Origin: an uncultured Flavobacteriales bacterium
GTDB taxonomy: Bacteria; Bacteroidota; Bacteroidia; Flavobacteriales_G; Salibacteraceae
DNA length: 64,000 nucleotides
Direction: 5' to 3'
Assembly: GCA_937121175.1 (NCBI GenBank)
Contig: CAKZKD010000002.1
Location: forward strand, 434,001 to 498,000
Both the position numbers and the translations under genes were made by a program. A model generated the notes under the pieces. The model ran no database searches and had not been told where the DNA came from. It worked only from the letters and a program-made list of their open reading frames with translations. Positions 1 through 64,000 of the stretch are shown here, one piece after another; positions within the stretch are counted from its first letter, which is position 1, and every line of letters begins with the position of its first letter.

Positions 1-901
1 TTACCGGTACGGGCTTTTCCAAAGTAACAACAGTGTCCAAAGCGGGTGCTGGTACTTCTACGGTCACTACTGTGTCCATAACAACTGGTTCTGAGGTCGG
101 TTCGGGGGTTGGTTCGGGGGTTGGTTCCGGTATCGTGTCCTCAATAATTACAGCTGCAGTTTGAGCTATTAACTCAGGTTTCGGAAGCTCATTTGTCGCT
201 ACTTGAGCAACCGTATCAATGGACTCTTCGACTGCAACAGTAGTAACGCTCGATACCGTATCCATAATTTCAGAGACTGCTGGCGCGGGCTCCTCAACGG
301 GTTCAATTACTTCTGCAACGGTATCTTCCTTTGTAACAAGAACTGGAACTACTTCAGCAACAACCGAATCTTTTGGTTCTTTCTTTTCTTCTTTTTTCTC
401 TTCTTCTTTCTCAACAGGTTTTGGTTTTGCCGCCTTGCACGGGTCGTAAATGTATTTTGAAAAATCACTGATTAAGCTATGCAGTTTGTCCACATTGGTT
501 TGTAACGAAGCATATTGGTCGGCCTTCTGCTTACTTATGTCAACGCTTTCCGCGCGCTTAATCCAATATTTTAGTTCAATAATTTTTTGATTCACCAGGT
601 TAAAATCAAATGCTTCGCACGCACATTCTTTTCTCAATGAAAGTTGAGTAATGCTATGACTCATGAGGTCAGATTGTTTGTGTGCTGATTTTATCAAACG
701 AAAAATTTTATCATCGGTGCTTTTGTTTTTTTCATCAGCAGCGGTTGCGGTCAAAGCTTTACATGCATCAATGTCCTCAACAATACTTTTCATTTGATCT
801 TGAACAATGCTCAATTCGGCATCAAACATGTCGCAAGCCTCAGCATTGAATCCAATGGAAACCAAACATGCCATTATGAAAGGGGTAATTATCTTACGCA
901 T
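1..901 (-). CDS. Secreted protein with Pro/Glu/Val/Thr-rich tail, partial (C-terminus outside window)
   Basis: The reading frame is open from an ATG at 901 to the window edge, so about 300 residues are visible and the C-terminus is missing. It starts MRKIITPFIMACLVSIGFNAEA, a typical Sec signal peptide. A Cys-containing, mostly helical region of about 130 residues follows, then a Lys/Glu-rich stretch (KPVEKEEEKKEEKKEPK) and a low-complexity region rich in Val, Pro, Thr and Asp with repeated DTV units and PEPTPEPT copies. Tails like this often act as periplasmic spacers in front of a cell-wall-binding or OmpA-like domain, but no such domain is visible here. A TAnnTTTG box at 922-929 lies 20 nt upstream of the start. 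I do not recognise the family. Confidence 0.8.
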   Translation of the reverse strand, partial: MRKIITPFIMACLVSIGFNAEACDMFDAELSIVQDQMKSIVEDIDACKALTATAADEKNKSTDDKIFRLIKSAHKQSDLMSHSITQLSLRKECACEAFDFNLVNQKIIELKYWIKRAESVDISKQKADQYASLQTNVDKLHSLISDFSKYIYDPCKAAKPKPVEKEEEKKEEKKEPKDSVVAEVVPVLVTKEDTVAEVIEPVEEPAPAVSEIMDTVSSVTTVAVEESIDTVAQVATNELPKPELIAQTAAVIIEDTIPEPTPEPTPEPTSEPVVMDTVVTVEVPAPALDTVVTLEKPVPV

Positions 902-921
902 AAATTATTCATTGATTTATT

Positions 922-929
922 CAAATGTA
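922..929 (-). promoter_or_regulatory. -7 promoter box (TACATTTG) of the truncated secreted-protein gene
   Basis: On the minus strand the sequence reads TACATTTG, an exact match to the Bacteroidota -7 consensus TAnnTTTG. It lies 20 nt before the ATG at 901. No clear -33 TTTG was seen. Confidence 0.55.
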
Positions 930-994
930 TTTAATTCTTTAAGTCCAGCATTAATGCCAACAGTCAAGTTAGGGTAGATGGTGTATTCAACAAC

Positions 995-1009
995 ACTTAT
1001 TGAATAAGT
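995..1009. promoter_or_regulatory. 15-bp perfect palindrome (7-1-7) in a divergent intergenic region
   Basis: The arms ACTTATT and AATAAGT flank a single G. The palindrome sits between the divergent starts at 901 and 1069, so it could be an operator, but short AT-rich palindromes also arise by chance. Confidence 0.3.
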
Positions 1010-1068
1010 CTCTTCATCAATACAATTAGCCCAAACCTATTGAACCACATTTGTACAAAACAAATACT

Positions 1069-1485
1069 ATGCGTGCTTTAGCCTTACTTCTTTTTATTCT
1101 AGTTTCAAATTCTAGTGTAGCCCAAGATTGTTACTCAAAATATCGAAAAGCGTTTTCGGAAAGAGGCGCTCTTGAAGTCACTGATAGCACTTATGAGGGT
1201 GTAATTATTGCCATTAGAGAGGGTAATGAAACGAGTTGCTATTTAGGCAAGGTTTCAGTGAAATCTGGAAAAGTAGTCTTGGACAATTTCTATATTTCCT
1301 TGGAGGATGATACTCATGAAAACTTAGGTCCAAGGTTCAAAAACTTGAAACCAGTAGAAATAAAGGATGGAATTTCTCAGATAATAATTGACAAGAGAGA
1401 CAATTTATACAACGTAATTTTTCTAGATCACTTAAAACCAAAGAAAAAAGGGTTTAAAAAGGCCCCAGATTTCGATTTAAATTAA
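1069..1485 (+). CDS. Small secreted hypothetical protein
   Basis: This 138-residue protein begins MRALALLLFILVSNSSVAQ, a clear signal peptide ending at the VAQ cleavage site. An in-frame TTG 18 nt upstream would put extra polar residues before the signal, so the ATG is preferred. The mature part has two Cys residues (DCYSKY and TSCYLGK), is mainly beta-like and ends in a Lys-rich stretch. The family is not recognised. Its stop codon overlaps that of the convergent aminopeptidase gene. Confidence 0.7.
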   Translation: MRALALLLFILVSNSSVAQDCYSKYRKAFSERGALEVTDSTYEGVIIAIREGNETSCYLGKVSVKSGKVVLDNFYISLEDDTHENLGPRFKNLKPVEIKDGISQIIIDKRDNLYNVIFLDHLKPKKKGFKKAPDFDLN

Positions 1486-4112
1486 CGTTCCGAAAGTCGG
1501 TCAATGACCACTTGGTTGGTCTCCTTTTTCAGTACTTCCTCAATATTTGCGTTGATTGCATCTAAACGCATTTGGTACTCCTCTAGCATTGCAGTTTGCT
1601 CGGCAGTTGCTGTTTCGGTTTGTTGTATTTGTTTTTCTTTCAACTCAACGTCTTCTTTCGCTGATTTATAAAAATCTACAAGACTCTTTGAAGCTGAATA
1701 TTTTATCCAGTTTGAGCGAGAATTCAGTAATTCTGTTTTGAAGGTTGAATAGCTATCGATGAGCAATGAAGTGACATCATGTCTAATGACAAACTCGCTA
1801 TAGTTATAAAGGAAGTTTGCTTTTTTGTATGCGCCTATCTTGTTTAAATTCTTTTTAAAGAAGGCGATTTGGTCAATGGAACCGAAAGTTGAATACGCTT
1901 TAGAAATGGCTAAAATTAGCTCTTCATTTTGATCAGTTTCATGATCCGAGCAGAGCTTAAGAACTTCAGTCGTATCTTTTGCTTCTACACCCGTTTTTAT
2001 TGCCGTCTCAAGCACCTTGTATGATTCGTCTTTTCCAACTGCAGTATAGAAAGAAGCTTTGTCGTCAGGCAAATCATTTAGACGGTATATTTCAAAAGCA
2101 CGGGCTCGAACCGTTGAACTCAGGTCCGATTTAATCATCGGGATCAGCTGTTGCTTCAACCTTGGTTTATTCGTTGAATTATTGGCAACGAAACCATGGA
2201 TTGCTTGAACCCGAATCTGGTCAAACGGATGTTTCAAAGCAGAGTGTACAGCCTTTTTAGTTAATTCATGAGAGGAGTGTTTTTCGAGCAATTGAGTAAG
2301 TGCCTTGCTAACGTCTCGGTAATTCGTATTGGCTGAGTATTGATTATACCAGGCTTCAACAGTTTTATTGGGTTCTTCAACTTCTGCTAACAAGTAATTA
2401 TCTGTGTCAAAATCAACCCATAAATTGCTTGCGGAGCCTTTTAGGTAGAACGTGTCTATTTCATTTTGAATTCGAATGGTATCAGAAAATATAGCGTAAG
2501 GTTGGTAGCTTGTTATAACCAACGGAATTTGATACAAAGGAAATTCATCTAAATTTTGGTTTTGTTGAACAACTATATAATTCACTAATGTGGCTGAATC
2601 TTGATTATACGTGATGGTTAACTTTGGGTGTCCTTTATCAAACATCCATTGGTTAAAAAACCAATTCATATCACGACCAGTTACTTCCTCGACTATAAGT
2701 CTTAAATCGTGCATTTCTGCTGACTTATGTGCAAATCGACTAAGATATGTTTTTAAGCTCTCAAAAAAAGCGTCATCGCCAACAACAGTTCTAAGTTGAT
2801 GCAATATACATGCACCTTTAGAGTAGGAATGGCCATCAAACACTTCAATTTTGCTGTCGTACTGAAATCGCACAAAATCTACTTGTTTACGTTCAGATTC
2901 GCGTAAGTAACTCCGTAGTTTCTGTTCTAAATTGAATTGTGCCTCAAATGGTGTTTTGCTGTGTTCAACCCAAAGGTATTCTCCGTAGGTGGCAAAGGCT
3001 TCGTTTAACGTGATGTTTGACCAGCTCTCGCAACTCACCAAATTGCCAAACCATTGGTGAAAGAGCTCATGTGCAATAATTCCCTCTTGTGGATAATCGA
3101 TAAGCTCTCTTTTGTGCCGTTGTACAAACTCACCGTGAATAGTCGCAGATGTGTTTTCCATAGCTCCAGATACAAAGTCTCTTACTACTACTTGGGCGTA
3201 TTTATCCCAAGGATAATCAACGCCTAAAAGTTTAGAATAAAACTCCATCATTGCTGGTGTTTCGCCAAAAATATGTGGTGCATCGTCGTGGTAATCAGGC
3301 TCGGTGTAATAATCGACCGAGAGATTTCTCCAAGTATCTTCATAAACAGCAAAATCGCCAACAGCTAGCATAACGAGGTATGGGGAATGAGGCTTATTTT
3401 GCGCCCAAATATCGGTCCGTGTACCATTTCCATTTTCGGTAGAAAATTCCAAAGTACCATTGCTCAGCGTTTTGTAATTATCTGGAACAGTTACGGCAAT
3501 TTCTTGAGTCATTTTTTGGTTGGGTTCATCTAAGGTAGGAAACCAACACGATGAAAAATCTGTTTCGCCTTGTGTCCAAATTTGGGTTGGTTTTTCTGCT
3601 TGAGTTTTTTGCGCGTTTATAAAATACAATCCTTGGCCGCCTCTTATTGCTTTCCCACTGCGTTCCTCAACTTCGTTAGGGTTTGCAACGTATTTAATCA
3701 AGATGTTAACTGTATCTTTTTTGGTAAGTAGATTGGAGAATAGAATGGTTAATTTTTCTCCGTCGTATTCATAAGATGAAGTATTTAGTGAGTCATCAAG
3801 TAGCCTTACGCTTTCAATATTAAATGCTTTTGCGTGAAGTAATAAGGTAGATTGATTATAAAAGTGAGGCGAAAGGGTAAGAACAGCCTCTCCAATAACG
3901 GTTTCTTTTTCAAAATCGAACCCCAAATCAAGCCTAGTATGAATTAAGTTCCAAACCAGGGGTTTAGCAGCTTGGTATTGGGGTTGCTTTTTTCGATTTT
4001 CTTTTTTGGCCGGAATATTTGCTTCAGCTTTTTTTTCTTGAGGTAAGACCTGTTCAGAATTTTTGCAAGAGAAGATAGAAACTAGGAAAAGAAGAGCAAG
4101 GATTTTTCGCAT
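1482..4112 (-). CDS. M1 family metallopeptidase (aminopeptidase N-like), lipoprotein
   Basis: This 876-residue zinc aminopeptidase trims N-terminal residues from peptides in the envelope. The M1 signatures are present: the GAMEN exopeptidase motif at residues 316-320, HELFH at 348-352, and the third zinc ligand Glu371 in LNEAFA, 19 residues after the second His. The N-terminus MRKILALLFLVSIFSC ends in a lipobox with Cys16, so it is a lipoprotein. A longer frame reaches back to 4172, but a TAAATTTG promoter box at 4116-4123 lies between the two starts, and the lipoprotein signal begins at 4112. Its C-terminal half resembles the helical HEAT-like region of M1 enzymes. Its stop overlaps that of the convergent gene ending at 1485. 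Confidence 0.93.
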   Translation of the reverse strand: MRKILALLFLVSIFSCKNSEQVLPQEKKAEANIPAKKENRKKQPQYQAAKPLVWNLIHTRLDLGFDFEKETVIGEAVLTLSPHFYNQSTLLLHAKAFNIESVRLLDDSLNTSSYEYDGEKLTILFSNLLTKKDTVNILIKYVANPNEVEERSGKAIRGGQGLYFINAQKTQAEKPTQIWTQGETDFSSCWFPTLDEPNQKMTQEIAVTVPDNYKTLSNGTLEFSTENGNGTRTDIWAQNKPHSPYLVMLAVGDFAVYEDTWRNLSVDYYTEPDYHDDAPHIFGETPAMMEFYSKLLGVDYPWDKYAQVVVRDFVSGAMENTSATIHGEFVQRHKRELIDYPQEGIIAHELFHQWFGNLVSCESWSNITLNEAFATYGEYLWVEHSKTPFEAQFNLEQKLRSYLRESERKQVDFVRFQYDSKIEVFDGHSYSKGACILHQLRTVVGDDAFFESLKTYLSRFAHKSAEMHDLRLIVEEVTGRDMNWFFNQWMFDKGHPKLTITYNQDSATLVNYIVVQQNQNLDEFPLYQIPLVITSYQPYAIFSDTIRIQNEIDTFYLKGSASNLWVDFDTDNYLLAEVEEPNKTVEAWYNQYSANTNYRDVSKALTQLLEKHSSHELTKKAVHSALKHPFDQIRVQAIHGFVANNSTNKPRLKQQLIPMIKSDLSSTVRARAFEIYRLNDLPDDKASFYTAVGKDESYKVLETAIKTGVEAKDTTEVLKLCSDHETDQNEELILAISKAYSTFGSIDQIAFFKKNLNKIGAYKKANFLYNYSEFVIRHDVTSLLIDSYSTFKTELLNSRSNWIKYSASKSLVDFYKSAKEDVELKEKQIQQTETATAEQTAMLEEYQMRLDAINANIEEVLKKETNQVVIDRLSER

Positions 4113-4115
4113 AAA

Positions 4116-4123
4116 CAAATTTA
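4116..4123 (-). promoter_or_regulatory. -7 promoter box (TAAATTTG) 3 nt before the M1 peptidase ATG
   Basis: The minus strand reads TAAATTTG and then TTT directly before the ATG at 4112. With the usual distance from the -7 box to the transcription start, the mRNA would begin at or next to the start codon. No -33 box is obvious. Confidence 0.5.
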
Positions 4124-4174
4124 GAATTATCACTAAACGATGGTAGGGGTATTCTAGGAAGGTTTCCAACACAA

Positions 4175-4210
4175 TTTGTGCACGACCATTAAATGATATG
4201 GCTATTTTTG
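4175..4210 (+). promoter_or_regulatory. Promoter of the biotin carrier gene (TTTG-N24-TATTTTTG)
   Basis: TTTG at 4175-4178 and TATTTTTG at 4203-4210 fit the Bacteroidota -33/-7 pattern, with a slightly long spacer of 24 nt. The predicted leader before the ATG at 4233 is about 18 nt. Confidence 0.45.
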
Positions 4211-4232
4211 GGTTCTAATAAACGGTGTGGGT

Positions 4233-4730
4233 ATGAAAGTAATTGGAAAGGAAAAAACGTACGAAATTGAGAAGGACATTGATTCTAAAATGACCCTGAA
4301 TGGTGAAGAAGTCAATTTAGATGTTGTTTCTGAATCAACCGATTCTTTTCACGTAATTCACGATGGGGTTGGATATGATGTTTACATCCTCGAAAAGGAT
4401 GAACTTTCAAAAACCTATACCATTAGTGTTAATGGAAATCAATATTCACTGCAGGCTAAAAGTAAATTTGATGAATTGCTTGACCAGCTGGGCATGTCAA
4501 GTTTAGCTGAGGTTAAAGCGGATAACTTGAAAGCTCCAATGCCAGGGCTTGTGCTTAATGTACTGGTAAAGGAAGGCGATTCAGTATCGAAAGGTGATGC
4601 AATACTAGTTCTTGAGGCCATGAAAATGGAAAACAATATTAAAGCAGCGGCGGATGGAGTTGTGAAATCAATAGACATAAAAAAAGGACAAGCGGTTGAG
4701 AAAAACCAAGTCCTTATTTCATTTGATTAA
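4233..4730 (+). CDS. Biotin carboxyl carrier protein, acyl-CoA carboxylase/decarboxylase type
   Basis: This 165-residue protein has a C-terminal biotinyl domain (about residues 97-165) with the attachment motif EAMKMEN. Lys131 is the predicted biotinylated residue. The Ala/Pro-rich hinge usual before this domain is reduced to KAPMPG. The N-terminal 95 residues resemble those of carrier subunits in acetyl/propionyl-CoA carboxylases. I chose the ATG at 4233 over a GTG 6 nt earlier. It stands alone: no carboxylase or carboxyltransferase subunit lies next to it, so its partner enzyme must be encoded elsewhere. The acyl-CoA specificity cannot be told from the sequence. Confidence 0.85.
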   Translation: MKVIGKEKTYEIEKDIDSKMTLNGEEVNLDVVSESTDSFHVIHDGVGYDVYILEKDELSKTYTISVNGNQYSLQAKSKFDELLDQLGMSSLAEVKADNLKAPMPGLVLNVLVKEGDSVSKGDAILVLEAMKMENNIKAAADGVVKSIDIKKGQAVEKNQVLISFD

Positions 4731-4756
4731 TGGCTAAAAGCGAAAGACCAGAATTT

Positions 4757-5458
4757 CTAGTCCTTGGTCAATAGCTTAAACCCTTTTCCATGTACGTTCA
4801 CTATCTCTAAGTTATCGTCTCCCTTGAGGTATTTTCTGAGTTTGGTAATATACACATCCATACTTCTTGAGTTGAAATACGAGTCGTCACCCCAAATTCT
4901 ATTTAAGGCATAACTTCTATCGGTAACTTCATTCAAGTTCAAAGCAAGCAACTTCAACAAATCGTTTTCTTTTGAAGTCAATTTTTGAGTATCACCATCA
5001 ATAACTAACTCTTGTAACTTAGAGTTGAAAGCAAATCTTCCAATTTCAAACTTCTCTTGCTTTTGGTGATCGCGCTCTTTTCGAGTTCTTTTCAGAATCG
5101 CTTGAATTCTCAACAGCAATTCTTCCATGCTAAAAGGCTTAGTAAGATAGTCATCTGCACCCAGCTTAAACCCTTCAACTTTATCCTCTTTCATAGACTT
5201 GGCTGTCAAAAATATAATTGGAATTTCAGGGTTAATTTTCAATACGTCTTTTGCCAATGTAAACCCATCTTTCTCTGGCATCATCACATCAAAAATGCAT
5301 AGGTCGTAATGACTTGTTCTAAAAGCATCCAAAGCTTCTTTTCCATTTCGTCTCAATTCAGCCGAAAATCCTTTTGCAGTAAGGTATTCCGATAACAAGT
5401 CACCTAAGTTATGGTCGTCTTCTGCAACCAGTAATTTTATTTCTTCTTTTTCTATCAT
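4757..5458 (-). CDS. OmpR-family response regulator
   Basis: The 233-residue protein has a receiver domain (about 8-122) with the acidic pair AEDD, the phospho-acceptor Asp57 in FDVMMP, Thr85 and Lys107 in LTKPF. A C-terminal winged-helix DNA-binding domain follows (about 138-230, ending VHGKGFKLL). It is encoded one nucleotide after the kinase gene on the same strand, so the two are co-transcribed. Layout and sequence resemble the RprXY class of Bacteroidota, but orthology is not proven. Half-site-like motifs upstream of the operon (7134-7204) are candidate binding sites. Confidence 0.92.
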   Translation of the reverse strand: MIEKEEIKLLVAEDDHNLGDLLSEYLTAKGFSAELRRNGKEALDAFRTSHYDLCIFDVMMPEKDGFTLAKDVLKINPEIPIIFLTAKSMKEDKVEGFKLGADDYLTKPFSMEELLLRIQAILKRTRKERDHQKQEKFEIGRFAFNSKLQELVIDGDTQKLTSKENDLLKLLALNLNEVTDRSYALNRIWGDDSYFNSRSMDVYITKLRKYLKGDDNLEIVNVHGKGFKLLTKD

Positions 5459-5459
5459 A

Positions 5460-7079
5460 TCACTCTTGTATATTGTTCATTGGTAACGTCAGTGTAAAAG
5501 TACTTCCTTTATTCAATTTACTATTTACTTTCACCTCGCCACGGTGTCTTTCCGTTACTGTTTTCACATAGTTTAACCCAAGCCCAAAGCCTTTTGCATC
5601 GTGCAAATTACCTGTAGGTACTCGGTATAGTTTATCAAATATTTTCTGCTGATTTTCCTTACTTATTCCGATTCCATTATCGGTAACAGAGATCAACAAA
5701 TTGTCTTTATCATTAGAAGTAACAACCGAAATCTGTGGTTGTTCTTTGGTGTATTTAATCGCATTGTCTATTAGGTTGTATATCGCATTTGTAATATGCA
5801 CCCTATCCGCCATCAAATTGTCTGATTTAGCGTCTAAGTGTAACTCAACATTGCCCTGTTTTTCTCTAAGCTGCATTTGAAATTTCGAAGCCGCATCTTG
5901 AATAATAGAATGCATCTGAACAGGTTCTAAATTCATTTTAAAAGCTTGACTACCCCAAATAGCACTTTTGAGTACATTTTCTACTTGCACACCTAGTCGT
6001 TTATTCTCTTGGCCAATAATTCCGATGTATCTATTCATTAGGCTCGGTGTAGCAGTAATATCGGGATCATTCAAAGCTTCACATGCTAACGAAATTGTAG
6101 AAATTGGAGTCTTAAGTTCATGGGTCATGTTATTAATGAAGTCGTTTTTAATTTCCGAAACTTTTTTCTGTTTCAATATAGTTCTGATGCTGTAGTAAAA
6201 TGCAATTAAAATGAGCACAATAATTAGAACACTCGAAAACAATAGATACGATATAGAGCTAAAAATATATTTTAAGCGTCGAGGAAAAAACACCTTGAGT
6301 GAGGCCTTCTGTCCCATTATGTCTTTTGGAAATAAATTAATTTCAAACGGCTGAAGTTCACTGGTTAGAAGACTATCTGAATAATTCCCGGTCCTTAATT
6401 CTTGTTCCAAATCAAAAACCCCAAAATAAAACGGGAGCTTTATACCCTCTTCAAGGAAAAACTTTTTCAGAAGTTTGTCCACTCGTTCAACATCAATTCG
6501 ATCTTCAATTTTCTCTGATAAATCAACCTCCATCAAGCTCCGCACAATGTCACTTACGAGAATTGTTTTATTAACCAGTTGGCTCTTTACTGCGGTATCT
6601 AGATTCACTTTTAGGTCGCTTGAATAATAACTTTCCCCTTCCTCACCATCGGTGTGATACGACAAGTTATCCTCCGAATCTACAATATCAACTTTGTGTT
6701 GACCTGCAGTAATGTAGTCCGTGACCGTTTTTTTTCCGCCTTGTTCTTCTACAACACGTACCTCAATACCAGCATCTTTTTTTTCGAATTCTTTGAAAAC
6801 CAAATACTTGTATGCGGAGTCTTGCATAAGGTCTTCGTCGTTTATACTTTCGTTTGAGGTGAAGAGGAATCTTCCCTGCTGGTGCGTTTTTATCTTCTTT
6901 AATGCCTCTTCCTGTTCAAGTACTTCAACAACACTAGAAAGTGCCTTATGAACCAACCTGTCAAATTCTTCATGGCTAATGGATATTGCTCGGTTAATCC
7001 AAAATAATTGGATGCTGATTAAGGCAATAATTGAAAACACAACGCCACTGATTAACCAAGAAATAAGTCTATTGCTCAA
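5460..7079 (-). CDS. Sensor histidine kinase
   Basis: This 539-residue inner-membrane kinase has a transmembrane helix at about 8-28, an extracytoplasmic sensor region of roughly 245 residues and a second helix at about 275-296. A HisKA dimerisation domain follows, with phospho-acceptor His320 in MTHELKTP, then a HATPase domain with DNAIKYT, DNGIGIS and GFGLGL. No HAMP domain is evident between helix 2 and HisKA. The start is TTG; no in-frame ATG exists near the signal-anchor. A TATATTTG promoter box lies at 7098-7105. It is the first gene of the two-gene operon with the regulator. The sensed signal is unknown. Confidence 0.92.
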   Translation of the reverse strand: MSNRLISWLISGVVFSIIALISIQLFWINRAISISHEEFDRLVHKALSSVVEVLEQEEALKKIKTHQQGRFLFTSNESINDEDLMQDSAYKYLVFKEFEKKDAGIEVRVVEEQGGKKTVTDYITAGQHKVDIVDSEDNLSYHTDGEEGESYYSSDLKVNLDTAVKSQLVNKTILVSDIVRSLMEVDLSEKIEDRIDVERVDKLLKKFFLEEGIKLPFYFGVFDLEQELRTGNYSDSLLTSELQPFEINLFPKDIMGQKASLKVFFPRRLKYIFSSISYLLFSSVLIIVLILIAFYYSIRTILKQKKVSEIKNDFINNMTHELKTPISTISLACEALNDPDITATPSLMNRYIGIIGQENKRLGVQVENVLKSAIWGSQAFKMNLEPVQMHSIIQDAASKFQMQLREKQGNVELHLDAKSDNLMADRVHITNAIYNLIDNAIKYTKEQPQISVVTSNDKDNLLISVTDNGIGISKENQQKIFDKLYRVPTGNLHDAKGFGLGLNYVKTVTERHRGEVKVNSKLNKGSTFTLTLPMNNIQE

Positions 7080-7097
7080 GAGATTTTATTTGAGAAA

Positions 7098-7105
7098 CAA
7101 ATATA
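7098..7105 (-). promoter_or_regulatory. -7 promoter box (TATATTTG) of the two-component operon
   Basis: The minus strand reads TATATTTG, 18 nt before the TTG start at 7079. The TTAACC repeats at 7134-7163 lie 29-58 nt upstream of it, where an activator or autoregulator would bind. Confidence 0.5.
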
Positions 7106-7133
7106 CTAGAGGCTCTAGGCGTACTAATTTTGC

Positions 7134-7204
7134 TTAACCTAATTTAACCAGCATGCAGGTTAATGTCATTTATGTCGTTGAAATACAGTTTAATACAAGT
7201 TAAT
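7134..7204. promoter_or_regulatory. Array of TTAACC/GGTTAA motifs, candidate response-regulator sites
   Basis: TTAACC occurs at 7134-7139 and 7144-7149, a 10-bp start-to-start spacing. It occurs inverted as GGTTAA at 7158-7163, and in degenerate form as GTTTAAT at 7188 and GTTAAT at 7199, spaced 11 bp. OmpR-family regulators bind direct half-sites about 10-11 bp apart. The array lies between the two-component operon and the divergent adhesin gene. That the adjacent regulator binds here is inference. Confidence 0.4.
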
Positions 7205-7257
7205 TCAGATAGAGAATAAAATGTTTCGAAATCACGTGGAACCAATTAATAGTTCAT

Positions 7258-7289
7258 TTTGGTTAGTACGGTTAAAGTGCATAGTTTTG
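7258..7289 (+). promoter_or_regulatory. Promoter of the T9SS adhesin gene (TTTG-N20-TAGTTTTG)
   Basis: TTTG at 7258-7261 and TAGTTTTG at 7282-7289, spaced 20 nt, match the Bacteroidota -33/-7 consensus well. GGTTAG and GGTTAAA copies lie inside the spacer at 7261 and 7270. The leader to the ATG at 7317 is about 23 nt. Confidence 0.65.
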
Positions 7290-7316
7290 GAGGTTTGAAA
7301 AACTAAAATATTTTTT

Positions 7317-9641
7317 ATGCAGTATTCTATACTAAACGTGCTTAAATCTGTCATTATTGGTGCCACAGTTATGTGCGGTATTCTCTCAAGCCCAACGGCA
7401 AGCGCTCAAACTTCTTTTCACGGTACGTCTGGAGGAGATACAATTTGTATGGGAGACACTGCTAAGGTTTATGCGATGAGCACTAGACAAAGTGGTGTAT
7501 CTTACACTTGGCAAGTTGTATTCGGTGATGCTGCAGGAATCACTGTAAATAACGACACAGTTCATCTCTACCCGAATCAATATACTTTTTATCGTCTAAT
7601 TGGTGATTCCGCTGGAGTCAGAGACACAGTTACTTTTGGGTTAGACATTTATAGTCAACCTCAGATTAACTTTACGCTTTCAGATACCATGGCTTGTGTC
7701 GGTGACTCCGTGCAATTGAAGGCAACATCTTTTTGGCCTCAGCCATTCAATTATAGAAATATGTCTGGATTGCTCGGAACGGGAGATTCAATAAAAATAG
7801 CAGTTACGGCAAATGATAGTGTTTGGGTGGAACAGGCGTACGCGTTTAATAATCAGTGTACAGCTCGCAAAGGACAGAAAATTACCGTTGATACAATACC
7901 CATTGTTACTCTTTCATCTTCGTCGGATACTATCTGTTCTGGAGATTCAATTCGATTTAAAGGAAACGGTGCCGCTACATACACGTATGCAAACTCCTCA
8001 ATGTCTCTAGGCACAGGAGACTCTTTAGATGTTTCATTTTCTGCCAATGATAGTGTTTGGGTTGTTGGCTCTGACCCCAGTGGTTGTTCCAGCAGTGCAG
8101 GTAAAAAGGTTGCAGTAAAAGCTTTACCAATTGTTGTACTTACTTTATCTGAAGACACAATTTGTTCTGGGGATTCAATAGATATTTATAGTTCAGGTGC
8201 TTCCTCATACATGGTTTCCTCTAATAACGGAATGATTGGTATGATGGATACTCTAAAAGCAACATTTACTTCAAATGACAGTGTTTGGGTTGTAGGATTA
8301 GACTCAACTACTGGTTGTTCCGCTTCTGTCGGAGAAGCTGTCGTGGTTAATAGTGTTTCAACTCCTGTTGGAATTACAACATCGGACACGGCTATTTGCG
8401 TTGGCGATACAGTTACGATTAAGGGTGTTGGAACTGGAATGACCTTCACTTACCTGCGGGGCACGAGCATTATAGGTTCGGGAGATTCTACTATTGCAAT
8501 TATTACTAAGAAAGATACTTTAATGGTTAGTGGCCTGGATACCGCTTCTGGATGTTCGAGTATGGCAAGTATTTCCATTTCCTCTAAACCACTTCCAACT
8601 GTAGCATACTCTGTTTTTGTTGAAGGATACGTTTCTAGAGATTTAGATGTATGTGAAGGACAAAACTTTACATTGAAGGCTACACCAGGTCATGTGAAAT
8701 ATTCTTGGTCCGCTACAACTTACGGGCAGATTATAGGAAGTAGAACAGACAGTTTTATCACTGGTCAAATAGATACGACATTTGGTGCTGTGTATTCGTG
8801 TGAAGTTGAAGGAACAAATGGCTGTTCAACTACATTGAGCCGTAACATTAGAGTTTCTAAACCGCCGACTCCAGGTACAGGTATTACTATTGCTTTGTTA
8901 GGAAATGCAGAAGATACTGTGCTTTGCGGAGGAGAGTCTAGAGCCGCAAATGCAACTGGTGGAGAAATATATACGTGGTCGCCAGCATCCGCGCTCGTTG
9001 GAGGTGCAGCAAATGTCAATGCAACTAACGTTACTTTATTTCCAGCAGTTGACGCAACAATTTATTTGGAAGGTATTAACGTAGGTTGTGTTTCTAAGGA
9101 CAGCCTAATGTTAAGAGTTAGTCAATTGCCAACATTGGTATTTGAAAGTCAAACCAGTTCCGTTACCAATCCGCTTTGTGAAGGCGAGCCAGATGAATTT
9201 GTAGTAACGTCGGATGCCGATAGAATTCTTTGGAATACAGTCACTTCTAAGCGAACGACTAAAGAATTGGCCTTTAAGGAGACCACAACGTTTAAAATCA
9301 TTGCTTTTAATGAATTAGATTGTTCTGTTGAAATTACCGTTACCTCTTATGTGGATACAACTTGTGGAGTTAGAATAAGCACAGAAGAGTTCAATTCAGA
9401 TGACTTGAGTGCCTTTTACAATAATGATAATCAAACCATGACTATTTCTTCTGGATCTATTGATGGTGTAAGTAACTTCGTAGTGTACGATTTAGGCGGA
9501 AATGAAGTGCTTTCAGCTGAGGTGGAGCTAGAGTCTAACTCCAAGACTGAAATTGATTTTTCATCGCTGGAAAGTGGTATGTACATTTTCAAAATGTTTA
9601 ATGGTGAATCTCAATTCACTAGGAAGTTCTTGAAAAACTAA
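7317..9641 (+). CDS. T9SS-secreted Ig/PKD-like repeat surface protein
   Basis: This 774-residue protein has a signal peptide ending at ASAQ (about residue 31). About eight repeats of 70-90 residues follow, each opening with a variant of DTICxGDSv (for example DTICMGDT, SDTICSGDS, SDTAICVGDT) and several closing with NDSVWV. Such repeats form Ig-like folds in large Bacteroidota adhesins. The last 85 residues match a type A T9SS sorting domain (VVYDLGGNEVL, LESGMYIFKM, RKFLKN), although the usual YPNP lead-in is absent. It is therefore predicted to cross the outer membrane by T9SS and be anchored at the surface. It has its own promoter and terminator. The ligand is unknown. Confidence 0.85.
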   Translation: MQYSILNVLKSVIIGATVMCGILSSPTASAQTSFHGTSGGDTICMGDTAKVYAMSTRQSGVSYTWQVVFGDAAGITVNNDTVHLYPNQYTFYRLIGDSAGVRDTVTFGLDIYSQPQINFTLSDTMACVGDSVQLKATSFWPQPFNYRNMSGLLGTGDSIKIAVTANDSVWVEQAYAFNNQCTARKGQKITVDTIPIVTLSSSSDTICSGDSIRFKGNGAATYTYANSSMSLGTGDSLDVSFSANDSVWVVGSDPSGCSSSAGKKVAVKALPIVVLTLSEDTICSGDSIDIYSSGASSYMVSSNNGMIGMMDTLKATFTSNDSVWVVGLDSTTGCSASVGEAVVVNSVSTPVGITTSDTAICVGDTVTIKGVGTGMTFTYLRGTSIIGSGDSTIAIITKKDTLMVSGLDTASGCSSMASISISSKPLPTVAYSVFVEGYVSRDLDVCEGQNFTLKATPGHVKYSWSATTYGQIIGSRTDSFITGQIDTTFGAVYSCEVEGTNGCSTTLSRNIRVSKPPTPGTGITIALLGNAEDTVLCGGESRAANATGGEIYTWSPASALVGGAANVNATNVTLFPAVDATIYLEGINVGCVSKDSLMLRVSQLPTLVFESQTSSVTNPLCEGEPDEFVVTSDADRILWNTVTSKRTTKELAFKETTTFKIIAFNELDCSVEITVTSYVDTTCGVRISTEEFNSDDLSAFYNNDNQTMTISSGSIDGVSNFVVYDLGGNEVLSAEVELESNSKTEIDFSSLESGMYIFKMFNGESQFTRKFLKN

Positions 9642-9652
9642 ATTCTAAATTG

Positions 9653-9679
9653 AAAGCCGACATTGTTCGGCTTTTTTTT
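9653..9679 (+). terminator. Rho-independent terminator
   Basis: A perfect 8-bp stem (AAAGCCGA with TCGGCTTT), a 6-nt loop and a run of T follow the adhesin stop codon. Confidence 0.85.
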
Positions 9680-9696
9680 ACGCAAAGATTTTTTAT

Positions 9697-10680
9697 ATGA
9701 AAAACTTAGTTGAAGCTTTTCCGAAGCATATGCGTGATGCACTTGACATTGCTCGAAACTCCAAGTGGGATGCAAAAGCTATGGAGTTCAGTAATGTTGT
9801 AATAAGTGGCCTTGGGGGTTCTGGAATTGGTGGGACTATAGCTTCTCAAATAATAGCAACAGAATGTACTATTCCGATAATTGTCAATAAAGATTATTCT
9901 GTACCTGAATTTATTAATGAAAACACATTGTTTGTAGCTTCTTCGTATTCTGGAAATACCGAAGAGACGCTAGAGGCTTTGTCGAAAGCACAAGAAAAAG
10001 GAGCTACTGTGGCCTGCTTAACCTCTGGTGGTAAAGTATTGCAAATTGCCACAGAAAAAGGTTATAATTTCCTTGAAATGCCACCAGGTTTTCCGCCTAG
10101 AGCGGCATTTGGGTATTCTAGCACGTTATTATTTCACTTATTGGCGAATTTTGGGTTGGTATCCGATTCTGTTATAAATGATTTGGCCAAAGTGCCTCAA
10201 TTGATTGATGAGCAAATTGAATCTATAAAAGCCCAAGGAAAAGAATTAGCTGAAAAACTAAACAACAAACTGCCTCTCATATATTCTGCTGCAAGGTTTG
10301 ACGGTGTTGCTACTCGATTTAAGCAACAAATCAACGAGAATTCAAAAATGCTTTGTTGGAACGCACCGGTTCCAGAAATGAACCACAATGAATTAGTTGG
10401 CTGGGCAGACAAACATCCGGAAGCGGTTCCGGTTTTTCTCAGAACTAAAAACGACTATTTTAGAACAGCGGAAAGAATGAATTTCAGTATTGATTTAATG
10501 AAATCAAAAGGGGCAAATTGCATTGAGCTATGGTCCAAATTTGATTCCGATGTATTGAATGCATATTATCTGATTTCTATTACAGACTGGGCTTCTGTTT
10601 ACATTGCTGATCTTAGGGGGATTGACCCTGTGGAGGTGGGTGTTATTACCGAATTAAAGAATAAACTAGCAAACATCTAA
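9697..10680 (+). CDS. Bifunctional phosphoglucose/phosphomannose isomerase family protein
   Basis: The 327-residue cytosolic sugar isomerase carries a SIS domain with GLGGSGIGG near residue 40 and ASSYSGNTEETL near 88, plus a C-terminal PGI/PMI domain. The family interconverts glucose-6-P or mannose-6-P with fructose-6-P. It could thus feed both glycolysis and the mannose branch that supplies the ManC substrate encoded at 54-55 kb; that link is inference. lipB follows after 10 nt and the serine hydrolase overlaps lipB, so the three probably form one operon. Confidence 0.85.
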   Translation: MKNLVEAFPKHMRDALDIARNSKWDAKAMEFSNVVISGLGGSGIGGTIASQIIATECTIPIIVNKDYSVPEFINENTLFVASSYSGNTEETLEALSKAQEKGATVACLTSGGKVLQIATEKGYNFLEMPPGFPPRAAFGYSSTLLFHLLANFGLVSDSVINDLAKVPQLIDEQIESIKAQGKELAEKLNNKLPLIYSAARFDGVATRFKQQINENSKMLCWNAPVPEMNHNELVGWADKHPEAVPVFLRTKNDYFRTAERMNFSIDLMKSKGANCIELWSKFDSDVLNAYYLISITDWASVYIADLRGIDPVEVGVITELKNKLANI

Positions 10681-10690
10681 TTACCAACTT

Positions 10691-11398
10691 TTGGAAAAAG
10701 TTACTCTTGAGAACCTTGGGTTAATTGAATACCAAAAGGGCTGGGACTACCAAGAGAAATTGTGCAAACAAAACGTTGACATTAAGTTAACGCAGCGAAA
10801 AAATGCTGATTTTTCTGAAGAAACAAAGCACCATATTCTAGTTTGTGAGCACCCCTTGGTTTATACGCTAGGCAAAAGCGGTGACGAATCGCATTTACTT
10901 GCTGAACAAAACACGTTAAAAGAACTGGGAATAACCTATTATAAAATTAATCGAGGTGGAGATATTACGCATCATGGCCCGGGTCAATTAGTGGTGTATC
11001 CTATCTTAGATTTAGAAAAATTCTTTACCGATATCCATAAATACCTGCGATTCTTAGAGGAAGCGGTGATTCGTACTTTAAGAGAATATGGAATTGAATC
11101 TGGCCGCTATGAAGGATTTACAGGCGTTTGGTTAGATGTTGATGACCCTCAAAGAGTCCGAAAGATTTGCGCCATGGGTATTCGTTGTTCTCGCTGGATA
11201 ACGATGCACGGCTTGGCATTAAACGTCAATAATGACTTATCGTTCTTCGACAACATTATTCCATGTGGAATAAGCGACAGGCAGGTTACTTCTCTCGAAA
11301 AAGAGATAGGCCAGAAGGTTAATTTGAATGAGGTTACTTACAAGCTATTACATCATCTTTCTGAACTGTTTAATTTTAAATTAGTTGAAACGCCATGA
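10691..11398 (+). CDS. lipB: Octanoyltransferase LipB
   Basis: LipB transfers octanoyl from acyl carrier protein to the lipoyl domains of enzymes such as 2-oxoglutarate dehydrogenase, whose E2 is encoded at 32.8 kb. The 235-residue protein shows RGGDITHHGPGQLVVYP, the catalytic Cys in PCGISDRQVTSL and the conserved Lys in RKICAMGIR. The start is TTG at 10691, giving the usual family N-terminus (LENLGLIEYQ). No ATG is available, because an in-frame shift upstream enters the previous gene. Confidence 0.93.
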   Translation: MEKVTLENLGLIEYQKGWDYQEKLCKQNVDIKLTQRKNADFSEETKHHILVCEHPLVYTLGKSGDESHLLAEQNTLKELGITYYKINRGGDITHHGPGQLVVYPILDLEKFFTDIHKYLRFLEEAVIRTLREYGIESGRYEGFTGVWLDVDDPQRVRKICAMGIRCSRWITMHGLALNVNNDLSFFDNIIPCGISDRQVTSLEKEIGQKVNLNEVTYKLLHHLSELFNFKLVETP

Positions 11399-12552
11399 AA
11401 AAGCTAAGACTATTTTTTATTGTTGCCCTTGTATCCGTTGTTTTGCATGTTGTACTCGTGGTAACGGATAATTCACATTTTTATAATACCATCCAAAACA
11501 CGATACTTAAAGGGAGATTAGGCCCAGCGATTGACGAATACGGCATATTTTCAAATCGAGAAGTTTTGGCAACTAATTACCAGCCATGGAATGTTAGTTC
11601 CAATCTCAACAACAAAAACATTTCGCCAGAATCATTAGAAAAGCTCTACGATTTAGGAACAGTTGCTTATCTGGTAATAAAGAACAATGAAATTATCCAC
11701 GAACAATACTGGGAGAATTATTCAGAAAACAGCTTGAGTAATTCGTTTTCAATGGCAAAGAGTATCCTCAATATTGCTGTTGGAAGTCTTATTCTTGAAG
11801 GTAAAATAAATTCGCTAGACGATCCTATTTCGCTCTACTTACCAAAATTTGATGTAACCGCTTTTCCAAAATGCTCAATTCGCGACTTGTTGCAAATGAG
11901 TTCTGGAATTAATTTCGATGAGAATTACATAAATCCATTTGCATATCCAGCAAAGGCTAATTATGGGTTTGATTTAGAAAGCTTGACCTATTCCTACAAA
12001 GTTGAGAATGAACCGGGAAAACACTTCCAATACCGATCGGGAAATAGCCAATTACTCAGTTTCATTATTTCGGAAACCAGTGGAGTGTCCACATCGGAAT
12101 ACGTTTCGAAAAAGATTTGGAATAGAATAGGCGCTAAAAATGCTGCCCTTTGGAGTTTGGATTATGAAGGTGGTAACGAAAAAGGGTTTTGCTGTTTCAA
12201 TAGCAATGCTCGAGATTTTGCAAGGATTGGACAATTGTATTTGAATAAAGGTGTTTGGAACGGAGACACGATAGTGAATCCTGAATTCGTAGAAGAGTCC
12301 TTGAAAAAGGCAGCGATTCTCGATGTTAATGGTAAGCAAATAAAAAGATACGGCTTACACTGGTGGTTACATGATTTTGAAGGTAAAAAAGTGTTCTACG
12401 CACGCGGAATTTTGGGGCAATACATCGCAGTTGTACCAACAGATAATTTGATTGTAGTTCGGTTAGGTCATAAACGAATCAAACCAACTGGCGTTGAGTC
12501 CCCACCAGATTTGAATTTATACTTGGAGGAAGCGTACAGTCTAATTAATTGA
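11395..12552 (+). CDS. Beta-lactamase-fold serine hydrolase (class C/EstB-like), membrane anchored
   Basis: This 385-residue protein begins with one hydrophobic segment (about 5-23), either an uncleaved anchor or a signal. The domain has the SxxK motif SMAK at 119-122 (nucleophile Ser119, Lys122), a YRSGN motif equivalent to YxN, and a C-terminal YGLHWWLHD region. The family includes penicillin-binding-like esterases, D-aminopeptidases and 6-aminohexanoate-dimer-hydrolase-like enzymes, so the substrate is open. It overlaps lipB by 4 nt (ATGA) and overlaps the convergent S41 protease gene by 12 nt. Confidence 0.85.
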   Translation: MKKLRLFFIVALVSVVLHVVLVVTDNSHFYNTIQNTILKGRLGPAIDEYGIFSNREVLATNYQPWNVSSNLNNKNISPESLEKLYDLGTVAYLVIKNNEIIHEQYWENYSENSLSNSFSMAKSILNIAVGSLILEGKINSLDDPISLYLPKFDVTAFPKCSIRDLLQMSSGINFDENYINPFAYPAKANYGFDLESLTYSYKVENEPGKHFQYRSGNSQLLSFIISETSGVSTSEYVSKKIWNRIGAKNAALWSLDYEGGNEKGFCCFNSNARDFARIGQLYLNKGVWNGDTIVNPEFVEESLKKAAILDVNGKQIKRYGLHWWLHDFEGKKVFYARGILGQYIAVVPTDNLIVVRLGHKRIKPTGVESPPDLNLYLEEAYSLIN

Positions 12553-14154
12553 ATTTAAGTTGGCTTTAACCGCGGTCTTGACGGTTGAATCTAATTCGTG
12601 GAGTATTGGAAAAAAAGCTAGGTCCGAGAAAATATTTCTACCAATTCCTGCTCGCACTCGAACCGAAATTATAGCTCTTGAAATTTCATATTGCTCATTG
12701 TTGATTTCAATTTTTTTATCGATTAAAAAAGCTTTGAACGCATCTTCAACCTCTCCCTCAAATTCAAAACTCTCAACAAAACTGTCTGCATTTTCGAAAC
12801 GACTTAATTCAGCTCTGTTGTTATCTGCATAGCTAAATCCAAATTGGTAAAAAGCTCCAGAATAAAAAATTCTAGATAACAATATGCTCGCACCGTTCGT
12901 GTCAATTGGAATAAAAACATCAGGAGATATTCCACCACCACCAAATACTTCACGTCCTCCGACAGTATTAAAAATGGTACTGTCGGCAATTTTAGTACTG
13001 TCTTTAGTTTCCAATTCTCCGTTTTCATAACGGTCATAGACTTCCGCGTGGTAAGCCTTTAATCCATTGTCATAGGGTTTTTGAATACATCTGCCAGACG
13101 GTGTGTAGTACCTTGCTATTGTAAGTCTTGTAGCGCTACCATCTGGCCAACTCGATTGTTCTTGAACTAATCCTTTTCCAAATGACCTTCTGCCCAGTAC
13201 AATACCTCGATCGTTATCTTGAATGGCACCAGCAACTATTTCGCTGGCGGATGCAGAGCTTTCGTCTAACAGAACAGACAATTCAATACCGACCAATTCA
13301 CCGGAAGAAGTGGCTGTGTAATTTTTCCTAGATCGTGCCCTTCCTTCTGTGTACACTATTAGCTGGTCTTCTTCTAAAAATTGGTCAACCATATCAATGG
13401 CTGCATCCATGAATCCACCACCATTGCCACGCAAGTCTAATACCATTTTGGTCATTCCTTCATTCAGCAAAGTGGTATATGTTTTTCTGAATTCCTTGAA
13501 CGTTTCGCGAGAAAAACGACTCACTTTTACGTAGCCGGTAGTGTCGTTTATCATGTAACCAACATCTACAGAGTAAATAGGAATTTTTCCACGTGTAATG
13601 GTAAATGGCATTAACTCAGGAGTTAAGTTTCGTTGCACATCTATAACAACTTTAGTTCCACCTTCACCTTTTAAAATACGCATAACATCTGCGTTTTTGA
13701 TACCAGTTCCAGCAATTAATTCCCCATCAACCTTTATTATTCTATCCCCAGCCACAACACCAACTTTTTCACTTGGCCCACCTGATATTGGAGTAATTAC
13801 AACCACTGTATCTTTCTGAATACTAAATTGAACCCCAATTCCTTCGAAGCTTCCTTCAAGAGGTTCGTTCATAGCCTGCAAATCGGCAGCAGTAATATAG
13901 TAAGAGTGTGGATCGAGTTTTTGAAGGAGATTTTCTATGGTTTCATCTACAAGTTGTTCGCGGTCTGTACTGTCAACATACTCGTTGTCTATGTAATCAA
14001 TTATTTGATTGAGTTTAGATTGATTGCTAACTTGAAATTGAGGAAGTGAAATTTGCTGCTTTCCTTGAAACATCACCCCAAAAAAGTAGCCCAACGCAAA
14101 TACAACAGCGACAACTAGCGGCCAGGAAGCAGAATTAAAAAATCGTTTTTTCAT
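12541..14154 (-). CDS. S41 family C-terminal processing peptidase (first of two)
   Basis: The 537-residue envelope protease has an N-terminal membrane segment (about 12-30), a PDZ domain (about 95-190) and an S41 protease domain. The catalytic Ser lies in DESSASASEIV and the general-base Lys in RRSFGKGLVQ. It likely trims or degrades periplasmic proteins. A C-terminal extension of about 100 residues after the protease domain is poorly conserved to my eye. Upstream on the minus strand, TACTTTCG (14168-14175) is a one-mismatch -7 box. A second S41 protease lies at 24818-26488. Confidence 0.92.
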   Translation of the reverse strand: MKKRFFNSASWPLVVAVVFALGYFFGVMFQGKQQISLPQFQVSNQSKLNQIIDYIDNEYVDSTDREQLVDETIENLLQKLDPHSYYITAADLQAMNEPLEGSFEGIGVQFSIQKDTVVVITPISGGPSEKVGVVAGDRIIKVDGELIAGTGIKNADVMRILKGEGGTKVVIDVQRNLTPELMPFTITRGKIPIYSVDVGYMINDTTGYVKVSRFSRETFKEFRKTYTTLLNEGMTKMVLDLRGNGGGFMDAAIDMVDQFLEEDQLIVYTEGRARSRKNYTATSSGELVGIELSVLLDESSASASEIVAGAIQDNDRGIVLGRRSFGKGLVQEQSSWPDGSATRLTIARYYTPSGRCIQKPYDNGLKAYHAEVYDRYENGELETKDSTKIADSTIFNTVGGREVFGGGGISPDVFIPIDTNGASILLSRIFYSGAFYQFGFSYADNNRAELSRFENADSFVESFEFEGEVEDAFKAFLIDKKIEINNEQYEISRAIISVRVRAGIGRNIFSDLAFFPILHELDSTVKTAVKANLNSIN

Positions 14155-14300
14155 AAAACTAAGCCAACGAAAGTAGCATTTATTGCATTTCTCAAGATTT
14201 AAAAAACCTTTAAAATGAGCGCAGTTAGCTTGGTGATAATCAGGTTAAATATCGGAATTTATGGTGATGAAATAGATCATGGCTATCTCCTTGTAATTTA

Positions 14301-14308
14301 TACTTTTG
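14301..14308 (+). promoter_or_regulatory. -7 promoter box (TACTTTTG) of queA
   Basis: An exact TAnnTTTG match lies about 40 nt before the queA start. No TTTG at the right -33 distance was found. Confidence 0.5.
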
Positions 14309-14348
14309 CATCCGCTTTTTTTTAAACGAAAAACCTTGTATTATGGGA

Positions 14349-15398
14349 ATGAAATTGTCCGAGTTTAAGTTTGAATTACCTGAAGAGTTAATCGCTCAAG
14401 AACCTGCTAAAAATAGAGACGAATCTCGATTGATGGTCATACATCGCGATTCAGGTAAAATCGAACACAAGCAATTCAAAGATGTATTGGATTACTTCGA
14501 TGAAGGAGACATTAAAGTAATGAACGATACCAAGGTTTTCTCTGCCAGAATGTACGGTAACAAAGAAAAAACAGGTGCGGTAATCGAGGTTTTCTTGTTG
14601 CGTGAGTTGAACAAGGAAAGCCGCCTTTGGGATGTGCTTGTGGACCCAGCTCGTAAAATTAGAATTGGAAACAAGCTTTATTTTGGCGAGGACGATGAGC
14701 TCGTGGCAGAAGTAATCGACAACACAACCTCAAGAGGTAGAACACTTCGATTTTTATTTGACGGACCTTATGAGGAATTCAAAGACACATTGTACTCACT
14801 TGGTGAGACTCCACTTCCAAAATACATATCGAGACCAGTTGAACCAGAAGACGAAGATCGATTTCAGACGGTATTTGCTCAACATGAAGGTGCTGTTGCG
14901 GCTCCTACTGCAGGATTGCATTACAGCAAGCAATTGTTGAAACGTCTGGAGATTAGAGGTGTTGAATTTCCAATGATGACTTTACATACTGGATTGGGAA
15001 CGTTCAGACCAGTTGACGTTGAGGATTTGACTAAGCACAAAATGGATTCTGAAGAAATGATTATTACTCAGGGTTGTGCAGATAGAGTGAATAGAGCGAA
15101 AAAGGAAAAGAAAAAAGTTTGTGCCATAGGAACAACGGTTCTTCGTGCCATGGAAGGTTCAGTTTCTACACTTGGTGAACTAAAGCCTTACGAAGGCTGG
15201 AGTAACAAGTTTATTTTTCCTCCATACAATTTTAAAGTTGCAAACTGTTTGGTTACTAATTTCCATGAGCCTGAATCTACCTTATTAATGATGGTATGCG
15301 CTTTTGGTGGCTACGATTTAATGATGAAGGCCTACAAAGAAGGCATAGAACAGGAATATAAGTTTTTGGCTTATGGTGATGCCATGCTAATTTTATAG
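14349..15398 (+). CDS. queA: tRNA preQ1(34) S-adenosylmethionine ribosyltransferase-isomerase QueA
   Basis: QueA moves the ribosyl part of S-adenosylmethionine onto preQ1 in tRNA, making epoxyqueuosine. The roughly 350-residue protein has the family hallmarks [19 protein letters not shown] at the start, then [10 protein letters not shown] and [12 protein letters not shown], and near the end [18 protein letters not shown]. Starts at 14343 (MGMKLSEF) and 14349 (MKLSEF) are both possible; the second matches the family better. No other queuosine genes are next to it. Confidence 0.95.
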
Positions 15399-15425
15399 CT
15401 TGATTTTATAAGATATAACACAAAG

Positions 15426-15457
15426 AAAGGGAGATATTTATAGCTCCTTTTTTTGTT
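15426..15457 (+). terminator. Rho-independent terminator after queA
   Basis: AAAGGGAG pairs with CTCCTTT across an AT-rich loop with one bulged G, followed by a T run. It lies directly before ispD. Confidence 0.6.
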
Positions 15458-15461
15458 TCTG

Positions 15462-16133
15462 ATGGAAAGTAAAAAGTTTGCCATAATCGTTGCAGGGGGT
15501 TCGGGTTCCAGAATGCAGTCTGAAACGCCTAAGCAATTTTTAATGCTTGGTAACAAAACCATTTTAGAATGTACCATTGCTAAATTTCTGCAAAGTGATG
15601 CGGAGCTTCAAGTTGTAGTCGTAATTCCTGAGGCCTATGAAGAAAAATGGAATAGCCTTTCCATTGCAATGGACAATCGGGTGAGTATTGTCTTTGGTGG
15701 AAAAAGTAGATACGAGTCCGTAACCAATGGCCTCAAATCTATTTCTGGGTCAAATAATGACTTAGTTGCGATACACGATGGAGTAAGGCCTTTATTGTCA
15801 ACGGCATTAATTAATCAATGCTATATAGAAGCGAAAAGTCAAGGAAACGCAATTCCGTCAACGGAAGTTGTGGAAACGCTTCGAGAAATCGACAACGGCA
15901 ATTCAAACTGGGTAGATCGTTCCAAGTACAGAACCATTCAAACTCCACAGACGTTTCGATATGAAATTTTGCAGAATGCATACAACCAGCCCTTTAGTGA
16001 AACGTTCACGGATGATGCCAGTGTTGTTGAGGCAATGGGTGAGCGAATTAATTTAGTTGAAGGAGAACGAAACAACATAAAGATTACCACTCCGGAAGAT
16101 TTACACCTTGCACGAATACTTTTTAAGGGATGA
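15462..16133 (+). CDS. ispD: 2-C-methyl-D-erythritol 4-phosphate cytidylyltransferase IspD
   Basis: IspD couples CTP to methylerythritol phosphate in the non-mevalonate isoprenoid pathway. The 223-residue protein shows the nucleotidyltransferase loop AGGSGSRMQSETPKQF near the N-terminus, HDGVRPL near residue 107 and TDDASVVE near 188. The ATG at 15462 is preferred to an in-frame TTG 9 nt earlier, because the family begins just before the glycine loop. It overlaps rlmN by 4 nt. Its product ultimately feeds the polyprenyl synthase at 18.2 kb. Confidence 0.93.
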   Translation: MESKKFAIIVAGGSGSRMQSETPKQFLMLGNKTILECTIAKFLQSDAELQVVVVIPEAYEEKWNSLSIAMDNRVSIVFGGKSRYESVTNGLKSISGSNNDLVAIHDGVRPLLSTALINQCYIEAKSQGNAIPSTEVVETLREIDNGNSNWVDRSKYRTIQTPQTFRYEILQNAYNQPFSETFTDDASVVEAMGERINLVEGERNNIKITTPEDLHLARILFKG

Positions 16134-17185
16134 AAAGCGATAAAATAGACATTAGAACCTTAGATTTAGAACAGCTGCAAGTGCACATGGACCAATATGG
16201 CTGGCCAAAATTTCGTGCGAAGCAAGTATATCATTGGTTATGGAAAAAGCACGTACGCACTTTCAGTGAAATGAATAATTTGCCGGCTGCTATTTTAAGC
16301 GGATTGGAAAATGATTTTGAGATATTACCAATCAGTGTAAAAGATGAGCAAATTAGTAACGACGGAACCATTAAATCGGCATTCGAAACGGCTGATAAAA
16401 GGGTTGTAGAAGGTGTTCTTATTCCTACCGAAAAGCGAATGACCGCCTGTATTTCTTCTCAAATAGGTTGCAGCCTCTCTTGTAGTTTTTGTGCAACAGG
16501 AAAACTCAAATTAATGAGGAACTTAAAGGCCTCAGAAATAGTGGACCAAGTAGTTGAAATAAATAACCAAGCTATGAGTAATTACAACAAGAGCCTTTCA
16601 AATATTGTGCTGATGGGCATGGGAGAACCGCTCCTTAATTATAGGGAAGTAATGAAAGGTGTCGAAATGATTACAAGTGAAGATGGTATGGGCATGTCGC
16701 CAAAAAGAATCACACTTTCCACTGCTGGTATTTCCAAAATGATTCGTAAAATGGGCGATGATGAATCTAGAGTTAATCTGGCGCTTTCGTTACATGCGGC
16801 GAACGATAAAAAGCGCAGCGAAATAATGCCTATTAACGATCAAAACAATCTAAAGGAATTGGCAGAAGCATTGAATTACTATTATTCAAAGACAAAACAA
16901 GTTGTCACATTTGAATACATTATTTTCAAAGACTTCAACGACAGTTTGGAAGATGCTAGAGAATTAGCTCGATTTTGTAAAAAAGTTCCTTCCAAGGTCA
17001 ATATTATTGAGTACAATTCTACGGACGATGAGTTGTTTGCCAAATCTCCGGAAGAGCGCGTTGATGCTTTTGTTGACTTTTTGGCGAAACAGAAAATTGT
17101 GGCAAAAGTGCGCCGAAGCCGAGGAAAAGATATTGATGCTGCTTGTGGCCAGTTGGCCAATAAGAATAAGGCAGTGTTGAAGTAG
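16130..17185 (+). CDS. rlmN: 23S rRNA/tRNA adenine C2-methyltransferase RlmN
   Basis: This radical SAM enzyme methylates A2503 of 23S rRNA and A37 of some tRNAs. The 351-residue protein carries the cluster motif CSLSCSFC (Cys114, Cys118, Cys121), GMGEPLLN, and the C-terminal Cys in DAACGQLA that forms the covalent intermediate. Its ATG overlaps the ispD stop, so the two are translationally coupled. Confidence 0.96.
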   Translation: MKSDKIDIRTLDLEQLQVHMDQYGWPKFRAKQVYHWLWKKHVRTFSEMNNLPAAILSGLENDFEILPISVKDEQISNDGTIKSAFETADKRVVEGVLIPTEKRMTACISSQIGCSLSCSFCATGKLKLMRNLKASEIVDQVVEINNQAMSNYNKSLSNIVLMGMGEPLLNYREVMKGVEMITSEDGMGMSPKRITLSTAGISKMIRKMGDDESRVNLALSLHAANDKKRSEIMPINDQNNLKELAEALNYYYSKTKQVVTFEYIIFKDFNDSLEDARELARFCKKVPSKVNIIEYNSTDDELFAKSPEERVDAFVDFLAKQKIVAKVRRSRGKDIDAACGQLANKNKAVLK

Positions 17186-17229
17186 CAGGATTCTGTCTGA
17201 TACTTTATTGCTTTAATCACCTCAGTAAA

Positions 17230-17856
17230 ATGATTCACTTTCTTAACGATAATCTCGAATTCCCAGATGTTTCCCAAGCCGACTCTGACGGTTTGCTAGC
17301 TGCCGGTGGAGATTTATCTCCCGAACGCTTAAAACTTGCTTATTCAAAAGGAATATTTCCTTGGTTTAATGATGGCGAGATGATTCAATGGTGGTCACCG
17401 CACTCAAGGTTCGTACTTTATCCCGAAAGACTCAAGGTTTCCAAAAGTATGAAACAGCTTTTTAGAAAAAACGCTTTTGAGGTCACCGTGAATAAAGCAT
17501 TTGAAGAGGTAGTCCGAAATTGCTCGACGGCAAAACGGAGAGACCAACCCGGGACGTGGATTACTGAATCAATGGTCAACGGTTATTCGAGACTACATGA
17601 ACAAGGCTTGGCAAAATCGGTTGAAGTTTGGCAAAACAGTGAACTTGTTGGAGGTCTTTACGGTGTTGATTTGGGCAATGGAGTTTTTTGTGGAGAAAGT
17701 ATGTTCACCCATATCAGTAATGCAAGTAAATACGGTTTTATTCACTTTGTGCAGCACGCTAATTATCAATTAATCGACTGTCAACTGCACACCAATCACT
17801 TGGAGAGCCTTGGCGCGGAACACATTTCGAGATTTGCATTTTTGGAGTATTTATAG
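17230..17856 (+). CDS. aat: Leucyl/phenylalanyl-tRNA--protein transferase Aat
   Basis: Aat adds Leu or Phe to N-terminal Arg or Lys of proteins, marking them for ClpS/ClpAP under the N-end rule. The 208-residue protein has the full family pattern: DGLLAAGGDLSPERL, AYSKGIFPWF, QWWSPHSRFVL, TWITESMVNGY, GGLYGVDLG and FCGESMFT. It lies 44 nt after rlmN on the same strand and may be part of that operon. Confidence 0.95.
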   Translation: MIHFLNDNLEFPDVSQADSDGLLAAGGDLSPERLKLAYSKGIFPWFNDGEMIQWWSPHSRFVLYPERLKVSKSMKQLFRKNAFEVTVNKAFEEVVRNCSTAKRRDQPGTWITESMVNGYSRLHEQGLAKSVEVWQNSELVGGLYGVDLGNGVFCGESMFTHISNASKYGFIHFVQHANYQLIDCQLHTNHLESLGAEHISRFAFLEYL

Positions 17857-17916
17857 CCCAACTAAATCTTACTTTAAATAGGAAATCAACTAGCCTGAAA
17901 TCTTATTAGGCCGGGT

Positions 17917-18120
17917 TTGACACAAAAAGAAAATAAGCTGAAATCGCAGAAATCAACTAGTAAAACCGAGAAGTTGAGAGCTGCGCTTGAAAATCACTCG
18001 GCTGCACTTGTTGATTTCAAAAATGAAGTGCGATTTTGTTTTAAGTCAAGAATTTTTTCTTTGGAACTTTTTTTTAAGGGAAAAAAGAAAGTGGATGATG
18101 TGAAAAGTACTGAGGTTTAA
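17917..18120 (+). CDS. Possible small basic protein (uncertain)
   Basis: A 67-codon frame opens with TTG. It encodes a Lys/Ser-rich protein with a possible short helix (KTEKLRAALENHSAALVDF) and a basic C-terminal part. It has no recognised family, no exact promoter box and no ATG. It fills most of the otherwise empty 385-nt gap between aat and the polyprenyl synthase gene, so it may be a genuine small gene, a relic or chance. Confidence 0.25.
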   Translation: MTQKENKLKSQKSTSKTEKLRAALENHSAALVDFKNEVRFCFKSRIFSLELFFKGKKKVDDVKSTEV

Positions 18121-18145
18121 ATAAAATTGCGCAGGTGGTGGAAAT

Positions 18146-18160
18146 GGTTTAAGTTAAACC
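18146..18160. promoter_or_regulatory. 15-bp perfect palindrome (7-1-7) upstream of the polyprenyl synthase gene
   Basis: GGTTTAA and TTAAACC flank a single G, about 60 nt upstream of the -7 box at 18219. It could be an operator or a weak hairpin; no partner regulator is known. Confidence 0.35.
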
Positions 18161-18218
18161 AAAAGACCGTTTCAATTATTTATCACAACATTACTATTCT
18201 TCAATTTGTATTAACCTA

Positions 18219-18226
18219 TACTTTTG
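18219..18226 (+). promoter_or_regulatory. -7 promoter box (TACTTTTG) of the polyprenyl synthase gene
   Basis: Exact TAnnTTTG match, 16 nt before the TTG start at 18243. The nearest TTTG (18205) is too close to serve as a -33 box. Confidence 0.5.
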
Positions 18227-18242
18227 AAGCACATTCGGAAAG

Positions 18243-19217
18243 TTGTCGGTAGTTGATGAAATAAAGGAACCCATTAAAGCAGAGATGCAAGTCTTTGAGG
18301 AACGATTTCGTTCTTCAATGAAAAGTACGGTTCCGCTACTTGACAAAATAACTCACTACATCATAAAGCGAAAGGGTAAGCAAATGCGACCCATGTTCGT
18401 GTTTTTGTCGGCCAAAATGTTTGGCAACTTAAACGACTCATCGTACCACGCGGCTTCGTTAATCGAGCTTTTACATACTGCGACCTTGGTGCATGATGAT
18501 GTGGTTGATGATGCTCACAAACGCAGAGGATTTTTCTCATTAAATGCACTTTGGAAAAACAAAATTGCCGTTTTAGTTGGCGATTATTTACTCTCTCAAG
18601 GATTATTGCTTGCGGTTGACAATGGCGAGTATAAAATGCTGCAAATAGTTTCAAGAGCAGTTAAGGAAATGAGTGAAGGTGAGTTGCTTCAAATGGAAAA
18701 AGCTCGAACGTTAAACATGAACGAATCGGTGTACTACGACATCATCAGGGGTAAAACGGCTACACTAATTGCGGCATGTTGCGCTGCAGGTGCCGCTTCT
18801 GTTAGTAAAAATGAAGAAGATGTAGAGGCGATGCACGAATTTGGAATCAACGTTGGCATAGCTTTTCAGATAAAAGACGACTTGTTCGATTACGGTTATG
18901 GGCAAGATATTGGCAAACCAACTGGAATAGATATTAAAGAGAAGAAAACAACTTTGCCACTCATTTACGCGCTCAATAAAACCTCATGGTTAAAAAAGCG
19001 ACAAATGATTAACATTGTTAAGAACCACAACACCAATCGTAAAAAGGTTGAGGAACTATTTGCCTTCGTTAAGGAACAAGGAGGAATAGATTATGCCGAA
19101 AAGGTGATGTTAGAATACACCGAAAAGGCAAAAAAAATTTTGATGAGAATGCCTGACAACCCAGCCCGAAAAAGCTTACTTCAAATGGTAGATTATACCA
19201 TTACAAGGAAGAAATAA
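18243..19217 (+). CDS. Polyprenyl diphosphate synthase (trans-isoprenyl chain elongation)
   Basis: This 324-residue enzyme condenses isopentenyl diphosphate units to a long prenyl chain, probably the menaquinone side chain in this phylum. The two Asp-rich motifs that bind the allylic substrate and Mg2+ are HDDVVDDAHKRRG (about residues 80-92) and KDDLFDYG (about 212-219), with GKQMRPMFVF near 45. The start is TTG at 18243; the next ATG would remove the conserved N-terminal helix. Chain length cannot be assigned by eye. Confidence 0.9.
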   Translation: MSVVDEIKEPIKAEMQVFEERFRSSMKSTVPLLDKITHYIIKRKGKQMRPMFVFLSAKMFGNLNDSSYHAASLIELLHTATLVHDDVVDDAHKRRGFFSLNALWKNKIAVLVGDYLLSQGLLLAVDNGEYKMLQIVSRAVKEMSEGELLQMEKARTLNMNESVYYDIIRGKTATLIAACCAAGAASVSKNEEDVEAMHEFGINVGIAFQIKDDLFDYGYGQDIGKPTGIDIKEKKTTLPLIYALNKTSWLKKRQMINIVKNHNTNRKKVEELFAFVKEQGGIDYAEKVMLEYTEKAKKILMRMPDNPARKSLLQMVDYTITRKK

Positions 19218-19374
19218 TCAGGCATAAAACTAGCTCGTTATTCCTAAAATCAGATGAGTTTATTTTCAAAAAGAAAACAAATTCAAAAATTTAATACGGA
19301 ATCCATTTACTAGTTTCTTAGTCAAGGGTGTCTTCAGTTTCTATGGAAGAGACGTCAAAGTCTGGACTGTTCCC

Positions 19375-20553
19375 TTATTTAAAGGCAGGAATTCCAGTAA
19401 CATCAGCGCCGGTAATCAATAAATGAATGTCGTGCGTTCCTTCGTAAGTAATTACTGATTCTAAGTTTGCCATGTGTCGCATACAAGAGTATTCGCTTGT
19501 AATTCCCATAGCACCATGAATTTGACGAGCCTCTCGAGCAATTTTTATCGCCATATCTACATTGTTTCTTTTCGCCATAGAAATTTGCGCAGTTGTTGCT
19601 CTCCCTTCATTTCTCAAAATACCTAAACGATGCGTTAGCAATTGGGCTTTTGTGATTTCAGTAATCATTTCGGCCAATTTCTTTTGAGTCAATTGAAAAC
19701 CGCCAATGGGTTTATCAAACTGAATTCTTTCTTTTGAATAGCGCAAAGCAGAATCGTAACAATCCATAGCAGCTCCAATAGCTCCCCATGCAATTCCGTA
19801 ACGAGCTGAATCTAAACAACTCAATGGCGCTCCTAGGCCAGACTTTCCGGGTAATAAGTTTTCTTTAGGAACTTTTACGTTATCGAAAATCAACTCACCA
19901 GTACAAGATGCTCTAAGTGAATGTTTTCCGTGCATTTCAGGTGCAGTAAAACCTTCCATTCCTTTTTCAACTAGCAAACCATGAATTCTACCAGACTCAT
20001 CTTTTGCCCAAACCACGGCAACTTCTGCATACGGCGCATTTGAAATCCACATTTTCGCTCCGTTCAACAAATAATGGTCGCCCTCGTCGGTAAAATTCGA
20101 AATCATTCCGGAAGGATTTGACCCATAATCAGGTTCGGTAAGTCCAAAGCAACCCAGCCATTCACCAGAAGCTAATTTTGGAAGAAATTTTTGACGTTGT
20201 TCCTCAGTTCCATATTTCCAAATTGGGTACATCACCAATGAAGATTGGACTGATGCTGTGGAGCGAACTCCGGAATCAACACGTTCCAATTCTTGCATCA
20301 ATAAACCATACGATATTTGGTCAAGACCAGCACCGCCGTACTGTTCAGGAATATAAGGCCCAAAAGCTCCAATCGCGCCCAGTCCAGGTACAATTTGTTT
20401 TGGGAACTCACCTTTTTCGTAATATTCCTCGATTATTGGAGAAACGTCTTGTTTGAGCCAATCTCTAGCTGCCGAACGAATCATCTTTTGTTCGTCCGTC
20501 AAAAATTCATCCATTTGATAATAATCGTGCGCTTGAAAACGGTCTGTACTCAT
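19375..20553 (-). CDS. Acyl-CoA dehydrogenase, probably glutaryl-CoA dehydrogenase
   Basis: This 392-residue flavoprotein oxidises an acyl-CoA and passes electrons to ETF. It shows the FAD/substrate regions GCFGLTEPDYGSNPS and WISNAPYAEVAVVWA, the catalytic Glu in YEGTHDIH, and SVQSSLVMYPI and HSLRASCTGEL. These fit the glutaryl-CoA dehydrogenase subfamily of lysine/tryptophan breakdown better than short-chain enzymes. That assignment rests on motif resemblance only. A TACTTTTG box at 20582-20589 drives it. It converges with the polyprenyl synthase gene, leaving a 157-nt gap without a clear terminator. Confidence 0.88.
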   Translation of the reverse strand: MSTDRFQAHDYYQMDEFLTDEQKMIRSAARDWLKQDVSPIIEEYYEKGEFPKQIVPGLGAIGAFGPYIPEQYGGAGLDQISYGLLMQELERVDSGVRSTASVQSSLVMYPIWKYGTEEQRQKFLPKLASGEWLGCFGLTEPDYGSNPSGMISNFTDEGDHYLLNGAKMWISNAPYAEVAVVWAKDESGRIHGLLVEKGMEGFTAPEMHGKHSLRASCTGELIFDNVKVPKENLLPGKSGLGAPLSCLDSARYGIAWGAIGAAMDCYDSALRYSKERIQFDKPIGGFQLTQKKLAEMITEITKAQLLTHRLGILRNEGRATTAQISMAKRNNVDMAIKIAREARQIHGAMGITSEYSCMRHMANLESVITYEGTHDIHLLITGADVTGIPAFK

Positions 20554-20581
20554 ACTTTTTTTATTGATGTTTTTAGTTTCG

Positions 20582-20589
20582 CAAAAGTA
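20582..20589 (-). promoter_or_regulatory. -7 promoter box (TACTTTTG) of the acyl-CoA dehydrogenase gene
   Basis: The minus strand reads TACTTTTG, 28 nt before the ATG at 20553. A TTTG further upstream is only 14 nt away, shorter than usual. Confidence 0.5.
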
Positions 20590-20617
20590 CTATATTGCAA
20601 TATCAAAACTGATTTTT

Positions 20618-21286
20618 ATGCTTAAAACTAAGGTCTTAATTATTGTTGGATTATCCGGATTAATACTTGGACAATCTTGTAAAAAAGAGGTGTTTGACAC
20701 CACAGAACCGGTTGTGGACCCTTCATTAGATTGTAAAGAAATAAACTACGATGCAGGTGCAAAAGCAATTTTTGAAGCAAAATGTATCATTTGTCATGGA
20801 GAGACGAATGCTGGGCCAGGAGATTTTAGAGACCCAAGCAAGATAACTAATGTATTGGCTAAAGTTCGTAACCGAGTTGAAGACCGAACAATGCCACCCG
20901 CGAGTTCAGCTCAACTGACTGATGACGAACTGGATGTTGTTCTCAAATGGATTGATTGTGGCGCAAGTTTTGAAGGAACTGTTGTAGATACAACAGACAC
21001 TACAACAACTCCAATGGATACAACAAACAATACTACTCCAGATACATTGACTTATGAGAAAGATATCAAGTCATTGATTCAGGCTAAATGTGCTAATTCT
21101 TGTCATGGGGGAAGTGGTCCTGGAATAGGAGACTTCACAAATACGGCAATTTTTAAAGGAAAGGTTGACAGCGGAAAATTTGAAAATAGAATATTAGTAA
21201 AAATGGACATGCCAACAACTGGCCCATTACCTAAAGAAGACAGAGATAAATTACAAAAATGGCTCGACCAGGGCGCAAAATTTTAA
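20618..21286 (+). CDS. Diheme c-type cytochrome lipoprotein with one CX3CH site
   Basis: This 222-residue protein has a lipoprotein signal (LILGQSC, Cys about 21) and two tandem cytochrome-c-like domains joined by a Thr/Asp-rich linker. The first domain has a normal heme motif CIICH and ends MPPASSAQLTDDELDVVLKW; the second has the unusual spacing CANSCH and ends DRDKLQKWLDQGAKF. The ATG at 20618 is preferred because the frame upstream of it is not signal-like. It is followed closely by a YceI protein and a DUF5777 barrel, suggesting a shared envelope role, perhaps electron transfer. The redox partner is unknown. Confidence 0.85.
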   Translation: MLKTKVLIIVGLSGLILGQSCKKEVFDTTEPVVDPSLDCKEINYDAGAKAIFEAKCIICHGETNAGPGDFRDPSKITNVLAKVRNRVEDRTMPPASSAQLTDDELDVVLKWIDCGASFEGTVVDTTDTTTTPMDTTNNTTPDTLTYEKDIKSLIQAKCANSCHGGSGPGIGDFTNTAIFKGKVDSGKFENRILVKMDMPTTGPLPKEDRDKLQKWLDQGAKF

Positions 21287-21303
21287 TTCCTAAAACAATA
21301 AAT

Positions 21304-21858
21304 ATGAAAATGAAATTATTAGCATTAGCAATATGTGGGCTTTTGAGTGGCTCGGCAATTGCTCAGGACGTATTTTCAGTAGAATCTACTAAGGTGAAAT
21401 TCTTCTCTGAGGCTCCTTTGGAGAACATTGAAGCAGTTACAACTAAGTCACAGGCTTTGGTGAACAAAGCTTCTAAAAGCTTCGCTTTTATTATCCCAAT
21501 AAAAAGTTTCGAATTCGATAAAGAACTCATGAAAGAACACTTCAATGAGAATTACATGGAATCTGGAACACACAAAACAGGTTCTTTTAAAGGTAAGATA
21601 ATTGGTGATGTGGATTTTGGTAAACCGGGCAAATACGAAGTCGAAGCCAAAGGAATATTAAAAATTCATGGAGTTGAACAAGAACGAACCATCAAAGCTG
21701 TACTTGAGTTGACGAAGAACGGCTTTAAAATTCACAGTGAATTTAAGGTAAAATTAGAAGACCATAAAATTGAAATTCCAACCGTGGTTTTTCAAAACAT
21801 TGCGGAAGTTATTGACGTAACCGTTGATTTTGCATTCATTCCAAAACCAAAAAAATAG
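21304..21858 (+). CDS. YceI family periplasmic lipocalin-like protein
   Basis: The 184-residue protein has a signal peptide (MKMKLLALAICGLLSGSAIAQ) and a single YceI domain: DVFSVESTKVKFFSEAPLE at the start, GSFKGKIIGDVDF, KYEVEAKGILKIHGVEQ and a final strand IDVTVDFAF. YceI proteins form an elongated beta-barrel that holds an isoprenoid or amide lipid. It lies 17 nt after the diheme lipoprotein gene and 6 nt before the DUF5777 gene, a clear operon. An upstream in-frame ATG at 21259 overlaps the cytochrome gene and lacks a signal, so it was rejected. Confidence 0.92.
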   Translation: MKMKLLALAICGLLSGSAIAQDVFSVESTKVKFFSEAPLENIEAVTTKSQALVNKASKSFAFIIPIKSFEFDKELMKEHFNENYMESGTHKTGSFKGKIIGDVDFGKPGKYEVEAKGILKIHGVEQERTIKAVLELTKNGFKIHSEFKVKLEDHKIEIPTVVFQNIAEVIDVTVDFAFIPKPKK

Positions 21859-21864
21859 AGCCTA

Positions 21865-22776
21865 ATGAAAAAGCTACTACTAATTCTAATTCCCTCTATT
21901 ATTTGTCTAAGTACCTACGCTCAAGACGACTTAATGGATATGCTTGAAGAAGAAGAACCTGCCGAAAATTATAGAGTAGGCCCTACGTGGAAGACCATGA
22001 AGTTGGTGAATCTACACTCTACTTCAATGGTAAAGAAAAAGGGGTTGGACTTTAGAGTTACGCACAGGTTTGGGTCCATCGGAAAAAATAGTGGAGGTGG
22101 AGTGCACAATTTGTATGGCCTTGACATTTCTGATGATATCCGAATTTCGTTTGATTATGGAATTACGGAGGATTTACAAATAGGAGTTGGTAGAAGTAAA
22201 TTCTCAGAATTAATTGATGGTTCAATCAAGTACAAGGTTTTAGCCCAAAAAGAAAGAAAAGTCCCGCTTACAGTGGTTGTTTTAGGAAATATGGCTATTA
22301 CTCCCCAAAAAGCAATCGACACTAGATACGATGATTGGCAAAACAGACTTTCTTATTTCACTCAATTAATCGTAGCCCGTCGTTTCGGTGATAGAATTTC
22401 TTTTGAACTTGCTCCAGGGTTTCTCTACAGAAATTTGGTTTTAAAAACTACAGATGGAGAAGGAAATAATCTTGAAGATGAAAACTCCAACCTGGCTCTG
22501 GGTTTTGGCGGTAGATTCATGATTACCAAGCGCGTTGGACTAATTGTCGATTACGTTTATGTGGTTTCGGATTATAGAGAGAATTATAAGCCAACTGCAT
22601 ACTACGATCCTCTTGGTATTGGCGTTGAAATTGAAACTGGAGGTCATGTTTTTCATATAACTATGACTAATGCCGCTGGAATCATGGAAAACAACTACAT
22701 TCCCAATACTACGGCAAACTGGGCCGATGGAGGTATGAAACTAGGGTTTAATATTTCTAGAGTGTTTCAGTTTTAA
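21865..22776 (+). CDS. DUF5777 family outer-membrane beta-barrel protein
   Basis: This 303-residue protein has a signal peptide (cleavage near TYAQ), an acidic linker and then alternating strands typical of an outer-membrane barrel, ending GMKLGFNISRVFQF with a terminal Phe. The DUF5777 pattern (LDFRVTHRFGSIG, DISDDIRISFDYGITEDLQ) is recognisable. No activity is known for the family. Being the third gene of the diheme-YceI operon, it may be the outer-membrane partner of those two proteins; this is inference. Confidence 0.85.
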   Translation: MKKLLLILIPSIICLSTYAQDDLMDMLEEEEPAENYRVGPTWKTMKLVNLHSTSMVKKKGLDFRVTHRFGSIGKNSGGGVHNLYGLDISDDIRISFDYGITEDLQIGVGRSKFSELIDGSIKYKVLAQKERKVPLTVVVLGNMAITPQKAIDTRYDDWQNRLSYFTQLIVARRFGDRISFELAPGFLYRNLVLKTTDGEGNNLEDENSNLALGFGGRFMITKRVGLIVDYVYVVSDYRENYKPTAYYDPLGIGVEIETGGHVFHITMTNAAGIMENNYIPNTTANWADGGMKLGFNISRVFQF

Positions 22777-22789
22777 CTAAAGCGTTCAA

Positions 22790-22797
22790 TAGATTTG
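22790..22797 (+). promoter_or_regulatory. -7 promoter box (TAGATTTG) of the DUF4271 gene
   Basis: Exact TAnnTTTG match, 22 nt before the GTG at 22820 and just after the DUF5777 stop. It suggests a separate transcription unit. Confidence 0.45.
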
Positions 22798-22819
22798 TCA
22801 TTTGTCCCAATAAGGATTA

Positions 22820-23560
22820 GTGAACGTATTATTTTCTCAATATTTGGAACCCCTATCTGCAATGATTTTTCTATTAGATGCGTCTCAAGTCGCACTAATT
22901 GCGTCGGAACGAGTTGAAATAGCACCTTTTTGGGAATTGGTAAGCGTTATGATTGCATTAGGGATTTTGGCGGGGCTAAAGCGAATTTTTAACAAGAAAT
23001 TGGTGCAATACGCGAATGCACTAATAAGCAAACGATTTATAGGCCAACTTACCAGAGAAGAACGCAGTAGCGAAAGTATGAGTGTCGTGCTATTGGAAAT
23101 ATTTCACTTTATTGTAATCGCATTATTTGCCAATCTCGCTTATCTGTATGTTAACCCACTTTTTCTACTAGAAGGGTTTGAAGGTTTTGCCTTTTTTTTT
23201 ATGATTTTTCTGATTTTTCATTTGATCAAGGTGTTCATTAATAACCTGCTTGGGTGGTTACTCGAGATGCCAATTGCATTTAATGATTTTAGTTTCTTCA
23301 ATTTTCTAACTCACGGTGCAACCGGAGTTTTGCTTTTTCCAATAGTTGTGTTGCTTTTATTCAGCCATTTATCCTCTTTTGCTCTCTTAGGCACGGGCGC
23401 ATTAATCATAGCAATTTTGTACCTCTATCGAATATCGCGTTTGGCGCTGCGTTTCTGGTGGGAGAAAAGTTTTAGACTGAAGTACTTTATTTTATACATT
23501 TGCGGCCTCGAAATTTTACCGGTTTTGGTGTTGGTTAAATTTGCCCACAATTCCTTGTAG
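22820..23560 (+). CDS. DUF4271 domain integral membrane protein
   Basis: The 246-residue protein has about six hydrophobic segments (near 45-60, 90-110, 120-140, 165-190, 195-210, 225-240). The start is GTG. DUF4271 is a Bacteroidota family of unknown function commonly found next to hemD, as here, which hints at an unexplored link to heme synthesis or to the inner membrane. There are no catalytic motifs. Confidence 0.8.
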   Translation: MNVLFSQYLEPLSAMIFLLDASQVALIASERVEIAPFWELVSVMIALGILAGLKRIFNKKLVQYANALISKRFIGQLTREERSSESMSVVLLEIFHFIVIALFANLAYLYVNPLFLLEGFEGFAFFFMIFLIFHLIKVFINNLLGWLLEMPIAFNDFSFFNFLTHGATGVLLFPIVVLLLFSHLSSFALLGTGALIIAILYLYRISRLALRFWWEKSFRLKYFILYICGLEILPVLVLVKFAHNSL

Positions 23561-23617
23561 AATAATAGGTTACGAAGCTTTTTTTAGCTTTATTGTTGGA
23601 ATTAATTAGGCTGTAAA

Positions 23618-24373
23618 TTGAAGGATTTGAAAGTAAAAACCATTCTGGTTTCTCAACCGAAACCCGAAAACGATAAATCACCTTATTTTGATTTAGCTGA
23701 AAAACACAAACTGAAAGTAGATTTCAGGTCGTTTATTCACGTTGAAGGAGTACCAGTTCTAGAATTCAGAAAGCAGAAGCTAAACCTACTTGATTTTGGC
23801 GGTGTAATATTCACTAGCCGTAATGCAGTTGACCACTATTTCAGAATGGCTGAAGAAATGAGAATAACCATTCCTGACTCCATGAAATACTTCTGTACAT
23901 CAGAATCAACAGCATACTATTTACAGAAATATGTAGTATTTAGAAAGCGAAAAATCTTCCATGGTAAGCTTAAACTTACTGATTTAATTCCTTTACTGAA
24001 AAAGCATTCAGAAGAAAAATTTTTACTACCTACCTCAGATATATTGAAGCCAACGGTTCCTGAAACGCTAGAAAAAGCTGGAATTCATTACGAACGTGGT
24101 ATTTTCTATAGAACTGTTTGTAGTGATTTAAGTGATTTAGCGGATGTCTATTACGACGTGTTAGTGTTTTTTAGCCCTTCTGGAATAAAGTCATTGTTCC
24201 AAAATTTTCCTGAATTTAAGCAAAAGGAAACTCGAATAGCTTGTTTTGGTCCTACAACCAAACTAGCAGCCGAAAAAGAAGGTCTAAAAGTAGATATTCC
24301 AGCTCCAACACCTACTGCACCAAGTATGACTATGGCAATTGAAGCTTACGCCAAAAAGGTCAATAAAAAATAG
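23618..24373 (+). CDS. hemD: Uroporphyrinogen-III synthase HemD
   Basis: HemD closes hydroxymethylbilane to uroporphyrinogen III with inversion of ring D, in heme synthesis. The 251-residue protein has the two-lobe pattern of the flavobacterial HemD, with KTILVSQPKPEN at the start, GVIFTSRNAVDHY near 65, and VLVFFSPSGIKSLF and ACFGPTTKLAAEKEG later. The start is a TTG at 23618, or a second TTG at 23627; no ATG lies near. It ends at a strong terminator. Confidence 0.9.
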   Translation: MKDLKVKTILVSQPKPENDKSPYFDLAEKHKLKVDFRSFIHVEGVPVLEFRKQKLNLLDFGGVIFTSRNAVDHYFRMAEEMRITIPDSMKYFCTSESTAYYLQKYVVFRKRKIFHGKLKLTDLIPLLKKHSEEKFLLPTSDILKPTVPETLEKAGIHYERGIFYRTVCSDLSDLADVYYDVLVFFSPSGIKSLFQNFPEFKQKETRIACFGPTTKLAAEKEGLKVDIPAPTPTAPSMTMAIEAYAKKVNKK

Positions 24374-24396
24374 TTGTAATAATATATTGAGATTGT

Positions 24397-24424
24397 AAAA
24401 GGGTGGAGTTTTCACCCTTTTTTT
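24397..24424 (+). terminator. Rho-independent terminator after hemD
   Basis: A perfect 9-bp stem (AAAAGGGTG with CACCCTTTT), a 7-nt loop and a T run. Confidence 0.9.
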
Positions 24425-24431
24425 GTGTGTC

Positions 24432-24821
24432 ATGTCTCAACGATTTGGAAAAGAACATAAGCTGAAGTCGAAGCAGGAAATCGATACTCTTTTTAAAAAG
24501 GGAAAACGAATACATGCTCCGATAGTTCTTTTGGTGCATCATGCCGAGAAAATGGAAGAAGTTCATGAAGGGACACCTCGGTTATTGGTTTCTGTCCCTA
24601 AGCGAAATTTTAAAAAAGCAGTTGATAGAAATTTACTCAAGCGCAGAATTAGAGAATCGTACAGAATCCAGTTAAAAGAATTTGAGGTAGGAACGGCAAC
24701 CTCTTATCAATGTTATTTTGCTTTGGTGTATAAAGACACACGAATAAGAGATTTTAACGAAATTAAAAGTTCAATAACTCTACTTTTACGAAAGCTAGAA
24801 GTTAAAAACAAAGAATTATGA
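24432..24821 (+). CDS. rnpA: Ribonuclease P protein component
   Basis: RnpA binds the catalytic RNA of RNase P and helps it cut tRNA 5' leaders. The 129-residue basic protein has GKEHKLKSKQEIDTLFKKGKR, RLLVSVPKRNFKKAVDRN and the RNR-like helix NLLKRRIRESYR. The ATG at 24432 is used rather than a TTG 9 nt upstream inside the terminator tract. No rpmH precedes it, unlike in many bacteria. Its stop overlaps the next ATG by 4 nt. Confidence 0.93.
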   Translation: MSQRFGKEHKLKSKQEIDTLFKKGKRIHAPIVLLVHHAEKMEEVHEGTPRLLVSVPKRNFKKAVDRNLLKRRIRESYRIQLKEFEVGTATSYQCYFALVYKDTRIRDFNEIKSSITLLLRKLEVKNKEL

Positions 24822-26488
24822 TTTGGACAAAAACAAAGAAAACCGTTGCTGGACTTGTATTAGTTGTAAGTTCATTCGGATTGGTTGCTTATAATTCGGT
24901 AAGTGATAATTATTTCGAAATTTCAAAGAACCTAGACATTTTCGTTAACTTATATAAGCAACTTAATATCTATTATGTTGATGAAACCAACCCAGGAGAA
25001 TTAATTAAAACGGGCATTGACGCAATGCTTGAATCCTTAGATCCTTACACGGTTTATATTCCGGAATCAGACATTGAGGATTATCGTTTTATGACAACCG
25101 GCCAATACGGTGGAATAGGTTCCTTAATTCGCAAAAAAGGAGAATACGTAGTTGTAGCAGAACCGTACGAAGGCTTTCCAGCGTTCAAATCTGGGCTTAT
25201 TGCTGGAGATATTATTTTATCGATTGACGGACATGAAGTAAAAGGAAAAAACACCGGCGAGATTTCTAAACTATTGAAAGGTCAAGCCAAAACGGATGTT
25301 AAACTAACCATTGAACGGTACGGTGAAGAAATTGAAAAGACCCTTACTCGAGAAAACATTAAAATCAAGGATGTCCCTTATTTTGGTGTTATTGAAGAGG
25401 GAGTTGGTTACATTAAACTAACCAGTTTTACTGAAACAGCCAGCAAGGAAGTCATTAAGGCATTCAAAGAATTAAAAGAAAAACATAACATTTCGAAACT
25501 CATATTTGACCTAAGGGGCAATGGTGGTGGACTGTTAAATGAAGCCGTGAATATTGTAAACATATTTGTACCTAGAGGTACAGAAGTGGTGTACACAAAA
25601 GGTAAAATGAAAGAATGGCAACAAAGTTACAAAGCATTAAATACCCCGATAGATACTGAAATACCGTTGGTAGTTCTGGTTGACGAAGGGTCTGCATCGG
25701 CATCAGAAATTGTAAGTGGTGCTTTGCAAGATTTAGATAGAGCCGTAGTAATTGGCGAACGTACATTCGGCAAGGGACTAGTGCAGCAGGTGAAACCGCT
25801 CACGTACAATTCGCAATTTAAAGTGACGGTTGCCAAATATTACATTCCTAGTGGTAGATGTATTCAAAAATTGGATTACTCGAATAAGACTGATGGTAAG
25901 GCAACTGCCGTGGCAGATTCATTAAGAAAACAGTTTTTTACGAATGCAGGGAGGCCCGTTAAAGATGGTAAGGGAGTTCTGCCTGATGTTGAAGTAGATT
26001 TACCAGATGCTGCAGATGTTACGGCGTCATTGTTGGGCAAAAACCACATTTTCGACTATGCGTCATTATTCAGAAAAAACAATGAGAGCATTGTAACCGC
26101 TAAGGAGTTCTCATTGTCAGATGAGCAGTATCAAGAGTTTGTGTCCTTTTTGGATGGCAAAGATTACGATTACACTACGAGGACTGAAATGGTTTTAGAA
26201 AAACTAAAAAAAGCTTCTGAAGAAGACAAATATTACGACAGGATTAGTGCTGATTATGAAAAGTTAGTGGCGGATATTAAGGGAAACAAAGACAAAGACC
26301 TATTGCTACACAAAGAAGAGATTTTACAAATTTTAGAAAATGAAATTATATCAAGGTATTATTATCAGAAAGGAAGGATAGAGCATAGCTTAAAAAATGA
26401 CCCTAGAGTGCAAGAGTCTATCGATGTACTTAATAAAAAGGCGCGATATTCTGGGATTTTAACAGCCTCCGCAGATTCTAAGAAATAG
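24818..26488 (+). CDS. S41 family C-terminal processing peptidase (second of two)
   Basis: This 556-residue protease has an N-terminal membrane anchor or signal (about 10-27), a PDZ domain (about 95-175) and an S41 core with RGNGGGLLNEAV, the catalytic Ser in DEGSASASEIVS and the Lys in ERTFGKGLVQQ. A long acidic C-terminal tail extends about 130 residues beyond the core. It is translationally coupled to rnpA, a pairing that looks conserved in flavobacteria. Confidence 0.93.
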   Translation: MIWTKTKKTVAGLVLVVSSFGLVAYNSVSDNYFEISKNLDIFVNLYKQLNIYYVDETNPGELIKTGIDAMLESLDPYTVYIPESDIEDYRFMTTGQYGGIGSLIRKKGEYVVVAEPYEGFPAFKSGLIAGDIILSIDGHEVKGKNTGEISKLLKGQAKTDVKLTIERYGEEIEKTLTRENIKIKDVPYFGVIEEGVGYIKLTSFTETASKEVIKAFKELKEKHNISKLIFDLRGNGGGLLNEAVNIVNIFVPRGTEVVYTKGKMKEWQQSYKALNTPIDTEIPLVVLVDEGSASASEIVSGALQDLDRAVVIGERTFGKGLVQQVKPLTYNSQFKVTVAKYYIPSGRCIQKLDYSNKTDGKATAVADSLRKQFFTNAGRPVKDGKGVLPDVEVDLPDAADVTASLLGKNHIFDYASLFRKNNESIVTAKEFSLSDEQYQEFVSFLDGKDYDYTTRTEMVLEKLKKASEEDKYYDRISADYEKLVADIKGNKDKDLLLHKEEILQILENEIISRYYYQKGRIEHSLKNDPRVQESIDVLNKKARYSGILTASADSKK

Positions 26489-26540
26489 TAAAACAATTAT
26501 CCAATAAAAACTTTTCATTTGCGTTTGGGAGAATTCGCAA

Positions 26541-28109
26541 ATGGTGAGGTCGTTAGTAACGCATAGAAATGTTTTTTTACTTGGATTAGCGGGGTTCTGT
26601 TTTGGGCTCAGTATCTCTGTATTCGTTATTAGTGTCTCACAGTTTTTATTGGCTGCCAACTGGTTAGTCTCAAGAGATTTTTCCGCTAAATGGGATCGCC
26701 TAAAATCCAATCGAGCAGTATGGGCTATTTGGGCTTTTTTTTTATTACATGTAATAGGACTGTTTTACTCCACTGATTTACAGTATGGATTAGATGATGT
26801 TCGGAAAAAACTCCCGTTACTACTTATGCCGCTGTTTATTGGCAGTGAAAAGCGAATTTCTCAAAATGAATTGAATAGTATATTCTTCATCCTTACTAGT
26901 GGAATAGTTGTTTCGACTGGTATTAGCCATTTTAAGTACTTCCAGAATTCGATTGTTATTGGGTATGATGTCAGAGATGCATTTGTTTTTGTTCCTCCCA
27001 TTAGGTTGGGTTTAATCATGGACTTGTCCATTTCTTGGCTTATAACTATACTTTCAAGAAAGAGGGAGAGATTCTTTATTAAAGTACTTGCCCTTTTAAC
27101 TCTGTTGTATTTACTATTTACTTTGATTCATCTTCAACTAATAACGGCATTGGTGGTTTTACCTTTTGCGTTACTATTTGGACTTGGATTTTCGGGTCAG
27201 CTTTCAAGTACCTTATTGAAGGTACGTTCGATAATTATGATTGTTCTTGTCGTTTTAATCGCTGGAGCCTTATTCAAAGTATACGAGGTAGCTAAGCCTT
27301 TTTTAGACTTTAAACCGGCTCAAATGGGTGAATTAGAAGATATATCTCCTAGTAATAATATGTATTTGCATCAATATGAAAATCAGATGCTTGAGAATGG
27401 TAATCAGGTGTGGATATATATAGACGATAAAGCGGTTAGAAGGGAATGGAATAAACGCAGTGCTCATGATTTCGATGGCCAAGGAAATACAGGTGAACCT
27501 ATCAGAGCGACACTCTATCGATACATGACATCAAAAAACCTTCGAAAAGATATGAATGGCATGAAGATGCTGAATGATCAGGATATATACGCAGTGGAGC
27601 ACGGGATAACTAACATAAAATACGCTGATAATAAATCCATTGAAAAGCGGCTTTATGCAACAATATGGGAGCTTAATAATTATTTTCATAAAGCAGGTAG
27701 TAATGAAGGTTATTCGTTTGCGCGTCGCCTTGAGTTTTGGAAAACCGGCTTACAAGCTACGAGTGGCTCTTTGATTTTTGGTGCAGGAACGGGCGACGTC
27801 AGGTTAAAAATGAATAAGCAATATGATAAAAACCAAACACAACTATCCGAAAATGCTAGGCTAAAGCCTCATAACCAGTTTATTACAACATCCCTTGCCC
27901 TAGGGTTGACAGGATTATTGTTGCTGCTGTTATGTTTTTTAGTTGCGCTGAAAACGCATAAATTAACGTCTTATCATATTGCGTTTGTGGTAATAATTTT
28001 GTTGTCTTTTCTTACAGAAGATACCATTGAAGGCCAGGTTGGAGCCTCACTATTCTCCGGGTTTTATGCCTTGTTTTTTTGTCAGGCTAAGTCTGAAATC
28101 GAAAATTAG
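26541..28109 (+). CDS. O-antigen ligase/polymerase-like membrane protein
   Basis: The 522-residue protein has about ten hydrophobic segments and one large extracytoplasmic loop of roughly 160 residues (about 255-415), ending in RRLEFWKTGLQATSG and GAGTGD. That arrangement is characteristic of the WaaL/Wzy_C family, which joins or polymerises surface glycans on undecaprenyl carriers. Two glycosyltransferase genes converge on it, supporting a surface-polysaccharide role. Whether it is a ligase or a polymerase cannot be told. It converges on the glycosyltransferase gene, with the stop codons overlapping. Confidence 0.75.
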   Translation: MVRSLVTHRNVFLLGLAGFCFGLSISVFVISVSQFLLAANWLVSRDFSAKWDRLKSNRAVWAIWAFFLLHVIGLFYSTDLQYGLDDVRKKLPLLLMPLFIGSEKRISQNELNSIFFILTSGIVVSTGISHFKYFQNSIVIGYDVRDAFVFVPPIRLGLIMDLSISWLITILSRKRERFFIKVLALLTLLYLLFTLIHLQLITALVVLPFALLFGLGFSGQLSSTLLKVRSIIMIVLVVLIAGALFKVYEVAKPFLDFKPAQMGELEDISPSNNMYLHQYENQMLENGNQVWIYIDDKAVRREWNKRSAHDFDGQGNTGEPIRATLYRYMTSKNLRKDMNGMKMLNDQDIYAVEHGITNIKYADNKSIEKRLYATIWELNNYFHKAGSNEGYSFARRLEFWKTGLQATSGSLIFGAGTGDVRLKMNKQYDKNQTQLSENARLKPHNQFITTSLALGLTGLLLLLLCFLVALKTHKLTSYHIAFVVIILLSFLTEDTIEGQVGASLFSGFYALFFCQAKSEIEN

Positions 28110-29158
28110 CTCGAGGACAATAACCGTTCATAAAGGTCAATGTAGCCTTTAATACTTCTACTCCAACTGAACTGCTCTGCATGCATTCTGCTGTTTTCTC
28201 GGAACGAGTGTGGGTCAATCTCTATCTTATCTAATTTTTCTTGAATAACTTGAGCCATGCATTCGCTGTTCCAATCAGTAAAATAGCTGGCTACATTACC
28301 CCCGACTTCTTTCAAACTGCCACAGTCACTGGTAATAACAGGTGCTCCAAGTTGCATTGCTTCGATAACTGGTAACCCGAAACCTTCTGCAAGAGATGGA
28401 AACAAAAATGCTGTGCAATTTTTATATAACCAATACTTATCCTTTTCGCTAACCGGACCTACTAATATTATCTTGTCCGTTAGTCCTTTTTTAACAATTA
28501 ACTCCTTTAGTTTAGCGCCGTAAGCAGTGGTATTCACTCCAGCAATAACTAATTTTTTGTCGGCAAACTGATGCATTAAGTCAAATAAAGCATGGAAATT
28601 TTTCTTTTCATTGAAGATTCCAATCGAAAAAAAGTAGTCTAAACCTGACAAATAATCAGGTGGGGTAGAGTCGATAAAAGTGTCAACTTGAACTCCATTA
28701 TAAATTACGGTTACTTCCTTTCCCTTGAGGTTCACGTTTTCCTCTATTTGAGACTTTGTGAAATTCGAAATAGCAGTAATTACTGATGCATTGTCAACGT
28801 TTTTTTGAACCTGATTTAAGTATCTAATTTTTTTTCGTCCTGTTTTTTCTGTCAGAAAATTGAGGTCATGGACGGTTAAAATATGTGTAGTGCCTTTTTT
28901 AGGAAAATGAGCAGGAAACTGATGCAAACTATGCCATAAATCAAACTCTTTCGAATTTTCGAAAATGCGATTTAATAAATTGGTTTTAATAGGTTGATAT
29001 CGGGATGCAATTTTTTTTGAGTCTGGTGGTATAATTCCGAAGAGAGACCATTCATTAGGTGCATGTTGAGCAAGGGCTTCAGAAAACCTCCATGAAAACT
29101 GTCCTAGGCCAGAGTTCATGTTTTTTATCTTGTAGAAATCTAATGAGATTTTACTCAT
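28106..29158 (-). CDS. Glycosyltransferase family 4 (GT-B fold)
   Basis: The 350-residue enzyme adds a sugar from a nucleotide donor to a glycan. The C-terminal lobe shows YFFSIGIFNEKKN, the donor-binding motif FPSLAEGFGLPVIEAMQLG with its Glu pair, and TSDCGSLKEV. The N-terminal lobe has HILTVHDLN. The ATG at 29158 overlaps the stop of the upstream GT2 gene by 4 nt (ATGA), which is why it was preferred to a frame reaching back to 29221. Confidence 0.88.
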   Translation of the reverse strand: MSKISLDFYKIKNMNSGLGQFSWRFSEALAQHAPNEWSLFGIIPPDSKKIASRYQPIKTNLLNRIFENSKEFDLWHSLHQFPAHFPKKGTTHILTVHDLNFLTEKTGRKKIRYLNQVQKNVDNASVITAISNFTKSQIEENVNLKGKEVTVIYNGVQVDTFIDSTPPDYLSGLDYFFSIGIFNEKKNFHALFDLMHQFADKKLVIAGVNTTAYGAKLKELIVKKGLTDKIILVGPVSEKDKYWLYKNCTAFLFPSLAEGFGLPVIEAMQLGAPVITSDCGSLKEVGGNVASYFTDWNSECMAQVIQEKLDKIEIDPHSFRENSRMHAEQFSWSRSIKGYIDLYERLLSSS

Positions 29159-29910
29159 GAACTGCGAGTAAGGGATAACAAGTGCTTGTATTTTTTTATA
29201 CTGGCAGCTGAAGAAATCCATGCAATTTTAATTCCTGCAACGCCGTCCAAAAATCCTAGGTTTATAATAAACATACTGATAAACTTACCAAGAGCACTTA
29301 GGTAAGGTTTAAATTGAGATACGTTTTTCCCTTTTTTATACAACTCCTCAGCGCGTAGTTTTGAGTAGGTAAAAGCTCTTTCCTTATGTTCATCAGCGGA
29401 CGAATAGGAGAAGTGGAATAGGTCTCCTTTTAATAGTATTGGGTCGGATTCAATTTCAAACGATAACGTTTCATGCACGAACTCTCCTTCCCATTTGGTT
29501 GTTGACTTTGGGAAAAGTCTAATTTTTTTATCCGGATACCACCCACTATGCTTAATCCAAGCTCCACAATAGTTAGTGAGTCTTTTTAGTTCATAGACAC
29601 CCGCCAAGCCATTTTTTTTTGCTTTTAAGATGGAAGCTGCAAGTTGGGGACTTAACGATTCATCAGCGTCGATTGAAAAAATGTATTCGTTGGAGGCTAA
29701 GTTATTTGCTAAATTCTTTTGTTGACTATATCCGAGCCACTTTTGTTGGTGTACAGTGCACCCAAACTGCTGCGCAATGTTTTGGGTATTATCAGTTGAA
29801 AACGAATCGACGATAATAATTTCATCAGCAATTTCTTTAAGTGAAGTAAGACATCGCTCCAAGTTTTGCTCTTCATTAAACGTGATAATAACTGCTGAAA
29901 TTGGTGTCAA
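29155..29910 (-). CDS. Glycosyltransferase family 2 (WaaE/KdtX-like)
   Basis: The 251-residue enzyme has the GT-A fold signature: ISAVIITFNEEQNLERCL, DSFSTDNT, and the metal-binding DADES (SIDADESLS). The next part (GAWIKHSGWYPDKKIRLF, WEGEFVHE) is typical of the LPS core glucosyltransferase subgroup. The start is TTG; no ATG exists upstream in frame. With the GT4 gene it forms a two-gene operon for surface glycan synthesis. Confidence 0.88.
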   Translation of the reverse strand: MTPISAVIITFNEEQNLERCLTSLKEIADEIIIVDSFSTDNTQNIAQQFGCTVHQQKWLGYSQQKNLANNLASNEYIFSIDADESLSPQLAASILKAKKNGLAGVYELKRLTNYCGAWIKHSGWYPDKKIRLFPKSTTKWEGEFVHETLSFEIESDPILLKGDLFHFSYSSADEHKERAFTYSKLRAEELYKKGKNVSQFKPYLSALGKFISMFIINLGFLDGVAGIKIAWISSAASIKKYKHLLSLTRSS

Positions 29911-30005
29911 ATCGCAATGCTTTAGACTAACAAATATGTGAAATTAATTAGCATTTTCACTTTTATTATGCTACTGCTATCAATGTAACGATGTGAAGAA
30001 AGTAT

Positions 30006-30013
30006 TAAGTTTG
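30006..30013 (+). promoter_or_regulatory. -7 promoter box (TAAGTTTG) of sucA
   Basis: Exact TAnnTTTG match, 24 nt before the sucA ATG, in the 127-nt gap divergent from the GT2 gene. Confidence 0.5.
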
Positions 30014-30037
30014 TGAGCCTAAATCTTAAGGGATTTC

Positions 30038-32749
30038 ATGGATAAATTTTCATTTGTAGGTAATGGTGATGTAAACGCTGTTGAAGACCTATACAATCAG
30101 TACCGAAACGACCCAGAATCAGTCGATTTTGGATGGCAAAAGTTTTTTGAAGGATTTGAATTTTCTAAAACCAGCTTTGAGTCTGGTGGAACAATTCCAG
30201 AAAATGTTCAAAAGGAGTTTAAAGTACTCCAACTCATAGACGATTATCGTTCTAGGGGGCACCTCTTTACGAAAACGAATCCTGTACGAACTAGAAGGCA
30301 GTATTCTCCATCGTTAGAAATTGATAATTACGGTTTTGAGAAAACAGATTTAGATGTCGTTTTCGAAGCTGCTACGGAAATTGGCTTGACTCCTTCAAAG
30401 TTGAGCGATATCATAGCTCACTTGGATGTAACCTACTGTACTTCAATTGGTATTGAGTATATGTATATTCGTCAGCCGGAAGTAGTAAACTGGCTAAAAG
30501 ATAAAATTGAACCCAACAAAAACACGCCAAAATTTAACGAAGACGAAAAACTAGAAATTCTCAAAAAACTTAACGAAGCAGTTGGTTTTGAATCCTTCTT
30601 GCACAAAAAATTCGTTGGCCAAAAGCGCTTTTCTTTAGAAGGTGGAGAATCTTTAATTCCAGCCTTAAATGCCTTAGTTGAGCACGGTGCAGAACTAGGC
30701 CTTGAGGAATTCATTATTGGAATGGCACACAGAGGCCGTTTGAATGTATTGACTAATATTTTCAATAAATCTTACGCCGATATTTTTACCGAATTCGACG
30801 GTAAAGAATACGAAGACAATCTATTCGACGGTGATGTAAAGTATCACTTAGGCTATTCATGCGATATTGAAACCGACAGAGGGAAAAAAGTCCACATGAC
30901 TTTAGCGCCTAATCCTTCTCACCTTGAGGCGGTAGCTCCAGTTGTTGCAGGTATTACAAGAGCAAAAATTGACGACTACTTAAAAGATGAGTCTAAAATT
31001 TGTCCGATAATAATTCATGGCGATGCCTCTATTGCAGGTCAAGGTGTGGTTTACGAATTGGTTCAAATGGCGGGCCTTGATGGCTACAGAACGGGTGGTA
31101 CTGTGCATATAGTTGTCAATAATCAAATTGGATTTACTACAAATTACATAGATGCACGGTCTAGTACTTATTGTACAGATATTGCTAAAGTCACCTTGTC
31201 TCCAGTGTTTCATGTAAACGGTGATGATGTTGAGGCTGTGGTACATACCATTAAACTAGCTTCTGAATATCGGCAAAAATTTAATAAAGACGTCTTTATT
31301 GATTTATTGTGTTACCGTAAATATGGGCACAACGAAGGAGATGAGCCGCGTTTTACCCAGCCACTTTTATACAAGGCAATTGCCAAACATCCTAACCCAA
31401 GAGATATTTACTTAGAAAGCCTAATGAAAGAAGGAGTTCTGGGAAAAGACGCTCAAAAGAATTTGGAGGCGGAGTTCAAGTCAATGCTTGAAGATGACCT
31501 TTCAAAATCGAAAAAGAAAAAGCTGGCGGTAATTACAAGTTTCTTAGAAAAGAACTGGGATGATATAAGAGAATCTACACGAGAAGATTTTAAAAAATCT
31601 CCCAAAACTGCTGTTACCAAAGCAAAGTTCAATGCAATTGGTAAAAAAATAACAGAACTTCCTTCAGATATGAATTTCTTCAAAAAAGTTCAACGACTTA
31701 TGGGAGACCGTGAGAAAATGTTGGCTGAAGGAACTAAATTGGATTGGGCAATGGGCGAGCTTATGGCTTATGGCACTTTGCTAGATGAAGGCTTTAATGT
31801 TAGAATTAGCGGACAAGATGTTGAAAGAGGTACGTTCTCTCACAGACATGCCGTGCTCAAGGTTGAAGATTCTGAACAAGAATACATTCCACTAAAATCT
31901 ACTGAGAATAAAGGATCAGAGTTCAGTATATACAACAGCTTACTGTCTGAATACGCCGTTTTAGGTTTTGATTATGGTTATGCCATGGCAATGCCAAATA
32001 CGTTACCAATTTGGGAAGCACAATTTGGAGATTTTTTCAATGGAGCACAAATAGTTATAGACCAATTCTTATCGGCTGCGGAGGATAAATGGAAGGTGAT
32101 GAACGGGTTGGTAATTCTGTTGCCACACGGATACGAAGGGCAAGGAGCAGAACACTCATCGGCAAGGATGGAACGTTGGTTACAAGCAAATGCCGAAGAT
32201 AATTTCCAGGTTGCCAACGCAACCACACCAGCAAATTACTTCCATTTATTAAGAAGACAATTGCACCGGCCAATTCGTAAACCGTTAGTTGTATTTACGC
32301 CGAAGAGCCTGTTGAGATATCCTAAGTGTGTTTCTTCTATTGAAGACTTTACAACTGGTGGATTTCAAGAGGTAATCGATGACCCAATTGTAAAGGACAA
32401 ATCGAAAGTGGAGAAAATAATGTTCTGTACAGGCAAAGTGTATTATGATGTAATCGAGGAGCGTGAAAAACGTGGAAATGATAACATTGCTTTTGTAAGA
32501 ATGGAACAATTGTACCCAGTACCTTACGAACAAATGGATAAGGTAATTGGTGGTTACAAGAACGTTAAGCAGAAATACTGGTTGCAAGAAGAGCCGGAAA
32601 ACATGGGGGCTTGGTCGCATATTTTGAGACGTTTTCCAAAAGGCGATTTAGATTTGATAAGTAGAAAAAGTTCTGCTGCACCAGCCACAGGATCAAGTAA
32701 AAGACACACTGCCAGAGTTGGCCAGTTGATGGATGAAATTTTTAGTTAA
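30038..32749 (+). CDS. sucA: 2-oxoglutarate dehydrogenase E1 component
   Basis: The 903-residue thiamine-diphosphate enzyme decarboxylates 2-oxoglutarate and passes succinyl to the E2 lipoyl arm (TCA cycle). It has the short N-terminal E2-binding segment ([21 protein letters not shown]), [11 protein letters not shown], the cofactor-binding [13 protein letters not shown] and NNQIGFTTN, and C-terminal [16 protein letters not shown]. Length and order match the family. The E2 gene follows after 23 nt; E3 is not in this window. Confidence 0.97.
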
Positions 32750-32772
32750 TACTAAGCATAAAGAAAATTAGA

Positions 32773-34014
32773 ATGGTAAAAGAAATGAAAATCCCTTCTC
32801 CAGGGGAATCAATTACCGAAGTAGAAATAGCTTCTTGGATGGTCGAAGATGGCGAGTATGTTGAGGTTGATCAACCAATTGCTGAAATCGATTCTGACAA
32901 AGCAACGCTTGAGTTAAATGCAGAGTTTGCAGGAACAATTAAATTGATTGCAGAAGAAGGAGACGCAGTTGAAGTAGGTATTGTAGTTTGTTCCATTGAT
33001 ACGAGTGCTGAAGCACCGGAGAAAGCTCCAGAAGTAGAAAGCGAAGCACCAAAGGTTGAAGCTAAGAAAGAGACCCCAAAATCGTCTGTAGCAGCCCCTG
33101 CAGTTGAGGATACCTCTAGCGTGAAGGCAACTCCGTTGGCTAAAGAAATGATGAAAGACAACAACGTCAAATCGTCGTCGCTTAAAGGAAGCGGAGCAAA
33201 CGGAAGAATTACCAAAAGCGACGTAGAAGCCTATATTACTGGTGGAGTTGATGCCTCTGAAGTAATGCAAGGTTGGGGCGGAACGCGCGAGGCAGACCGC
33301 AAAAAAATGTCCATGCTGCGCCGTAAAGTAGCTCAACGATTGGTTGCTGTAAAACAAGAAACGGCAATGCTTACAACGTTCAACGAGATTGATATGAGCT
33401 TTGTGATGGATTTGCGTAAGAAATACAAAGAAGCATTTAGAGAAAAACACGGAGTTAATCTTGGTTTTATGTCCTTCTTTACTAAGGCATGTACCGAGGC
33501 GTTAAGACTGTACCCAGCAGTAAATGCCATGATTGATGGTGATGAGATGGTCATGCACGATTATGCAGATGTGGGTATTGCTGTAAGCTCTCCAAAAGGA
33601 CTTATGGTTCCAGTGGTGCGTAACGCTGAGCAAATGTCTTTGGCTGAGATCGAAGGAGATATTAAGCGTTTGGCAATAAAAGCACGCGACGGAAAATTGA
33701 GCATTGATGAAATGACTGGTGGAACGTTTACAATTACTAATGGTGGCGTTTTTGGGTCGATGATGAGTACTCCTATTATTAATCCGCCACAATCTGCAAT
33801 TTTAGGAATGCACAATATAGTTGAGCGTCCGATTGCTGTAAATGGTGAGGTGGTTATTCGCCCCGTTATGTACATTGCGTTGTCTTATGACCACAGAATC
33901 ATTGACGGTAAAGAGTCGGTTTCTTTCTTGTATAAAGTGAAAGAAATGATTGAAAACCCAATGAAATTGATGTTTGGTGCTAAGGAACCTGAAGAGGTAT
34001 TGTTGGGATTGTAA
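32773..34014 (+). CDS. sucB: Dihydrolipoamide succinyltransferase (E2 of 2-oxoglutarate dehydrogenase)
   Basis: The 413-residue protein has an N-terminal lipoyl domain with the modified Lys43 in DSDKATLE, an Ala/Pro/Glu-rich linker, a peripheral-subunit binding domain ([27 protein letters not shown]) and a catalytic domain with the active-site motif [11 protein letters not shown]. It takes succinyl from E1 to CoA. Its lipoyl group depends on octanoyl transfer by the LipB encoded at 10.7 kb. It ends at a terminator. Confidence 0.97.
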
Positions 34015-34037
34015 GCCGAAATAAATACTGAATTAAG

Positions 34038-34062
34038 AAGCCGCTTTTCAGCGGCTTTTTTT
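34038..34062 (+). terminator. Rho-independent terminator after sucB
   Basis: A perfect 7-bp stem (AAGCCGC with GCGGCTT), a 6-nt loop and a T run. Confidence 0.9.
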
Positions 34063-34064
34063 GT

Positions 34065-34165
34065 CCTTCCCTCCCGGGAAGGTGGTGAGGCACGAACCGG
34101 AAGGGGTTCTAGGTTGAATAATTTAAGAACCCTTCCCGCCTTTGGCACCCTTCCCGTTGGAAGGG
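34065..34165. repeat. GC-rich three-hairpin intergenic element
   Basis: Three stem-loops lie in a row. The first is CCTTCCC/GGGAAGG with a 4-nt loop (34065-34082). The second is GGAAGGGGTTCT against AGAACCCTTCC with one bulge and a 15-nt loop (34099-34136). The third is CCCTTCC/GGAAGGG with a 4-nt loop (34148-34165). All three share the CCTTCC/GGAAGG core, so alternative pairings between arms are possible. Its base composition stands out from the AT-rich flanks. It looks like a dispersed palindromic repeat or non-autonomous mobile unit, but no second copy exists in this window. Confidence 0.6.
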
Positions 34166-34193
34166 ACACACGAATAAGATTTTACTCAAGTAA

Positions 34194-34553
34194 TCAACTC
34201 TTCTTCAAAAACCACTGTCTCAATTTCTCACTCGATTTTCTCCTATGCTCTTCCGTAATTTGACTTTTTATACTCGAATAAATCAACATAACAACACCCA
34301 AATCATCAGCATATCCAACAATTGGAGTAATGTCCGGAATGGCATCAATCATTGAAATAAAATACCCAAGCGCACCGTAAATCTTGAGTTTATCAGATTT
34401 CTTAGTGTTGGGGTCAACACCAACATAATAGAGTTGCAAAGCATGGCCGATAATATCCTCTCCTGCAGTGAGAGCAAAGTTTTTTACTTTATCCCAGAAG
34501 GAGTCTTCTGAGTATTCTTGTTCGTATTGTTTGTTTTCAAGTTTGTCTGACAT
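34194..34553 (-). CDS. DUF1232 family protein (YkvA-like)
   Basis: The 119-residue protein carries the DUF1232 hallmark (GALGYFISMIDAIPDITPIV, then GYADDLGVV) at about residues 61-86, a short membrane-associating segment. The N-terminus is polar and acidic. Function is unknown. It lies 41 nt upstream of lptB on the same strand order, yet that gap suggests loose coupling only. Confidence 0.88.
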   Translation of the reverse strand: MSDKLENKQYEQEYSEDSFWDKVKNFALTAGEDIIGHALQLYYVGVDPNTKKSDKLKIYGALGYFISMIDAIPDITPIVGYADDLGVVMLIYSSIKSQITEEHRRKSSEKLRQWFLKKS

Positions 34554-34594
34554 GCTATTCTGGAGTATAGAAAATAACGGATAGACTTTAAAAC

Positions 34595-35326
34595 CTAAAC
34601 CTTCCGCTTCAACTCAAAATGTTGACCTAAATAAACACGCTTTACTTGTTCATCAGAAGCTAACTCCTCAGCAGTACCTGCTTTCAGAATGTTTCCTTCA
34701 AAAAGTAAGTAGGCGCGTTCTGTGATGGACAAGGTTTCTTGAACGTTGTGGTCGGTAATGAGAATTCCAATGTTCTTGTCGCGGAGTTTGTAGATAATAC
34801 TTTGAATATCCTCTACCGCAATAGGGTCAACCCCTGCAAATGGTTCATCCAACAAAATAAATTTTGGGTCAACGGCTAGCGCCCGAGCAATTTCGGTTCG
34901 ACGTCGTTCACCCCCAGATAGCAAGTCCCCGCGGTTTTTTCGAACATGATCTAAACTAAACTCGTCAATTAAAGCATCCAGTTTGGTTTGTTGGTCTTTT
35001 TTGGAGAGTTTGGTCATTTGTAGAACAGCGCGAATATTATCCTCAACGCTAAGTTTGCGGAACACGCTTGCTTCTTGCGGCAAGTAACCAATGCCTTTCT
35101 GAGCTCGTTTGAACATGGCCAGAGAAGTAATGTCTTCATTGTCTAAGAAAACATTACCACCATTCGGTTGAATTAGACCAACTACCATATAAAACGAAGT
35201 GGTTTTACCAGCCCCATTTGGCCCCAATAAACCAACAATTTCACCTTGCGAAACTTCAAGACTTACGCCTTTAACCACCGTACGACTTTTGTATTTCTTT
35301 ATCAGGTTTTCTGCTCTAAGCTTCAT
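34595..35326 (-). CDS. lptB: LPS export ABC transporter ATP-binding protein LptB
   Basis: LptB powers extraction of lipopolysaccharide from the inner membrane by LptFG. The 243-residue ATPase has Walker [10 protein letters not shown], signature [15 protein letters not shown], Walker [14 protein letters not shown] and switch His in TDHNVQETL. The sequence [19 protein letters not shown] is typical of LptB. The DUF5686 gene ends 9 nt upstream on the same strand, suggesting one operon with tatC and DUF5686. Confidence 0.94.
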
Positions 35327-35335
35327 TCCTCAAAT

Positions 35336-37813
35336 TTAAAAGGTAAATTGTAATGACAACGAAGCACCAAAGTTTCTGGCGGCACTTTGGCTCTTGTCTT
35401 TGTTTAAGTTCGTTAAACGGTACATAAAATCAACTCGCAACAATTTAAAGATGTTTTCTACTCCGATTCCCGACTCAAAATAAGGTTTAGGTAATCCTGT
35501 AAGGGTAGTTGGAAACTCTAAAATGGTCGTGTTTTCTGGTCGAAGGGTTCCAGCAACACCTTTCACCCAAATCAATTCTCGCCATTGAAGTTTGCGCATT
35601 AAGGGTATTTTATTGAGGAATAGCCCGTTAAAATGATGGGTAATCACCCCCTGAATCCACTCGTCGGAAGCGTATTCCAAAAAGTTCATCAAGTTAAAGG
35701 CTAGAGGGTCATAGAAGAAGGTTTCGTTGCCATTGTGAAGTTCCAGAACAGGAAAAGGAACAGTACCCCAAATTTTCCCATAGCCCGCATGGTAAACGCT
35801 GTAGCCCAAAGGGTTAATGAAAATTTTATCTTGAATCGATAAGTAGATTTTTTGGTATTCGTATTGGCTACCAAAAGCTCCTTTAATTCCAAAGCTGGTT
35901 CGCAAATTTATAATTGGAAACATTGAACTTAGGGAATAACGATCGAATGCACCAAGCACATATTTTTCTCTAAGTGCAAAATGTGTGTTAAATTTTAATT
36001 CGGTAATCTTTAATCGACCTAGAGGATCTGAAATTGAGGTGTCTGCGTTTTGGTCAAATACTAAATCTGGAGTTACAGAACGTAATTGTCTATGATTAAA
36101 AATTACTTCGTTTGATAGTGCCTCAGAGTACCAGTGTTCAATACCAACTTTGTATTCTTCAATTCCATTCAATTGATTAGCAGGACGTGCTCGAAAAAAC
36201 GAAGCGAGCAGATTATCTTGCTGGTCATTGTTTTCGCTGGTTCCCATTTGCATGATATCGTTACGATAATCCAAGTGCAACATGGTCCACGTTTTTCGAT
36301 TCAAAAAAATATCAGCTCCAGCTCCATACTTGAGTTTATTGTCTCGAATCCCATAGGCCAGGTAACCGCGCAATCTTATCTTTTCATTGAATGCTCCAAG
36401 TGTTCTTGCGCCCACTCTAAATCGGTGTCCTTCAACTGGGTTGTAACTATAAATATTGAAGTACGGGCCAATTTCAATCTTTTCAAACTCTTTATAGCCA
36501 GTGGTTATTATTTTAATTATATCGACATAGGTCTTAAAGGCTGGAACCTGCTTCAATGTATCCACCATGTGGTAAATAGCCTTTTCGTTTTCGGTTAGTT
36601 TTTCGTGACGGTTTTCCTCCCAGTAAGACAGTTCTTTTTTATTAGCATCATCAGCTACGGATATGTTTGTGCCGTCCGAATAAAATTCATTGTCTTTGGG
36701 TTTGTTTATAATGAAATCGCGGTAAGTACTTGTCTTTCTTCCATAAAACCCAATGGTTTTTTCAGCAAGGTTAATATCGACAACTAGTTGGTCTTTAGTT
36801 AGCATCCACACCTCTTTTTCAACCTGACTATACTCTTGTTCTAATGTAAGGTCGTTCACAAAGTTGATATTGGCATTTTTACTAATCGTAGCCTCTACCT
36901 TTTTCACCGCGTAGGTAGTGTCGGCAATCCACAAGTTTCCAGTAAAATTTAGTTCGTATTCTCGCCTTGGTACAAACTTGATTTTGTAGCATTTATGATT
37001 TTCAATATTCATGCTATCTAATAAATAATAGTGATACGAAACGTTGCCCACATTAGCTACTGGCGATACAAAGCTCTTATTGAATAGCTTTATATAGTTG
37101 TCGTAGATATTCACGTTTTGGTACATATCGCCCAAAAATTGCTGTAAACTCTCGTTTTCGAGGCCGGTTATTTTAGTGGCTTTAATAATTTCTTTTTTAC
37201 GTTTTGGAAGCCGAGTGTAATAGTAATCGGACATTGACTCCGTCATGAAAATGGGTAAATACGGGCTTTTATCCGTAGTGTCGATATAATCAAAAATGAA
37301 ATTGAATTTTTTCCAAGCCTTTCGGTTTTTGAATTTTTCATCGATGTTGTTTAAGTCAAATTCGATTTTGTTGTAAACTTCATATTCGTAAGCATCTAGT
37401 TTCTTTCGGTCGTTGATTTTTTTGTTTTCGACAACCCTTTCCATTATGGCTATTGCAGGGTCTTTGTACTTTTTGTCCGGTTTTATGATTATTTCCTGCA
37501 ATTGAACATTACCGGGGTCGAGTTCAAAATTCAAGGTTTGGCTGATGTCTTTTTTTACTTTTCTAGAAAGCGGTTTATAGCCAACAAAAGAGGCTGTTAG
37601 TGAGTCTGTTGCGTAATAGGTCTCTATGCTGAAATACCCTTCAAAATTAGATGTAGTTCCAATCTTTGAGTTTTTAAAGGCCACGTTTACAAAGGGCAAA
37701 GGTTCCTTGGTTTCCTTATCCGTTATTCGCCCTTTAATAATAGTTTTTTGTCCGAATAGAACAAAACTTGTACAAATAATGAAAGCAGTTATAAGAAATC
37801 TAATACAGTTCAA
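35336..37813 (-). CDS. DUF5686 outer-membrane protein with carboxypeptidase-regulatory-like domain
   Basis: This 825-residue protein has a signal peptide (cleavage near LFGQ), then a CarboxypepD_reg-like beta-sandwich (about 25-110; GRITDKETKEPLPFVNVAF) as in SusC-type proteins, and a long DUF5686 region of alternating strands that probably forms an outer-membrane barrel, ending FGASLSLQFTF with a terminal Phe. There is no TonB plug. The start is TTG at 37813. It lies 11 nt after tatC and 9 nt before lptB, so it may belong to an envelope-biogenesis operon. Function is unknown. Confidence 0.88.
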   Translation of the reverse strand: MNCIRFLITAFIICTSFVLFGQKTIIKGRITDKETKEPLPFVNVAFKNSKIGTTSNFEGYFSIETYYATDSLTASFVGYKPLSRKVKKDISQTLNFELDPGNVQLQEIIIKPDKKYKDPAIAIMERVVENKKINDRKKLDAYEYEVYNKIEFDLNNIDEKFKNRKAWKKFNFIFDYIDTTDKSPYLPIFMTESMSDYYYTRLPKRKKEIIKATKITGLENESLQQFLGDMYQNVNIYDNYIKLFNKSFVSPVANVGNVSYHYYLLDSMNIENHKCYKIKFVPRREYELNFTGNLWIADTTYAVKKVEATISKNANINFVNDLTLEQEYSQVEKEVWMLTKDQLVVDINLAEKTIGFYGRKTSTYRDFIINKPKDNEFYSDGTNISVADDANKKELSYWEENRHEKLTENEKAIYHMVDTLKQVPAFKTYVDIIKIITTGYKEFEKIEIGPYFNIYSYNPVEGHRFRVGARTLGAFNEKIRLRGYLAYGIRDNKLKYGAGADIFLNRKTWTMLHLDYRNDIMQMGTSENNDQQDNLLASFFRARPANQLNGIEEYKVGIEHWYSEALSNEVIFNHRQLRSVTPDLVFDQNADTSISDPLGRLKITELKFNTHFALREKYVLGAFDRYSLSSMFPIINLRTSFGIKGAFGSQYEYQKIYLSIQDKIFINPLGYSVYHAGYGKIWGTVPFPVLELHNGNETFFYDPLAFNLMNFLEYASDEWIQGVITHHFNGLFLNKIPLMRKLQWRELIWVKGVAGTLRPENTTILEFPTTLTGLPKPYFESGIGVENIFKLLRVDFMYRLTNLNKDKSQSAARNFGASLSLQFTF

Positions 37814-37824
37814 GGTAAAGTGAG

Positions 37825-38670
37825 TTACGCAGCTTTTTTAGTAATTCTGGCGGATATAAATATACTGATTTCATACAGCACCATAAGTGGCAGTGTGACT
37901 AAAAATTGGCTAAATACATCGGGCGGAGTAATGATGGCAGAAAGCACTAATGAACCTACAAAGGCATGTTTTCTGAATTTGCGCAAAATCAATGGTGAAA
38001 CAAGTCCAAGCTTGGTAAGTACCATAACAATTACTGGCAATTGAAAAACAAAACCACAGGCTAAAACAACTGTAGTTACGGTGCTAATGTACGTTCCTAA
38101 AGTGGGCAAATTCTGAACGGTTTCACTTACTGAATAGGTAAGAAAGAAGTTAACCGATAAGGGGCATATTACAAAGTACCCAAACAAAACACCGATAAAG
38201 AATAAACTTGAAACGGTAAAAACAGCTCCTCGTGCATTATTGCGTTCACCATCCTTTAATCCAGGAGCAATAAATCGCCACACCTCCCAAAAAACATACG
38301 GGAACGCCACTATTAGCCCGAAGACAATGCTAGTCATAATATGAGAGGTAAATTGTCCCGCCATGTTTATGTTCTGCAATTGAGGCATGTTTTGTCCAAT
38401 ACAAAGCGTGTCAACCCCAACCACCGAAGGAAGTAATTCATGCAACTTTGCCGAGGCTTTACATAAAAATCGAAAAGTGAGAAAATCGCTATTTTTTGGT
38501 CCTAGAATGATGGAATCGAAAACAAAAGTTTTGTTTATAAAGGCAATTACACCCATGGAAACAATTGCAATCGCTGAGCGAATAAGATGCCAACGGAGTT
38601 GCTCCAAATGATCAAGGAATGACATCTCTTCCCGTGGTTCTTCGCCGTCTATTTGATACTCTGTTGCCAT
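37825..38670 (-). CDS. tatC: Sec-independent protein translocase TatC
   Basis: TatC binds the twin-arginine signal and forms the core of the Tat translocase for folded proteins. The 281-residue protein has six predicted transmembrane helices, the family N-terminus MSFLDHLEQLRWHLIRS with the conserved Glu, and FPYVFWEVWRFIAPGL after helix 2. A TTG further upstream lies inside a TATATTTG promoter box (38686-38693), so the ATG at 38670 is the start. Confidence 0.95.
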   Translation of the reverse strand: MATEYQIDGEEPREEMSFLDHLEQLRWHLIRSAIAIVSMGVIAFINKTFVFDSIILGPKNSDFLTFRFLCKASAKLHELLPSVVGVDTLCIGQNMPQLQNINMAGQFTSHIMTSIVFGLIVAFPYVFWEVWRFIAPGLKDGERNNARGAVFTVSSLFFIGVLFGYFVICPLSVNFFLTYSVSETVQNLPTLGTYISTVTTVVLACGFVFQLPVIVMVLTKLGLVSPLILRKFRKHAFVGSLVLSAIITPPDVFSQFLVTLPLMVLYEISIFISARITKKAA

Positions 38671-38685
38671 GCTTTCTGTAAGCGG

Positions 38686-38693
38686 CAAATATA
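38686..38693 (-). promoter_or_regulatory. -7 promoter box (TATATTTG) of tatC
   Basis: Exact TAnnTTTG on the minus strand, 15 nt before the tatC ATG. It excludes the upstream TTG as start. Confidence 0.55.
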
Positions 38694-38791
38694 GAAGTTT
38701 GCCCGTTTATTAATTGGCAACTTGGTGTGTATTGAAACATTTATGAAAGTTAAATAACTGTTAACCAAAACAACTGACCTGCAAGTTGTTA

Positions 38792-38799
38792 TACATTTG
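38792..38799 (+). promoter_or_regulatory. -7 promoter box (TACATTTG) 7 nt before a lipoprotein ATG
   Basis: Exact TAnnTTTG match ending 7 nt before the ATG at 38807, so the predicted leader is about 0-4 nt. Confidence 0.5.
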
Positions 38800-38806
38800 A
38801 TTCCAC

Positions 38807-39226
38807 ATGCGGAATTTAAGAGAATGTTTACTTTTATTAATGGCTATTGTCTTGTTGGCGTGCAACGAAACACCTACCAATACCAGCTCTCATTTTTCTT
38901 CCAAAAAAGAAGTTATTCTAGAATTATCGATCCCAATCAATAATTCCATCGACCAGTTTTCGAATTCTCCTTTCTTCTATGGAATTAAGTTGGTGGAATT
39001 TTCAAAGGACAAAATGATAGTTTCGGTAGATACCGAATCCATTGAATTGGAAACCGCAAAGCAGAACATTAACTATCAAGGTTTGGTAATAGAAAAGCAA
39101 TATGTTGTGGAGCCTAAAGCAACTGTTGCAGGGCACAAGCAGGAACAAGAATCGGCATCTCGGCTCCAAATTCCAGAAATTACATTCCCAAATATTTTTA
39201 AGGCGCTCGTAGTGTTTTATCATTAG
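38807..39226 (+). CDS. Small hypothetical lipoprotein
   Basis: The 139-residue protein has a lipoprotein signal (LLLLMAIVLLAC, Cys at about residue 19), a Ser/Thr-rich spacer and a beta-rich domain without recognised motif. It shares no obvious relation to its neighbours tatC and heme A synthase. The promoter box directly before it suggests a near-leaderless transcript. Confidence 0.7.
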   Translation: MRNLRECLLLLMAIVLLACNETPTNTSSHFSSKKEVILELSIPINNSIDQFSNSPFFYGIKLVEFSKDKMIVSVDTESIELETAKQNINYQGLVIEKQYVVEPKATVAGHKQEQESASRLQIPEITFPNIFKALVVFYH

Positions 39227-39254
39227 ATTTTTTTCGCATTCAACTTTCCGGAAG

Positions 39255-39262
39255 TACTTTTG
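39255..39262 (+). promoter_or_regulatory. -7 promoter box (TACTTTTG) of heme A synthase
   Basis: Exact TAnnTTTG match, 16 nt before the ATG at 39279. Confidence 0.5.
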
Positions 39263-39278
39263 TTCTTAATAGAAAACA

Positions 39279-40316
39279 ATGAGCAAAGTCCAAAAAAAAT
39301 GGTTAGTCGCCTGGTTGTTAACTGGAGCTTTAATGGTGTTTTTGATGGTCGTAATAGGTGGGATTACTCGCCTAACTAATAGCGGATTAAGCATGGTAGA
39401 TTGGCATTTGATTGTTGGGGCTGTGCCACCAACCACGGATGCAGAATGGCAATTAACTTTTGAAGGCTATCAGCAATCCCCTGAGTTCAAAGAGCTTAAT
39501 TCAGAATACACGGTTGAAGACTTTAAGTCTATTTTTTGGTGGGAATATTTACATCGAATGCTAGGTAGAGTTTTGGGAATAGTTTTTCTAATTCCATTTC
39601 TGTTTTTCTGGCTTAAGGGTTGGTTACCTAGAAAGTTGAAAATTCAATTGCTCTTGGTTTTTGGACTAGGAGCTTTTCAGGCATTTCTTGGTTGGTTTAT
39701 GGTCAAAAGTGGTCTTGTAAATGAGCCTAGAGTTAGTCACTTTAGACTGGCTGCTCACCTTTTTACGGCATTCATTACGTGCATGGTTATTTTTTGGATT
39801 TGCCTCAATATTTGGAGAGGAGAAATTGCTAAAGTCAAATTGGAAAGTTTTGGGAGGTTGGTGCTTTCGTTTCTGGGTATTGTAATTCTTCAAATTGTAT
39901 ACGGTGCTTTTGTGGCAGGTGTACATGCAGGATACATGCACAATACATGGCCTCTTATGGATGGAAGCTTTATTGCAGATGCAGTTTGGGCATTAGAACC
40001 GACCTATTTGAATTTCCTTGAAGGAAAATCTGGAATTCAGTTCGTTCATCGTATTCTAGGTTTACTAGTTTTTGGACTGGCTGCTGCTATTTACTGGAAA
40101 GGACTGAAACAGTTGTTCCTGAAGGAACAAATAACAGGGGTGCGATTGGTTTTGATTTTAGTTGTATTTCAGGTCGTTTTAGGGATAGCGACTTTATTAT
40201 TTCAAGTACCAATCGTTCTAGGGGTATTGCATCAAGCTGGTGCCTTGTGTGTGTTAGCTGCTGGTGTTTATTTATTGCATACGCTTAAATATCCTTCCAT
40301 TCCAAGGTCTCAATAA
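39279..40316 (+). CDS. ctaA: Heme A synthase (COX15/CtaA)
   Basis: This 345-residue inner-membrane enzyme oxidises heme O to heme A for aa3-type cytochrome oxidase. It has eight predicted helices in two four-helix halves. The four heme-ligand histidines are in WWEYLHRMLGR, VSHFRLAAHL, QFVHRILGL and VLHQAGAL. GGITRLTNSGLSMVDW near the start is the COX15 signature. Its last 32 nt overlap the convergent gldD gene. Confidence 0.94.
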   Translation: MSKVQKKWLVAWLLTGALMVFLMVVIGGITRLTNSGLSMVDWHLIVGAVPPTTDAEWQLTFEGYQQSPEFKELNSEYTVEDFKSIFWWEYLHRMLGRVLGIVFLIPFLFFWLKGWLPRKLKIQLLLVFGLGAFQAFLGWFMVKSGLVNEPRVSHFRLAAHLFTAFITCMVIFWICLNIWRGEIAKVKLESFGRLVLSFLGIVILQIVYGAFVAGVHAGYMHNTWPLMDGSFIADAVWALEPTYLNFLEGKSGIQFVHRILGLLVFGLAAAIYWKGLKQLFLKEQITGVRLVLILVVFQVVLGIATLLFQVPIVLGVLHQAGALCVLAAGVYLLHTLKYPSIPRSQ

Positions 40317-40878
40317 GATGGTACATATCCTTGGTCACGTATTCAATCACTGGGCCTAAAGAATCTGGATTTGGTCGCATATTGAAATACAATGAGCCTC
40401 TAACAAAATGATAGTTACTGTCTGTAAGAAAGAACTGAAAGTTAGATGCAACGTTCCCTTCAAATTCGTAGGCTAAGCCATATACACTATGGTCTTTGTT
40501 TTCATAATACCGCTCTTTAATGTCATCAGCCCTCACGGTATGCTTCATAGCTAATTTTCTAGCATCTTCAATGTATTTAAACAACGAATCGCGTACAATA
40601 GTGTTGTAGGTAAAGTGCATAGTAGCACCATATTGCGGGTAATGAAGATTCAACCAACATGGGTGTTTTAATCGTTTGAGTTTGTCATCCAAAATAGACC
40701 GCTTCGGGTACTCAAAAGAATAGGCGCAGTTTGGGCTGTGTTCTAGATATTCCTTTTTTGGAAACTCGACTTTAATATAACCTCTAGGTCTAGGTGTGTT
40801 TATTACCTCATCAGTGCAAGAAAACAAGAACAAAAGGCAGCTCACTGTGAGCAGACACATTAATTTTTTAATTCTCAT
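40285..40878 (-). CDS. gldD: Gliding motility lipoprotein GldD
   Basis: GldD is required for gliding and for type IX secretion in Flavobacterium. The 197-residue protein has a lipobox (LLFLFSC, Cys at about 21) and the family start PRPRGYIKVEFPKKEY, then YPQYGATMHFTY. It overlaps gldE by 11 nt and the convergent heme A synthase gene by 32 nt. With the three T9SS cargo genes in this window it supports a functional T9SS. Confidence 0.92.
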   Translation of the reverse strand: MRIKKLMCLLTVSCLLFLFSCTDEVINTPRPRGYIKVEFPKKEYLEHSPNCAYSFEYPKRSILDDKLKRLKHPCWLNLHYPQYGATMHFTYNTIVRDSLFKYIEDARKLAMKHTVRADDIKERYYENKDHSVYGLAYEFEGNVASNFQFFLTDSNYHFVRGSLYFNMRPNPDSLGPVIEYVTKDMYHLIETLEWKDI

Positions 40879-42208
40879 TTTCCGGCAGTTTGTTAATGGT
40901 TACCTTAATGGACGATACCTTTCTTGCATCAGCGCTTTCTGTTGTAAAGGAAAAGTGCATGAACTCAATACACTCTCCTTTTACGGGAATGTGACCAGCT
41001 TGCTCAATCACGAATCCTGCTAACGTATCAGAATCGCCTTTTAGCTCTTCAAATGCATTTCCGTCGATGTCCAATAATCTGTAAAAATCGTTCAACAGAG
41101 TCTTACCTTCAAATATGTAATTGCTCTCATCGAGTTTGGAGTATGTGAGGTTATCATCGTCAAATTCGTCAGAAATGTCACCAACTATTTCTTCAATAAT
41201 ATCTTCTAAGGTTACAATTCCAGAAGTCCCTCCGTATTCGTCAACTACAATTGCCAAGTGAATTTTTTTCAATTGAATTTCTTCTAACAAGTCATCAATT
41301 TTTTTGTTTTCAGGAACAAAAAAAGGTGGTCTCAATAGTTTTTTCCATTCAAAACCTTTAGGAGATTCAATATGGGGAATAAGGTCTTTTACGTACAATA
41401 GCCCCTCAATACTGTCGAAATTATTGGTAAAAACTGGAATTCGAGAATACCCGGATTCCAATATTTGTGCAAGTACATTTTCAAAAGTTTCGGAAGAGTC
41501 TAATGCAAAAACATCCATTCTGGAAGTCATGATTTGTTTCACATCCGTGTTGCCAAATTTTACAATTCCCTTAAGTATTTTTTGTTCTTCTTCGGTAGTT
41601 TCTTCATCCGTCGTTAACTCTAATGCATGCGATAATTCATCGACAGAAATGTTATCCGATTTTTTTTGAAGTCGTTTGCTTATAAAATTTGTTGACCTAA
41701 CAAGTGTCATACTTAGCGGTAAAAACGCTCTTCGTAAGACCAACAATGGTTGCGCCATTAATTGGGTTATTTTTTTTGAATTTCTGTTGCTATATACTTT
41801 TGGAATCACTTCACCAAATAGGAGCAACAAAAATGTAACTACCACTACTTGAATCACAAAACCCACGGTTACATAGTCTGAGAAATCAAAAAGATTATTG
41901 ATAATAGTGGTGGATAGTATAATAATTGCGACGTTTACCAGGTTATTCGCAATTAAAATTGTAGCCAATAAACGTTTTGGGAATTGTAATAAATCTAGAA
42001 TTTGAGTACTGGCTTTTTTACCATCGTGCTCTAATTCGCTAATATCCTTTGGGTCCAAAGAAAAAAACGCAACTTCAGAACCAGAAATTAGCCCAGAAAG
42101 TAACAGTAGTAAAAGCATCACTACCATTTCAACAAGAGTTTCGATATTAAAACTCCTGAATACGCTTAAAAGTTCTATGTGTAATAAAAGCTCCGGCGGA
42201 GGTTCCAT
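40868..42208 (-). CDS. gldE: Gliding motility-associated protein GldE (CNNM/CBS transporter-like)
   Basis: The 446-residue inner-membrane protein has an N-terminal CNNM domain with three to four helices (about 25-170), two CBS domains (TSRMDVFAL, IHLAIVVDEYGGTSGIV) and a CorC_HlyC transporter-associated C-terminal domain (about 355-440). GldE works with GldD in flavobacterial gliding; related proteins handle Mg2+ or Na+. Gene order gldD-gldE-ssb-mutY is characteristic of the class. Confidence 0.93.
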   Translation of the reverse strand: MEPPPELLLHIELLSVFRSFNIETLVEMVVMLLLLLLSGLISGSEVAFFSLDPKDISELEHDGKKASTQILDLLQFPKRLLATILIANNLVNVAIIILSTTIINNLFDFSDYVTVGFVIQVVVVTFLLLLFGEVIPKVYSNRNSKKITQLMAQPLLVLRRAFLPLSMTLVRSTNFISKRLQKKSDNISVDELSHALELTTDEETTEEEQKILKGIVKFGNTDVKQIMTSRMDVFALDSSETFENVLAQILESGYSRIPVFTNNFDSIEGLLYVKDLIPHIESPKGFEWKKLLRPPFFVPENKKIDDLLEEIQLKKIHLAIVVDEYGGTSGIVTLEDIIEEIVGDISDEFDDDNLTYSKLDESNYIFEGKTLLNDFYRLLDIDGNAFEELKGDSDTLAGFVIEQAGHIPVKGECIEFMHFSFTTESADARKVSSIKVTINKLPENEN

Positions 42209-42240
42209 TCAACTAATTTAGGTAAAACATTTTGGTTTGG

Positions 42241-42651
42241 TTAAAACGGCAAGTCATCCTTATTTTCCGAGGAAGACTTTACCCCTTCTGTAGCCTCAGC
42301 ACCTTCGCTTCGATTCGGAGCGCCTAATAACGTAAGATTGTCAACCAAAACTTCGGTGACGTATTTGGTGTTTTTATCTTGGTCTTCGTAAGAGCGTGTC
42401 TTTAGTCGGCCTTCTACGTACACCTTATTCCCTTTTTTTAAGTACTTTTCTACTACGCCAACAAGTCCGCTTCTCCAAACAACAACATTGTGCCAGTCAG
42501 TATTTTCACGTTGTTCTCCGTTTTTATCTTTATAGGATTCAGAGGTTGCAATTGGAAATGAGGCAACAGCACGACCTTCTTCAAAATGTCTAACATCGGG
42601 GTCTTTACCCAAATTTCCGATTAATATAACCTTGTTTACGCTACCTGCCAT
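42241..42651 (-). CDS. ssb: Single-stranded DNA-binding protein
   Basis: SSB coats single-stranded DNA during replication and repair. The 136-residue protein has an OB-fold (NKVILIGNLGKDPDVRHF, WHNVVVWRSG) and the acidic C-terminal tail DDLPF that recruits partner proteins. A TAGCTTTG promoter box lies at 42671-42678. Confidence 0.96.
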   Translation of the reverse strand: MAGSVNKVILIGNLGKDPDVRHFEEGRAVASFPIATSESYKDKNGEQRENTDWHNVVVWRSGLVGVVEKYLKKGNKVYVEGRLKTRSYEDQDKNTKYVTEVLVDNLTLLGAPNRSEGAEATEGVKSSSENKDDLPF

Positions 42652-42670
42652 TGCTTGATTTTTAGAAGAA

Positions 42671-42678
42671 CAAAGCTA
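42671..42678 (-). promoter_or_regulatory. -7 promoter box (TAGCTTTG) of ssb
   Basis: Exact TAnnTTTG on the minus strand, 19 nt before the ssb ATG. Confidence 0.45.
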
Positions 42679-42700
42679 AAAAATATTGATTCAGAAGGGA

Positions 42701-43744
42701 TTAGGCTTCTAGGTATTTTTCAACCAGTCTTGAAACAGGAAATTCACCAATTTGGTCAATTTTAATCCATTTGCAGTTTGGAATTTCTACCGGTTGCTTT
42801 GTATCCATATGAGCTTCCCAAAAAGTAGCTACATAATCTATGTGACTCAATACATGCTTGAATTTCTTTCCAGTTCGAACGAGATTTAATTCTGGAACAT
42901 TAAAAGCAGTGGATGCTTTTTCTAGTAATAACTCATCGGTAATTTTAAGATTTGTTTCTATGGATGGGAAATCATATAACCCCTCCCAAACGCCAAGGCC
43001 TTTTCGCTGCCGAATCATCACATATTGTTGGAATTTAAATACAATATACTGCAGTTCGATTTTCTTTTTTTTCTGCTTCTTCGCTTTAATGGGTAGTTCG
43101 TTAACCTTACTGTTCTTTAAAGCAAGACAGTTTAATGCCAACGGACACATTGAACAATCCGGACTTTTTGGTTTGCATTGAAGTGCACCGAACTCCATTA
43201 TTGCTTGGTTATAGGTATTACAATTAGTTGTGGGAAGGAGGTTAATAGCCGTTTCCTTAAAGGTTTTTTTTCCTAAGGTTGAGTCAATGGGTTCTTCTAT
43301 ACCAAAATATCTACTGAGGACTCGGTAAACATTTCCATCAACTACGGCTACTTTTTCGTTACTCGAAAATGAAGCAATGGCAGACGCTGTGTATTCTCCA
43401 ATTCCTTTTAGAAGTATCAATTCTTTGTATTCGGTTGGGAATGGATATCCGCTTTTCACAACCTGTTTTGCTGTTTTAAGCATATTTCTGGCCCGTGAAT
43501 AATAGCCCAGTCCTTGCCACATCTTTAAAATTTCATCTTCTTCAGCTTTTGCCAAGTCCGCTATTGTTGGAAAGCGATGAGCAAATTTCTCGAAATAAGG
43601 TAAGCCTTGCGCAACTCTAGTTTGTTGTAAAATCACCTCACTCAGCCATATGATGTAAGGGTCTTTTGTTTCTCGCCACGGTAATTTTCGCTGATTTTTA
43701 TCAAACCAGAGCAGTAAAGAATCAGAAAAAATATTGTTTGTCAT
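42701..43744 (-). CDS. mutY: A/G-specific adenine glycosylase MutY
   Basis: MutY removes adenine mispaired with 8-oxoguanine. The 347-residue protein has the helix-hairpin-helix LLKGIGEYTASAIASF, the catalytic Asp in VVDGNVYRVLSR, the iron-sulfur cluster loop CKPKSPDCSMCPLALNC (spacing 6-2-5) and a C-terminal NUDIX-like domain for 8-oxoG recognition. The ATG at 43744 is used, since the frame extending to 43765 crosses the CAAAAATA (TATTTTTG) promoter box. Confidence 0.95.
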   Translation of the reverse strand: MTNNIFSDSLLLWFDKNQRKLPWRETKDPYIIWLSEVILQQTRVAQGLPYFEKFAHRFPTIADLAKAEEDEILKMWQGLGYYSRARNMLKTAKQVVKSGYPFPTEYKELILLKGIGEYTASAIASFSSNEKVAVVDGNVYRVLSRYFGIEEPIDSTLGKKTFKETAINLLPTTNCNTYNQAIMEFGALQCKPKSPDCSMCPLALNCLALKNSKVNELPIKAKKQKKKKIELQYIVFKFQQYVMIRQRKGLGVWEGLYDFPSIETNLKITDELLLEKASTAFNVPELNLVRTGKKFKHVLSHIDYVATFWEAHMDTKQPVEIPNCKWIKIDQIGEFPVSRLVEKYLEA

Positions 43745-43753
43745 ACTTAACGT

Positions 43754-43761
43754 CAAAAATA
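43754..43761 (-). promoter_or_regulatory. -7 promoter box (TATTTTTG) of mutY
   Basis: Exact TAnnTTTG on the minus strand, 9 nt before the mutY ATG; the predicted leader is only about 5 nt. Confidence 0.45.
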
Positions 43762-43795
43762 GCACGGGCTACGTTCTGTACTATACTTAAAATTA

Positions 43796-43803
43796 TATAT
43801 TTG
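43796..43803 (+). promoter_or_regulatory. -7 promoter box (TATATTTG) of the HU gene
   Basis: Exact TAnnTTTG match about 73 nt before the HU ATG, leaving a long leader of roughly 70 nt. Confidence 0.5.
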
Positions 43804-43876
43804 CGCCCCGTTAAAAAACAGGGTATTGTTTTATATAACGGTTTAACAATTAGAGAAATACAAAAATTTAATCATA

Positions 43877-44167
43877 ATGACAAAGGCTGATATTGTAAAC
43901 GAAATTGCCGAATCTACTGGAGTTGAAAAAAATGTTGTTCAGGAAACTGTAGAGGCATTTATGGGTTCAGTTAAGAATTCAATGGAGAAAGGTGAAAACG
44001 TTTACTTAAGAGGATTTGGAAGTTTTATCATCAAGAAGAGAGCGGAAAAAACTGGTAGAAATATTTCTAAAAACACCAGTATTATTATTCCTGCTCACTA
44101 CATTCCTGCTTTCAAACCTTCGAAAACATTTGCTAGTCAGGTTAAAAACAAAGTGAAAGTCAAGTAA
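43877..44167 (+). CDS. HU/IHF-family DNA-binding protein
   Basis: The 96-residue nucleoid protein has the HU fold: an N-terminal helical dimer (MTKADIVNEIAESTGV), the RGFGSFIIKKRAEKTGRN strand and arm region, and the FKPSKTFASQV C-terminal helix. The arm tip carries HYIPAFKP in place of the usual PAFK sequence, still with the proline that intercalates DNA. It is followed after 4 nt by the TPR protein gene. Confidence 0.95.
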   Translation: MTKADIVNEIAESTGVEKNVVQETVEAFMGSVKNSMEKGENVYLRGFGSFIIKKRAEKTGRNISKNTSIIIPAHYIPAFKPSKTFASQVKNKVKVK

Positions 44168-44171
44168 CAAT

Positions 44172-44675
44172 TTGAATCTACAAAAGCATCGCGGTCAGTT
44201 AATTGCCATTATAGTTGTATTTGTAATTGGAGTCACTTTAGCGATGTTGCCTCATAAAAGTTCTGTTGTTCCGGTTAAAGAAGAAGTTACCGAATCGAAA
44301 GAAACGCTGAGTGTAGATGAAAAAATTGAAACTGCAGTTGAAATAATTACTTCTGGAAAAGGTGCTCCAATGCGGGGAATATCACTTTTAAAAGAAGTTT
44401 TGGAAGAAGACCCAAAGAATACAAAAGCACTATATTACTTAGGTGTATTTAGTATTCAAAGTGGACAATTTGACAAAGGTATTGGTCGATTTGAAGCTAT
44501 TTTGGAGTTGGAGCCAAATAATCAAGATGCACGATTGCTGCTTTCGAGATGTTTGATTGGGAACAATCAGCCTGAAGAAGCAAAAAAAGAATTAAATAAA
44601 ATAATGCAGTCTGAGGCTCCTGTTGAGCTGAAAGACAATGCAAATGAATTAATTGAAGAAATTAAAAAATCTTAG
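44172..44675 (+). CDS. Membrane-anchored tetratricopeptide repeat protein
   Basis: The 167-residue protein has one N-terminal transmembrane helix (about 9-27) and two to three TPR units (about 65-160; KALYYLGVFSIQSGQFDKGI, EPNNQDARLLLSRCLIG). The start is TTG, 4 nt after the HU gene. TPRs serve protein-protein contacts; no specific partner is seen. The context (HU, ribosome-type basic protein, RNase G) is conserved-looking in the class. Confidence 0.85.
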   Translation: MNLQKHRGQLIAIIVVFVIGVTLAMLPHKSSVVPVKEEVTESKETLSVDEKIETAVEIITSGKGAPMRGISLLKEVLEEDPKNTKALYYLGVFSIQSGQFDKGIGRFEAILELEPNNQDARLLLSRCLIGNNQPEEAKKELNKIMQSEAPVELKDNANELIEEIKKS

Positions 44676-44677
44676 TT

Positions 44678-44767
44678 ATGCCAAGCGGTAAGAAAAGAAA
44701 AAGACACAAGATTGCCACTCACAAGAGAAAAAAGAGACTGAGAAAAAACAGACATAAGCGTAAGTAA
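44678..44767 (+). CDS. Tiny Arg/Lys-rich protein, AURKAIP1/COX24 (mS38/bS22-type) family
   Basis: The frame encodes only 29 residues, starting MPSGKKRKRHKIATHK and continuing with KRLRKNRHKRK. About two thirds of them are Lys, Arg or His, and it carries no acidic residue. This pattern matches the small conserved Bacteroidota protein annotated as AURKAIP1/COX24 domain, related to mitochondrial mS38 and mycobacterial bS22, which sit in the small ribosomal subunit. It starts 2 nt after the TPR gene stop, so it is co-translated. Family assignment comes from memory of the pattern; existence as a gene is well supported by codon-perfect structure and context. Confidence 0.8.
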   Translation: MPSGKKRKRHKIATHKRKKRLRKNRHKRK

Positions 44768-44824
44768 GCGCCGTTAGTTTTTGCCTTAGCTGCTAATATT
44801 TGAGCGGCTTTGGCGCTTTTGTTT
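44766..44824 (+). terminator. Hairpin before RNase G: terminator or leader structure
   Basis: AAGCGCC (44766-44772) pairs with GGCGCTT (44812-44818) around a 39-nt region that can form an inner AGC/GCT stem, and TTTTGTTTCTTTTT follows. It either ends the HU-TPR-basic-protein unit or forms a structured leader of the RNase G gene. Confidence 0.5.
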
Positions 44825-44841
44825 CTTTTTAATCAGAGGGT

Positions 44842-46392
44842 ATGAATAAAGAATTAGTTATTAATGCTTCTTCCTCTGAAGTAAGAATCGCACTTCTTGA
44901 AGACAAGAAGCTTGTCGAGCTTCATGAGGAAAAGCCAAATAACGAATTTTCTGTAGGCGATATTTACCTTGGAAAGGTAAAGAAGCTTGTCCCAGGATTA
45001 AATGCAGCTTTTGTAAATGTGGGTTATGAACGTGACGCATTTTTGCATTATCTCGACCTGGGGCCACAGTTACAGTCGCTACAGAAATTCGTAAAAAATA
45101 CACGTTCGGGAAAACAAAATTCCCCTGAACTCGCGGACTTTAAGTTTAGCGATGAAATTGATAAGAACGGTAATATTAAGGACGTCCTTTCTCAAGGGCA
45201 GGAGGTATTGGTTCAAGTTTCTAAGGAACCCATTTCAACCAAAGGTCCAAGAATTAATTGTGAGGTAAGTTTAGCTGGTCGATTTTTGATTTTAGTGCCT
45301 TTTTCAGAGAAGGTGAATATATCGTCAAAGATTAGAAGTAAAGCTGAACGGACAAGACTCAAAAGCTTAATTGACAGCATTAAGCCGAAGAATTTTGGTG
45401 TTATTATTCGAACCGTTGCGGAGAATAAAAAAGTTGCCGAACTAGACCAAGATTTAAAAGACCTTGTGAGTCGATGGGCAGATATGCACACGTCTTTAAA
45501 GGAAGCTAAACCACCGAAAAAATTATTGGGCGAATTAGGAAAGTCGGCCGCTTTGTTGCGCGATATTCTTAGTCCAAGTTTCAACAGCATTGCAATTGAC
45601 GATCCACAACTATATGGTGAAATCAAAAATTATATTGGAACAATTGCACCTGAAAAGGTCAGCATTTTAAAACAGCACACAGCTAAGAAACCCATTTTCG
45701 ATACCTATGGTATAGAAAAGCAGATAAAAGCGCTTTTTGGTAAAAATGTTACCATGTCTTCTGGAGCTTATTTGGTTATTGAGCATACGGAAGCATTGCA
45801 TGTTGTTGATGTAAATAGTGGTAATACCTCGAAGTCTGATTCAAGTCAGGAAGAGAATGCTTTGCGGGTGAACATTGAGTCGGCAGAAGAGATTGCTCGT
45901 CAACTTAGGTTGCGCGATATGGGTGGAATTATCGTAGTAGATTTTATTGACCAACGAAAAGCAGAAAGTCGAAAGGAATTATTGAATTCGTTAAAGGAAT
46001 TCATGAAAAACGATAAGGCTAAACACCATATTTTACCACCCAGCAAATTTGGCCTAATTCAGATTACACGTCAACGTGTGCGCCCAGAAATGGATATCAA
46101 AACCTCTGAAGTAATTCAAACCAAGGATGGTAATGTTGAGGTAAGAGCAACCATTCTGCTTATTGATGATATTGAGAATGAAGTTTTCCGTATTCTCGAT
46201 GGAAAAATGACTGGAAGTTTATTTGTTCAATGTCATCCATTTATAGAAGCCTACTTCAAAATGCGCCGAATGCAGTATCAGGCCAAGTGGTTTATGAAGT
46301 ACAAGAAGTGGGTTTCCATTACCTCGTCGAATTCATTGCCATTGATGGAGTTCCATTTTATTGGAGACGGTGGTAAGGAGCTGAAATCATAA
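44842..46392 (+). CDS. rng: Ribonuclease G (RNase E/G family)
   Basis: This 516-residue endoribonuclease processes rRNA precursors and mRNA. An S1 RNA-binding domain spans about 35-130 (VGDIYLGKVKKLVPGLNAAFVNVG). The RNase-H-like catalytic region has the metal-binding Asp in VVDVNSGN and in VVDFIDQRK. The C-terminal part (QCHPFIEAYFKMRRM) matches RNase G; there is no long disordered RNase E scaffold. Confidence 0.94.
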   Translation: MNKELVINASSSEVRIALLEDKKLVELHEEKPNNEFSVGDIYLGKVKKLVPGLNAAFVNVGYERDAFLHYLDLGPQLQSLQKFVKNTRSGKQNSPELADFKFSDEIDKNGNIKDVLSQGQEVLVQVSKEPISTKGPRINCEVSLAGRFLILVPFSEKVNISSKIRSKAERTRLKSLIDSIKPKNFGVIIRTVAENKKVAELDQDLKDLVSRWADMHTSLKEAKPPKKLLGELGKSAALLRDILSPSFNSIAIDDPQLYGEIKNYIGTIAPEKVSILKQHTAKKPIFDTYGIEKQIKALFGKNVTMSSGAYLVIEHTEALHVVDVNSGNTSKSDSSQEENALRVNIESAEEIARQLRLRDMGGIIVVDFIDQRKAESRKELLNSLKEFMKNDKAKHHILPPSKFGLIQITRQRVRPEMDIKTSEVIQTKDGNVEVRATILLIDDIENEVFRILDGKMTGSLFVQCHPFIEAYFKMRRMQYQAKWFMKYKKWVSITSSNSLPLMEFHFIGDGGKELKS

Positions 46393-46410
46393 GGTTACTT
46401 TAGTTCCTCA

Positions 46411-46869
46411 ATGAGGGGTAGAAAGTTTTCGAAGGATGAGGCAAGACAGAAAATAATGTCGTACTGCGCTATGCAAGAGCGTTGTCATTTTGAAGTTCAA
46501 GAAAAACTGAAATCGTGGCAAATTCCTTGGGATATTTCTAGTGAGCTAATTGTTCATTTAATAGAATATAATTTTTTGAATGAAGAACGTTTTGCGCGTT
46601 CTTTTGCTCGAGGAAAATTTCAGATTAAGCGTTGGGGAAAAAGAAAAATTACTCAGAAATTATTCGAGAAACGGGTTTCTAAACCTTGTATCAAACTTGG
46701 CTTAGCAGAAATTTCTGAGGAGGATTATAAAAGAACCATCAAAGCGTTAATTGTCCGAAAAGAAAAGGATATTATTGCCACTAATAAATTTGAAAAAATG
46801 GCCAAGTTGAGAAGTTACCTGATGCAAAAGGGTTACGATTGGTCAGATATTAAAGAATATTTTGAATAG
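46411..46869 (+). CDS. recX: Regulatory protein RecX
   Basis: RecX caps and disassembles RecA filaments, limiting recombination. The 152-residue protein shows the three tandem three-helix repeats of the family: EARQKIMSYCAMQERCHFE, FLNEERFARSFARGKFQIKR with WGKRKI, and the C-terminal SYLMQKGYDWSDIKEYF. No recA is adjacent; instead it lies 2 nt before prfB. Confidence 0.9.
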   Translation: MRGRKFSKDEARQKIMSYCAMQERCHFEVQEKLKSWQIPWDISSELIVHLIEYNFLNEERFARSFARGKFQIKRWGKRKITQKLFEKRVSKPCIKLGLAEISEEDYKRTIKALIVRKEKDIIATNKFEKMAKLRSYLMQKGYDWSDIKEYFE

Positions 46870-46871
46870 TT

Positions 46872-47976
46872 ATGATTAATCAAGATCAGATTAAAGCTTT
46901 TGCTAGACGCTTAGATGCGTTAAGGGGGCATCTTTGACGTAGATAATCTACGTGAACATATTGAAGACCAAGACCAAGCTACTCAAGCTCCCGATTTTTG
47001 GAATGATTCGAAAGCAGCGGAGTTAATTCTCAAAAAACTAAATCAAAAAAAATTCTGGGTTATTGCCTATGATAAAGTGGAATCACTTTATGAAGACCTA
47101 CTGGTGCTCAAAGAATTTTTTGATGATGGTGAGCCAAATGAGGCTGAGGTTAATGCGCAAGAGCTTGCATTTTTAGAGGCAATTGAAGAATTAGAGTTCA
47201 GAAACATGCTGTCAAGTGAAGAGGATGCTCTCGATGCTGTATTGGAAATAAACTCTGGCGCAGGTGGAACTGAGAGCCAAGACTGGGCTGAAATGTTATT
47301 GCGTATGTATGTTATGTATTGCGATAAAAACAATTTGAAAGCAACGATTACGGAAAAGCTTGATGGTGATGGAGCAGGAATAAAATCTGCCCGAATAGAA
47401 ATAGGAGGGGACTTTGCCTACGGTTTTTTAAAAAGTGAAAATGGTGTTCACCGATTAGTACGAATATCCCCATTTGATTCAAACGCAAAGCGACACACTT
47501 CATTTGCATCTGTTTTCGTATATCCAGTTGTGGATGATAGTATTGAGATTGACGTGAATCCAGCGGAATATAATTACGAAACTTTTAGGTCTGGTGGAGC
47601 AGGTGGACAAAATGTAAATAAGGTAGAAACAGGAGTTCGCCTTGAGCATAAACCAACTGGAATTATTATCAGAAATACCGAGTCACGCTCGCAATTGCAG
47701 AATAAAGAAAATGCAATGAAATTGCTGAAATCTAAACTTTATGAGCTTGAACTAAGAAAGCGGCAAGAAGAACGTGACGTCATTGAAGGTAACAAGATGA
47801 AAGTTGAATGGGGTAGTCAAATTCGAAATTACGTAATGCATCCATACAAACTTGTAAAAGATCTAAGAACCAATATTGAATCAACAGACGTGCAAGCCGT
47901 AATGGACGGTGACATTGGAAAGTTCATAAAGGCTTACCTAATGGAATTTGGAAATAGTAAGCAAAATGTAGATTAA
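46872..47976 (+). CDS. prfB: Peptide chain release factor 2 with programmed +1 frameshift
   Basis: RF2 recognises UGA and UAA stops. The first frame runs from ATG 46872 for 21 codons to an in-frame TGA at 46935-46937; a +1 slip continues from GAC at 46936. The joined product is about 367 residues, the normal RF2 length. It has the tripeptide anticodon SPF ([11 protein letters not shown]) and the catalytic GGQ in [11 protein letters not shown]. The frame downstream is open without defects, so this is programmed recoding, not a broken gene. The annotated coding segments are 46872-46934 and 46936-47976. Confidence 0.97.
46923..46938 (+). promoter_or_regulatory. prfB programmed frameshift site (AGG GGG CAT CTT TGA C)
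   Basis: The slippery CTT TGA C is preceded by an SD-like AGGGGG three nt upstream of the CTT codon, the classical layout. RF2 scarcity at the UGA promotes the +1 slip, giving autoregulation. Confidence 0.93.
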
Positions 47977-47986
47977 GTCAGTCCGA

Positions 47987-50900
47987 TTACCTAAACAAAT
48001 GGACTTGTCCGGTAACTTCTTTCGGAGCTGCACTATTAACTCCTTCTACAACTTCAAACTCAGATCGGTAAGTAAGTTTATAAACATAAGTACCAATTGG
48101 TAATGGTTCACCGCTTCTCATATGCGTACCATCCCAAAGGACTTCATTTAGAGTAGTTTCCCAAACAATCGATCCCACGTTATCAAAAACTTGTAACCTG
48201 TACTCGAAGAAACCTTCAAGAGATTTTACACCCCAGTAGTCATTGTCATTATCATTATTTGGAGTAAAGGCATTTGGAATCCATACATTACTACAATCTT
48301 CAAAGCCTACATAAATGTCTCTAATGTCTGCTCCACAATCGTTAGTCAGAATTAATTGGTACAGTCCCGTCTGGGTAACCTGATACAAACTGTCACTTGT
48401 TCCGTCTTGCCATTCAAACGTTAAGCGATTCGTCTCGGTACTTGAACCTGAGAAATTTGGGCTAAGCTCTAATTTTTGACCAATGCAGAGTGTAGTGTCG
48501 GGATTTCGAATCCTAAAATTAATTATTGGGTCTATATCTTTTCGGATAGAGGCAAAAGCAGTGTCGGTACATCCTGGATATTGGCCGTATTTAATTATTA
48601 CTTTGAAATCTCCTTCTTGGGCAAGGGTTATCTTGCTAAAAGTCGTATCAATCCAGCCAGAGTCGGCAGGGTCTAATAACGGATTCATCAGCGAATCTCG
48701 GATACCAGCAATATTGTAAAACTTATACCAATAGTAATTCAAATACCCTTCTGTATAGGCATCAAGTTGAACAGGAGCACCCTCGCAATAAATAGAATCT
48801 GCACTAAAGTCAATTTGTGGTTGCTTAATTTCTGTAATTTGTTTTTCATCTCTAGCTGAACAACCATTTGTCCCAGTAACTGTAACTGAATAAACTCCAC
48901 TGTCAGTTGCAACAACAATTGCTGTTGTGTCTCCAGTGTTCCAGCGATATTTATTATAAAGGTTTCCAGTATCAGCATTGAGACTATCAAAGAATAGACC
49001 TCTGTCAGCTTCGCAAAAAAGTTCGAAATCACCAATATCAACTAGCGGCTTGGGAAGTTCCGTAACATTGACAGTATCTTGGTTTGTACATTTTTTCTTA
49101 TCCGTTATTCTACAATATACTTGCGCCGCAGTATCTGAAATCAATAATATTTGACCATTTGATGCAAGTTTTCTTACCGTTGGAAAGTTCTTGTAATCAA
49201 ACCATTCATATTTTTCATAATTCGGTCCCGCACTAATTAAAAAATTAAATTCGTCGCCTTCACAAAATGAAGTGTCCGGGCCTAGATCAACCGGAGGGAG
49301 AAAGTTCGCGTTGATAACCATGGTATCTGCGCCCATACACCCTACAGAGTCTGTAACCGTAACAGAAAAAGTGCCGTCAGTAATCACAGTATCAAATTCT
49401 GCAATATTCGCAGGGCCTTGCAAGCCTGAAGGACTCCAGCTGTATCTAAAGTAACCACTCCCCGGAGTTAGCGCTTCATTAATTGCGCTTCCTAGACAAG
49501 AATCTCTATCTGCTCCTAAATTTGGAGTTGGTAAGGATGAGATTATCAGCCTTTTTTGAGCAGAAGAACGACAGAAATTGGAATCAACAACATCAACAGT
49601 ATAAATTCCATCAACTACAACACTAATGGATTGCACAGAATCAAGATTAGACCATTTATAAGAAAACATATTTGGGCCGGCATCAATGGTTACGGTATCT
49701 CCGATACAAAAAGTTGAGTCTCCTCCAAGATTTACCACTGGAATGGTATCGTATAACAACTCTAAGCTGTCAATATTCCTACAAGAAGTGTTTCTATCAA
49801 TTAGCAATATTTTATAGGTAGTGTCGTTGTTTACCCACATCGTATCCTGTTTGCCCAGATTAATACCGTCCCAAATATGAATGTAGTTGGTGTCCGAATT
49901 AACTTCCAACTTAATACTATCGCCAAAACAAATTGTTGTATCTGTTCTTAATTGAATAGTAGGAAGGGTATCTAAAGAAACTACTAGCGTATCCTTAGAT
50001 TCACATTGATTGGTATCTCTTGCAGTTACCACATACGACATTCCTGCTTGTATTATCATGGAATCGTTTCCGACTGAAAAGACTCCTCCATTCCATGAAT
50101 ATTCATAAAGACTTGACGTATCAACCGACAGAATAATTGAGTCGTTTGTGCAAATACTCGTGTCACCCTGAACTCCATTTCTATAAAGAGAAAATACAGG
50201 AAGAGAGTCTGCGGTAATAATTAAATTGTCGTTCGTCTCACAACCATTTGAATCTGTAACAAATACAAAAAAGTTTCCGTCTCCTCCAACACGCGTGGTT
50301 TGGGTTGTGTCATTATTCTGCCAAGTGTACTTTCTCATCCCTGAACCAGCGTCTAGAGTAATGCTATCTCCAACGCACAAACTAGTGTCGTTACCAATAA
50401 AGATAACTGGTATGGTGTCTCTTGTAATTACTATAGTATCGTGCGCAGGACAACCATTTGGGTCTTGACCAAAGTAAACAACGGAATTGGCAGTATCTGT
50501 TCTAAGTGAGTAAGATTCAATCGTGTCAATGGTTGGTAGATTGTAGTCAATAATCCATCTGTCGTAAATTGAACCTCCAGATAATCCGGAAAGGTCAACA
50601 AAAATATTTTCGCAAATTGTAGTGTCATTACCAATATTTTCATTTGGTTTTGTTGCATCATCTACAATTCTCATGTCGGAATTTGAGCAGCCATTTGTGT
50701 CTGTAATCGTTATTAATACAGTAGTTGAATCATAAATTTTAATCGTTGAATCTGAAGAATTGTCTTGCCACTTTATCGTGTAATTGGTTCCACGAAGCGG
50801 GGATAAAATCGTGGCGGTATCTCCAATGCACAGTACAGTGTCGGACCCAAGGTTAAAAAAAGGAAGATTGTGATTTTCCAATTTAAATGTGTCCGTAAAT

Positions 50901-51880
50901 GAACAACCTTTTTGGTCTGTTCTTCGGCCCCAATATGTGCCTCCTAATCGAGCAACATTAGTTCTATTGGTGGAAGAGTTACTCCAGAGATAGTTTGCGT
51001 ATCCCAAACCTAAATCCAAATCTACTGAGTCCCCAAAACAAATGGTATCTGGTCCCCCAAAATCAAATGTAGGAAGAGTATCTACAACAACTCGAGCTGT
51101 ATCTTGAGAAGTACAGCCGTATCTGTCAGTAATGGTAAGACTATATGTGGATGTTAGTGAAGGTGAAACTCGAACTATACTGTCCGTGGAAGCAGGATTC
51201 CAGCTGAAGGAGAAAGGGCTGGAGCCTTGATTCGTAATAGGAACAAGATCAACAGAGTCATTGAGGCAAACATTAGTATCGTTGGTTCCAACAGATAAGC
51301 ATAATGAAACCTTCACAACATAATTCATTGAAGCCGAGCATATTGTATCTACCCACTTACCCGAATCTTGACCATTCAGCATGAGGGCTACACAGTTTTG
51401 TGCTGCACCACCGTTCGGGTTACCTGATGCCCAATTTTTGTATGAGGTATCTGCCTTGTCATTCCAAACAAATGATCCGTCATTTAATTTATCGTTGTAG
51501 CCGGTCCAAACACTTCCTGAAATACCTAGGCGATTTGCCCAGACAACAATAGAATCGTTTGCTGCAACACTTGTTATGGAAGTAAGATTTGCGCCCAAAC
51601 TTTGCGCAACTGAGTCAGCAAATAGGTTTGTTTGTGGAGTTGAATGTATAAAGTAAATACTGCAACTATCATTGCCACATCCGAGCTCTTGAAACCCTTG
51701 ACTCGTAAATGCATTTCTGACATTGGTTAGGTTACATGTGCTAGTTGTCTTCTGACACTGAGCCTGTGCCTGACTAAAAGATAGGACAACAAGAAGCAAG
51801 ACGATTAAATTCGTTAAGTTAACCGTTCTGGTTATCAGTGTTTTATAAGTATTTGAAACGCTCAATTCCCCACAAGTCAT
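47987..51880 (-). CDS. Giant T9SS surface protein with C-type lectin domain and Ig-like repeats
   Basis: The 1297-residue protein has an N-terminal signal segment (LIVLLLVVLSFSQAQAQ), then a C-type lectin-like domain of about 125 residues (WTGYNDKLNDGSFVWND, YKNWASGNPNGGA, NCVALMLNG, GKWVD). About 13 Ig-like repeats follow, each opening with variants of GNDTTICxGDSv. It ends in a type B T9SS sorting domain (CHU_C; IPNAFTPNNDNDNDYWGV, YRLQVFDNVG, LWDGTHM, GTYVYKLTY). It should be secreted through T9SS and attached outside. The ATG at 51880 is taken because a TACATTTG box lies at 51887-51894; a frame to 51979 is open but crosses it. The ligand is unknown. Confidence 0.88.
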   Translation of the reverse strand: MTCGELSVSNTYKTLITRTVNLTNLIVLLLVVLSFSQAQAQCQKTTSTCNLTNVRNAFTSQGFQELGCGNDSCSIYFIHSTPQTNLFADSVAQSLGANLTSITSVAANDSIVVWANRLGISGSVWTGYNDKLNDGSFVWNDKADTSYKNWASGNPNGGAAQNCVALMLNGQDSGKWVDTICSASMNYVVKVSLCLSVGTNDTNVCLNDSVDLVPITNQGSSPFSFSWNPASTDSIVRVSPSLTSTYSLTITDRYGCTSQDTARVVVDTLPTFDFGGPDTICFGDSVDLDLGLGYANYLWSNSSTNRTNVARLGGTYWGRRTDQKGCSFTDTFKLENHNLPFFNLGSDTVLCIGDTATILSPLRGTNYTIKWQDNSSDSTIKIYDSTTVLITITDTNGCSNSDMRIVDDATKPNENIGNDTTICENIFVDLSGLSGGSIYDRWIIDYNLPTIDTIESYSLRTDTANSVVYFGQDPNGCPAHDTIVITRDTIPVIFIGNDTSLCVGDSITLDAGSGMRKYTWQNNDTTQTTRVGGDGNFFVFVTDSNGCETNDNLIITADSLPVFSLYRNGVQGDTSICTNDSIILSVDTSSLYEYSWNGGVFSVGNDSMIIQAGMSYVVTARDTNQCESKDTLVVSLDTLPTIQLRTDTTICFGDSIKLEVNSDTNYIHIWDGINLGKQDTMWVNNDTTYKILLIDRNTSCRNIDSLELLYDTIPVVNLGGDSTFCIGDTVTIDAGPNMFSYKWSNLDSVQSISVVVDGIYTVDVVDSNFCRSSAQKRLIISSLPTPNLGADRDSCLGSAINEALTPGSGYFRYSWSPSGLQGPANIAEFDTVITDGTFSVTVTDSVGCMGADTMVINANFLPPVDLGPDTSFCEGDEFNFLISAGPNYEKYEWFDYKNFPTVRKLASNGQILLISDTAAQVYCRITDKKKCTNQDTVNVTELPKPLVDIGDFELFCEADRGLFFDSLNADTGNLYNKYRWNTGDTTAIVVATDSGVYSVTVTGTNGCSARDEKQITEIKQPQIDFSADSIYCEGAPVQLDAYTEGYLNYYWYKFYNIAGIRDSLMNPLLDPADSGWIDTTFSKITLAQEGDFKVIIKYGQYPGCTDTAFASIRKDIDPIINFRIRNPDTTLCIGQKLELSPNFSGSSTETNRLTFEWQDGTSDSLYQVTQTGLYQLILTNDCGADIRDIYVGFEDCSNVWIPNAFTPNNDNDNDYWGVKSLEGFFEYRLQVFDNVGSIVWETTLNEVLWDGTHMRSGEPLPIGTYVYKLTYRSEFEVVEGVNSAAPKEVTGQVHLFR

Positions 51881-51886
51881 CCGGCT

Positions 51887-51894
51887 CAAATGTA
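51887..51894 (-). promoter_or_regulatory. -7 promoter box (TACATTTG) 6 nt before the lectin-protein ATG
   Basis: Exact TAnnTTTG on the minus strand, ending 6 nt before the ATG at 51880. No -33 box was found. If used, the mRNA has almost no leader. Confidence 0.45.
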
Positions 51895-51939
51895 GTAAAG
51901 AAAAATCAGGTTTAATAGCCTTCTTTTCAGTATTGGAAA

Positions 51940-51947
51940 TACCTTTG
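51940..51947 (+). promoter_or_regulatory. -7 promoter box (TACCTTTG) of arsC
   Basis: Exact TAnnTTTG match, 18 nt before the ATG at 51966. Confidence 0.5.
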
Positions 51948-51965
51948 TTTACTAACTTATTTATC

Positions 51966-52313
51966 ATGGAAAAAATCACTATTTATCACAACCCACGTTG
52001 TTCCAAAAGTCGCCAAACGCTAAGTATTTTGGAGGAGAACGGAGCTTCTATCAAAGTTACGGAATATTTGAAGGAAGTTCCGACAGAAAAAGAACTAGAA
52101 CGGATAATTGATAAACTCGGAATTACTCCTGCTGAATTGATACGAACTGGTGAAGTTGATTGGAAAGAGAATTTTAAAGGGAAAGATTTATCAAACAAAG
52201 AGCTTGTCCAAGCCATGGTGAACTTTCCTAAATTAATTGAGCGTCCAATCGTATTAAATGGAAACAAGGCAATAATCGGTCGTCCACCAGAAAAGGTATT
52301 AGAAATTTTGTAA
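51966..52313 (+). CDS. arsC: Arsenate reductase, glutaredoxin-dependent ArsC family
   Basis: The 115-residue thioredoxin-fold enzyme shows the ArsC active site: Cys12 in HNPRCSKSRQ, and Arg60 (ELIRTGE), Arg93 (IERPIV) and Arg106 (IGRPPE), the arginines that bind arsenate. These positions match the well-studied plasmid ArsC almost residue for residue. The ATG at 51966 gives the standard MEKITIYHNP start. No ars regulator or efflux gene is nearby, so a general thiol-redox role is also possible. Confidence 0.88.
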   Translation: MEKITIYHNPRCSKSRQTLSILEENGASIKVTEYLKEVPTEKELERIIDKLGITPAELIRTGEVDWKENFKGKDLSNKELVQAMVNFPKLIERPIVLNGNKAIIGRPPEKVLEIL

Positions 52314-52318
52314 CGAAG

Positions 52319-52468
52319 TTAGGCTTCGATTGCCTTTTTTGGGTTGTTCGTCAACACTTCAATAATTTGCATGGTTACCCAATAAGGCAAGAATAAAGCT
52401 AAAAAAAGCAACGTAAAAAATGCACCACCTGCAACGACCAAGAAAAATAAAACTGCTAAAACTTCCAT
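52319..52468 (-). CDS. Tiny single-helix membrane protein (49 residues)
   Basis: The frame encodes 49 residues: MEVLAVLFFLVVAGGAFFT, a long hydrophobic stretch up to about residue 33, then a short charged tail (LTNNPKKAIEA). A TAAATTTG promoter box lies at 52488-52495, 19 nt upstream, which supports real expression. It converges with arsC (5-nt gap). Function is unknown. Confidence 0.6.
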   Translation of the reverse strand: MEVLAVLFFLVVAGGAFFTLLFLALFLPYWVTMQIIEVLTNNPKKAIEA

Positions 52469-52487
52469 AATTAGATTTTAAGTTGGG

Positions 52488-52495
52488 CAAATTTA
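52488..52495 (-). promoter_or_regulatory. -7 promoter box (TAAATTTG) of the tiny membrane protein gene
   Basis: Exact TAnnTTTG on the minus strand, 19 nt before its ATG. Confidence 0.45.
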
Positions 52496-52513
52496 GATAA
52501 AACTTTTATCCGA

Positions 52514-52549
52514 TTTGTGTTTCCAATTCTACATCGGGAAGTAAATTTG
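52514..52549 (+). promoter_or_regulatory. Promoter of fumC (TTTG-N24-TAAATTTG)
   Basis: TTTG at 52514-52517 and TAAATTTG at 52542-52549, spacing 24 nt. The leader before the ATG at 52566 is about 12 nt. Confidence 0.45.
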
Positions 52550-52565
52550 AAAAAAATAAAATAAG

Positions 52566-53960
52566 ATGGATTTTAGGATAGAAAAAGACACAATGGGCGA
52601 GGTGAAAGTTCCAGCTAATAATTACTGGGGAGCTCAAACCGAAAGATCTAGAAATAATTTTAAAATCGGACCAGAAAGCACGATGCCAAAAGAGATAATT
52701 GCCGGGTTTGCGTATTTAAAGAAGGCCGCTGCCTATACAAATTGTGAATTAGGTGCTTTAGAGGCAGAAAAACGAGATTTGATATCTTCAGTTTGCGACG
52801 AAGTTCTTGCAGGAAAACACGAAGGAGAGTTCCCTTTAGTGGTGTGGCAAACAGGAAGTGGCACACAATCTAATATGAATATGAATGAGGTGGTATCAAA
52901 TCGCAGTCAGGTTCTCAAAGGCGGAAGTTTGTCTGATATTGAAAAGTTTGTTCACCCAAATGATGATGTAAATAAAAGCCAAAGCTCAAACGATACTTAT
53001 CCAACTGCAATGCACATTGCAGCCTACAAAATGATTGTTGAAGTTACTATTCCTGGGGTAGAAACTCTTCGCGATACTCTTTTAAAGAAGTCTCAAGAAT
53101 TTAAAGATGTTGTGAAAATTGGGCGTACGCATTTGATGGATGCAACTCCACTCACCTTAGGTCAGGAATTTTCAGGATATGTTGCACAACTCAATCACGG
53201 GTTGAAAGCTCTAAATTCCACATTGTCTCATCTTTCTGAATTGGCACTTGGGGGTACGGCTGTTGGAACAGGAATAAACACACCTAAAGGCTATTCTGAG
53301 CTAGTTGCAAAATACATTGCAGAATTTACTCAGTTACCGTTTATTACAGCGGAAAACAAGTTTGAGGCTTTAGCTGCTCATGATGCAATTGTGGAATCGC
53401 ATGGCGCCTTAAAACAATTGGCTGTAAGTTTAATGAAAATAGCAAATGATATTCGCTTGTTAGCTTCAGGGCCGCGGTCTGGAATTGGTGAAATTATTAT
53501 TCCTGCCAATGAGCCAGGTTCTTCAATTATGCCGGGCAAGGTAAACCCAACTCAGGCTGAAGCTCTGACCATGGTTTGTGCGCAAGTAATTGGGAACGAT
53601 GTTGCTGTTTCTGTTGCTGGAATGAATGGACATTACGAGCTGAATGTGTTTAAACCTGTTATGGCAAGAAACATTTTAGAAAGCGCTAGATTAATTGGTG
53701 AAGCATGCGTTTCGTTTACAAATAATTGTGCCTATGGTATTGAACCGAATTACGAAAATTTGAAACGCAATCTGGACAATTCGTTAATGTTGGTAACTGC
53801 ATTGAATACCAAAATAGGTTACGAAAAAGCTGCTAAAATAGCTAAGACGGCATACGAAAATGGAACTACTTTAAAAGAAGAGGCTGTAAATTTGGGGTAT
53901 TTAACTGCCGAACAATTTGATGAGTGGGTTGTACCCGCCAAAATGATAGGTTCTATGTAA
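52566..53960 (+). CDS. fumC: Class II fumarate hydratase FumC
   Basis: FumC hydrates fumarate to malate in the TCA cycle. The 464-residue protein shows [13 protein letters not shown], the family signature [13 protein letters not shown] and the active-site region [20 protein letters not shown]. Length is normal. It joins sucAB as a TCA gene in this window but is a separate unit with its own terminator. Confidence 0.97.
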
Positions 53961-53988
53961 TTTATACAACCCAAATAGACAATAGAAG

Positions 53989-54011
53989 AGCTACCTTATG
54001 GTGGCTTTTTT
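53989..54011 (+). terminator. Rho-independent terminator after fumC
   Basis: AGCTACC pairs with GGTGGCT (one GU pair) around a 4-nt loop, followed by a T run that reaches into the end of the convergent manC gene. Confidence 0.75.
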
Positions 54012-55077
54012 ATTTTTTGGAATTGAGTTCAGCTACGTATTGTTTTATTTTTTGCTCATCCTTGATTGGGCAAATTAGCAATGCTTCCTCAGTATCCACA
54101 ATTATGTAACCTTCTAGTGCTTTAATAATTGCTTTTTTATTTTTAGGGATAACCACAATGTTGTGCGCACTCTCCTTTAATAACGCAGTATTGTTGTTAA
54201 CCAAAATATTTTCGGATTCATCTTTTGCAACATGCTCACGCAACGAGCTCCAACTCCCTAAATCACTCCAGCCAAAATCTCCCGGAATTACTGTCACGTT
54301 TTTAGCATTTTCAAGAATGGCATAGTCAACAGAAATATCATTGCACAATGGATAAAACTCCTGGACGGAATTTGCTTCCTCAGTAGTGTTCAACTTAGAC
54401 TTATGGCTTTCGAATAATTGATGCATTTCTGGTTGATAATTCTCAAAAAGGTTAATTATGTTCTTGGCGTTCCAAATAAACAACCCACTATTCCAGTAGT
54501 AATTGCCGGAAGAGCACATCGTTTGGGCTTTTTCTAATTCAGGTTTTTCCGTAAAAGCCTTCACTTTAAATACACCAGATTCAAGCTCACTTCCTGAGTG
54601 AATGTACCCAAAACCTGTTGAGGGGTATGTAGGTTTTATTCCCAAAGTAACTATTTGTTCAGTATCATTATTACACTGTTCTAGCCCTAGTTTAATTGCC
54701 TCTGCAAACGCGCTTTCCTTGGAAATTAAATGGTCAGACGGTGCTACAATAAATGACGCATCAGGGGTTTTTTTCCAGATTTTAAACGCCGCATACAAAA
54801 TACATGGAGCGGTATTTCTTCGTGCTGGCTCGCAAATTACCTGAGCCTCATTAATATTGGGTAACTGAGTACATACTAATTCTTTGTATTGAGAATTGGT
54901 AAGAATAAGAATGTTTTCTTGTCCAACTATAGGTACAAAGCGATCGACAGTTTGTTGAAGTAAACTTTTTCCAGTTCCTAGAATGTCTAGGAATTGTTTT
55001 GGATTTTCCTCTGTGCTGGAAGGCCAGAACCTAGAGCCTACACCACCAGCCATGATTACGCAATAATTATTACTCAT
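54010..55077 (-). CDS. Mannose-1-phosphate guanylyltransferase
   Basis: The 355-residue enzyme makes GDP-mannose from mannose-1-P and GTP for surface polysaccharides. It has the nucleotidyltransferase loop MAGGVGSRFWPSSTEENPKQF, APSDHLI and GFGYI near 150, and FTEKPELEKA. It lacks the C-terminal mannose isomerase domain of bifunctional enzymes, so isomerisation must come from elsewhere, possibly from the PGI/PMI gene at 9.7 kb. It overlaps the sprT gene by 4 nt (ATGA). Confidence 0.92.
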   Translation of the reverse strand: MSNNYCVIMAGGVGSRFWPSSTEENPKQFLDILGTGKSLLQQTVDRFVPIVGQENILILTNSQYKELVCTQLPNINEAQVICEPARRNTAPCILYAAFKIWKKTPDASFIVAPSDHLISKESAFAEAIKLGLEQCNNDTEQIVTLGIKPTYPSTGFGYIHSGSELESGVFKVKAFTEKPELEKAQTMCSSGNYYWNSGLFIWNAKNIINLFENYQPEMHQLFESHKSKLNTTEEANSVQEFYPLCNDISVDYAILENAKNVTVIPGDFGWSDLGSWSSLREHVAKDESENILVNNNTALLKESAHNIVVIPKNKKAIIKALEGYIIVDTEEALLICPIKDEQKIKQYVAELNSKK

Positions 55078-55688
55078 AGTTTATTTATTTCAGACACTTC
55101 TGCTAGTCCACTTACTAAATACAATCGGCTTGAATTCAGTTCCTTACAAAGGAAGCGCGTTCTTTTTTTAGTTCCTTTTTCAAATATCCGTTTTCCAATC
55201 TGAAAAATAGCTTTGTCCGAAAGATCATTAAGAATAATTGTGCGATTAACATCGTAATTTCTCAATCCAATCATTAGTTGTGGGTCAGAAACGCTACTTG
55301 CCTTTGGGTTTATTGAATATTTAGCTAGGGGTTTAGAGATGTCCTCCGGAAAGATATTTCTAGAAATGAGTTCCTTTAGCCACTTCCCGAAAATCATTTT
55401 CCACTCTTTACCATGTGGTAAAATTCTCTTCCCAAATTGTTCAAAAGCTTCTAGGTGAGAAAATTCATGAATCAGCGTAATTAGAAAAGCGTACTGGTTT
55501 AGAGTTCCGTTCACAGAAACTCTGTGGTACGGCGTTTTTGAATTGGGCAATCGATAATCTCCCAATTTTGTTTTTCTCTTGTTGCTTATGGTAAGTAAGA
55601 CCTGTTTGTCCTGTAAGTATTTAGTTAGTTCCACAGATAAATTCGGCGGTAAATACTGTTCTAGTTGTAACTGATCTACAAGGTTCAT
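55074..55688 (-). CDS. SprT-like zinc metallopeptidase
   Basis: The 204-residue protein has the zinc motif HEFSHLEAF and the SprT-like context (RVSVNGTLNQYAFLITLIHE; FGKRILPHGKEWKMIF). The family is related to DNA-protein-crosslink proteases (SPRTN), but the bacterial role is unknown. Both overlaps with neighbours are 4 nt (ATGA), so lipoprotein, sprT and manC form one operon. Confidence 0.85.
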   Translation of the reverse strand: MNLVDQLQLEQYLPPNLSVELTKYLQDKQVLLTISNKRKTKLGDYRLPNSKTPYHRVSVNGTLNQYAFLITLIHEFSHLEAFEQFGKRILPHGKEWKMIFGKWLKELISRNIFPEDISKPLAKYSINPKASSVSDPQLMIGLRNYDVNRTIILNDLSDKAIFQIGKRIFEKGTKKRTRFLCKELNSSRLYLVSGLAEVSEINKL

Positions 55689-55846
55689 TTCGGCTTCTTA
55701 TATCTAGTTTTTTTCGGCTTCTTATTTTTTTCTCCAAAGGTTGGGCAATCGCAGTCCTTTTTCGTGCTTTTACAGGAGCTAAAAACCACGGATGATGAAA
55801 AGATGATTGCAATAATAATTGCTGTATTTCTAATTTTAGAAGCCAC
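55685..55846 (-). CDS. Small Lys-rich lipoprotein (53 residues)
   Basis: From a GTG at 55846 the frame gives MASKIRNTAIIIAIIF, then SSSVVFSSC, a lipobox with Cys at about 25, followed by a Cys/Lys-rich tail (KKDCDCPTFGEKN and KKPKKTRYKKPK). A TACATTTG box ends 4 nt before the GTG, which excludes the longer frame beginning at 55921. It overlaps sprT by 4 nt. Function is unknown. Confidence 0.6.
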   Translation of the reverse strand: MASKIRNTAIIIAIIFSSSVVFSSCKSTKKDCDCPTFGEKNKKPKKTRYKKPK

Positions 55847-55850
55847 AAAG

Positions 55851-55858
55851 CAAATGTA
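55851..55858 (-). promoter_or_regulatory. -7 promoter box (TACATTTG) 4 nt before the small lipoprotein GTG
   Basis: Exact TAnnTTTG on the minus strand. Its partner on the plus strand is only 15 nt away (55874), so the two promoters are back to back in a 40-nt gap. Confidence 0.5.
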
Positions 55859-55873
55859 AAACTCCGCAAGTAT

Positions 55874-55881
55874 TAAATTTG
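55874..55881 (+). promoter_or_regulatory. -7 promoter box (TAAATTTG) 5 nt before the mlaE ATG
   Basis: Exact TAnnTTTG match ending 5 nt before the ATG at 55887; the mRNA should start at or within 2 nt of the start codon. Confidence 0.5.
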
Positions 55882-55886
55882 CGTAC

Positions 55887-56630
55887 ATGCTAAAGATTCT
55901 CCAGCAAATAGGCGAATACACTATATTTATTTCTAAAGTTTTTCGCCGGCCTGAAAAATGGAGGATTTATTTCCAAATGTTCATACAAGAATTATGGACG
56001 CTTGGTATTGGCTCTATCGGAATTATTCTAATAATTTCTGGTTTTATGGGAATGGTAATAACCATTCAAACCGCTTCACAAATTGATAGCGGTTGGATTC
56101 CTGCATATTTGGTTGGATATACTACTCGACAAAGTATGATACTTGAGTTTTCACCAACTATGTTAGCGCTGATATTATCCGGTAAAATTGGCTCCAACAT
56201 AGCTTCCGAATTAGGTTCTATGCGTATCTCTGAACAGATAGATGCATTGGAAATAATGGGAATAAATTCAGCCAATTACTTGGTTTTACCTAAAATTACC
56301 GCTTTAATGGTTATTATGCCATTTTTGGTGGTGCTTAGTATGTTCATTGGAATATTTTTCGGTTATGTTATTTGTGAGACAGTAGGAGTGATTACACCCT
56401 CAGATTACATCTACGGTATCCAGTATGATTTTCGCCCATTTGATATTGTTTATGCCTTGATTAAGGCGGTTTTGTTTGCATACATAATTACTTCGGTATC
56501 GTCTTTCTACGGGTATTTTGCAAGTGGATCTGCATTGGAAGTTGGAAAATCTAGTACCCAAGCAGTGGTTTACAGCAGTATTGTCGTCTTGATTTTCAAT
56601 TATATTTTAACCCAAATGTTACTTATATGA
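55887..56630 (+). CDS. mlaE: MlaE-type phospholipid transport permease
   Basis: The 247-residue inner-membrane permease belongs to the MCE/Mla system that moves phospholipids between inner and outer membranes. It has five to six helices and the family motifs TIQTASQI, SPTMLALILSGKIGSNIASE, LGSMRISEQIDALEIMGI and the C-terminal GKSSTQAVVYSSI. The ATPase gene overlaps its end by 4 nt. No MCE (MlaD) gene follows within the window. Confidence 0.92.
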   Translation: MLKILQQIGEYTIFISKVFRRPEKWRIYFQMFIQELWTLGIGSIGIILIISGFMGMVITIQTASQIDSGWIPAYLVGYTTRQSMILEFSPTMLALILSGKIGSNIASELGSMRISEQIDALEIMGINSANYLVLPKITALMVIMPFLVVLSMFIGIFFGYVICETVGVITPSDYIYGIQYDFRPFDIVYALIKAVLFAYIITSVSSFYGYFASGSALEVGKSSTQAVVYSSIVVLIFNYILTQMLLI

Positions 56631-57382
56631 TTGAGATTATAGGTTTGAATAAATCATTCGGAGAGAATCAAGTGCTGCGAAATATAGATGTGGTATTCGA
56701 AGAAGGGAAGTCTAATCTTTTGATAGGTGCATCGGGTAGTGGTAAAACAACGCTGTGTAAATGTACGGTGGGTTTGCATCAACCCGATACAGGAACTATA
56801 TCATATAATGGTAGAATTTTCAATCAGATGTCTCATAATGAGAAAAAGGAAATTCGAAGAGAAATTGGATTTTTGTTTCAAGGGAGTGCATTGTTCGATT
56901 ACATGACCGTTGAAGAAAACGTGATGTTTCCAATAAAGATGTTCTCAAACTTAACAACTAAAGAAGCTAAAAAGCGAGTTGATTTTTGCTTAGAACGTGT
57001 TGACTTAAAAGGTGTAAATAAATTAATGCCAAGCGAATTAAGCGGTGGAATGAAAAAGCGTGTAGGTATTGCTCGCGCCATTTCAGCTAAACCCAAGTAT
57101 TTGTTTTGTGATGAACCTAATTCAGGCCTTGACCCTCAAACATCTATTCTAATTGACAACCTTATAAAGGAAATCACGCATGAATATAAGATGACGACCG
57201 TTGTAATTACGCACGACATGAATTCTGTTCTTGAAATTGGTGAGCACATTTCATTTATATACAAAGGGGATATGCTTTGGGATGGAACTAATAAAGAGGT
57301 ACTGGATACCACGTCAACAGAACTTACTGATTTTGTGTATGCTTCTTCCTTCATGAAGGAATTGAAACGAATGAACGGGTAA
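56627..57382 (+). CDS. mlaF: MlaF-type ABC transporter ATP-binding protein
   Basis: The 251-residue ATPase has Walker A GASGSGKTTL, signature LSGGMKKRVGIARAI, Walker B FCDEPNSGLDP and the switch His in VITHDMNSV. It pairs with MlaE, whose stop it overlaps. A bidirectional terminator follows. Confidence 0.93.
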   Translation: MIEIIGLNKSFGENQVLRNIDVVFEEGKSNLLIGASGSGKTTLCKCTVGLHQPDTGTISYNGRIFNQMSHNEKKEIRREIGFLFQGSALFDYMTVEENVMFPIKMFSNLTTKEAKKRVDFCLERVDLKGVNKLMPSELSGGMKKRVGIARAISAKPKYLFCDEPNSGLDPQTSILIDNLIKEITHEYKMTTVVITHDMNSVLEIGEHISFIYKGDMLWDGTNKEVLDTTSTELTDFVYASSFMKELKRMNG

Positions 57383-57435
57383 GTTACAGGATTTTTGTTT
57401 CTGACGTTAAACCGATACTTTTATAAACGTATTAA

Positions 57436-57470
57436 CAAAAAAAGGGCGCTAAATAAGCGCCCTTTTAAAT
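57436..57470. terminator. Bidirectional rho-independent terminator
   Basis: An 11-bp stem (AAAAGGGCGCT with AGCGCCCTTTT), a 5-nt loop, and both an upstream A run and a T-rich flank. It lies between the convergent mlaF and T9SS genes and can serve both. Confidence 0.85.
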
Positions 57471-57487
57471 TCAATATGTTTTGATTA

Positions 57488-60400
57488 TTACTTGACAATA
57501 ACCCTCTTAGAAACCTCAGTTGTACCGTTGCTAATGTTCAAGAAGTAAACTCCTTTATCAAAGTTAGAAACGTTGATAGAGTTTGTAATATTTCCATCTG
57601 ATTCAACAGTGTTAGAATAAACAACTTGCCCTACTGCATTATTTAGAGAAATCGTATAAGTTCCGTTGTCAATTCCATCTATTTTAACATTTACCTTATC
57701 CGTTGATGGATTAGGATATATAGCTAATGTAGATGCGTTTCCAAATTCATTGATGCTTGTAAAGTTAATTCCGTTACCGCTTTCAACACTGAAAACTTTT
57801 TCTTCGGAAGTACAGCCATCAAAGCTAGTTGCAACGGCAATGTAATCACCAGCAACATCTCTATCTTTTTTATCAGGATCGATAATTAACTCAGTACCAG
57901 TCTGTCCTGAAATTACTTTACCACTTGGGTTTGTCCACTTAATAACATCAATTGTACCCCCACTAGCGTTTGCTGTGAGTTTAACTTCACCTGCTTTTGA
58001 ATCATCAATAATACTAGCACCAGGAGTATTTCCGCCTCCAATCAACTCTACATCAGTAATTTCAAAAAAGTTATTAGGCTCTGTAACCAACTGATTTCCT
58101 GTAAATGTACACCCGTTATCATCCGTAACAGTATATAAATAGTTTCCTCCGGTAAGTCCAGTTCTATTAAAATCAGTATTTGTACCACCAGCCCATTGAA
58201 TGGAGTAAGGCGCTCCTGTAGTAGCAGGTGTTCCACCAGCACCAATAACAGTTATTGTTCCAACAGCTTCACCCTTACAATCGATATTATCTACTGAAGA
58301 ACGTGCAAACACTAAAGTATCTGGACCAGTAATATTAACTTTAATGGACTGAAGGCAAGGTGGATTGGATCCGTCATTTACTTCAACTTGGTAACTTCCT
58401 GCTTCAAGATTAGATAATACAGTTGTTCCTGTAAGTGGGAAACCAGGGTTGTTTGCATCAGTCCACTTGTAAGTATAATTCGGATTTGGGTTAGAACCAG
58501 CTACAACATTAATTTGGATTTTCCCTTGTCTTTGACCATAGCAAGTAGTAGTGGTTACACTATTCGCGGCATCTAAAGTCACTGTAGGTGCACCAAAATC
58601 ACTAACACCAGCAATTGCTGTTGTAGAACAGCCATTTGCGTCTGTAATTGTAACTGTGTACGAACCAGATGATAATTGATTAATGGTACGACCCGTTACG
58701 ATGCTTCCTTTTACGTCCCACTTAAAATTAAACGGAGCAGCCCCGTTAATTGGCAAAGTGTCAACCTCAGCTCGTCCATCTGTATTACCACATGCTGTGG
58801 TAGCAAAACCTTTTGCTGAAGCACCAACTAAAGAAGGGCAAATTGAAGGTTTAGTATTTAGTCTAACCATGAATTTTCTTGAAGTTAAGCCCCAGTTTCC
58901 TTGAGTACCATTTGCATTAGTACGAATAACGTATTGAAACAATTGAGCGTCGCCTGGCTCAACTGGCCATAGTACTGTGTCTGTATTAAATACTTGATTG
59001 CCATGAAAAACAACGAAATAATTTCCAGGAGCAATAGTATCCATAGTAGAACCTGTTCTTGAAACTGGTAAACTAACCCATTGGTCAGGACTATTGTTGA
59101 AATTAGATAACATCATATCACCAGAAGTGAAAATAGGTTGAGCGCCAATACCTACAATTCCGTTTGCTGTATAATTTGAAAATTGATAAATATCAGCGCG
59201 GATTGTTGCAGAAGCGTTTACATTAGTTGTGTTTGTGGCAGGGTTTACAAAACTAATACTGGATACGGTATCCATTGTTTTAATTTCGTACACTACAGCT
59301 AAATCGAACTCATATACGTTTGCAGATTTGTTGAACAAGAAGGCTTGTGAACTAGCAATATCTCCTTCATCACGTGCATAAACCGTATCGGTAACAGCAA
59401 TGTTGACCGTTGCTGTGTCATCACCAGTATTCTTTAATAACGAATCTGCTTTAGTGATTACGTCAATTCTGTAATCTCCTTCTCCTGAGTTAAGTACAAA
59501 TGAAGAAACTGAAGTGGAATCTGAATCCTTAGACCGGACAATTGAGCTACCGTTTGTAATTGTTTGAGAAAAACTTGAAGGACCAGAAGCAATAGCTGTT
59601 ACACCTGCGTTTCTTTGTATATTGGCTCCTACATTACAAAATTTAGCACCAACTGTAATTGGGTATTGAAGCGCTTGAACGCTAGGTATTCTTGTGTAAA
59701 ATTCACCATAGTGAACCCTTAAAGAATCAGTTAATGGAACGAATGCAATTTCTTCCATTCTTAAATCATTTGTTTCGCCTTCAATTAATTTGATATCATC
59801 AATTTGCCAGAAATAGTGTGATCCACCTCTCCAGTGAAATCGTACTTTAGGAGCAGAGCCTCCCGCGATTTCCTTAGTCAAATTAATTCTTTCAGTTTTT
59901 GCACTTGTTCCCGTGATTCCGAAAGTCGTAAAAGAAGACTCATTAGACGGTACTCCTTGGCGCATGTCAAGCGTGTCCCAAGTCACACCATCAGGAGATA
60001 CTTCAAGCAATAGTTCAGCATCAGCAAACGGTCTCCAATAATGCTCAAATTCTAAAATTACAGTTCTCACTGCTGATAAATTAGGTAGAGGAATTTCAAT
60101 GTATGCATCAATATCCACAAAACCAGTTGAAGGACCAGGATTCATACTGTCACAGTCGATAATCATGGTTCCGTTAGCAGCAGTGGTAGATGTAATTCTA
60201 TTGTTTCCATTACCATATTGACCAACGGTTCCGTTTGGATTGTTTGACCAAGACCATGTCCCAGGGCCTGAGATGACTCTATTTGTCCATCCAGCTGGTA
60301 ATGCGCCACCTGCAAAATCTTCACTAAAGAGTATGGCTCCTGGTGCAGCCAGTTTTCCCTTAGCATTATTAGACGAGGATAATTGAGCATTTGCAGCATC

Positions 60401-60547
60401 GACATCCACGGATAGCTCGCGACTGCCTTCCATAGAGAACATAGATTCGTCTGATAGTATTGTTGCATCAGATTGTTGGGCGATACCTGCGATTGAGAAT
60501 AACAGGGTTCCGAACAATGAGGCAATGAAGTTGTAATTTTTTCTCAT
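57488..60547 (-). CDS. T9SS surface protein with jelly-roll-like N-domain and SprB repeats
   Basis: The 1019-residue protein has a signal peptide (about 1-23, cleavage near GIAQ). A jelly-roll-like domain follows (about 70-260; EDFAGGALPAGWTNRV, LEFEHYWRPFADAELLLEVS, SPDGVTWDTL). Next come an Ig-like middle part and three SprB-type repeats (about 570-825; SSGSYTVTITDANGC, LEAGSYQVEVND, GGNYLYTVTDDNGC). The last 77 residues are a type A T9SS sorting domain (LAIYPNPSTDKVNVKI, FDKGVYFLNI, KRVIVK). SprB repeats occur in the mobile gliding adhesin. The ligand and any link to motility are unknown. Confidence 0.88.
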   Translation of the reverse strand: MRKNYNFIASLFGTLLFSIAGIAQQSDATILSDESMFSMEGSRELSVDVDAANAQLSSSNNAKGKLAAPGAILFSEDFAGGALPAGWTNRVISGPGTWSWSNNPNGTVGQYGNGNNRITSTTAANGTMIIDCDSMNPGPSTGFVDIDAYIEIPLPNLSAVRTVILEFEHYWRPFADAELLLEVSPDGVTWDTLDMRQGVPSNESSFTTFGITGTSAKTERINLTKEIAGGSAPKVRFHWRGGSHYFWQIDDIKLIEGETNDLRMEEIAFVPLTDSLRVHYGEFYTRIPSVQALQYPITVGAKFCNVGANIQRNAGVTAIASGPSSFSQTITNGSSIVRSKDSDSTSVSSFVLNSGEGDYRIDVITKADSLLKNTGDDTATVNIAVTDTVYARDEGDIASSQAFLFNKSANVYEFDLAVVYEIKTMDTVSSISFVNPATNTTNVNASATIRADIYQFSNYTANGIVGIGAQPIFTSGDMMLSNFNNSPDQWVSLPVSRTGSTMDTIAPGNYFVVFHGNQVFNTDTVLWPVEPGDAQLFQYVIRTNANGTQGNWGLTSRKFMVRLNTKPSICPSLVGASAKGFATTACGNTDGRAEVDTLPINGAAPFNFKWDVKGSIVTGRTINQLSSGSYTVTITDANGCSTTAIAGVSDFGAPTVTLDAANSVTTTTCYGQRQGKIQINVVAGSNPNPNYTYKWTDANNPGFPLTGTTVLSNLEAGSYQVEVNDGSNPPCLQSIKVNITGPDTLVFARSSVDNIDCKGEAVGTITVIGAGGTPATTGAPYSIQWAGGTNTDFNRTGLTGGNYLYTVTDDNGCTFTGNQLVTEPNNFFEITDVELIGGGNTPGASIIDDSKAGEVKLTANASGGTIDVIKWTNPSGKVISGQTGTELIIDPDKKDRDVAGDYIAVATSFDGCTSEEKVFSVESGNGINFTSINEFGNASTLAIYPNPSTDKVNVKIDGIDNGTYTISLNNAVGQVVYSNTVESDGNITNSINVSNFDKGVYFLNISNGTTEVSKRVIVK

Positions 60548-60585
60548 GACTTCTTTTTTTCGTTAATTCTATTTGAATTTATTGT

Positions 60586-60600
60586 TTTAACAATGTTAAA
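60586..60600. promoter_or_regulatory. 15-bp perfect palindrome (7-1-7) in the leader of the SprB-repeat gene
   Basis: TTTAACA and TGTTAAA flank a single A, between the promoter and the ATG at 60547. It may be an operator; it is AT-rich, so chance is possible. Confidence 0.35.
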
Positions 60601-60607
60601 TGGGTCG

Positions 60608-60637
60608 CAAATTTAATTGAATAAGTTATCAAGCAAA
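60608..60637 (-). promoter_or_regulatory. Promoter of the SprB-repeat gene (TTTG-N18-TAAATTTG)
   Basis: On the minus strand TTTG (60637-60634) and TAAATTTG (60615-60608), spaced 18 nt, match the Bacteroidota pattern. The leader is about 56 nt. Confidence 0.6.
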
Positions 60638-60696
60638 GAAATTTGCAACTTTTTACACTACTTCAACAATAGAAAAATTGAGGGGTTGGGTATTAA

Positions 60697-61365
60697 TTAT
60701 GAAACAGTTAAGCCGTCTTTCATGCGAATAGTGCGTTGCGCACGTTGCGCAATATCTTCCTCATGCGTGACCATTACGATGGTATTACCCTGTTCATGAA
60801 TGTCGGTGAGTAAATCCATTATTTCATGAGAAGTTACAGAGTCTAGATTTCCTGTAGGTTCGTCGGCAAGTATAATAGACGGAGTATTTACTAAGGCCCT
60901 AGCAATAGCAACTCGTTGTCTCTGTCCACCACTCAATTCATTAGGTTGGTGAGCTATGCGATCCTTCAACCCCACCAATTCCAAAACTGATGCTGCCTTT
61001 TCGTTCCGAATTTTTTTTGAAGTGCCATTATAAATCATCGGAAGCGCTACGTTGTCAATGGCGCTATAGCGAGGTAAAAGATTGAATGATTGAAAAACAA
61101 AACCAATTTCTTTATTTCGAACCTCCGCCAATTGATTCTCAAGCATTTTGGATACGTCTTGACTATTTAAATAGTATTTGCCAGCAGTTGGGGTGTCTAA
61201 GCAACCTAATATATTCATTAAAGTAGATTTACCCGAACCAGAAGTGCCCATGAGAGCAACATATTCGCCTTTGTCAATGGAAATGTCCACACCTTTTAGT
61301 GCCTCAACGGTTTCTTTACCAACCTTAAAGTGTCTCTTCAGTTTTTCTGTCCGTATTATTTCCAC
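60697..61365 (-). CDS. LolD/MacB-type ABC transporter ATP-binding protein
   Basis: The 222-residue ATPase has Walker [11 protein letters not shown], the subgroup motif [12 protein letters not shown], signature [15 protein letters not shown], Walker [13 protein letters not shown] and switch His in VTHEEDIA. This subgroup serves lipoprotein release (Lol), MacB-type export or FtsX-like permeases. No permease gene is adjacent, so the partner is unknown. A GTG at 61365 is the start: a TACATTTG box ends 6 nt before it and lies between it and the next upstream TTG. Confidence 0.9.
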
Positions 61366-61371
61366 AGGAAT

Positions 61372-61379
61372 CAAATGTA
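61372..61379 (-). promoter_or_regulatory. -7 promoter box (TACATTTG) 6 nt before the LolD-like GTG
   Basis: Exact TAnnTTTG on the minus strand, divergent from the EamA promoter (61432-61439). Confidence 0.5.
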
Positions 61380-61431
61380 CGGTCAAAACTTACTTTTTTA
61401 AACCATAAAAAATGATGGTCGGTAAATCAAA

Positions 61432-61439
61432 TACTTTTG
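61432..61439 (+). promoter_or_regulatory. -7 promoter box (TACTTTTG) 4 nt before the EamA GTG
   Basis: Exact TAnnTTTG match. The frame of the EamA gene has a stop at 61423, so its start must be the GTG at 61444, only 4 nt after the box. Confidence 0.55.
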
Positions 61440-61443
61440 CAGC

Positions 61444-62340
61444 GTGAAAATTGATACCCCATCGAGGCAATATATCGCCCTAATTCTGTTGGCGCTTATT
61501 TGGGGAAGCTCATTTATATTAATGAAGCGTGGATTAGAATCCTTTTCGGCAATTCAAGTGGCTGAATATAGGTTGTTTATTTCTGCGATTGCTCTGTTTC
61601 CATTTGCGTTTAAGCAAATCAACAAATTCCCTTTTTGGAATAAGAAAATGCTAGCCATTTCTTTTGTTGCGTTTTTTGGAAATTTGTTGCCGGCCATTTT
61701 GTTCGCTACGGCTCAGACAAAATTACAAAGTGGAATAGTTGGGATGCTTAATAGCTTAGTACCTGTTTTTACAATTGTTATTGGGGCAGTTTTCTTTTCT
61801 ATTCTTCCAAAACAAAAACAAGTAGTTGGAGTTTTTATAGGATTGATAGGGGCGGTAGTTTTAATCTTTGGCTCGACTCAAATCGGATTAATTGGAGTAC
61901 CAATCTCTTATTCTTTAATGGTTGTTGCTGCTACCATTGGTTATGGAATCAGCGTTAACACTATAAAGTCTTGGCTACAAAATATGCCCGCTATTCAGAT
62001 TACCTCCTTTGCCTTTTTTATGCTTTTGCCGTTTATGACAATAGGACTAATTGCAAATGGATTTTTTCAAACCGCTTCAATTCCTGAAAATCACTTGAAC
62101 TTGGTGTACTTAACTATTCTGGGTGTTCTAGGTACAGCTGGTGCACTGCTGCTGTTCAATCAGCTTATTAAATATACTTCTGCGGTGTTTGCTTCTTCTG
62201 TTACTTATATGATTCCCGTGGTGGCAACTTTATGGGGGTTGTTTGATGGTGAAGAACTGAATTTGTTTCATGGAATTGGGTTCGGTTTAATTCTATTTGG
62301 TGTGTATATTATTAACGCCGTGAGAAAACGAAAGAATTAA
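61444..62340 (+). CDS. EamA/DMT-family transporter
   Basis: The 298-residue membrane protein has ten predicted helices in two EamA repeats (IALILLALIWGSSFILMKRG at the start of the first; AATIGYGISVNTIK and VTYMIPVVATLWGLFDGEE in the second). The family exports amino acids, nucleotide sugars or other metabolites, and the substrate is unknown. The GTG start is forced, because the only upstream sequence in frame carries the promoter box. Confidence 0.9.
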   Translation: MKIDTPSRQYIALILLALIWGSSFILMKRGLESFSAIQVAEYRLFISAIALFPFAFKQINKFPFWNKKMLAISFVAFFGNLLPAILFATAQTKLQSGIVGMLNSLVPVFTIVIGAVFFSILPKQKQVVGVFIGLIGAVVLIFGSTQIGLIGVPISYSLMVVAATIGYGISVNTIKSWLQNMPAIQITSFAFFMLLPFMTIGLIANGFFQTASIPENHLNLVYLTILGVLGTAGALLLFNQLIKYTSAVFASSVTYMIPVVATLWGLFDGEELNLFHGIGFGLILFGVYIINAVRKRKN

Positions 62341-62366
62341 TACAAATCCAACACTAAATTATTGGG

Positions 62367-62396
62367 TTGTCCACCTGTAAAAAATAATTACTTTTG
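62367..62396 (+). promoter_or_regulatory. Promoter of rplU-rpmA (TTG-N19-TACTTTTG)
   Basis: TTG at 62367-62369 and TACTTTTG at 62389-62396, spaced 19 nt, are an excellent Bacteroidota match. The leader to the ATG at 62438 is about 40 nt. Confidence 0.7.
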
Positions 62397-62437
62397 CCGT
62401 CCGATTTTTAATAGGTATCATTAAAAAATAACAAACG

Positions 62438-62914
62438 ATGTACGCAATTGTAGAGATAGCAGGGCAGCAGTTTAAAGTGCAAAAAGACCAAAAGCTTTTC
62501 GTTCATCGTCTAGAGGCAAAAGAGGGAGATAAAGTATCTTTTGATAAAGTTTTGCTTACAGATGAGAAAGGAAAAGTTACCGTTGGCGCCCCAGTTATAG
62601 AAGGTGTAGCAGTAAATGCTAAAGTAATTCAACACCTGAAAGGAGATAAAGTAATTGTCTTCAAAAAGAAGAGAAGAAAAGGTTATCAAAAATCTAACGG
62701 TCACCGTCAGTATTTAACTGAATTGGTAATTGAAGGAATTGGTGCAGATGCTAAAAAAGCTCCAGCGAAAAAAGCCGCTGCCCCGAAAGCAGAAAAGGCT
62801 GCAACAGCTGAGGAAAAAGCTCCAGTAAAGAAAGCTGCTCCTAAAAAGGCCTCCGCTCCAAAGACGGAAGCTAAGAAAGCTGCTCCTAAGAAGGAAACTA
62901 AAAAAGAAGATTAA
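62438..62914 (+). CDS. rplU: 50S ribosomal protein L21 with Ala/Lys-rich tail
   Basis: The first 100 residues are a normal L21 ([38 protein letters not shown]). They are followed by a tail of about 55 residues built from KKAAPK-type units with a few acidic residues. Standard L21 ends near residue 103, so the tail is an addition. rpmA follows after 28 nt, the usual order. Confidence 0.96.
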
Positions 62915-62942
62915 TCGGCGTTTAGCCTTAAAAGAATAAATC

Positions 62943-63203
62943 ATGGCACATAAGAAAGGTGTAGGTAGTTCTAAAAACGGTCGTGAATCGGAAAGTAAGC
63001 GACTAGGTGTAAAAGTAAGTGGTGGTCAAGCTGCAAAAGCAGGTAACATCATTATTCGTCAGAGAGGTACAAAGTACATTCCTGCAGAAAATGTTGGTCT
63101 TGGAAAAGACCATACAATTTTTGCTTTAGTTGACGGCACTGTAGTTTTTAAGAAAAAAAGAGATAATCGCTCGTACGTATCGGTTGAGCCTGCGCAAGCA
63201 TAG
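62943..63203 (+). CDS. rpmA: 50S ribosomal protein L27
   Basis: The 86-residue protein starts [20 protein letters not shown] and keeps [10 protein letters not shown] and [21 protein letters not shown]. No N-terminal cleavage extension as in Firmicutes is present. It ends at a strong terminator. Confidence 0.97.
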
Positions 63204-63233
63204 CAATCGATAGTAAGAAATAATAAGGATTTG

Positions 63234-63285
63234 AAATCCCGTTTCTAAACCGATGGCTATCGGAATGGTAACGGGATTTTTGTTT
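63234..63285 (+). terminator. Two-stage rho-independent terminator after rpmA
   Basis: A perfect 10-bp stem (AAATCCCGTT with AACGGGATTT) encloses a second stem CCGAT/ATCGG, followed by a T-rich run. Confidence 0.85.
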
Positions 63286-63309
63286 TATATCAATTAACAA
63301 TATTGTCCG

Positions 63310-63338
63310 TTTGGCTGAGAAGTCTAAACGTAAATTCG
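63310..63338 (+). promoter_or_regulatory. Putative promoter of serS (TTTG-N17-TAAATTCG)
   Basis: TTTG at 63310-63313 and TAAATTCG (63331-63338, one mismatch to TAnnTTTG) lie 17 nt apart, just before the serS ATG. Confidence 0.4.
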
Positions 63339-63353
63339 CTCAACAGATTAAAA

Positions 63354-64000
63354 ATGTTACTGCAATCAGAAATTAGAAATAACCCAGAGGAAATCATTGA
63401 ACGGATGAAGGTCCGTAATATTGATGTAACTGAAACGGTTGAGAAAATCATTGCGATCGATAAAAGAAAGCGTGAAGTACAGACCCGTTTTGAAAACAAC
63501 CAACATGCAATAAAAGAAAGTTCTAAGATTATCGGAGAGCTATTTAAGTCGGGGAAGCAAGCCGAGGCGAATGAACTTCGTGAGAAAACAGGTTCTCAGA
63601 AAGAAGATAACAAGTTATTACATGAAGAAATATCTCGTCTTGAGGAAGAGCTGTTAGAATTTATGTACCAAATTCCGAATTTACCACACGAATCAGTGCC
63701 TGCAGGACATGACGACTCAGACAATGTGGAGATAGTTGTTTGGGGAGAAAAACCAACATTAGAAATAGCAGAGCCTCATTGGGAAATTGCTAAGAATCTA
63801 AATTTGATAGACTGGGAATTGGGGGTTAAAATTACTGGAGCAGGTTTTCCTGTTTATAGAAGCCAAGGAGCCAGATTGCAACGTGGTTTAGTTCAGTTCT
63901 TTTTAGATAGAGCAGTTGAAAATGGTTACGAAGAGATAAACCCTCCTTTATTAATCAACGAAGCTTCTGGATACGGAACTGGTCAGTTGCCAGACAAGGA
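63354..64000 (+). CDS. serS: Seryl-tRNA synthetase, partial (C-terminus outside window)
   Basis: The first 215 residues are visible and the frame runs off the window end. The N-terminal coiled-coil arm that holds tRNA-Ser (about 1-110; MLLQSEIRNNPEEIIERM, RKREVQTRFENN) is followed by the start of the class II catalytic core (PNLPHESVPAGHDDSDN, GAGFPVYRSQGARLQRGLVQ, INPPLLINEASGYGTGQLPD). It matches SerRS throughout. Confidence 0.95.
   Translation, partial: MLLQSEIRNNPEEIIERMKVRNIDVTETVEKIIAIDKRKREVQTRFENNQHAIKESSKIIGELFKSGKQAEANELREKTGSQKEDNKLLHEEISRLEEELLEFMYQIPNLPHESVPAGHDDSDNVEIVVWGEKPTLEIAEPHWEIAKNLNLIDWELGVKITGAGFPVYRSQGARLQRGLVQFFLDRAVENGYEEINPPLLINEASGYGTGQLPDK

Follow-up and report, generated by a model that had tools for sequence, protein, structure and literature searches.

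The genes for a c-type cytochrome-like lipoprotein, a YceI-family protein and an outer-membrane barrel of the DUF5777 family form a real module, which recurs widely in Bacteroidota, well beyond chance. Within four same-strand genes of DUF5777, YceI was encountered in 127, a cytochrome in 126 and a Rieske protein in 21 of 157 loci, such that 142 of them carry an electron carrier of one kind or the other. Because this partnership with YceI and a redox lipoprotein is consistent, a domain of unknown function gains a testable hypothesis, and the combination of DUF5777 with a protein of lipid-binding type and a redox lipoprotein directs that hypothesis towards outer-membrane redox chemistry in a major phylum. 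The interest thereby moves from an unusual heme site, which looks incidental, to the module as a whole. A preliminary description of the locus had seen in the trio a compact envelope module and had called for a survey of DUF5777 neighbourhoods; the survey bears it out, the arrangement being conserved. Its remark that the trio had not been described agrees with the open-access papers searched, none of which names DUF5777 or PF19089; a description elsewhere is possible.

The trio, its surroundings and its recurrence

In the window, by which the whole stretch of 64,000 nucleotides analysed is meant, the module and its nearest 3' neighbours are laid out as follows.

20618-21286, + strand: c-type cytochrome-like lipoprotein, predicted diheme, 222 aa (ATG at 20618, stop at 21286); Cytochrome_CBB3 match in Pfam
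20783-20797, + strand: heme site 1, CIICH, C56-H60, from the sequence
21089-21106, + strand: heme site 2, CANSCH (CX3CH), C158-C162-H163, from the sequence; the nearest relative (locus L124) has CAGCH there
21304-21858, + strand: YceI-family protein, 184 aa, predicted periplasmic; PF04264, Sec-type signal peptide read by eye
21865-22776, + strand: outer-membrane barrel of the DUF5777 family, 303 aa, with 12 predicted strands; PF19089 (E 9e-86), AlphaFold2 model
22820-23560, + strand: DUF4271 membrane protein; PF14093 (91.1 bits), 43 nt downstream of DUF5777
23618-24373, + strand: uroporphyrinogen-III synthase HemD, heme biosynthesis; PF02602 (127.3 bits)

The Pfam assignments of the trio lie above their cut-offs, with 53.4 bits for Cytochrome_CBB3 (cut-off 27), 41.5 bits for PF04264 (23.7) and 287.6 bits for DUF5777 (23.1). 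Coordinates and strands hold as first described, and so do the short gaps of 17 nt between the cytochrome and YceI genes and of 6 nt between YceI and DUF5777, as well as the two in-frame heme sites, one CXXCH (CIICH) and one CANSCH. Export signals, common direction, tight spacing and co-occurrence across Bacteroidota are features that can be read from the sequences themselves. Upstream of the trio lies a divergent acyl-CoA dehydrogenase gene, and on its 3' side a co-directional run encodes DUF4271, HemD, RnpA and an S41 peptidase (window 22820-26488). DUF4271 occupies the equivalent place in 30 and HemD in 29 of the 157 DUF5777 loci, the complete DUF4271-HemD-RnpA block following DUF5777 in 26 of them. 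As this block may be ordinary synteny, the proximity of HemD was given no weight.

Of the 295 genomes sampled from the class, 259 have DUF5777, as do 25 of 61 in a phylum sample. The 157 loci are the window, 59 from a class sample, 18 from family relatives that were anchored on the cytochrome, and 79 on named contigs; five barrels occur twice among them, since five of the loci L143-L222 repeat other sets. The class sample (60 loci, L033-L092, one of them without a DUF5777 call) was chosen among the better-scoring matches listed and holds seven loci from the window's own family, the remainder being one to few per family. The family relatives (L123-L142, 20 loci, two without a DUF5777 call) were picked around matches to the cytochrome, which biases them towards it, and the named contigs (L143-L222, one without a call) are the 80 best matches of the barrel alignment. 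Gene calls follow a greedy ORF rule, and loci cut by contig ends were scored as misses.

Within four same-strand genes, the cytochrome, YceI and both together were present in 53, 40 and 36 of the 59 class-sample loci, in 54, 70 and 49 of the 79 named contigs, and in 18, 16 and 16 of the 18 family relatives, a cytochrome-biased set. YceI was absent from 30 of the 157 loci, and 15 had no carrier, some of these at contig ends. Removal of repeated barrels and short frames left 151 rows with 121 YceI, 121 cytochrome and 21 Rieske neighbours, both carriers being present in five. When same-strand runs with gaps of at most 250 nt are considered, YceI belongs to the run in 127, the cytochrome in 119, both in 98 and neither in nine of the 157 loci. 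YceI stands immediately before DUF5777 in 106 loci, at a median distance of 6 nt (n=105), and the exact order cytochrome-YceI-DUF5777 was seen in 56. Across the 156 non-window loci, near genes (849) included 127 YceI, 175 cytochrome and 21 Rieske genes, while those more than five places off (828) included two, none and none, a contrast that is flattered because the cytochrome and YceI profiles were iterated on these very neighbourhoods and so favour near matches over far ones.

The cytochrome lipoprotein and the spacing of its heme cysteines

Cytochrome domains occupy about residues 40-118 and 143-222 of the lipoprotein and are joined by a Thr/Asp-rich linker. Met-Pro lies downstream of each heme site (TMPP after site 1, DMPTT after site 2), and 200 of the 201 distinct domains of the family encoded beside DUF5777 have the same pair, with the candidate distal Met, behind their heme site. 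CXXCH is likewise found in the first domain of the cytochromes from the relative loci L123-L126, and the invariant residues of alignment set A3 are C21, C158, C162, H163, M198 and P199. The structural model is helical, with a confident domain 2 (pLDDT 92-96) and a low-confidence domain 1; Foldseek returned no PDB match for it, and no PDB sequence relative was found either. The family resembles domains of the Cytochrome_CBB3 and PSCyt1 types in combining CXnCH with a downstream Met-Pro, and differs from them in its variable Cys spacing (2, 3 or 4) and in having 1 to 3 tandem domains.

Cys21 is the likely lipid-bearing residue. It is preceded by G-Q-S, which departs from the strict lipobox (Leu/Val/Ile-like at -3), and the window protein is missed by a lipobox rule that 154 of 170 neighbourhood cytochromes pass. 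Five close relatives have CKKEV(F/Y)D tails, of which four show V-x-S or A-Q-S ahead of the Cys and one shows S-I-G-A-C. Because these relatives, which share its tail, match the lipobox better, the protein was accepted as a lipoprotein by homology; the earlier call is retained on that ground, its own G-Q-S-C21 falling short of the strict motif. Covalent heme attachment is possible, since the genome encodes cytochrome-c assembly proteins, namely a frame of 802 residues that combines PF01578 with CcmF_C, and another protein with PF01578. A whole-genome search for ResB was negative, the 802-residue assembly protein bearing a ResB match below the cut-off.

The CX3CH site, which the preliminary description had pointed out as uncommon, turned out not to characterise the module. 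Among the 201 distinct cytochrome domains beside DUF5777, 108 have CX2CH, 89 CX4CH and only four CX3CH, i.e., domain 2 of the window protein and domain 1 of those from L035, L141 and L142. CX3CH arose at least twice, and some 20 changes of spacing are counted overall on a poorly resolved tree. Among the 20 family relatives, no other gene has CX3CH at this second site, and the nearest relative, 60% identical over the cytochrome protein, carries CX2CH in that position. The spacing was accordingly rejected as a defining, functional feature; CX3CH looks like one of several interchangeable Cys spacings, a local and incidental variation.

The motif also has precedents. A CXXXCH peptide of MmcA from Methanosarcina carries heme according to mass spectrometry (PMC11024163), CX3CH is listed for ImcH of Geobacter and two CymA homologues (PMC6295460), and it is counted among the heme motifs of Gallionellaceae (PMC10734462). 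In MmcA and ImcH, as at site 2, the heme cysteines are three residues apart, and for MmcA covalent attachment of heme has been demonstrated; both differ in being multiheme proteins of other lineages. Comparison of the window protein with L124 gave nonsynonymous differences per site of 0.24 and 0.28 for the two domains and synonymous differences of 0.81 and 0.79 (quoted in place of dN/dS because synonymous sites are saturated); the second domain is as constrained as the first. Since this domain is constrained and confidently modelled, and since published CX3CH sites exist, the CANSCH site probably binds heme and is not new in kind.

It might instead be heme-free or vestigial, leaving a protein that is monoheme in practice. 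Domain number does vary in the family: the cytochrome of relative L126 has three heme sites, many modules have single-domain cytochromes, and two congeners (G237, seen as both L123 and L143, and G320, seen as L125) retain one intact domain each. Behind a stop codon, frame-broken remnants of their second domain are discernible (L143:7180-7440, the same bases as in L123, and L125:6817-6993), which are matched by the second domain of L124 in tblastn (E 2e-9 and 7e-8); the heme His is replaced in one (CVACQ), and a stop falls within the site of the other. A heme domain has thus been lost within the genus; these remnants and the many single-domain modules speak for a vestigial site. For the window protein a vestigial site is nevertheless unlikely, considering that domain 2 keeps its Cys, Cys, His and Met in a well-modelled fold, that it is no less constrained than domain 1, and that the MmcA peptide bears heme.

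An apparent exchange of the carrier; the YceI protein and the barrel

In loci without a cytochrome, a small Rieske-domain lipoprotein is often located beside DUF5777 (confirmed by Pfam in four of four scanned). Altogether, 121 of the 157 loci have a cytochrome only, 16 a Rieske protein only, five both and 15 neither. The raw association between the two carriers gives a Fisher p of 1.2e-9 for loci that are related and not independent. On the DUF5777 tree (151 rows) the presence of Rieske changes four times and that of the cytochrome 12 times, and an independent-pairs test of the exchange had too few informative pairs and no power. As the loci are related and the tree test had so few informative pairs, Rieske in place of cytochrome is to be taken as a pattern, not as proven, resting on few events. 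The alternation is a hint that what the module needs may be an electron carrier as such, not one particular heme protein.

Further parts are often found in the module, i.e., a monoheme cytochrome and a tRNA_anti-like protein. The latter (PF12869, with an N-terminal hydrophobic stretch) is encoded in 42 of the 157 module runs (L033, L051, L058 and 39 more) and is not part of the window trio; in 24 of these 42 loci the order is cytochrome, tRNA_anti-like protein, YceI, DUF5777. Loci of the Rieske type have a protein of about 400 residues with a barrel-like C-terminal part, which precedes YceI-DUF5777 (L174:5486-7416 and L209:5686-7420, by Pfam; also L182, L195, L216 and L219, judged by gene length). 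In L174 the gene of this protein is itself preceded by that of an ECF-type sigma factor (Pfam), and L209 looks alike; the Rieske-type module may be under its own regulation.

The 3.7 Mb genome harbours six YceI genes. None of the other five is directly beside a cytochrome gene in the stretches examined; one has a CXXCH-bearing frame of 483 residues three genes off. A second YceI of the module subfamily (L227:5980-6531; G000:C5, match 204570-204944) was recognized by the module profile with an E value of 6.7e-55, and within the 12.4 kb examined around it neither a barrel nor a cytochrome was found. The sole match in a PDB sequence search with the window YceI, a calcium indicator, was weak (E 0.086) and was disregarded.

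The AlphaFold2 model of DUF5777 (pLDDT 89.4, pTM 0.81) has 12 long strands. Its best structural matches are FapF (Z 17.4), NanC and KdgM (both 17.1), followed by the COG4313 channel and EstA (both 16.2) and NalP (15.6), and further down by LpxR (14.9), a FadL homologue (12.9) and OMPLA (11.9). KdgM, NanC, FapF and COG4313 are likewise barrels of 12 strands; the overall likeness (Z 16-17) goes along with an identity of only 8-10%, and no sequence relative of DUF5777 was found in the PDB. Because autotransporters and the enzymes LpxR and OMPLA share the list of matches, the likeness says little on function. A tblastn search with the window barrel gave no match in phage records.

If both ends of the barrel are placed in the periplasm, the extracellular loops are variable (the commonest residue has a mean share of 0.30-0.54), and the last periplasmic turn (E257, T258, G259, G260 and H261) is invariant in 44 of 44 sequences, as expected if the periplasmic face of the barrel meets partners. 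In the same orientation the invariant residues H67, F69, G85, R110 and N269 would sit towards the outer end, and the periplasmic turn 175-177 is variable, which in the model counts against a purely periplasmic role.

Possible functions and comparison with known systems

Ligand, electron flow and purpose of the module are matters on which we infer. Our tentative reading, possible if somewhat short of probable, is that of an outer-membrane redox/lipid module working like the proteobacterial BcnA-LcoA system without belonging to it. The cytochrome, anchored at the outer membrane, would exchange electrons with an isoprenoid quinone or an oxidised lipid that YceI carries, while the barrel would either dock the two proteins or let a hydrophobic or small substrate in or out at the outer membrane. 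Most likely this would serve an antioxidant purpose, in that quinones or lipids of the envelope are kept in the reduced state. Heme number and Cys spacing would be of little import, and a Rieske protein could substitute for the cytochrome. The more general proposition of a widespread, as yet unnamed redox module, in which a YceI shuttle and DUF5777 form the core and the lipoprotein carrier is replaceable (a cytochrome with one to three hemes and any spacing, or a Rieske protein), is doubtful. If true, it would give Bacteroidota a route for the reduction or oxidation of outer-membrane quinones or lipids.

Two other roles have to be weighed against the proposed redox/lipid module. DUF5777 could be a channel whose substrate, a small or hydrophobic compound, would be bound by YceI in the periplasm and oxidised or reduced with the cytochrome or Rieske protein as electron partner. 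Channels and transporters are indeed prominent among the structural matches (FapF, NanC, KdgM, COG4313, the FadL homologue), and YceI is a family of hydrophobic-ligand proteins; EstA, NalP, LpxR and OMPLA, however, stand in the same list, and no dedicated enzyme recurs in the neighbourhoods: once DUF5777, the cytochrome, YceI and the tRNA_anti-like protein are set aside, the next neighbour cluster is present in only six of the 60 loci of class sample plus window. We regard this role as rather unlikely. The lipoprotein might also be exported to the cell surface and exchange electrons with partners outside the cell, DUF5777 anchoring it in the outer membrane. Surface export signals of Bacteroidetes consist of a polar residue or Lys followed by acidic residues near +3 to +6 and vary by species (PMC5080379), and the tails of the relatives, many of which read CYYDNEEEL, resemble them: 79% of the 135 distinct tails from cytochromes have an acidic residue at +4, against 21% of 169 other tails that are lipoprotein-like by a loose rule. 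Yet +5 is acidic in only 2% of the cytochrome tails, and the window tail CKKEVFDTT, with Lys at +3 and Glu at +4 only, lacks the minimal signal K-(D/E)2 because no second acid is adjacent. Furthermore, proteins of one to three hemes are not like the multiheme wires of known conduits, and a barrel predicted with 12 strands could not enclose a cytochrome. This role as a whole is quite improbable, and the lipoprotein itself may face either the surface or the periplasm.

The strand number also bears on the comparison with porin-cytochrome conduits of the MtrCAB kind. MtrB has roughly 26-28 strands. DUF5777, predicted with 12 and accompanied by a protein with two heme sites, would be too narrow, an enclosed cytochrome is unlikely, and an electron conduit through the barrel was rejected on the predicted strand number.

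The nearest known system is BcnA-LcoA, which pairs the gene of a lipocalin of the YceI family with that of a cytochrome b561, and in whose mutants the peroxidation of membrane lipids is raised (PMC9113575). In the published proposal the cytochrome returns a quinone bound by the lipocalin to its reduced state, which is the antioxidant role suggested above for the trio, and a Neisseria homologue is reported to bind ubiquinone-8 (PMC9113575). With the trio it has in common a YceI-family gene beside a cytochrome gene, the envelope location and a conserved pairing (PMC9113575). A b561 profile matched none of the five window proteins scanned with Pfam, and YceI sits between the c-type cytochrome and DUF5777. 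Whereas BcnA-LcoA employs a membrane cytochrome b561 and no barrel, the trio of Bacteroidota has a c-type (or Rieske) lipoprotein, a constant barrel partner and a different phylum as its home.

What the first reader, a model, noticed from the sequence alone, without database searches (positions are those of the whole stretch)
55846..55889. Back-to-back near-leaderless promoters between a small lipoprotein gene and mlaE
The start codons at 55846 (GTG, minus) and 55887 (ATG, plus) are only 40 nt apart. Each has an exact TAnnTTTG box just before it: TACATTTG with a 4-nt gap and TAAATTTG with a 5-nt gap. In Bacteroidota this box is centred at -7, so both mRNAs should begin at or beside the start codon. 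With the anti-Shine-Dalgarno sequence hidden in this phylum, leaderless initiation may be a regular choice for some envelope genes.
Basis: partly seen in the sequence, partly recalled or inferred. Interest (0 to 1): 0.65.

Follow-up and report, generated by a model that had tools for sequence, protein, structure and literature searches.

The report
Conserved back-to-back leaderless promoter pair
Two neighbouring envelope genes that point away from each other appear to start their messenger RNAs exactly at the start codon, an arrangement kept by relatives and part of a larger, little-noticed class of leaderless genes in this group of bacteria.

Summary
TAAATTTG (55874-55881, +) lies 5 nt before the mlaE ATG, and TACATTTG (55858-55851, -) lies 4 nt before a lipoprotein GTG, with 40 nt between the two starts. 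Published Flavobacterium data put the TSS 4-5 nt after this box, so both mRNAs should begin at, or 1 nt before, the start codon. Relatives support this. In three congeneric species both boxes are 16/16 identical and both gaps unchanged, although 4-fold sites have fallen to 33-40% identity. In those relatives an in-frame TAG leaves GTG as the only standard start. The lipoprotein is an unnamed family next to mlaE, and it has a box 4-7 nt before its start in 28 of 34 boxed loci. Genome-wide, box-to-start gaps are bimodal: a sharp peak at 4-7 nt, a trough, then a leadered peak at 16-27 nt. Leaderless status is conserved between orthologues. Unambiguous GTG starts are mostly leaderless (15 versus 5 leadered), nearly all at exactly 4 nt. 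Leaderless genes are already known in Bacteroidota at 4-13%; the conserved pair, the bimodality and the GTG link look new. No RNA data were available.

The parts
55887..56630 (+). mlaE, permease of an MlaE-family lipid ABC transporter (247 aa), ATG start
   Evidence: Pfam PF02405 E=2.8e-67; N-terminus aligns with homologues from residue 1 or 2
55874..55881 (+). -7 box TAAATTTG of the mlaE promoter, 5 nt before ATG
   Evidence: identical in L030-L032; TAAATTTG 6 nt before a TTG start in L034; TACATTTG 5 nt before ATG in the g10 loci
55886..55887 (+). predicted mlaE transcription start (4-5 nt after the box): leaderless or 1-nt leader
   Evidence: inference from the box-to-TSS spacing measured in F. 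johnsoniae (PMC6847099) and F. psychrophilum (PMC9723704)
55859..55873 (.). 15-bp spacer between the two -7 boxes; would be covered by RNA polymerase at either promoter
   Evidence: 12-15 of 15 identical within the genus; CAAGTATTAAATTTG is unique in the genome, so there is no sign of a regulon
55851..55858 (-). -7 box TACATTTG of the lipoprotein promoter, 4 nt before GTG
   Evidence: identical in L030-L032
55846..55846 (-). predicted lipoprotein transcription start (5th base after the box) = G of the GTG start codon
   Evidence: inference; 13 of 15 unambiguous leaderless GTG starts in the sample lie at exactly this gap
55685..55846 (-). small lipoprotein gene (53 aa, GTG start): signal peptide, lipobox SSC, KK-D-CDCP-TF motif
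   Evidence: family alignment A1 with invariant C25, C32, C34, P35; no Pfam or NCBIfam match; GTG conserved 4/4 in the genus, with an in-frame TAG upstream in L030-L032
55074..55688 (-). SprT-like metalloprotease gene; its ATG overlaps the lipoprotein stop (ATGA)
   Evidence: PF10263 E=7e-7; the same ATGA overlap in 15 of 30 loci where an HExxH gene follows
54010..55077 (-). nucleotidyltransferase, mannose-1-phosphate guanylyltransferase-like, last gene of the minus unit
   Evidence: PF00483 E=2.6e-39
56627..57382 (+). mlaF-like ABC ATPase, overlaps the end of mlaE
   Evidence: PF00005 E=1.5e-32

Best explanation
The 40-nt gap holds two divergent primary-sigma (TAnnTTTG-type) promoters, with their -7 boxes 15 bp apart. 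Each starts transcription at the start codon, or one base before it, of its own gene. The minus mRNA begins with a 5'-terminal GUG and encodes a small conserved lipoprotein whose end is joined (ATGA) to a SprT-like protease gene. The plus mRNA begins at or 1 nt before AUG and encodes mlaE-mlaF. Ribosomes would start on the 5'-terminal AUG or GUG (leaderless initiation). The lineage has a distinct leaderless class of genes in which this status is conserved gene by gene; the locus is a compact, double example. Shown: the boxes, gaps, conservation, gene structure and genome-wide distribution. Inferred: the actual TSS, leaderless translation, and that RNA polymerase can occupy only one of the two promoters at a time.
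For: Exact boxes and gaps. In three congeners the boxes are 16/16 identical and the gaps unchanged, while 4-fold sites are 33-40% identical in five of six species pairs. In-frame TAG upstream of the box in L030-L032 leaves GTG as the only standard start, which is also kept 4/4. Lipoprotein family: 28 of 34 boxed loci have the box 4-7 nt before the start, 19 at exactly 4; after clustering at 85% MlaE identity, 15 of 19 boxed clusters. mlaE has a gap of 4-7 in 27 of 101 loci, including 16 at exactly 5. Genome-wide bimodal gaps with a cliff below 4. Status conserved between orthologues: leaderless to leaderless 8, to leadered 3; leadered to leaderless 0, to leadered 42. The Kozak-like A at -3 is missing from the leaderless class, 24/96 against 116/272, p=0.002. 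GTG spike at gap 4, none for TTG. No other exact box within 650 nt upstream of either gene.
Against: No RNA or ribosome data for this organism. The flanks of the lipoprotein box score low against the genome's other boxed promoters (2nd percentile; mlaE 22nd). In sister genera the box of one or both genes is 9-14 nt from the start (L033, L034, L035), so short leaders are tolerated. If the TSS lay 5 nt after the minus box, the transcript would start inside the GTG codon.
Confidence: 0.82

Rival explanations
1. Ordinary leadered transcription: the real promoters lie further upstream, inside the opposite gene, and the near-start boxes are fortuitous AT-rich matches or weak secondary starts.
For: The 8-base box occurs by chance about 84 times per 64 kb. 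The lipoprotein promoter flanks are atypical.
Against: Boxes are perfectly conserved where 4-fold sites have decayed, the same gap recurs in other genera and families, and no alternative exact box lies within 650 nt.
Confidence: 0.1
2. Only mlaE is truly leaderless; the minus-strand box serves short or antisense RNA, and the lipoprotein ORF starts elsewhere or is not translated.
For: GTG start, small ORF, low flank score. GUG at a 5' end is inefficient in E. coli, as reviewed in PMC9031893.
Against: Lipobox and CxCP motif conserved across many families. An in-frame stop in three congeners leaves only GTG. ATG-start orthologues have the box at the same 4-nt gap. Other forced GTG genes show the same gap.
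Confidence: 0.05
3. The inverted boxes are half-sites of a regulator operator (near-palindrome GCAAATGTA-15-TAAATTTGC) rather than two promoters.
For: The 15-bp spacer is conserved within the genus.
Against: The arms differ in other genera and their spacing changes (start-to-start distances of 40 to about 110 nt in most loci), whereas the gap from each box to its own start stays nearly fixed. CAAGTATTAAATTTG is unique in the genome. A regulator site overlapping the promoters remains possible in addition.
Confidence: 0.03

Closest known systems
Leaderless or near-leaderless mRNAs of Bacteroidota: F. johnsoniae 13% of boxed promoters with leaders of at most 10 nt (PMC6847099), F. psychrophilum 5.5% (PMC9723704), B. 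thetaiotaomicron 3.7% under 10 nt (PMC7366714)
   Same: TAnnTTTG box 4-5 nt before the TSS, start codon at or near the 5' end
   Different: Here the class forms a separate peak of roughly 24% of ATG genes with an exact box (computed from sequence, not RNA), conserved gene by gene, and it includes GTG starts; the pair is back to back
Leaderless ATG/GTG (RTG) genes of mycobacteria (PMC4633059)
   Same: ATG or GTG at the 5' end is used; TTG is not
   Different: Demonstrated there by profiling and reporters; here inferred from box positions. Different sigma factor and box. Boxed GTG starts are mostly leaderless here
Bidirectional promoters from -10 element symmetry (Warman et al. 2021; Middlemiss et al. 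2023, PMC10268837)
   Same: Two divergent starts from one short stretch
   Different: Those have TSSs 7-25 bp apart, usually 18, with overlapping -10 elements and often non-coding products; here predicted TSSs are about 41 bp apart, boxes do not overlap, and both products are genes
MlaE/MlaF lipid ABC transporter genes
   Same: MlaE permease and ABC ATPase
   Different: Divergent from an unnamed CxCP lipoprotein plus SprT-like unit instead of an mlaFEDCB order

Membership tests
Leaderless mRNA genes | TSS at or within a few nt of the start codon | not testable with these tools
   no RNA data; predicted from box position only
Leaderless mRNA genes | promoter -10/-7 element immediately upstream of the start codon, conserved in orthologues | tested here: met
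Leaderless mRNA genes | start codon cannot be placed further downstream | tested here: met
   lipoprotein signal peptide needs the GTG start; MlaE N-terminus conserved across loci
Bacteroidota primary-sigma promoter (TAHHTTTG) | TAHHTTTG -7 box | tested here: met
   TAAATTTG and TACATTTG, no G at the two variable positions
Bacteroidota primary-sigma promoter (TAHHTTTG) | -33 TTTG element | tested here: inconclusive
   no -33 signal is visible in the genome's own 246 boxed promoters; F. johnsoniae work also found it weak
Bidirectional promoter (divergent TSSs 7-25 bp apart) | TSS spacing of 7-25 bp with overlapping -10 elements | tested here: not met
   predicted spacing about 41 bp, boxes 15 bp apart (definition from PMC10268837)
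MlaE permease family PF02405 | profile match above the gathering score | tested here: met
   226.8 bits against a cut-off of 22.5
Any named lipoprotein family, for the minus gene | match to a Pfam or NCBIfam model | tested here: not met
   0 families for three members

The most novel reading that the evidence does not exclude
This Bacteroidota lineage has a dedicated leaderless initiation class, about a quarter of genes with an exact TAnnTTTG promoter. It accepts AUG or GUG but not UUG at the 5' end, uses GUG mostly there, and is inherited gene by gene over long times. A widespread small CxCP lipoprotein divergent from mlaE is one of its most conserved members.
Probability: 0.6. Interest if true: 0.74.

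Novelty: new variant of a known kind. Interest (0 to 1): 0.6.

Why it matters
Bacteroidota do not use Shine-Dalgarno pairing, and how they choose start codons is an open question. RNA studies called leaderless mRNAs a minor remainder in this phylum. A sharp, conserved leaderless class with its own start-codon preference would mean a second initiation route used by a defined set of genes, and it gives a list of genes, start codons and predicted 5' ends that a single TSS or ribosome-profiling data set could confirm or reject. The pair also shows how two genes can share 40 nt with no room for leaders, so their promoters should exclude each other.

Tried and rejected
A first pattern search TANNTTTGN{3,7}ATG over the whole genome showed no excess over the reversed pattern (355 against 364), because most matches are not at gene starts; only gene-start-centred counting shows the signal. 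The envelope-specific leaderless idea was tested and rejected (p=0.15). A special regulon motif CAAGTATTAAATTTG: unique, rejected. A -33 element: no signal. More back-to-back leaderless pairs than chance: 7 against 3.7 expected, p=0.08, not significant. Anti-SD check: the 16S 3' end is absent from the assembly. Many mlaE loci of other orders without the adjacent lipoprotein have leadered mlaE (gap 15-23), so the mlaE half is not phylum-wide.

Full report
Observation. Reading the window gives TAAATTTG at 55874-55881 (+), then CGTAC, then ATG at 55887; on the minus strand TACATTTG at 55858-55851, then CTTT, then GTG at 55846. The two start codons have 40 nt between them and the boxes 15 bp. The plus gene is mlaE (PF02405, 226.8 bits), followed by an overlapping ABC ATPase gene. 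The minus unit is a 53-aa lipoprotein, a SprT-like metalloprotease (PF10263) and a mannose-1-phosphate guanylyltransferase-like gene. The nearest named relatives are Flavobacteriales MAGs (Crocinitomicaceae bacterium SAT3021, 90% MlaE identity).

Is the box more than chance? The 8-mer itself is not: 70 in the window, 84 expected. The position is. I predicted genes with a codon model that ignores upstream sequence in 1.65 Mb of this genome (1235 ATG starts) and measured the gap from box end to start codon. Gaps 0-3: 4 cases; 4-7: 48 (19, 13, 10 and 6); 8-15: 34; 16-27: 127. The reversed box gives 4 at gaps 4-7. The same two-peaked curve is seen in two other genera, G012 (15 at 4-7) and G014 (13). 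The cliff below 4 is what leaderless transcripts predict, since published TSSs lie 4-5 nt after the box (F. johnsoniae PMC6847099; F. psychrophilum box at -12 to -5, PMC9723704). Pooled over four genomes, about 24% of boxed ATG promoters are leaderless after background correction. Published RNA-based figures are 13% with leaders of at most 10 nt, 5.5%, and 3.7% below 10 nt. A 2011 survey found almost none in Bacteroidetes but looked only for Pribnow-like boxes and said so (PMC3160421).

Conservation of this pair. In three congeners (L030-L032; MlaE 86-90% identical) both boxes are 16/16 identical and both gaps keep 5 and 4 nt, while 4-fold degenerate sites of mlaE are 33-40% identical in five of six pairs and 82% in the closest pair. 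In those relatives the codons upstream of the GTG run into an in-frame TAG, so GTG is the only standard start of the lipoprotein, and it is GTG in all four. In the g10 loci mlaE has TACATTTG 5 nt before ATG and, in those with an exact divergent box, the lipoprotein has TAGCTTTG 4 nt before ATG. Sister genera show small shifts (gaps of 6-14), so very short leaders are tolerated.

The lipoprotein. It belongs to an unnamed family of 37-74 aa with signal peptide, lipobox and a C-(x)-x-C-P-x-W/F motif; C25, C32, C34 and P35 are invariant in 33 sequences. No Pfam or NCBIfam model hits it. A profile finds matches in 226 of 295 genomes of the class at E<=0.01, a loose cut-off, and in 40 of 42 of the order. 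It lies divergently upstream of mlaE in 44 of 101 examined loci. Of 34 with an exact or TTCG/TTAG-type box within 45 nt, 28 have it 4-7 nt before the start, 19 at exactly 4; after clustering at 85% MlaE identity, 15 of 19 boxed clusters. With a background of 20-33%, the chance of 15 of 19 is 5e-8 to 5e-5, although clusters share ancestry. Its stop overlaps the start of an HExxH (SprT-like) gene as ATGA in 15 of 30 loci, suggesting coupled translation.

The leaderless class. Orthologue pairs in which both members have a box: own leaderless to leaderless 8, to leadered 3; own leadered to leaderless 0, to leadered 42 (Fisher p=2e-7). mlaE in G001 was mis-started by my predictor and is a further leaderless match. 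A at -3, the Kozak-like element of this phylum, is 24/96 in the leaderless and 116/272 in the leadered class (p=0.002), as expected if those bases are not transcribed, although promoter composition could contribute. Start codons: for genes whose first possible start is GTG, with no ATG in the next 20 codons, 13 boxes lie at gap 4, 2 at gap 5 and 5 in the leadered range; for ATG the figures are 58 at gaps 4-7 and 191 leadered; raw Fisher p=5e-6. TTG shows no spike. Mycobacteria likewise accept ATG and GTG, not TTG, at a 5' end (PMC4633059). The lipoprotein GTG of this finding was not in that sample and fits it exactly.

Envelope genes? No. TM-or-signal-peptide proteins are 51/96 leaderless against 121/272 leadered, p=0.15.

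Back-to-back pairs. Four in this genome sample (this one; 61365/61444 in the same window; C2:62037/62130; C3:19614/19725); two of them recur in another genus (G014) with the same or nearly the same spacing (78 and 78 nt; 92 and 93 nt) but ATG in place of GTG. Overall the predictor's count is 7 pairs over four genomes against 3.7 expected, p=0.08, so pairing itself is not shown to be favoured.

Mechanism. Shown: boxes, gaps, conservation, gene-start distribution. Inferred: TSS at 55846 and 55886/55887, ribosome start on the 5'-terminal codon, and mutual exclusion of RNA polymerase, since each promoter's upstream half covers the other's -7 box. Weak points: no RNA data, a low flank score for the minus promoter, my own gene starts, and only exact boxes counted.

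Noticed in passing
61365-61444 (boxes 61372-61379 minus, 61432-61439 plus): A second back-to-back near-leaderless pair in the same window: an ABC ATPase gene (GTG 61365, gap 6) and an EamA-like transporter gene (GTG 61444, gap 4), 78 nt apart; in genus g12 (G014) the same pair has ATG starts with the same 78-nt spacing.
   Followed up: partly
55685-55846: Unnamed small lipoprotein family (SC..KKxC(x)xCPxW/F), widespread in the class and usually divergent from mlaE in the order; function unknown, possibly metal- or thiol-related.
   Followed up: partly
55685-55688: Lipoprotein stop and SprT-like start overlap as ATGA, conserved in at least 15 loci: likely translational coupling of a leaderless small gene to a protease gene.
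   Followed up: partly
4110-4123, minus: TAAATTTG only 3 nt before ATG of a large lipoprotein-like gene; the orthologue in G001 keeps the 3-nt gap, which would put the TSS inside the start codon if spacing were 4-5 nt.
   Followed up: no
35324-35338, minus: LptB-like ATPase gene with TAAATTTG 4 nt before ATG, leaderless also in G001 (gap 4) but without an exact box in G012 and G014.
   Followed up: partly
57488-60547, minus: 1019-aa secreted protein with SprB repeat and T9SS C-terminal sorting domain (PF13573, PF18962).
   Followed up: no
L063-L138 mlaE loci of other orders: Where the lipoprotein is not found next to it, mlaE is mostly leadered or without an exact box; several loci use box variants TAnnTTAG or TAnnTTCG just before the start.
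   Followed up: partly
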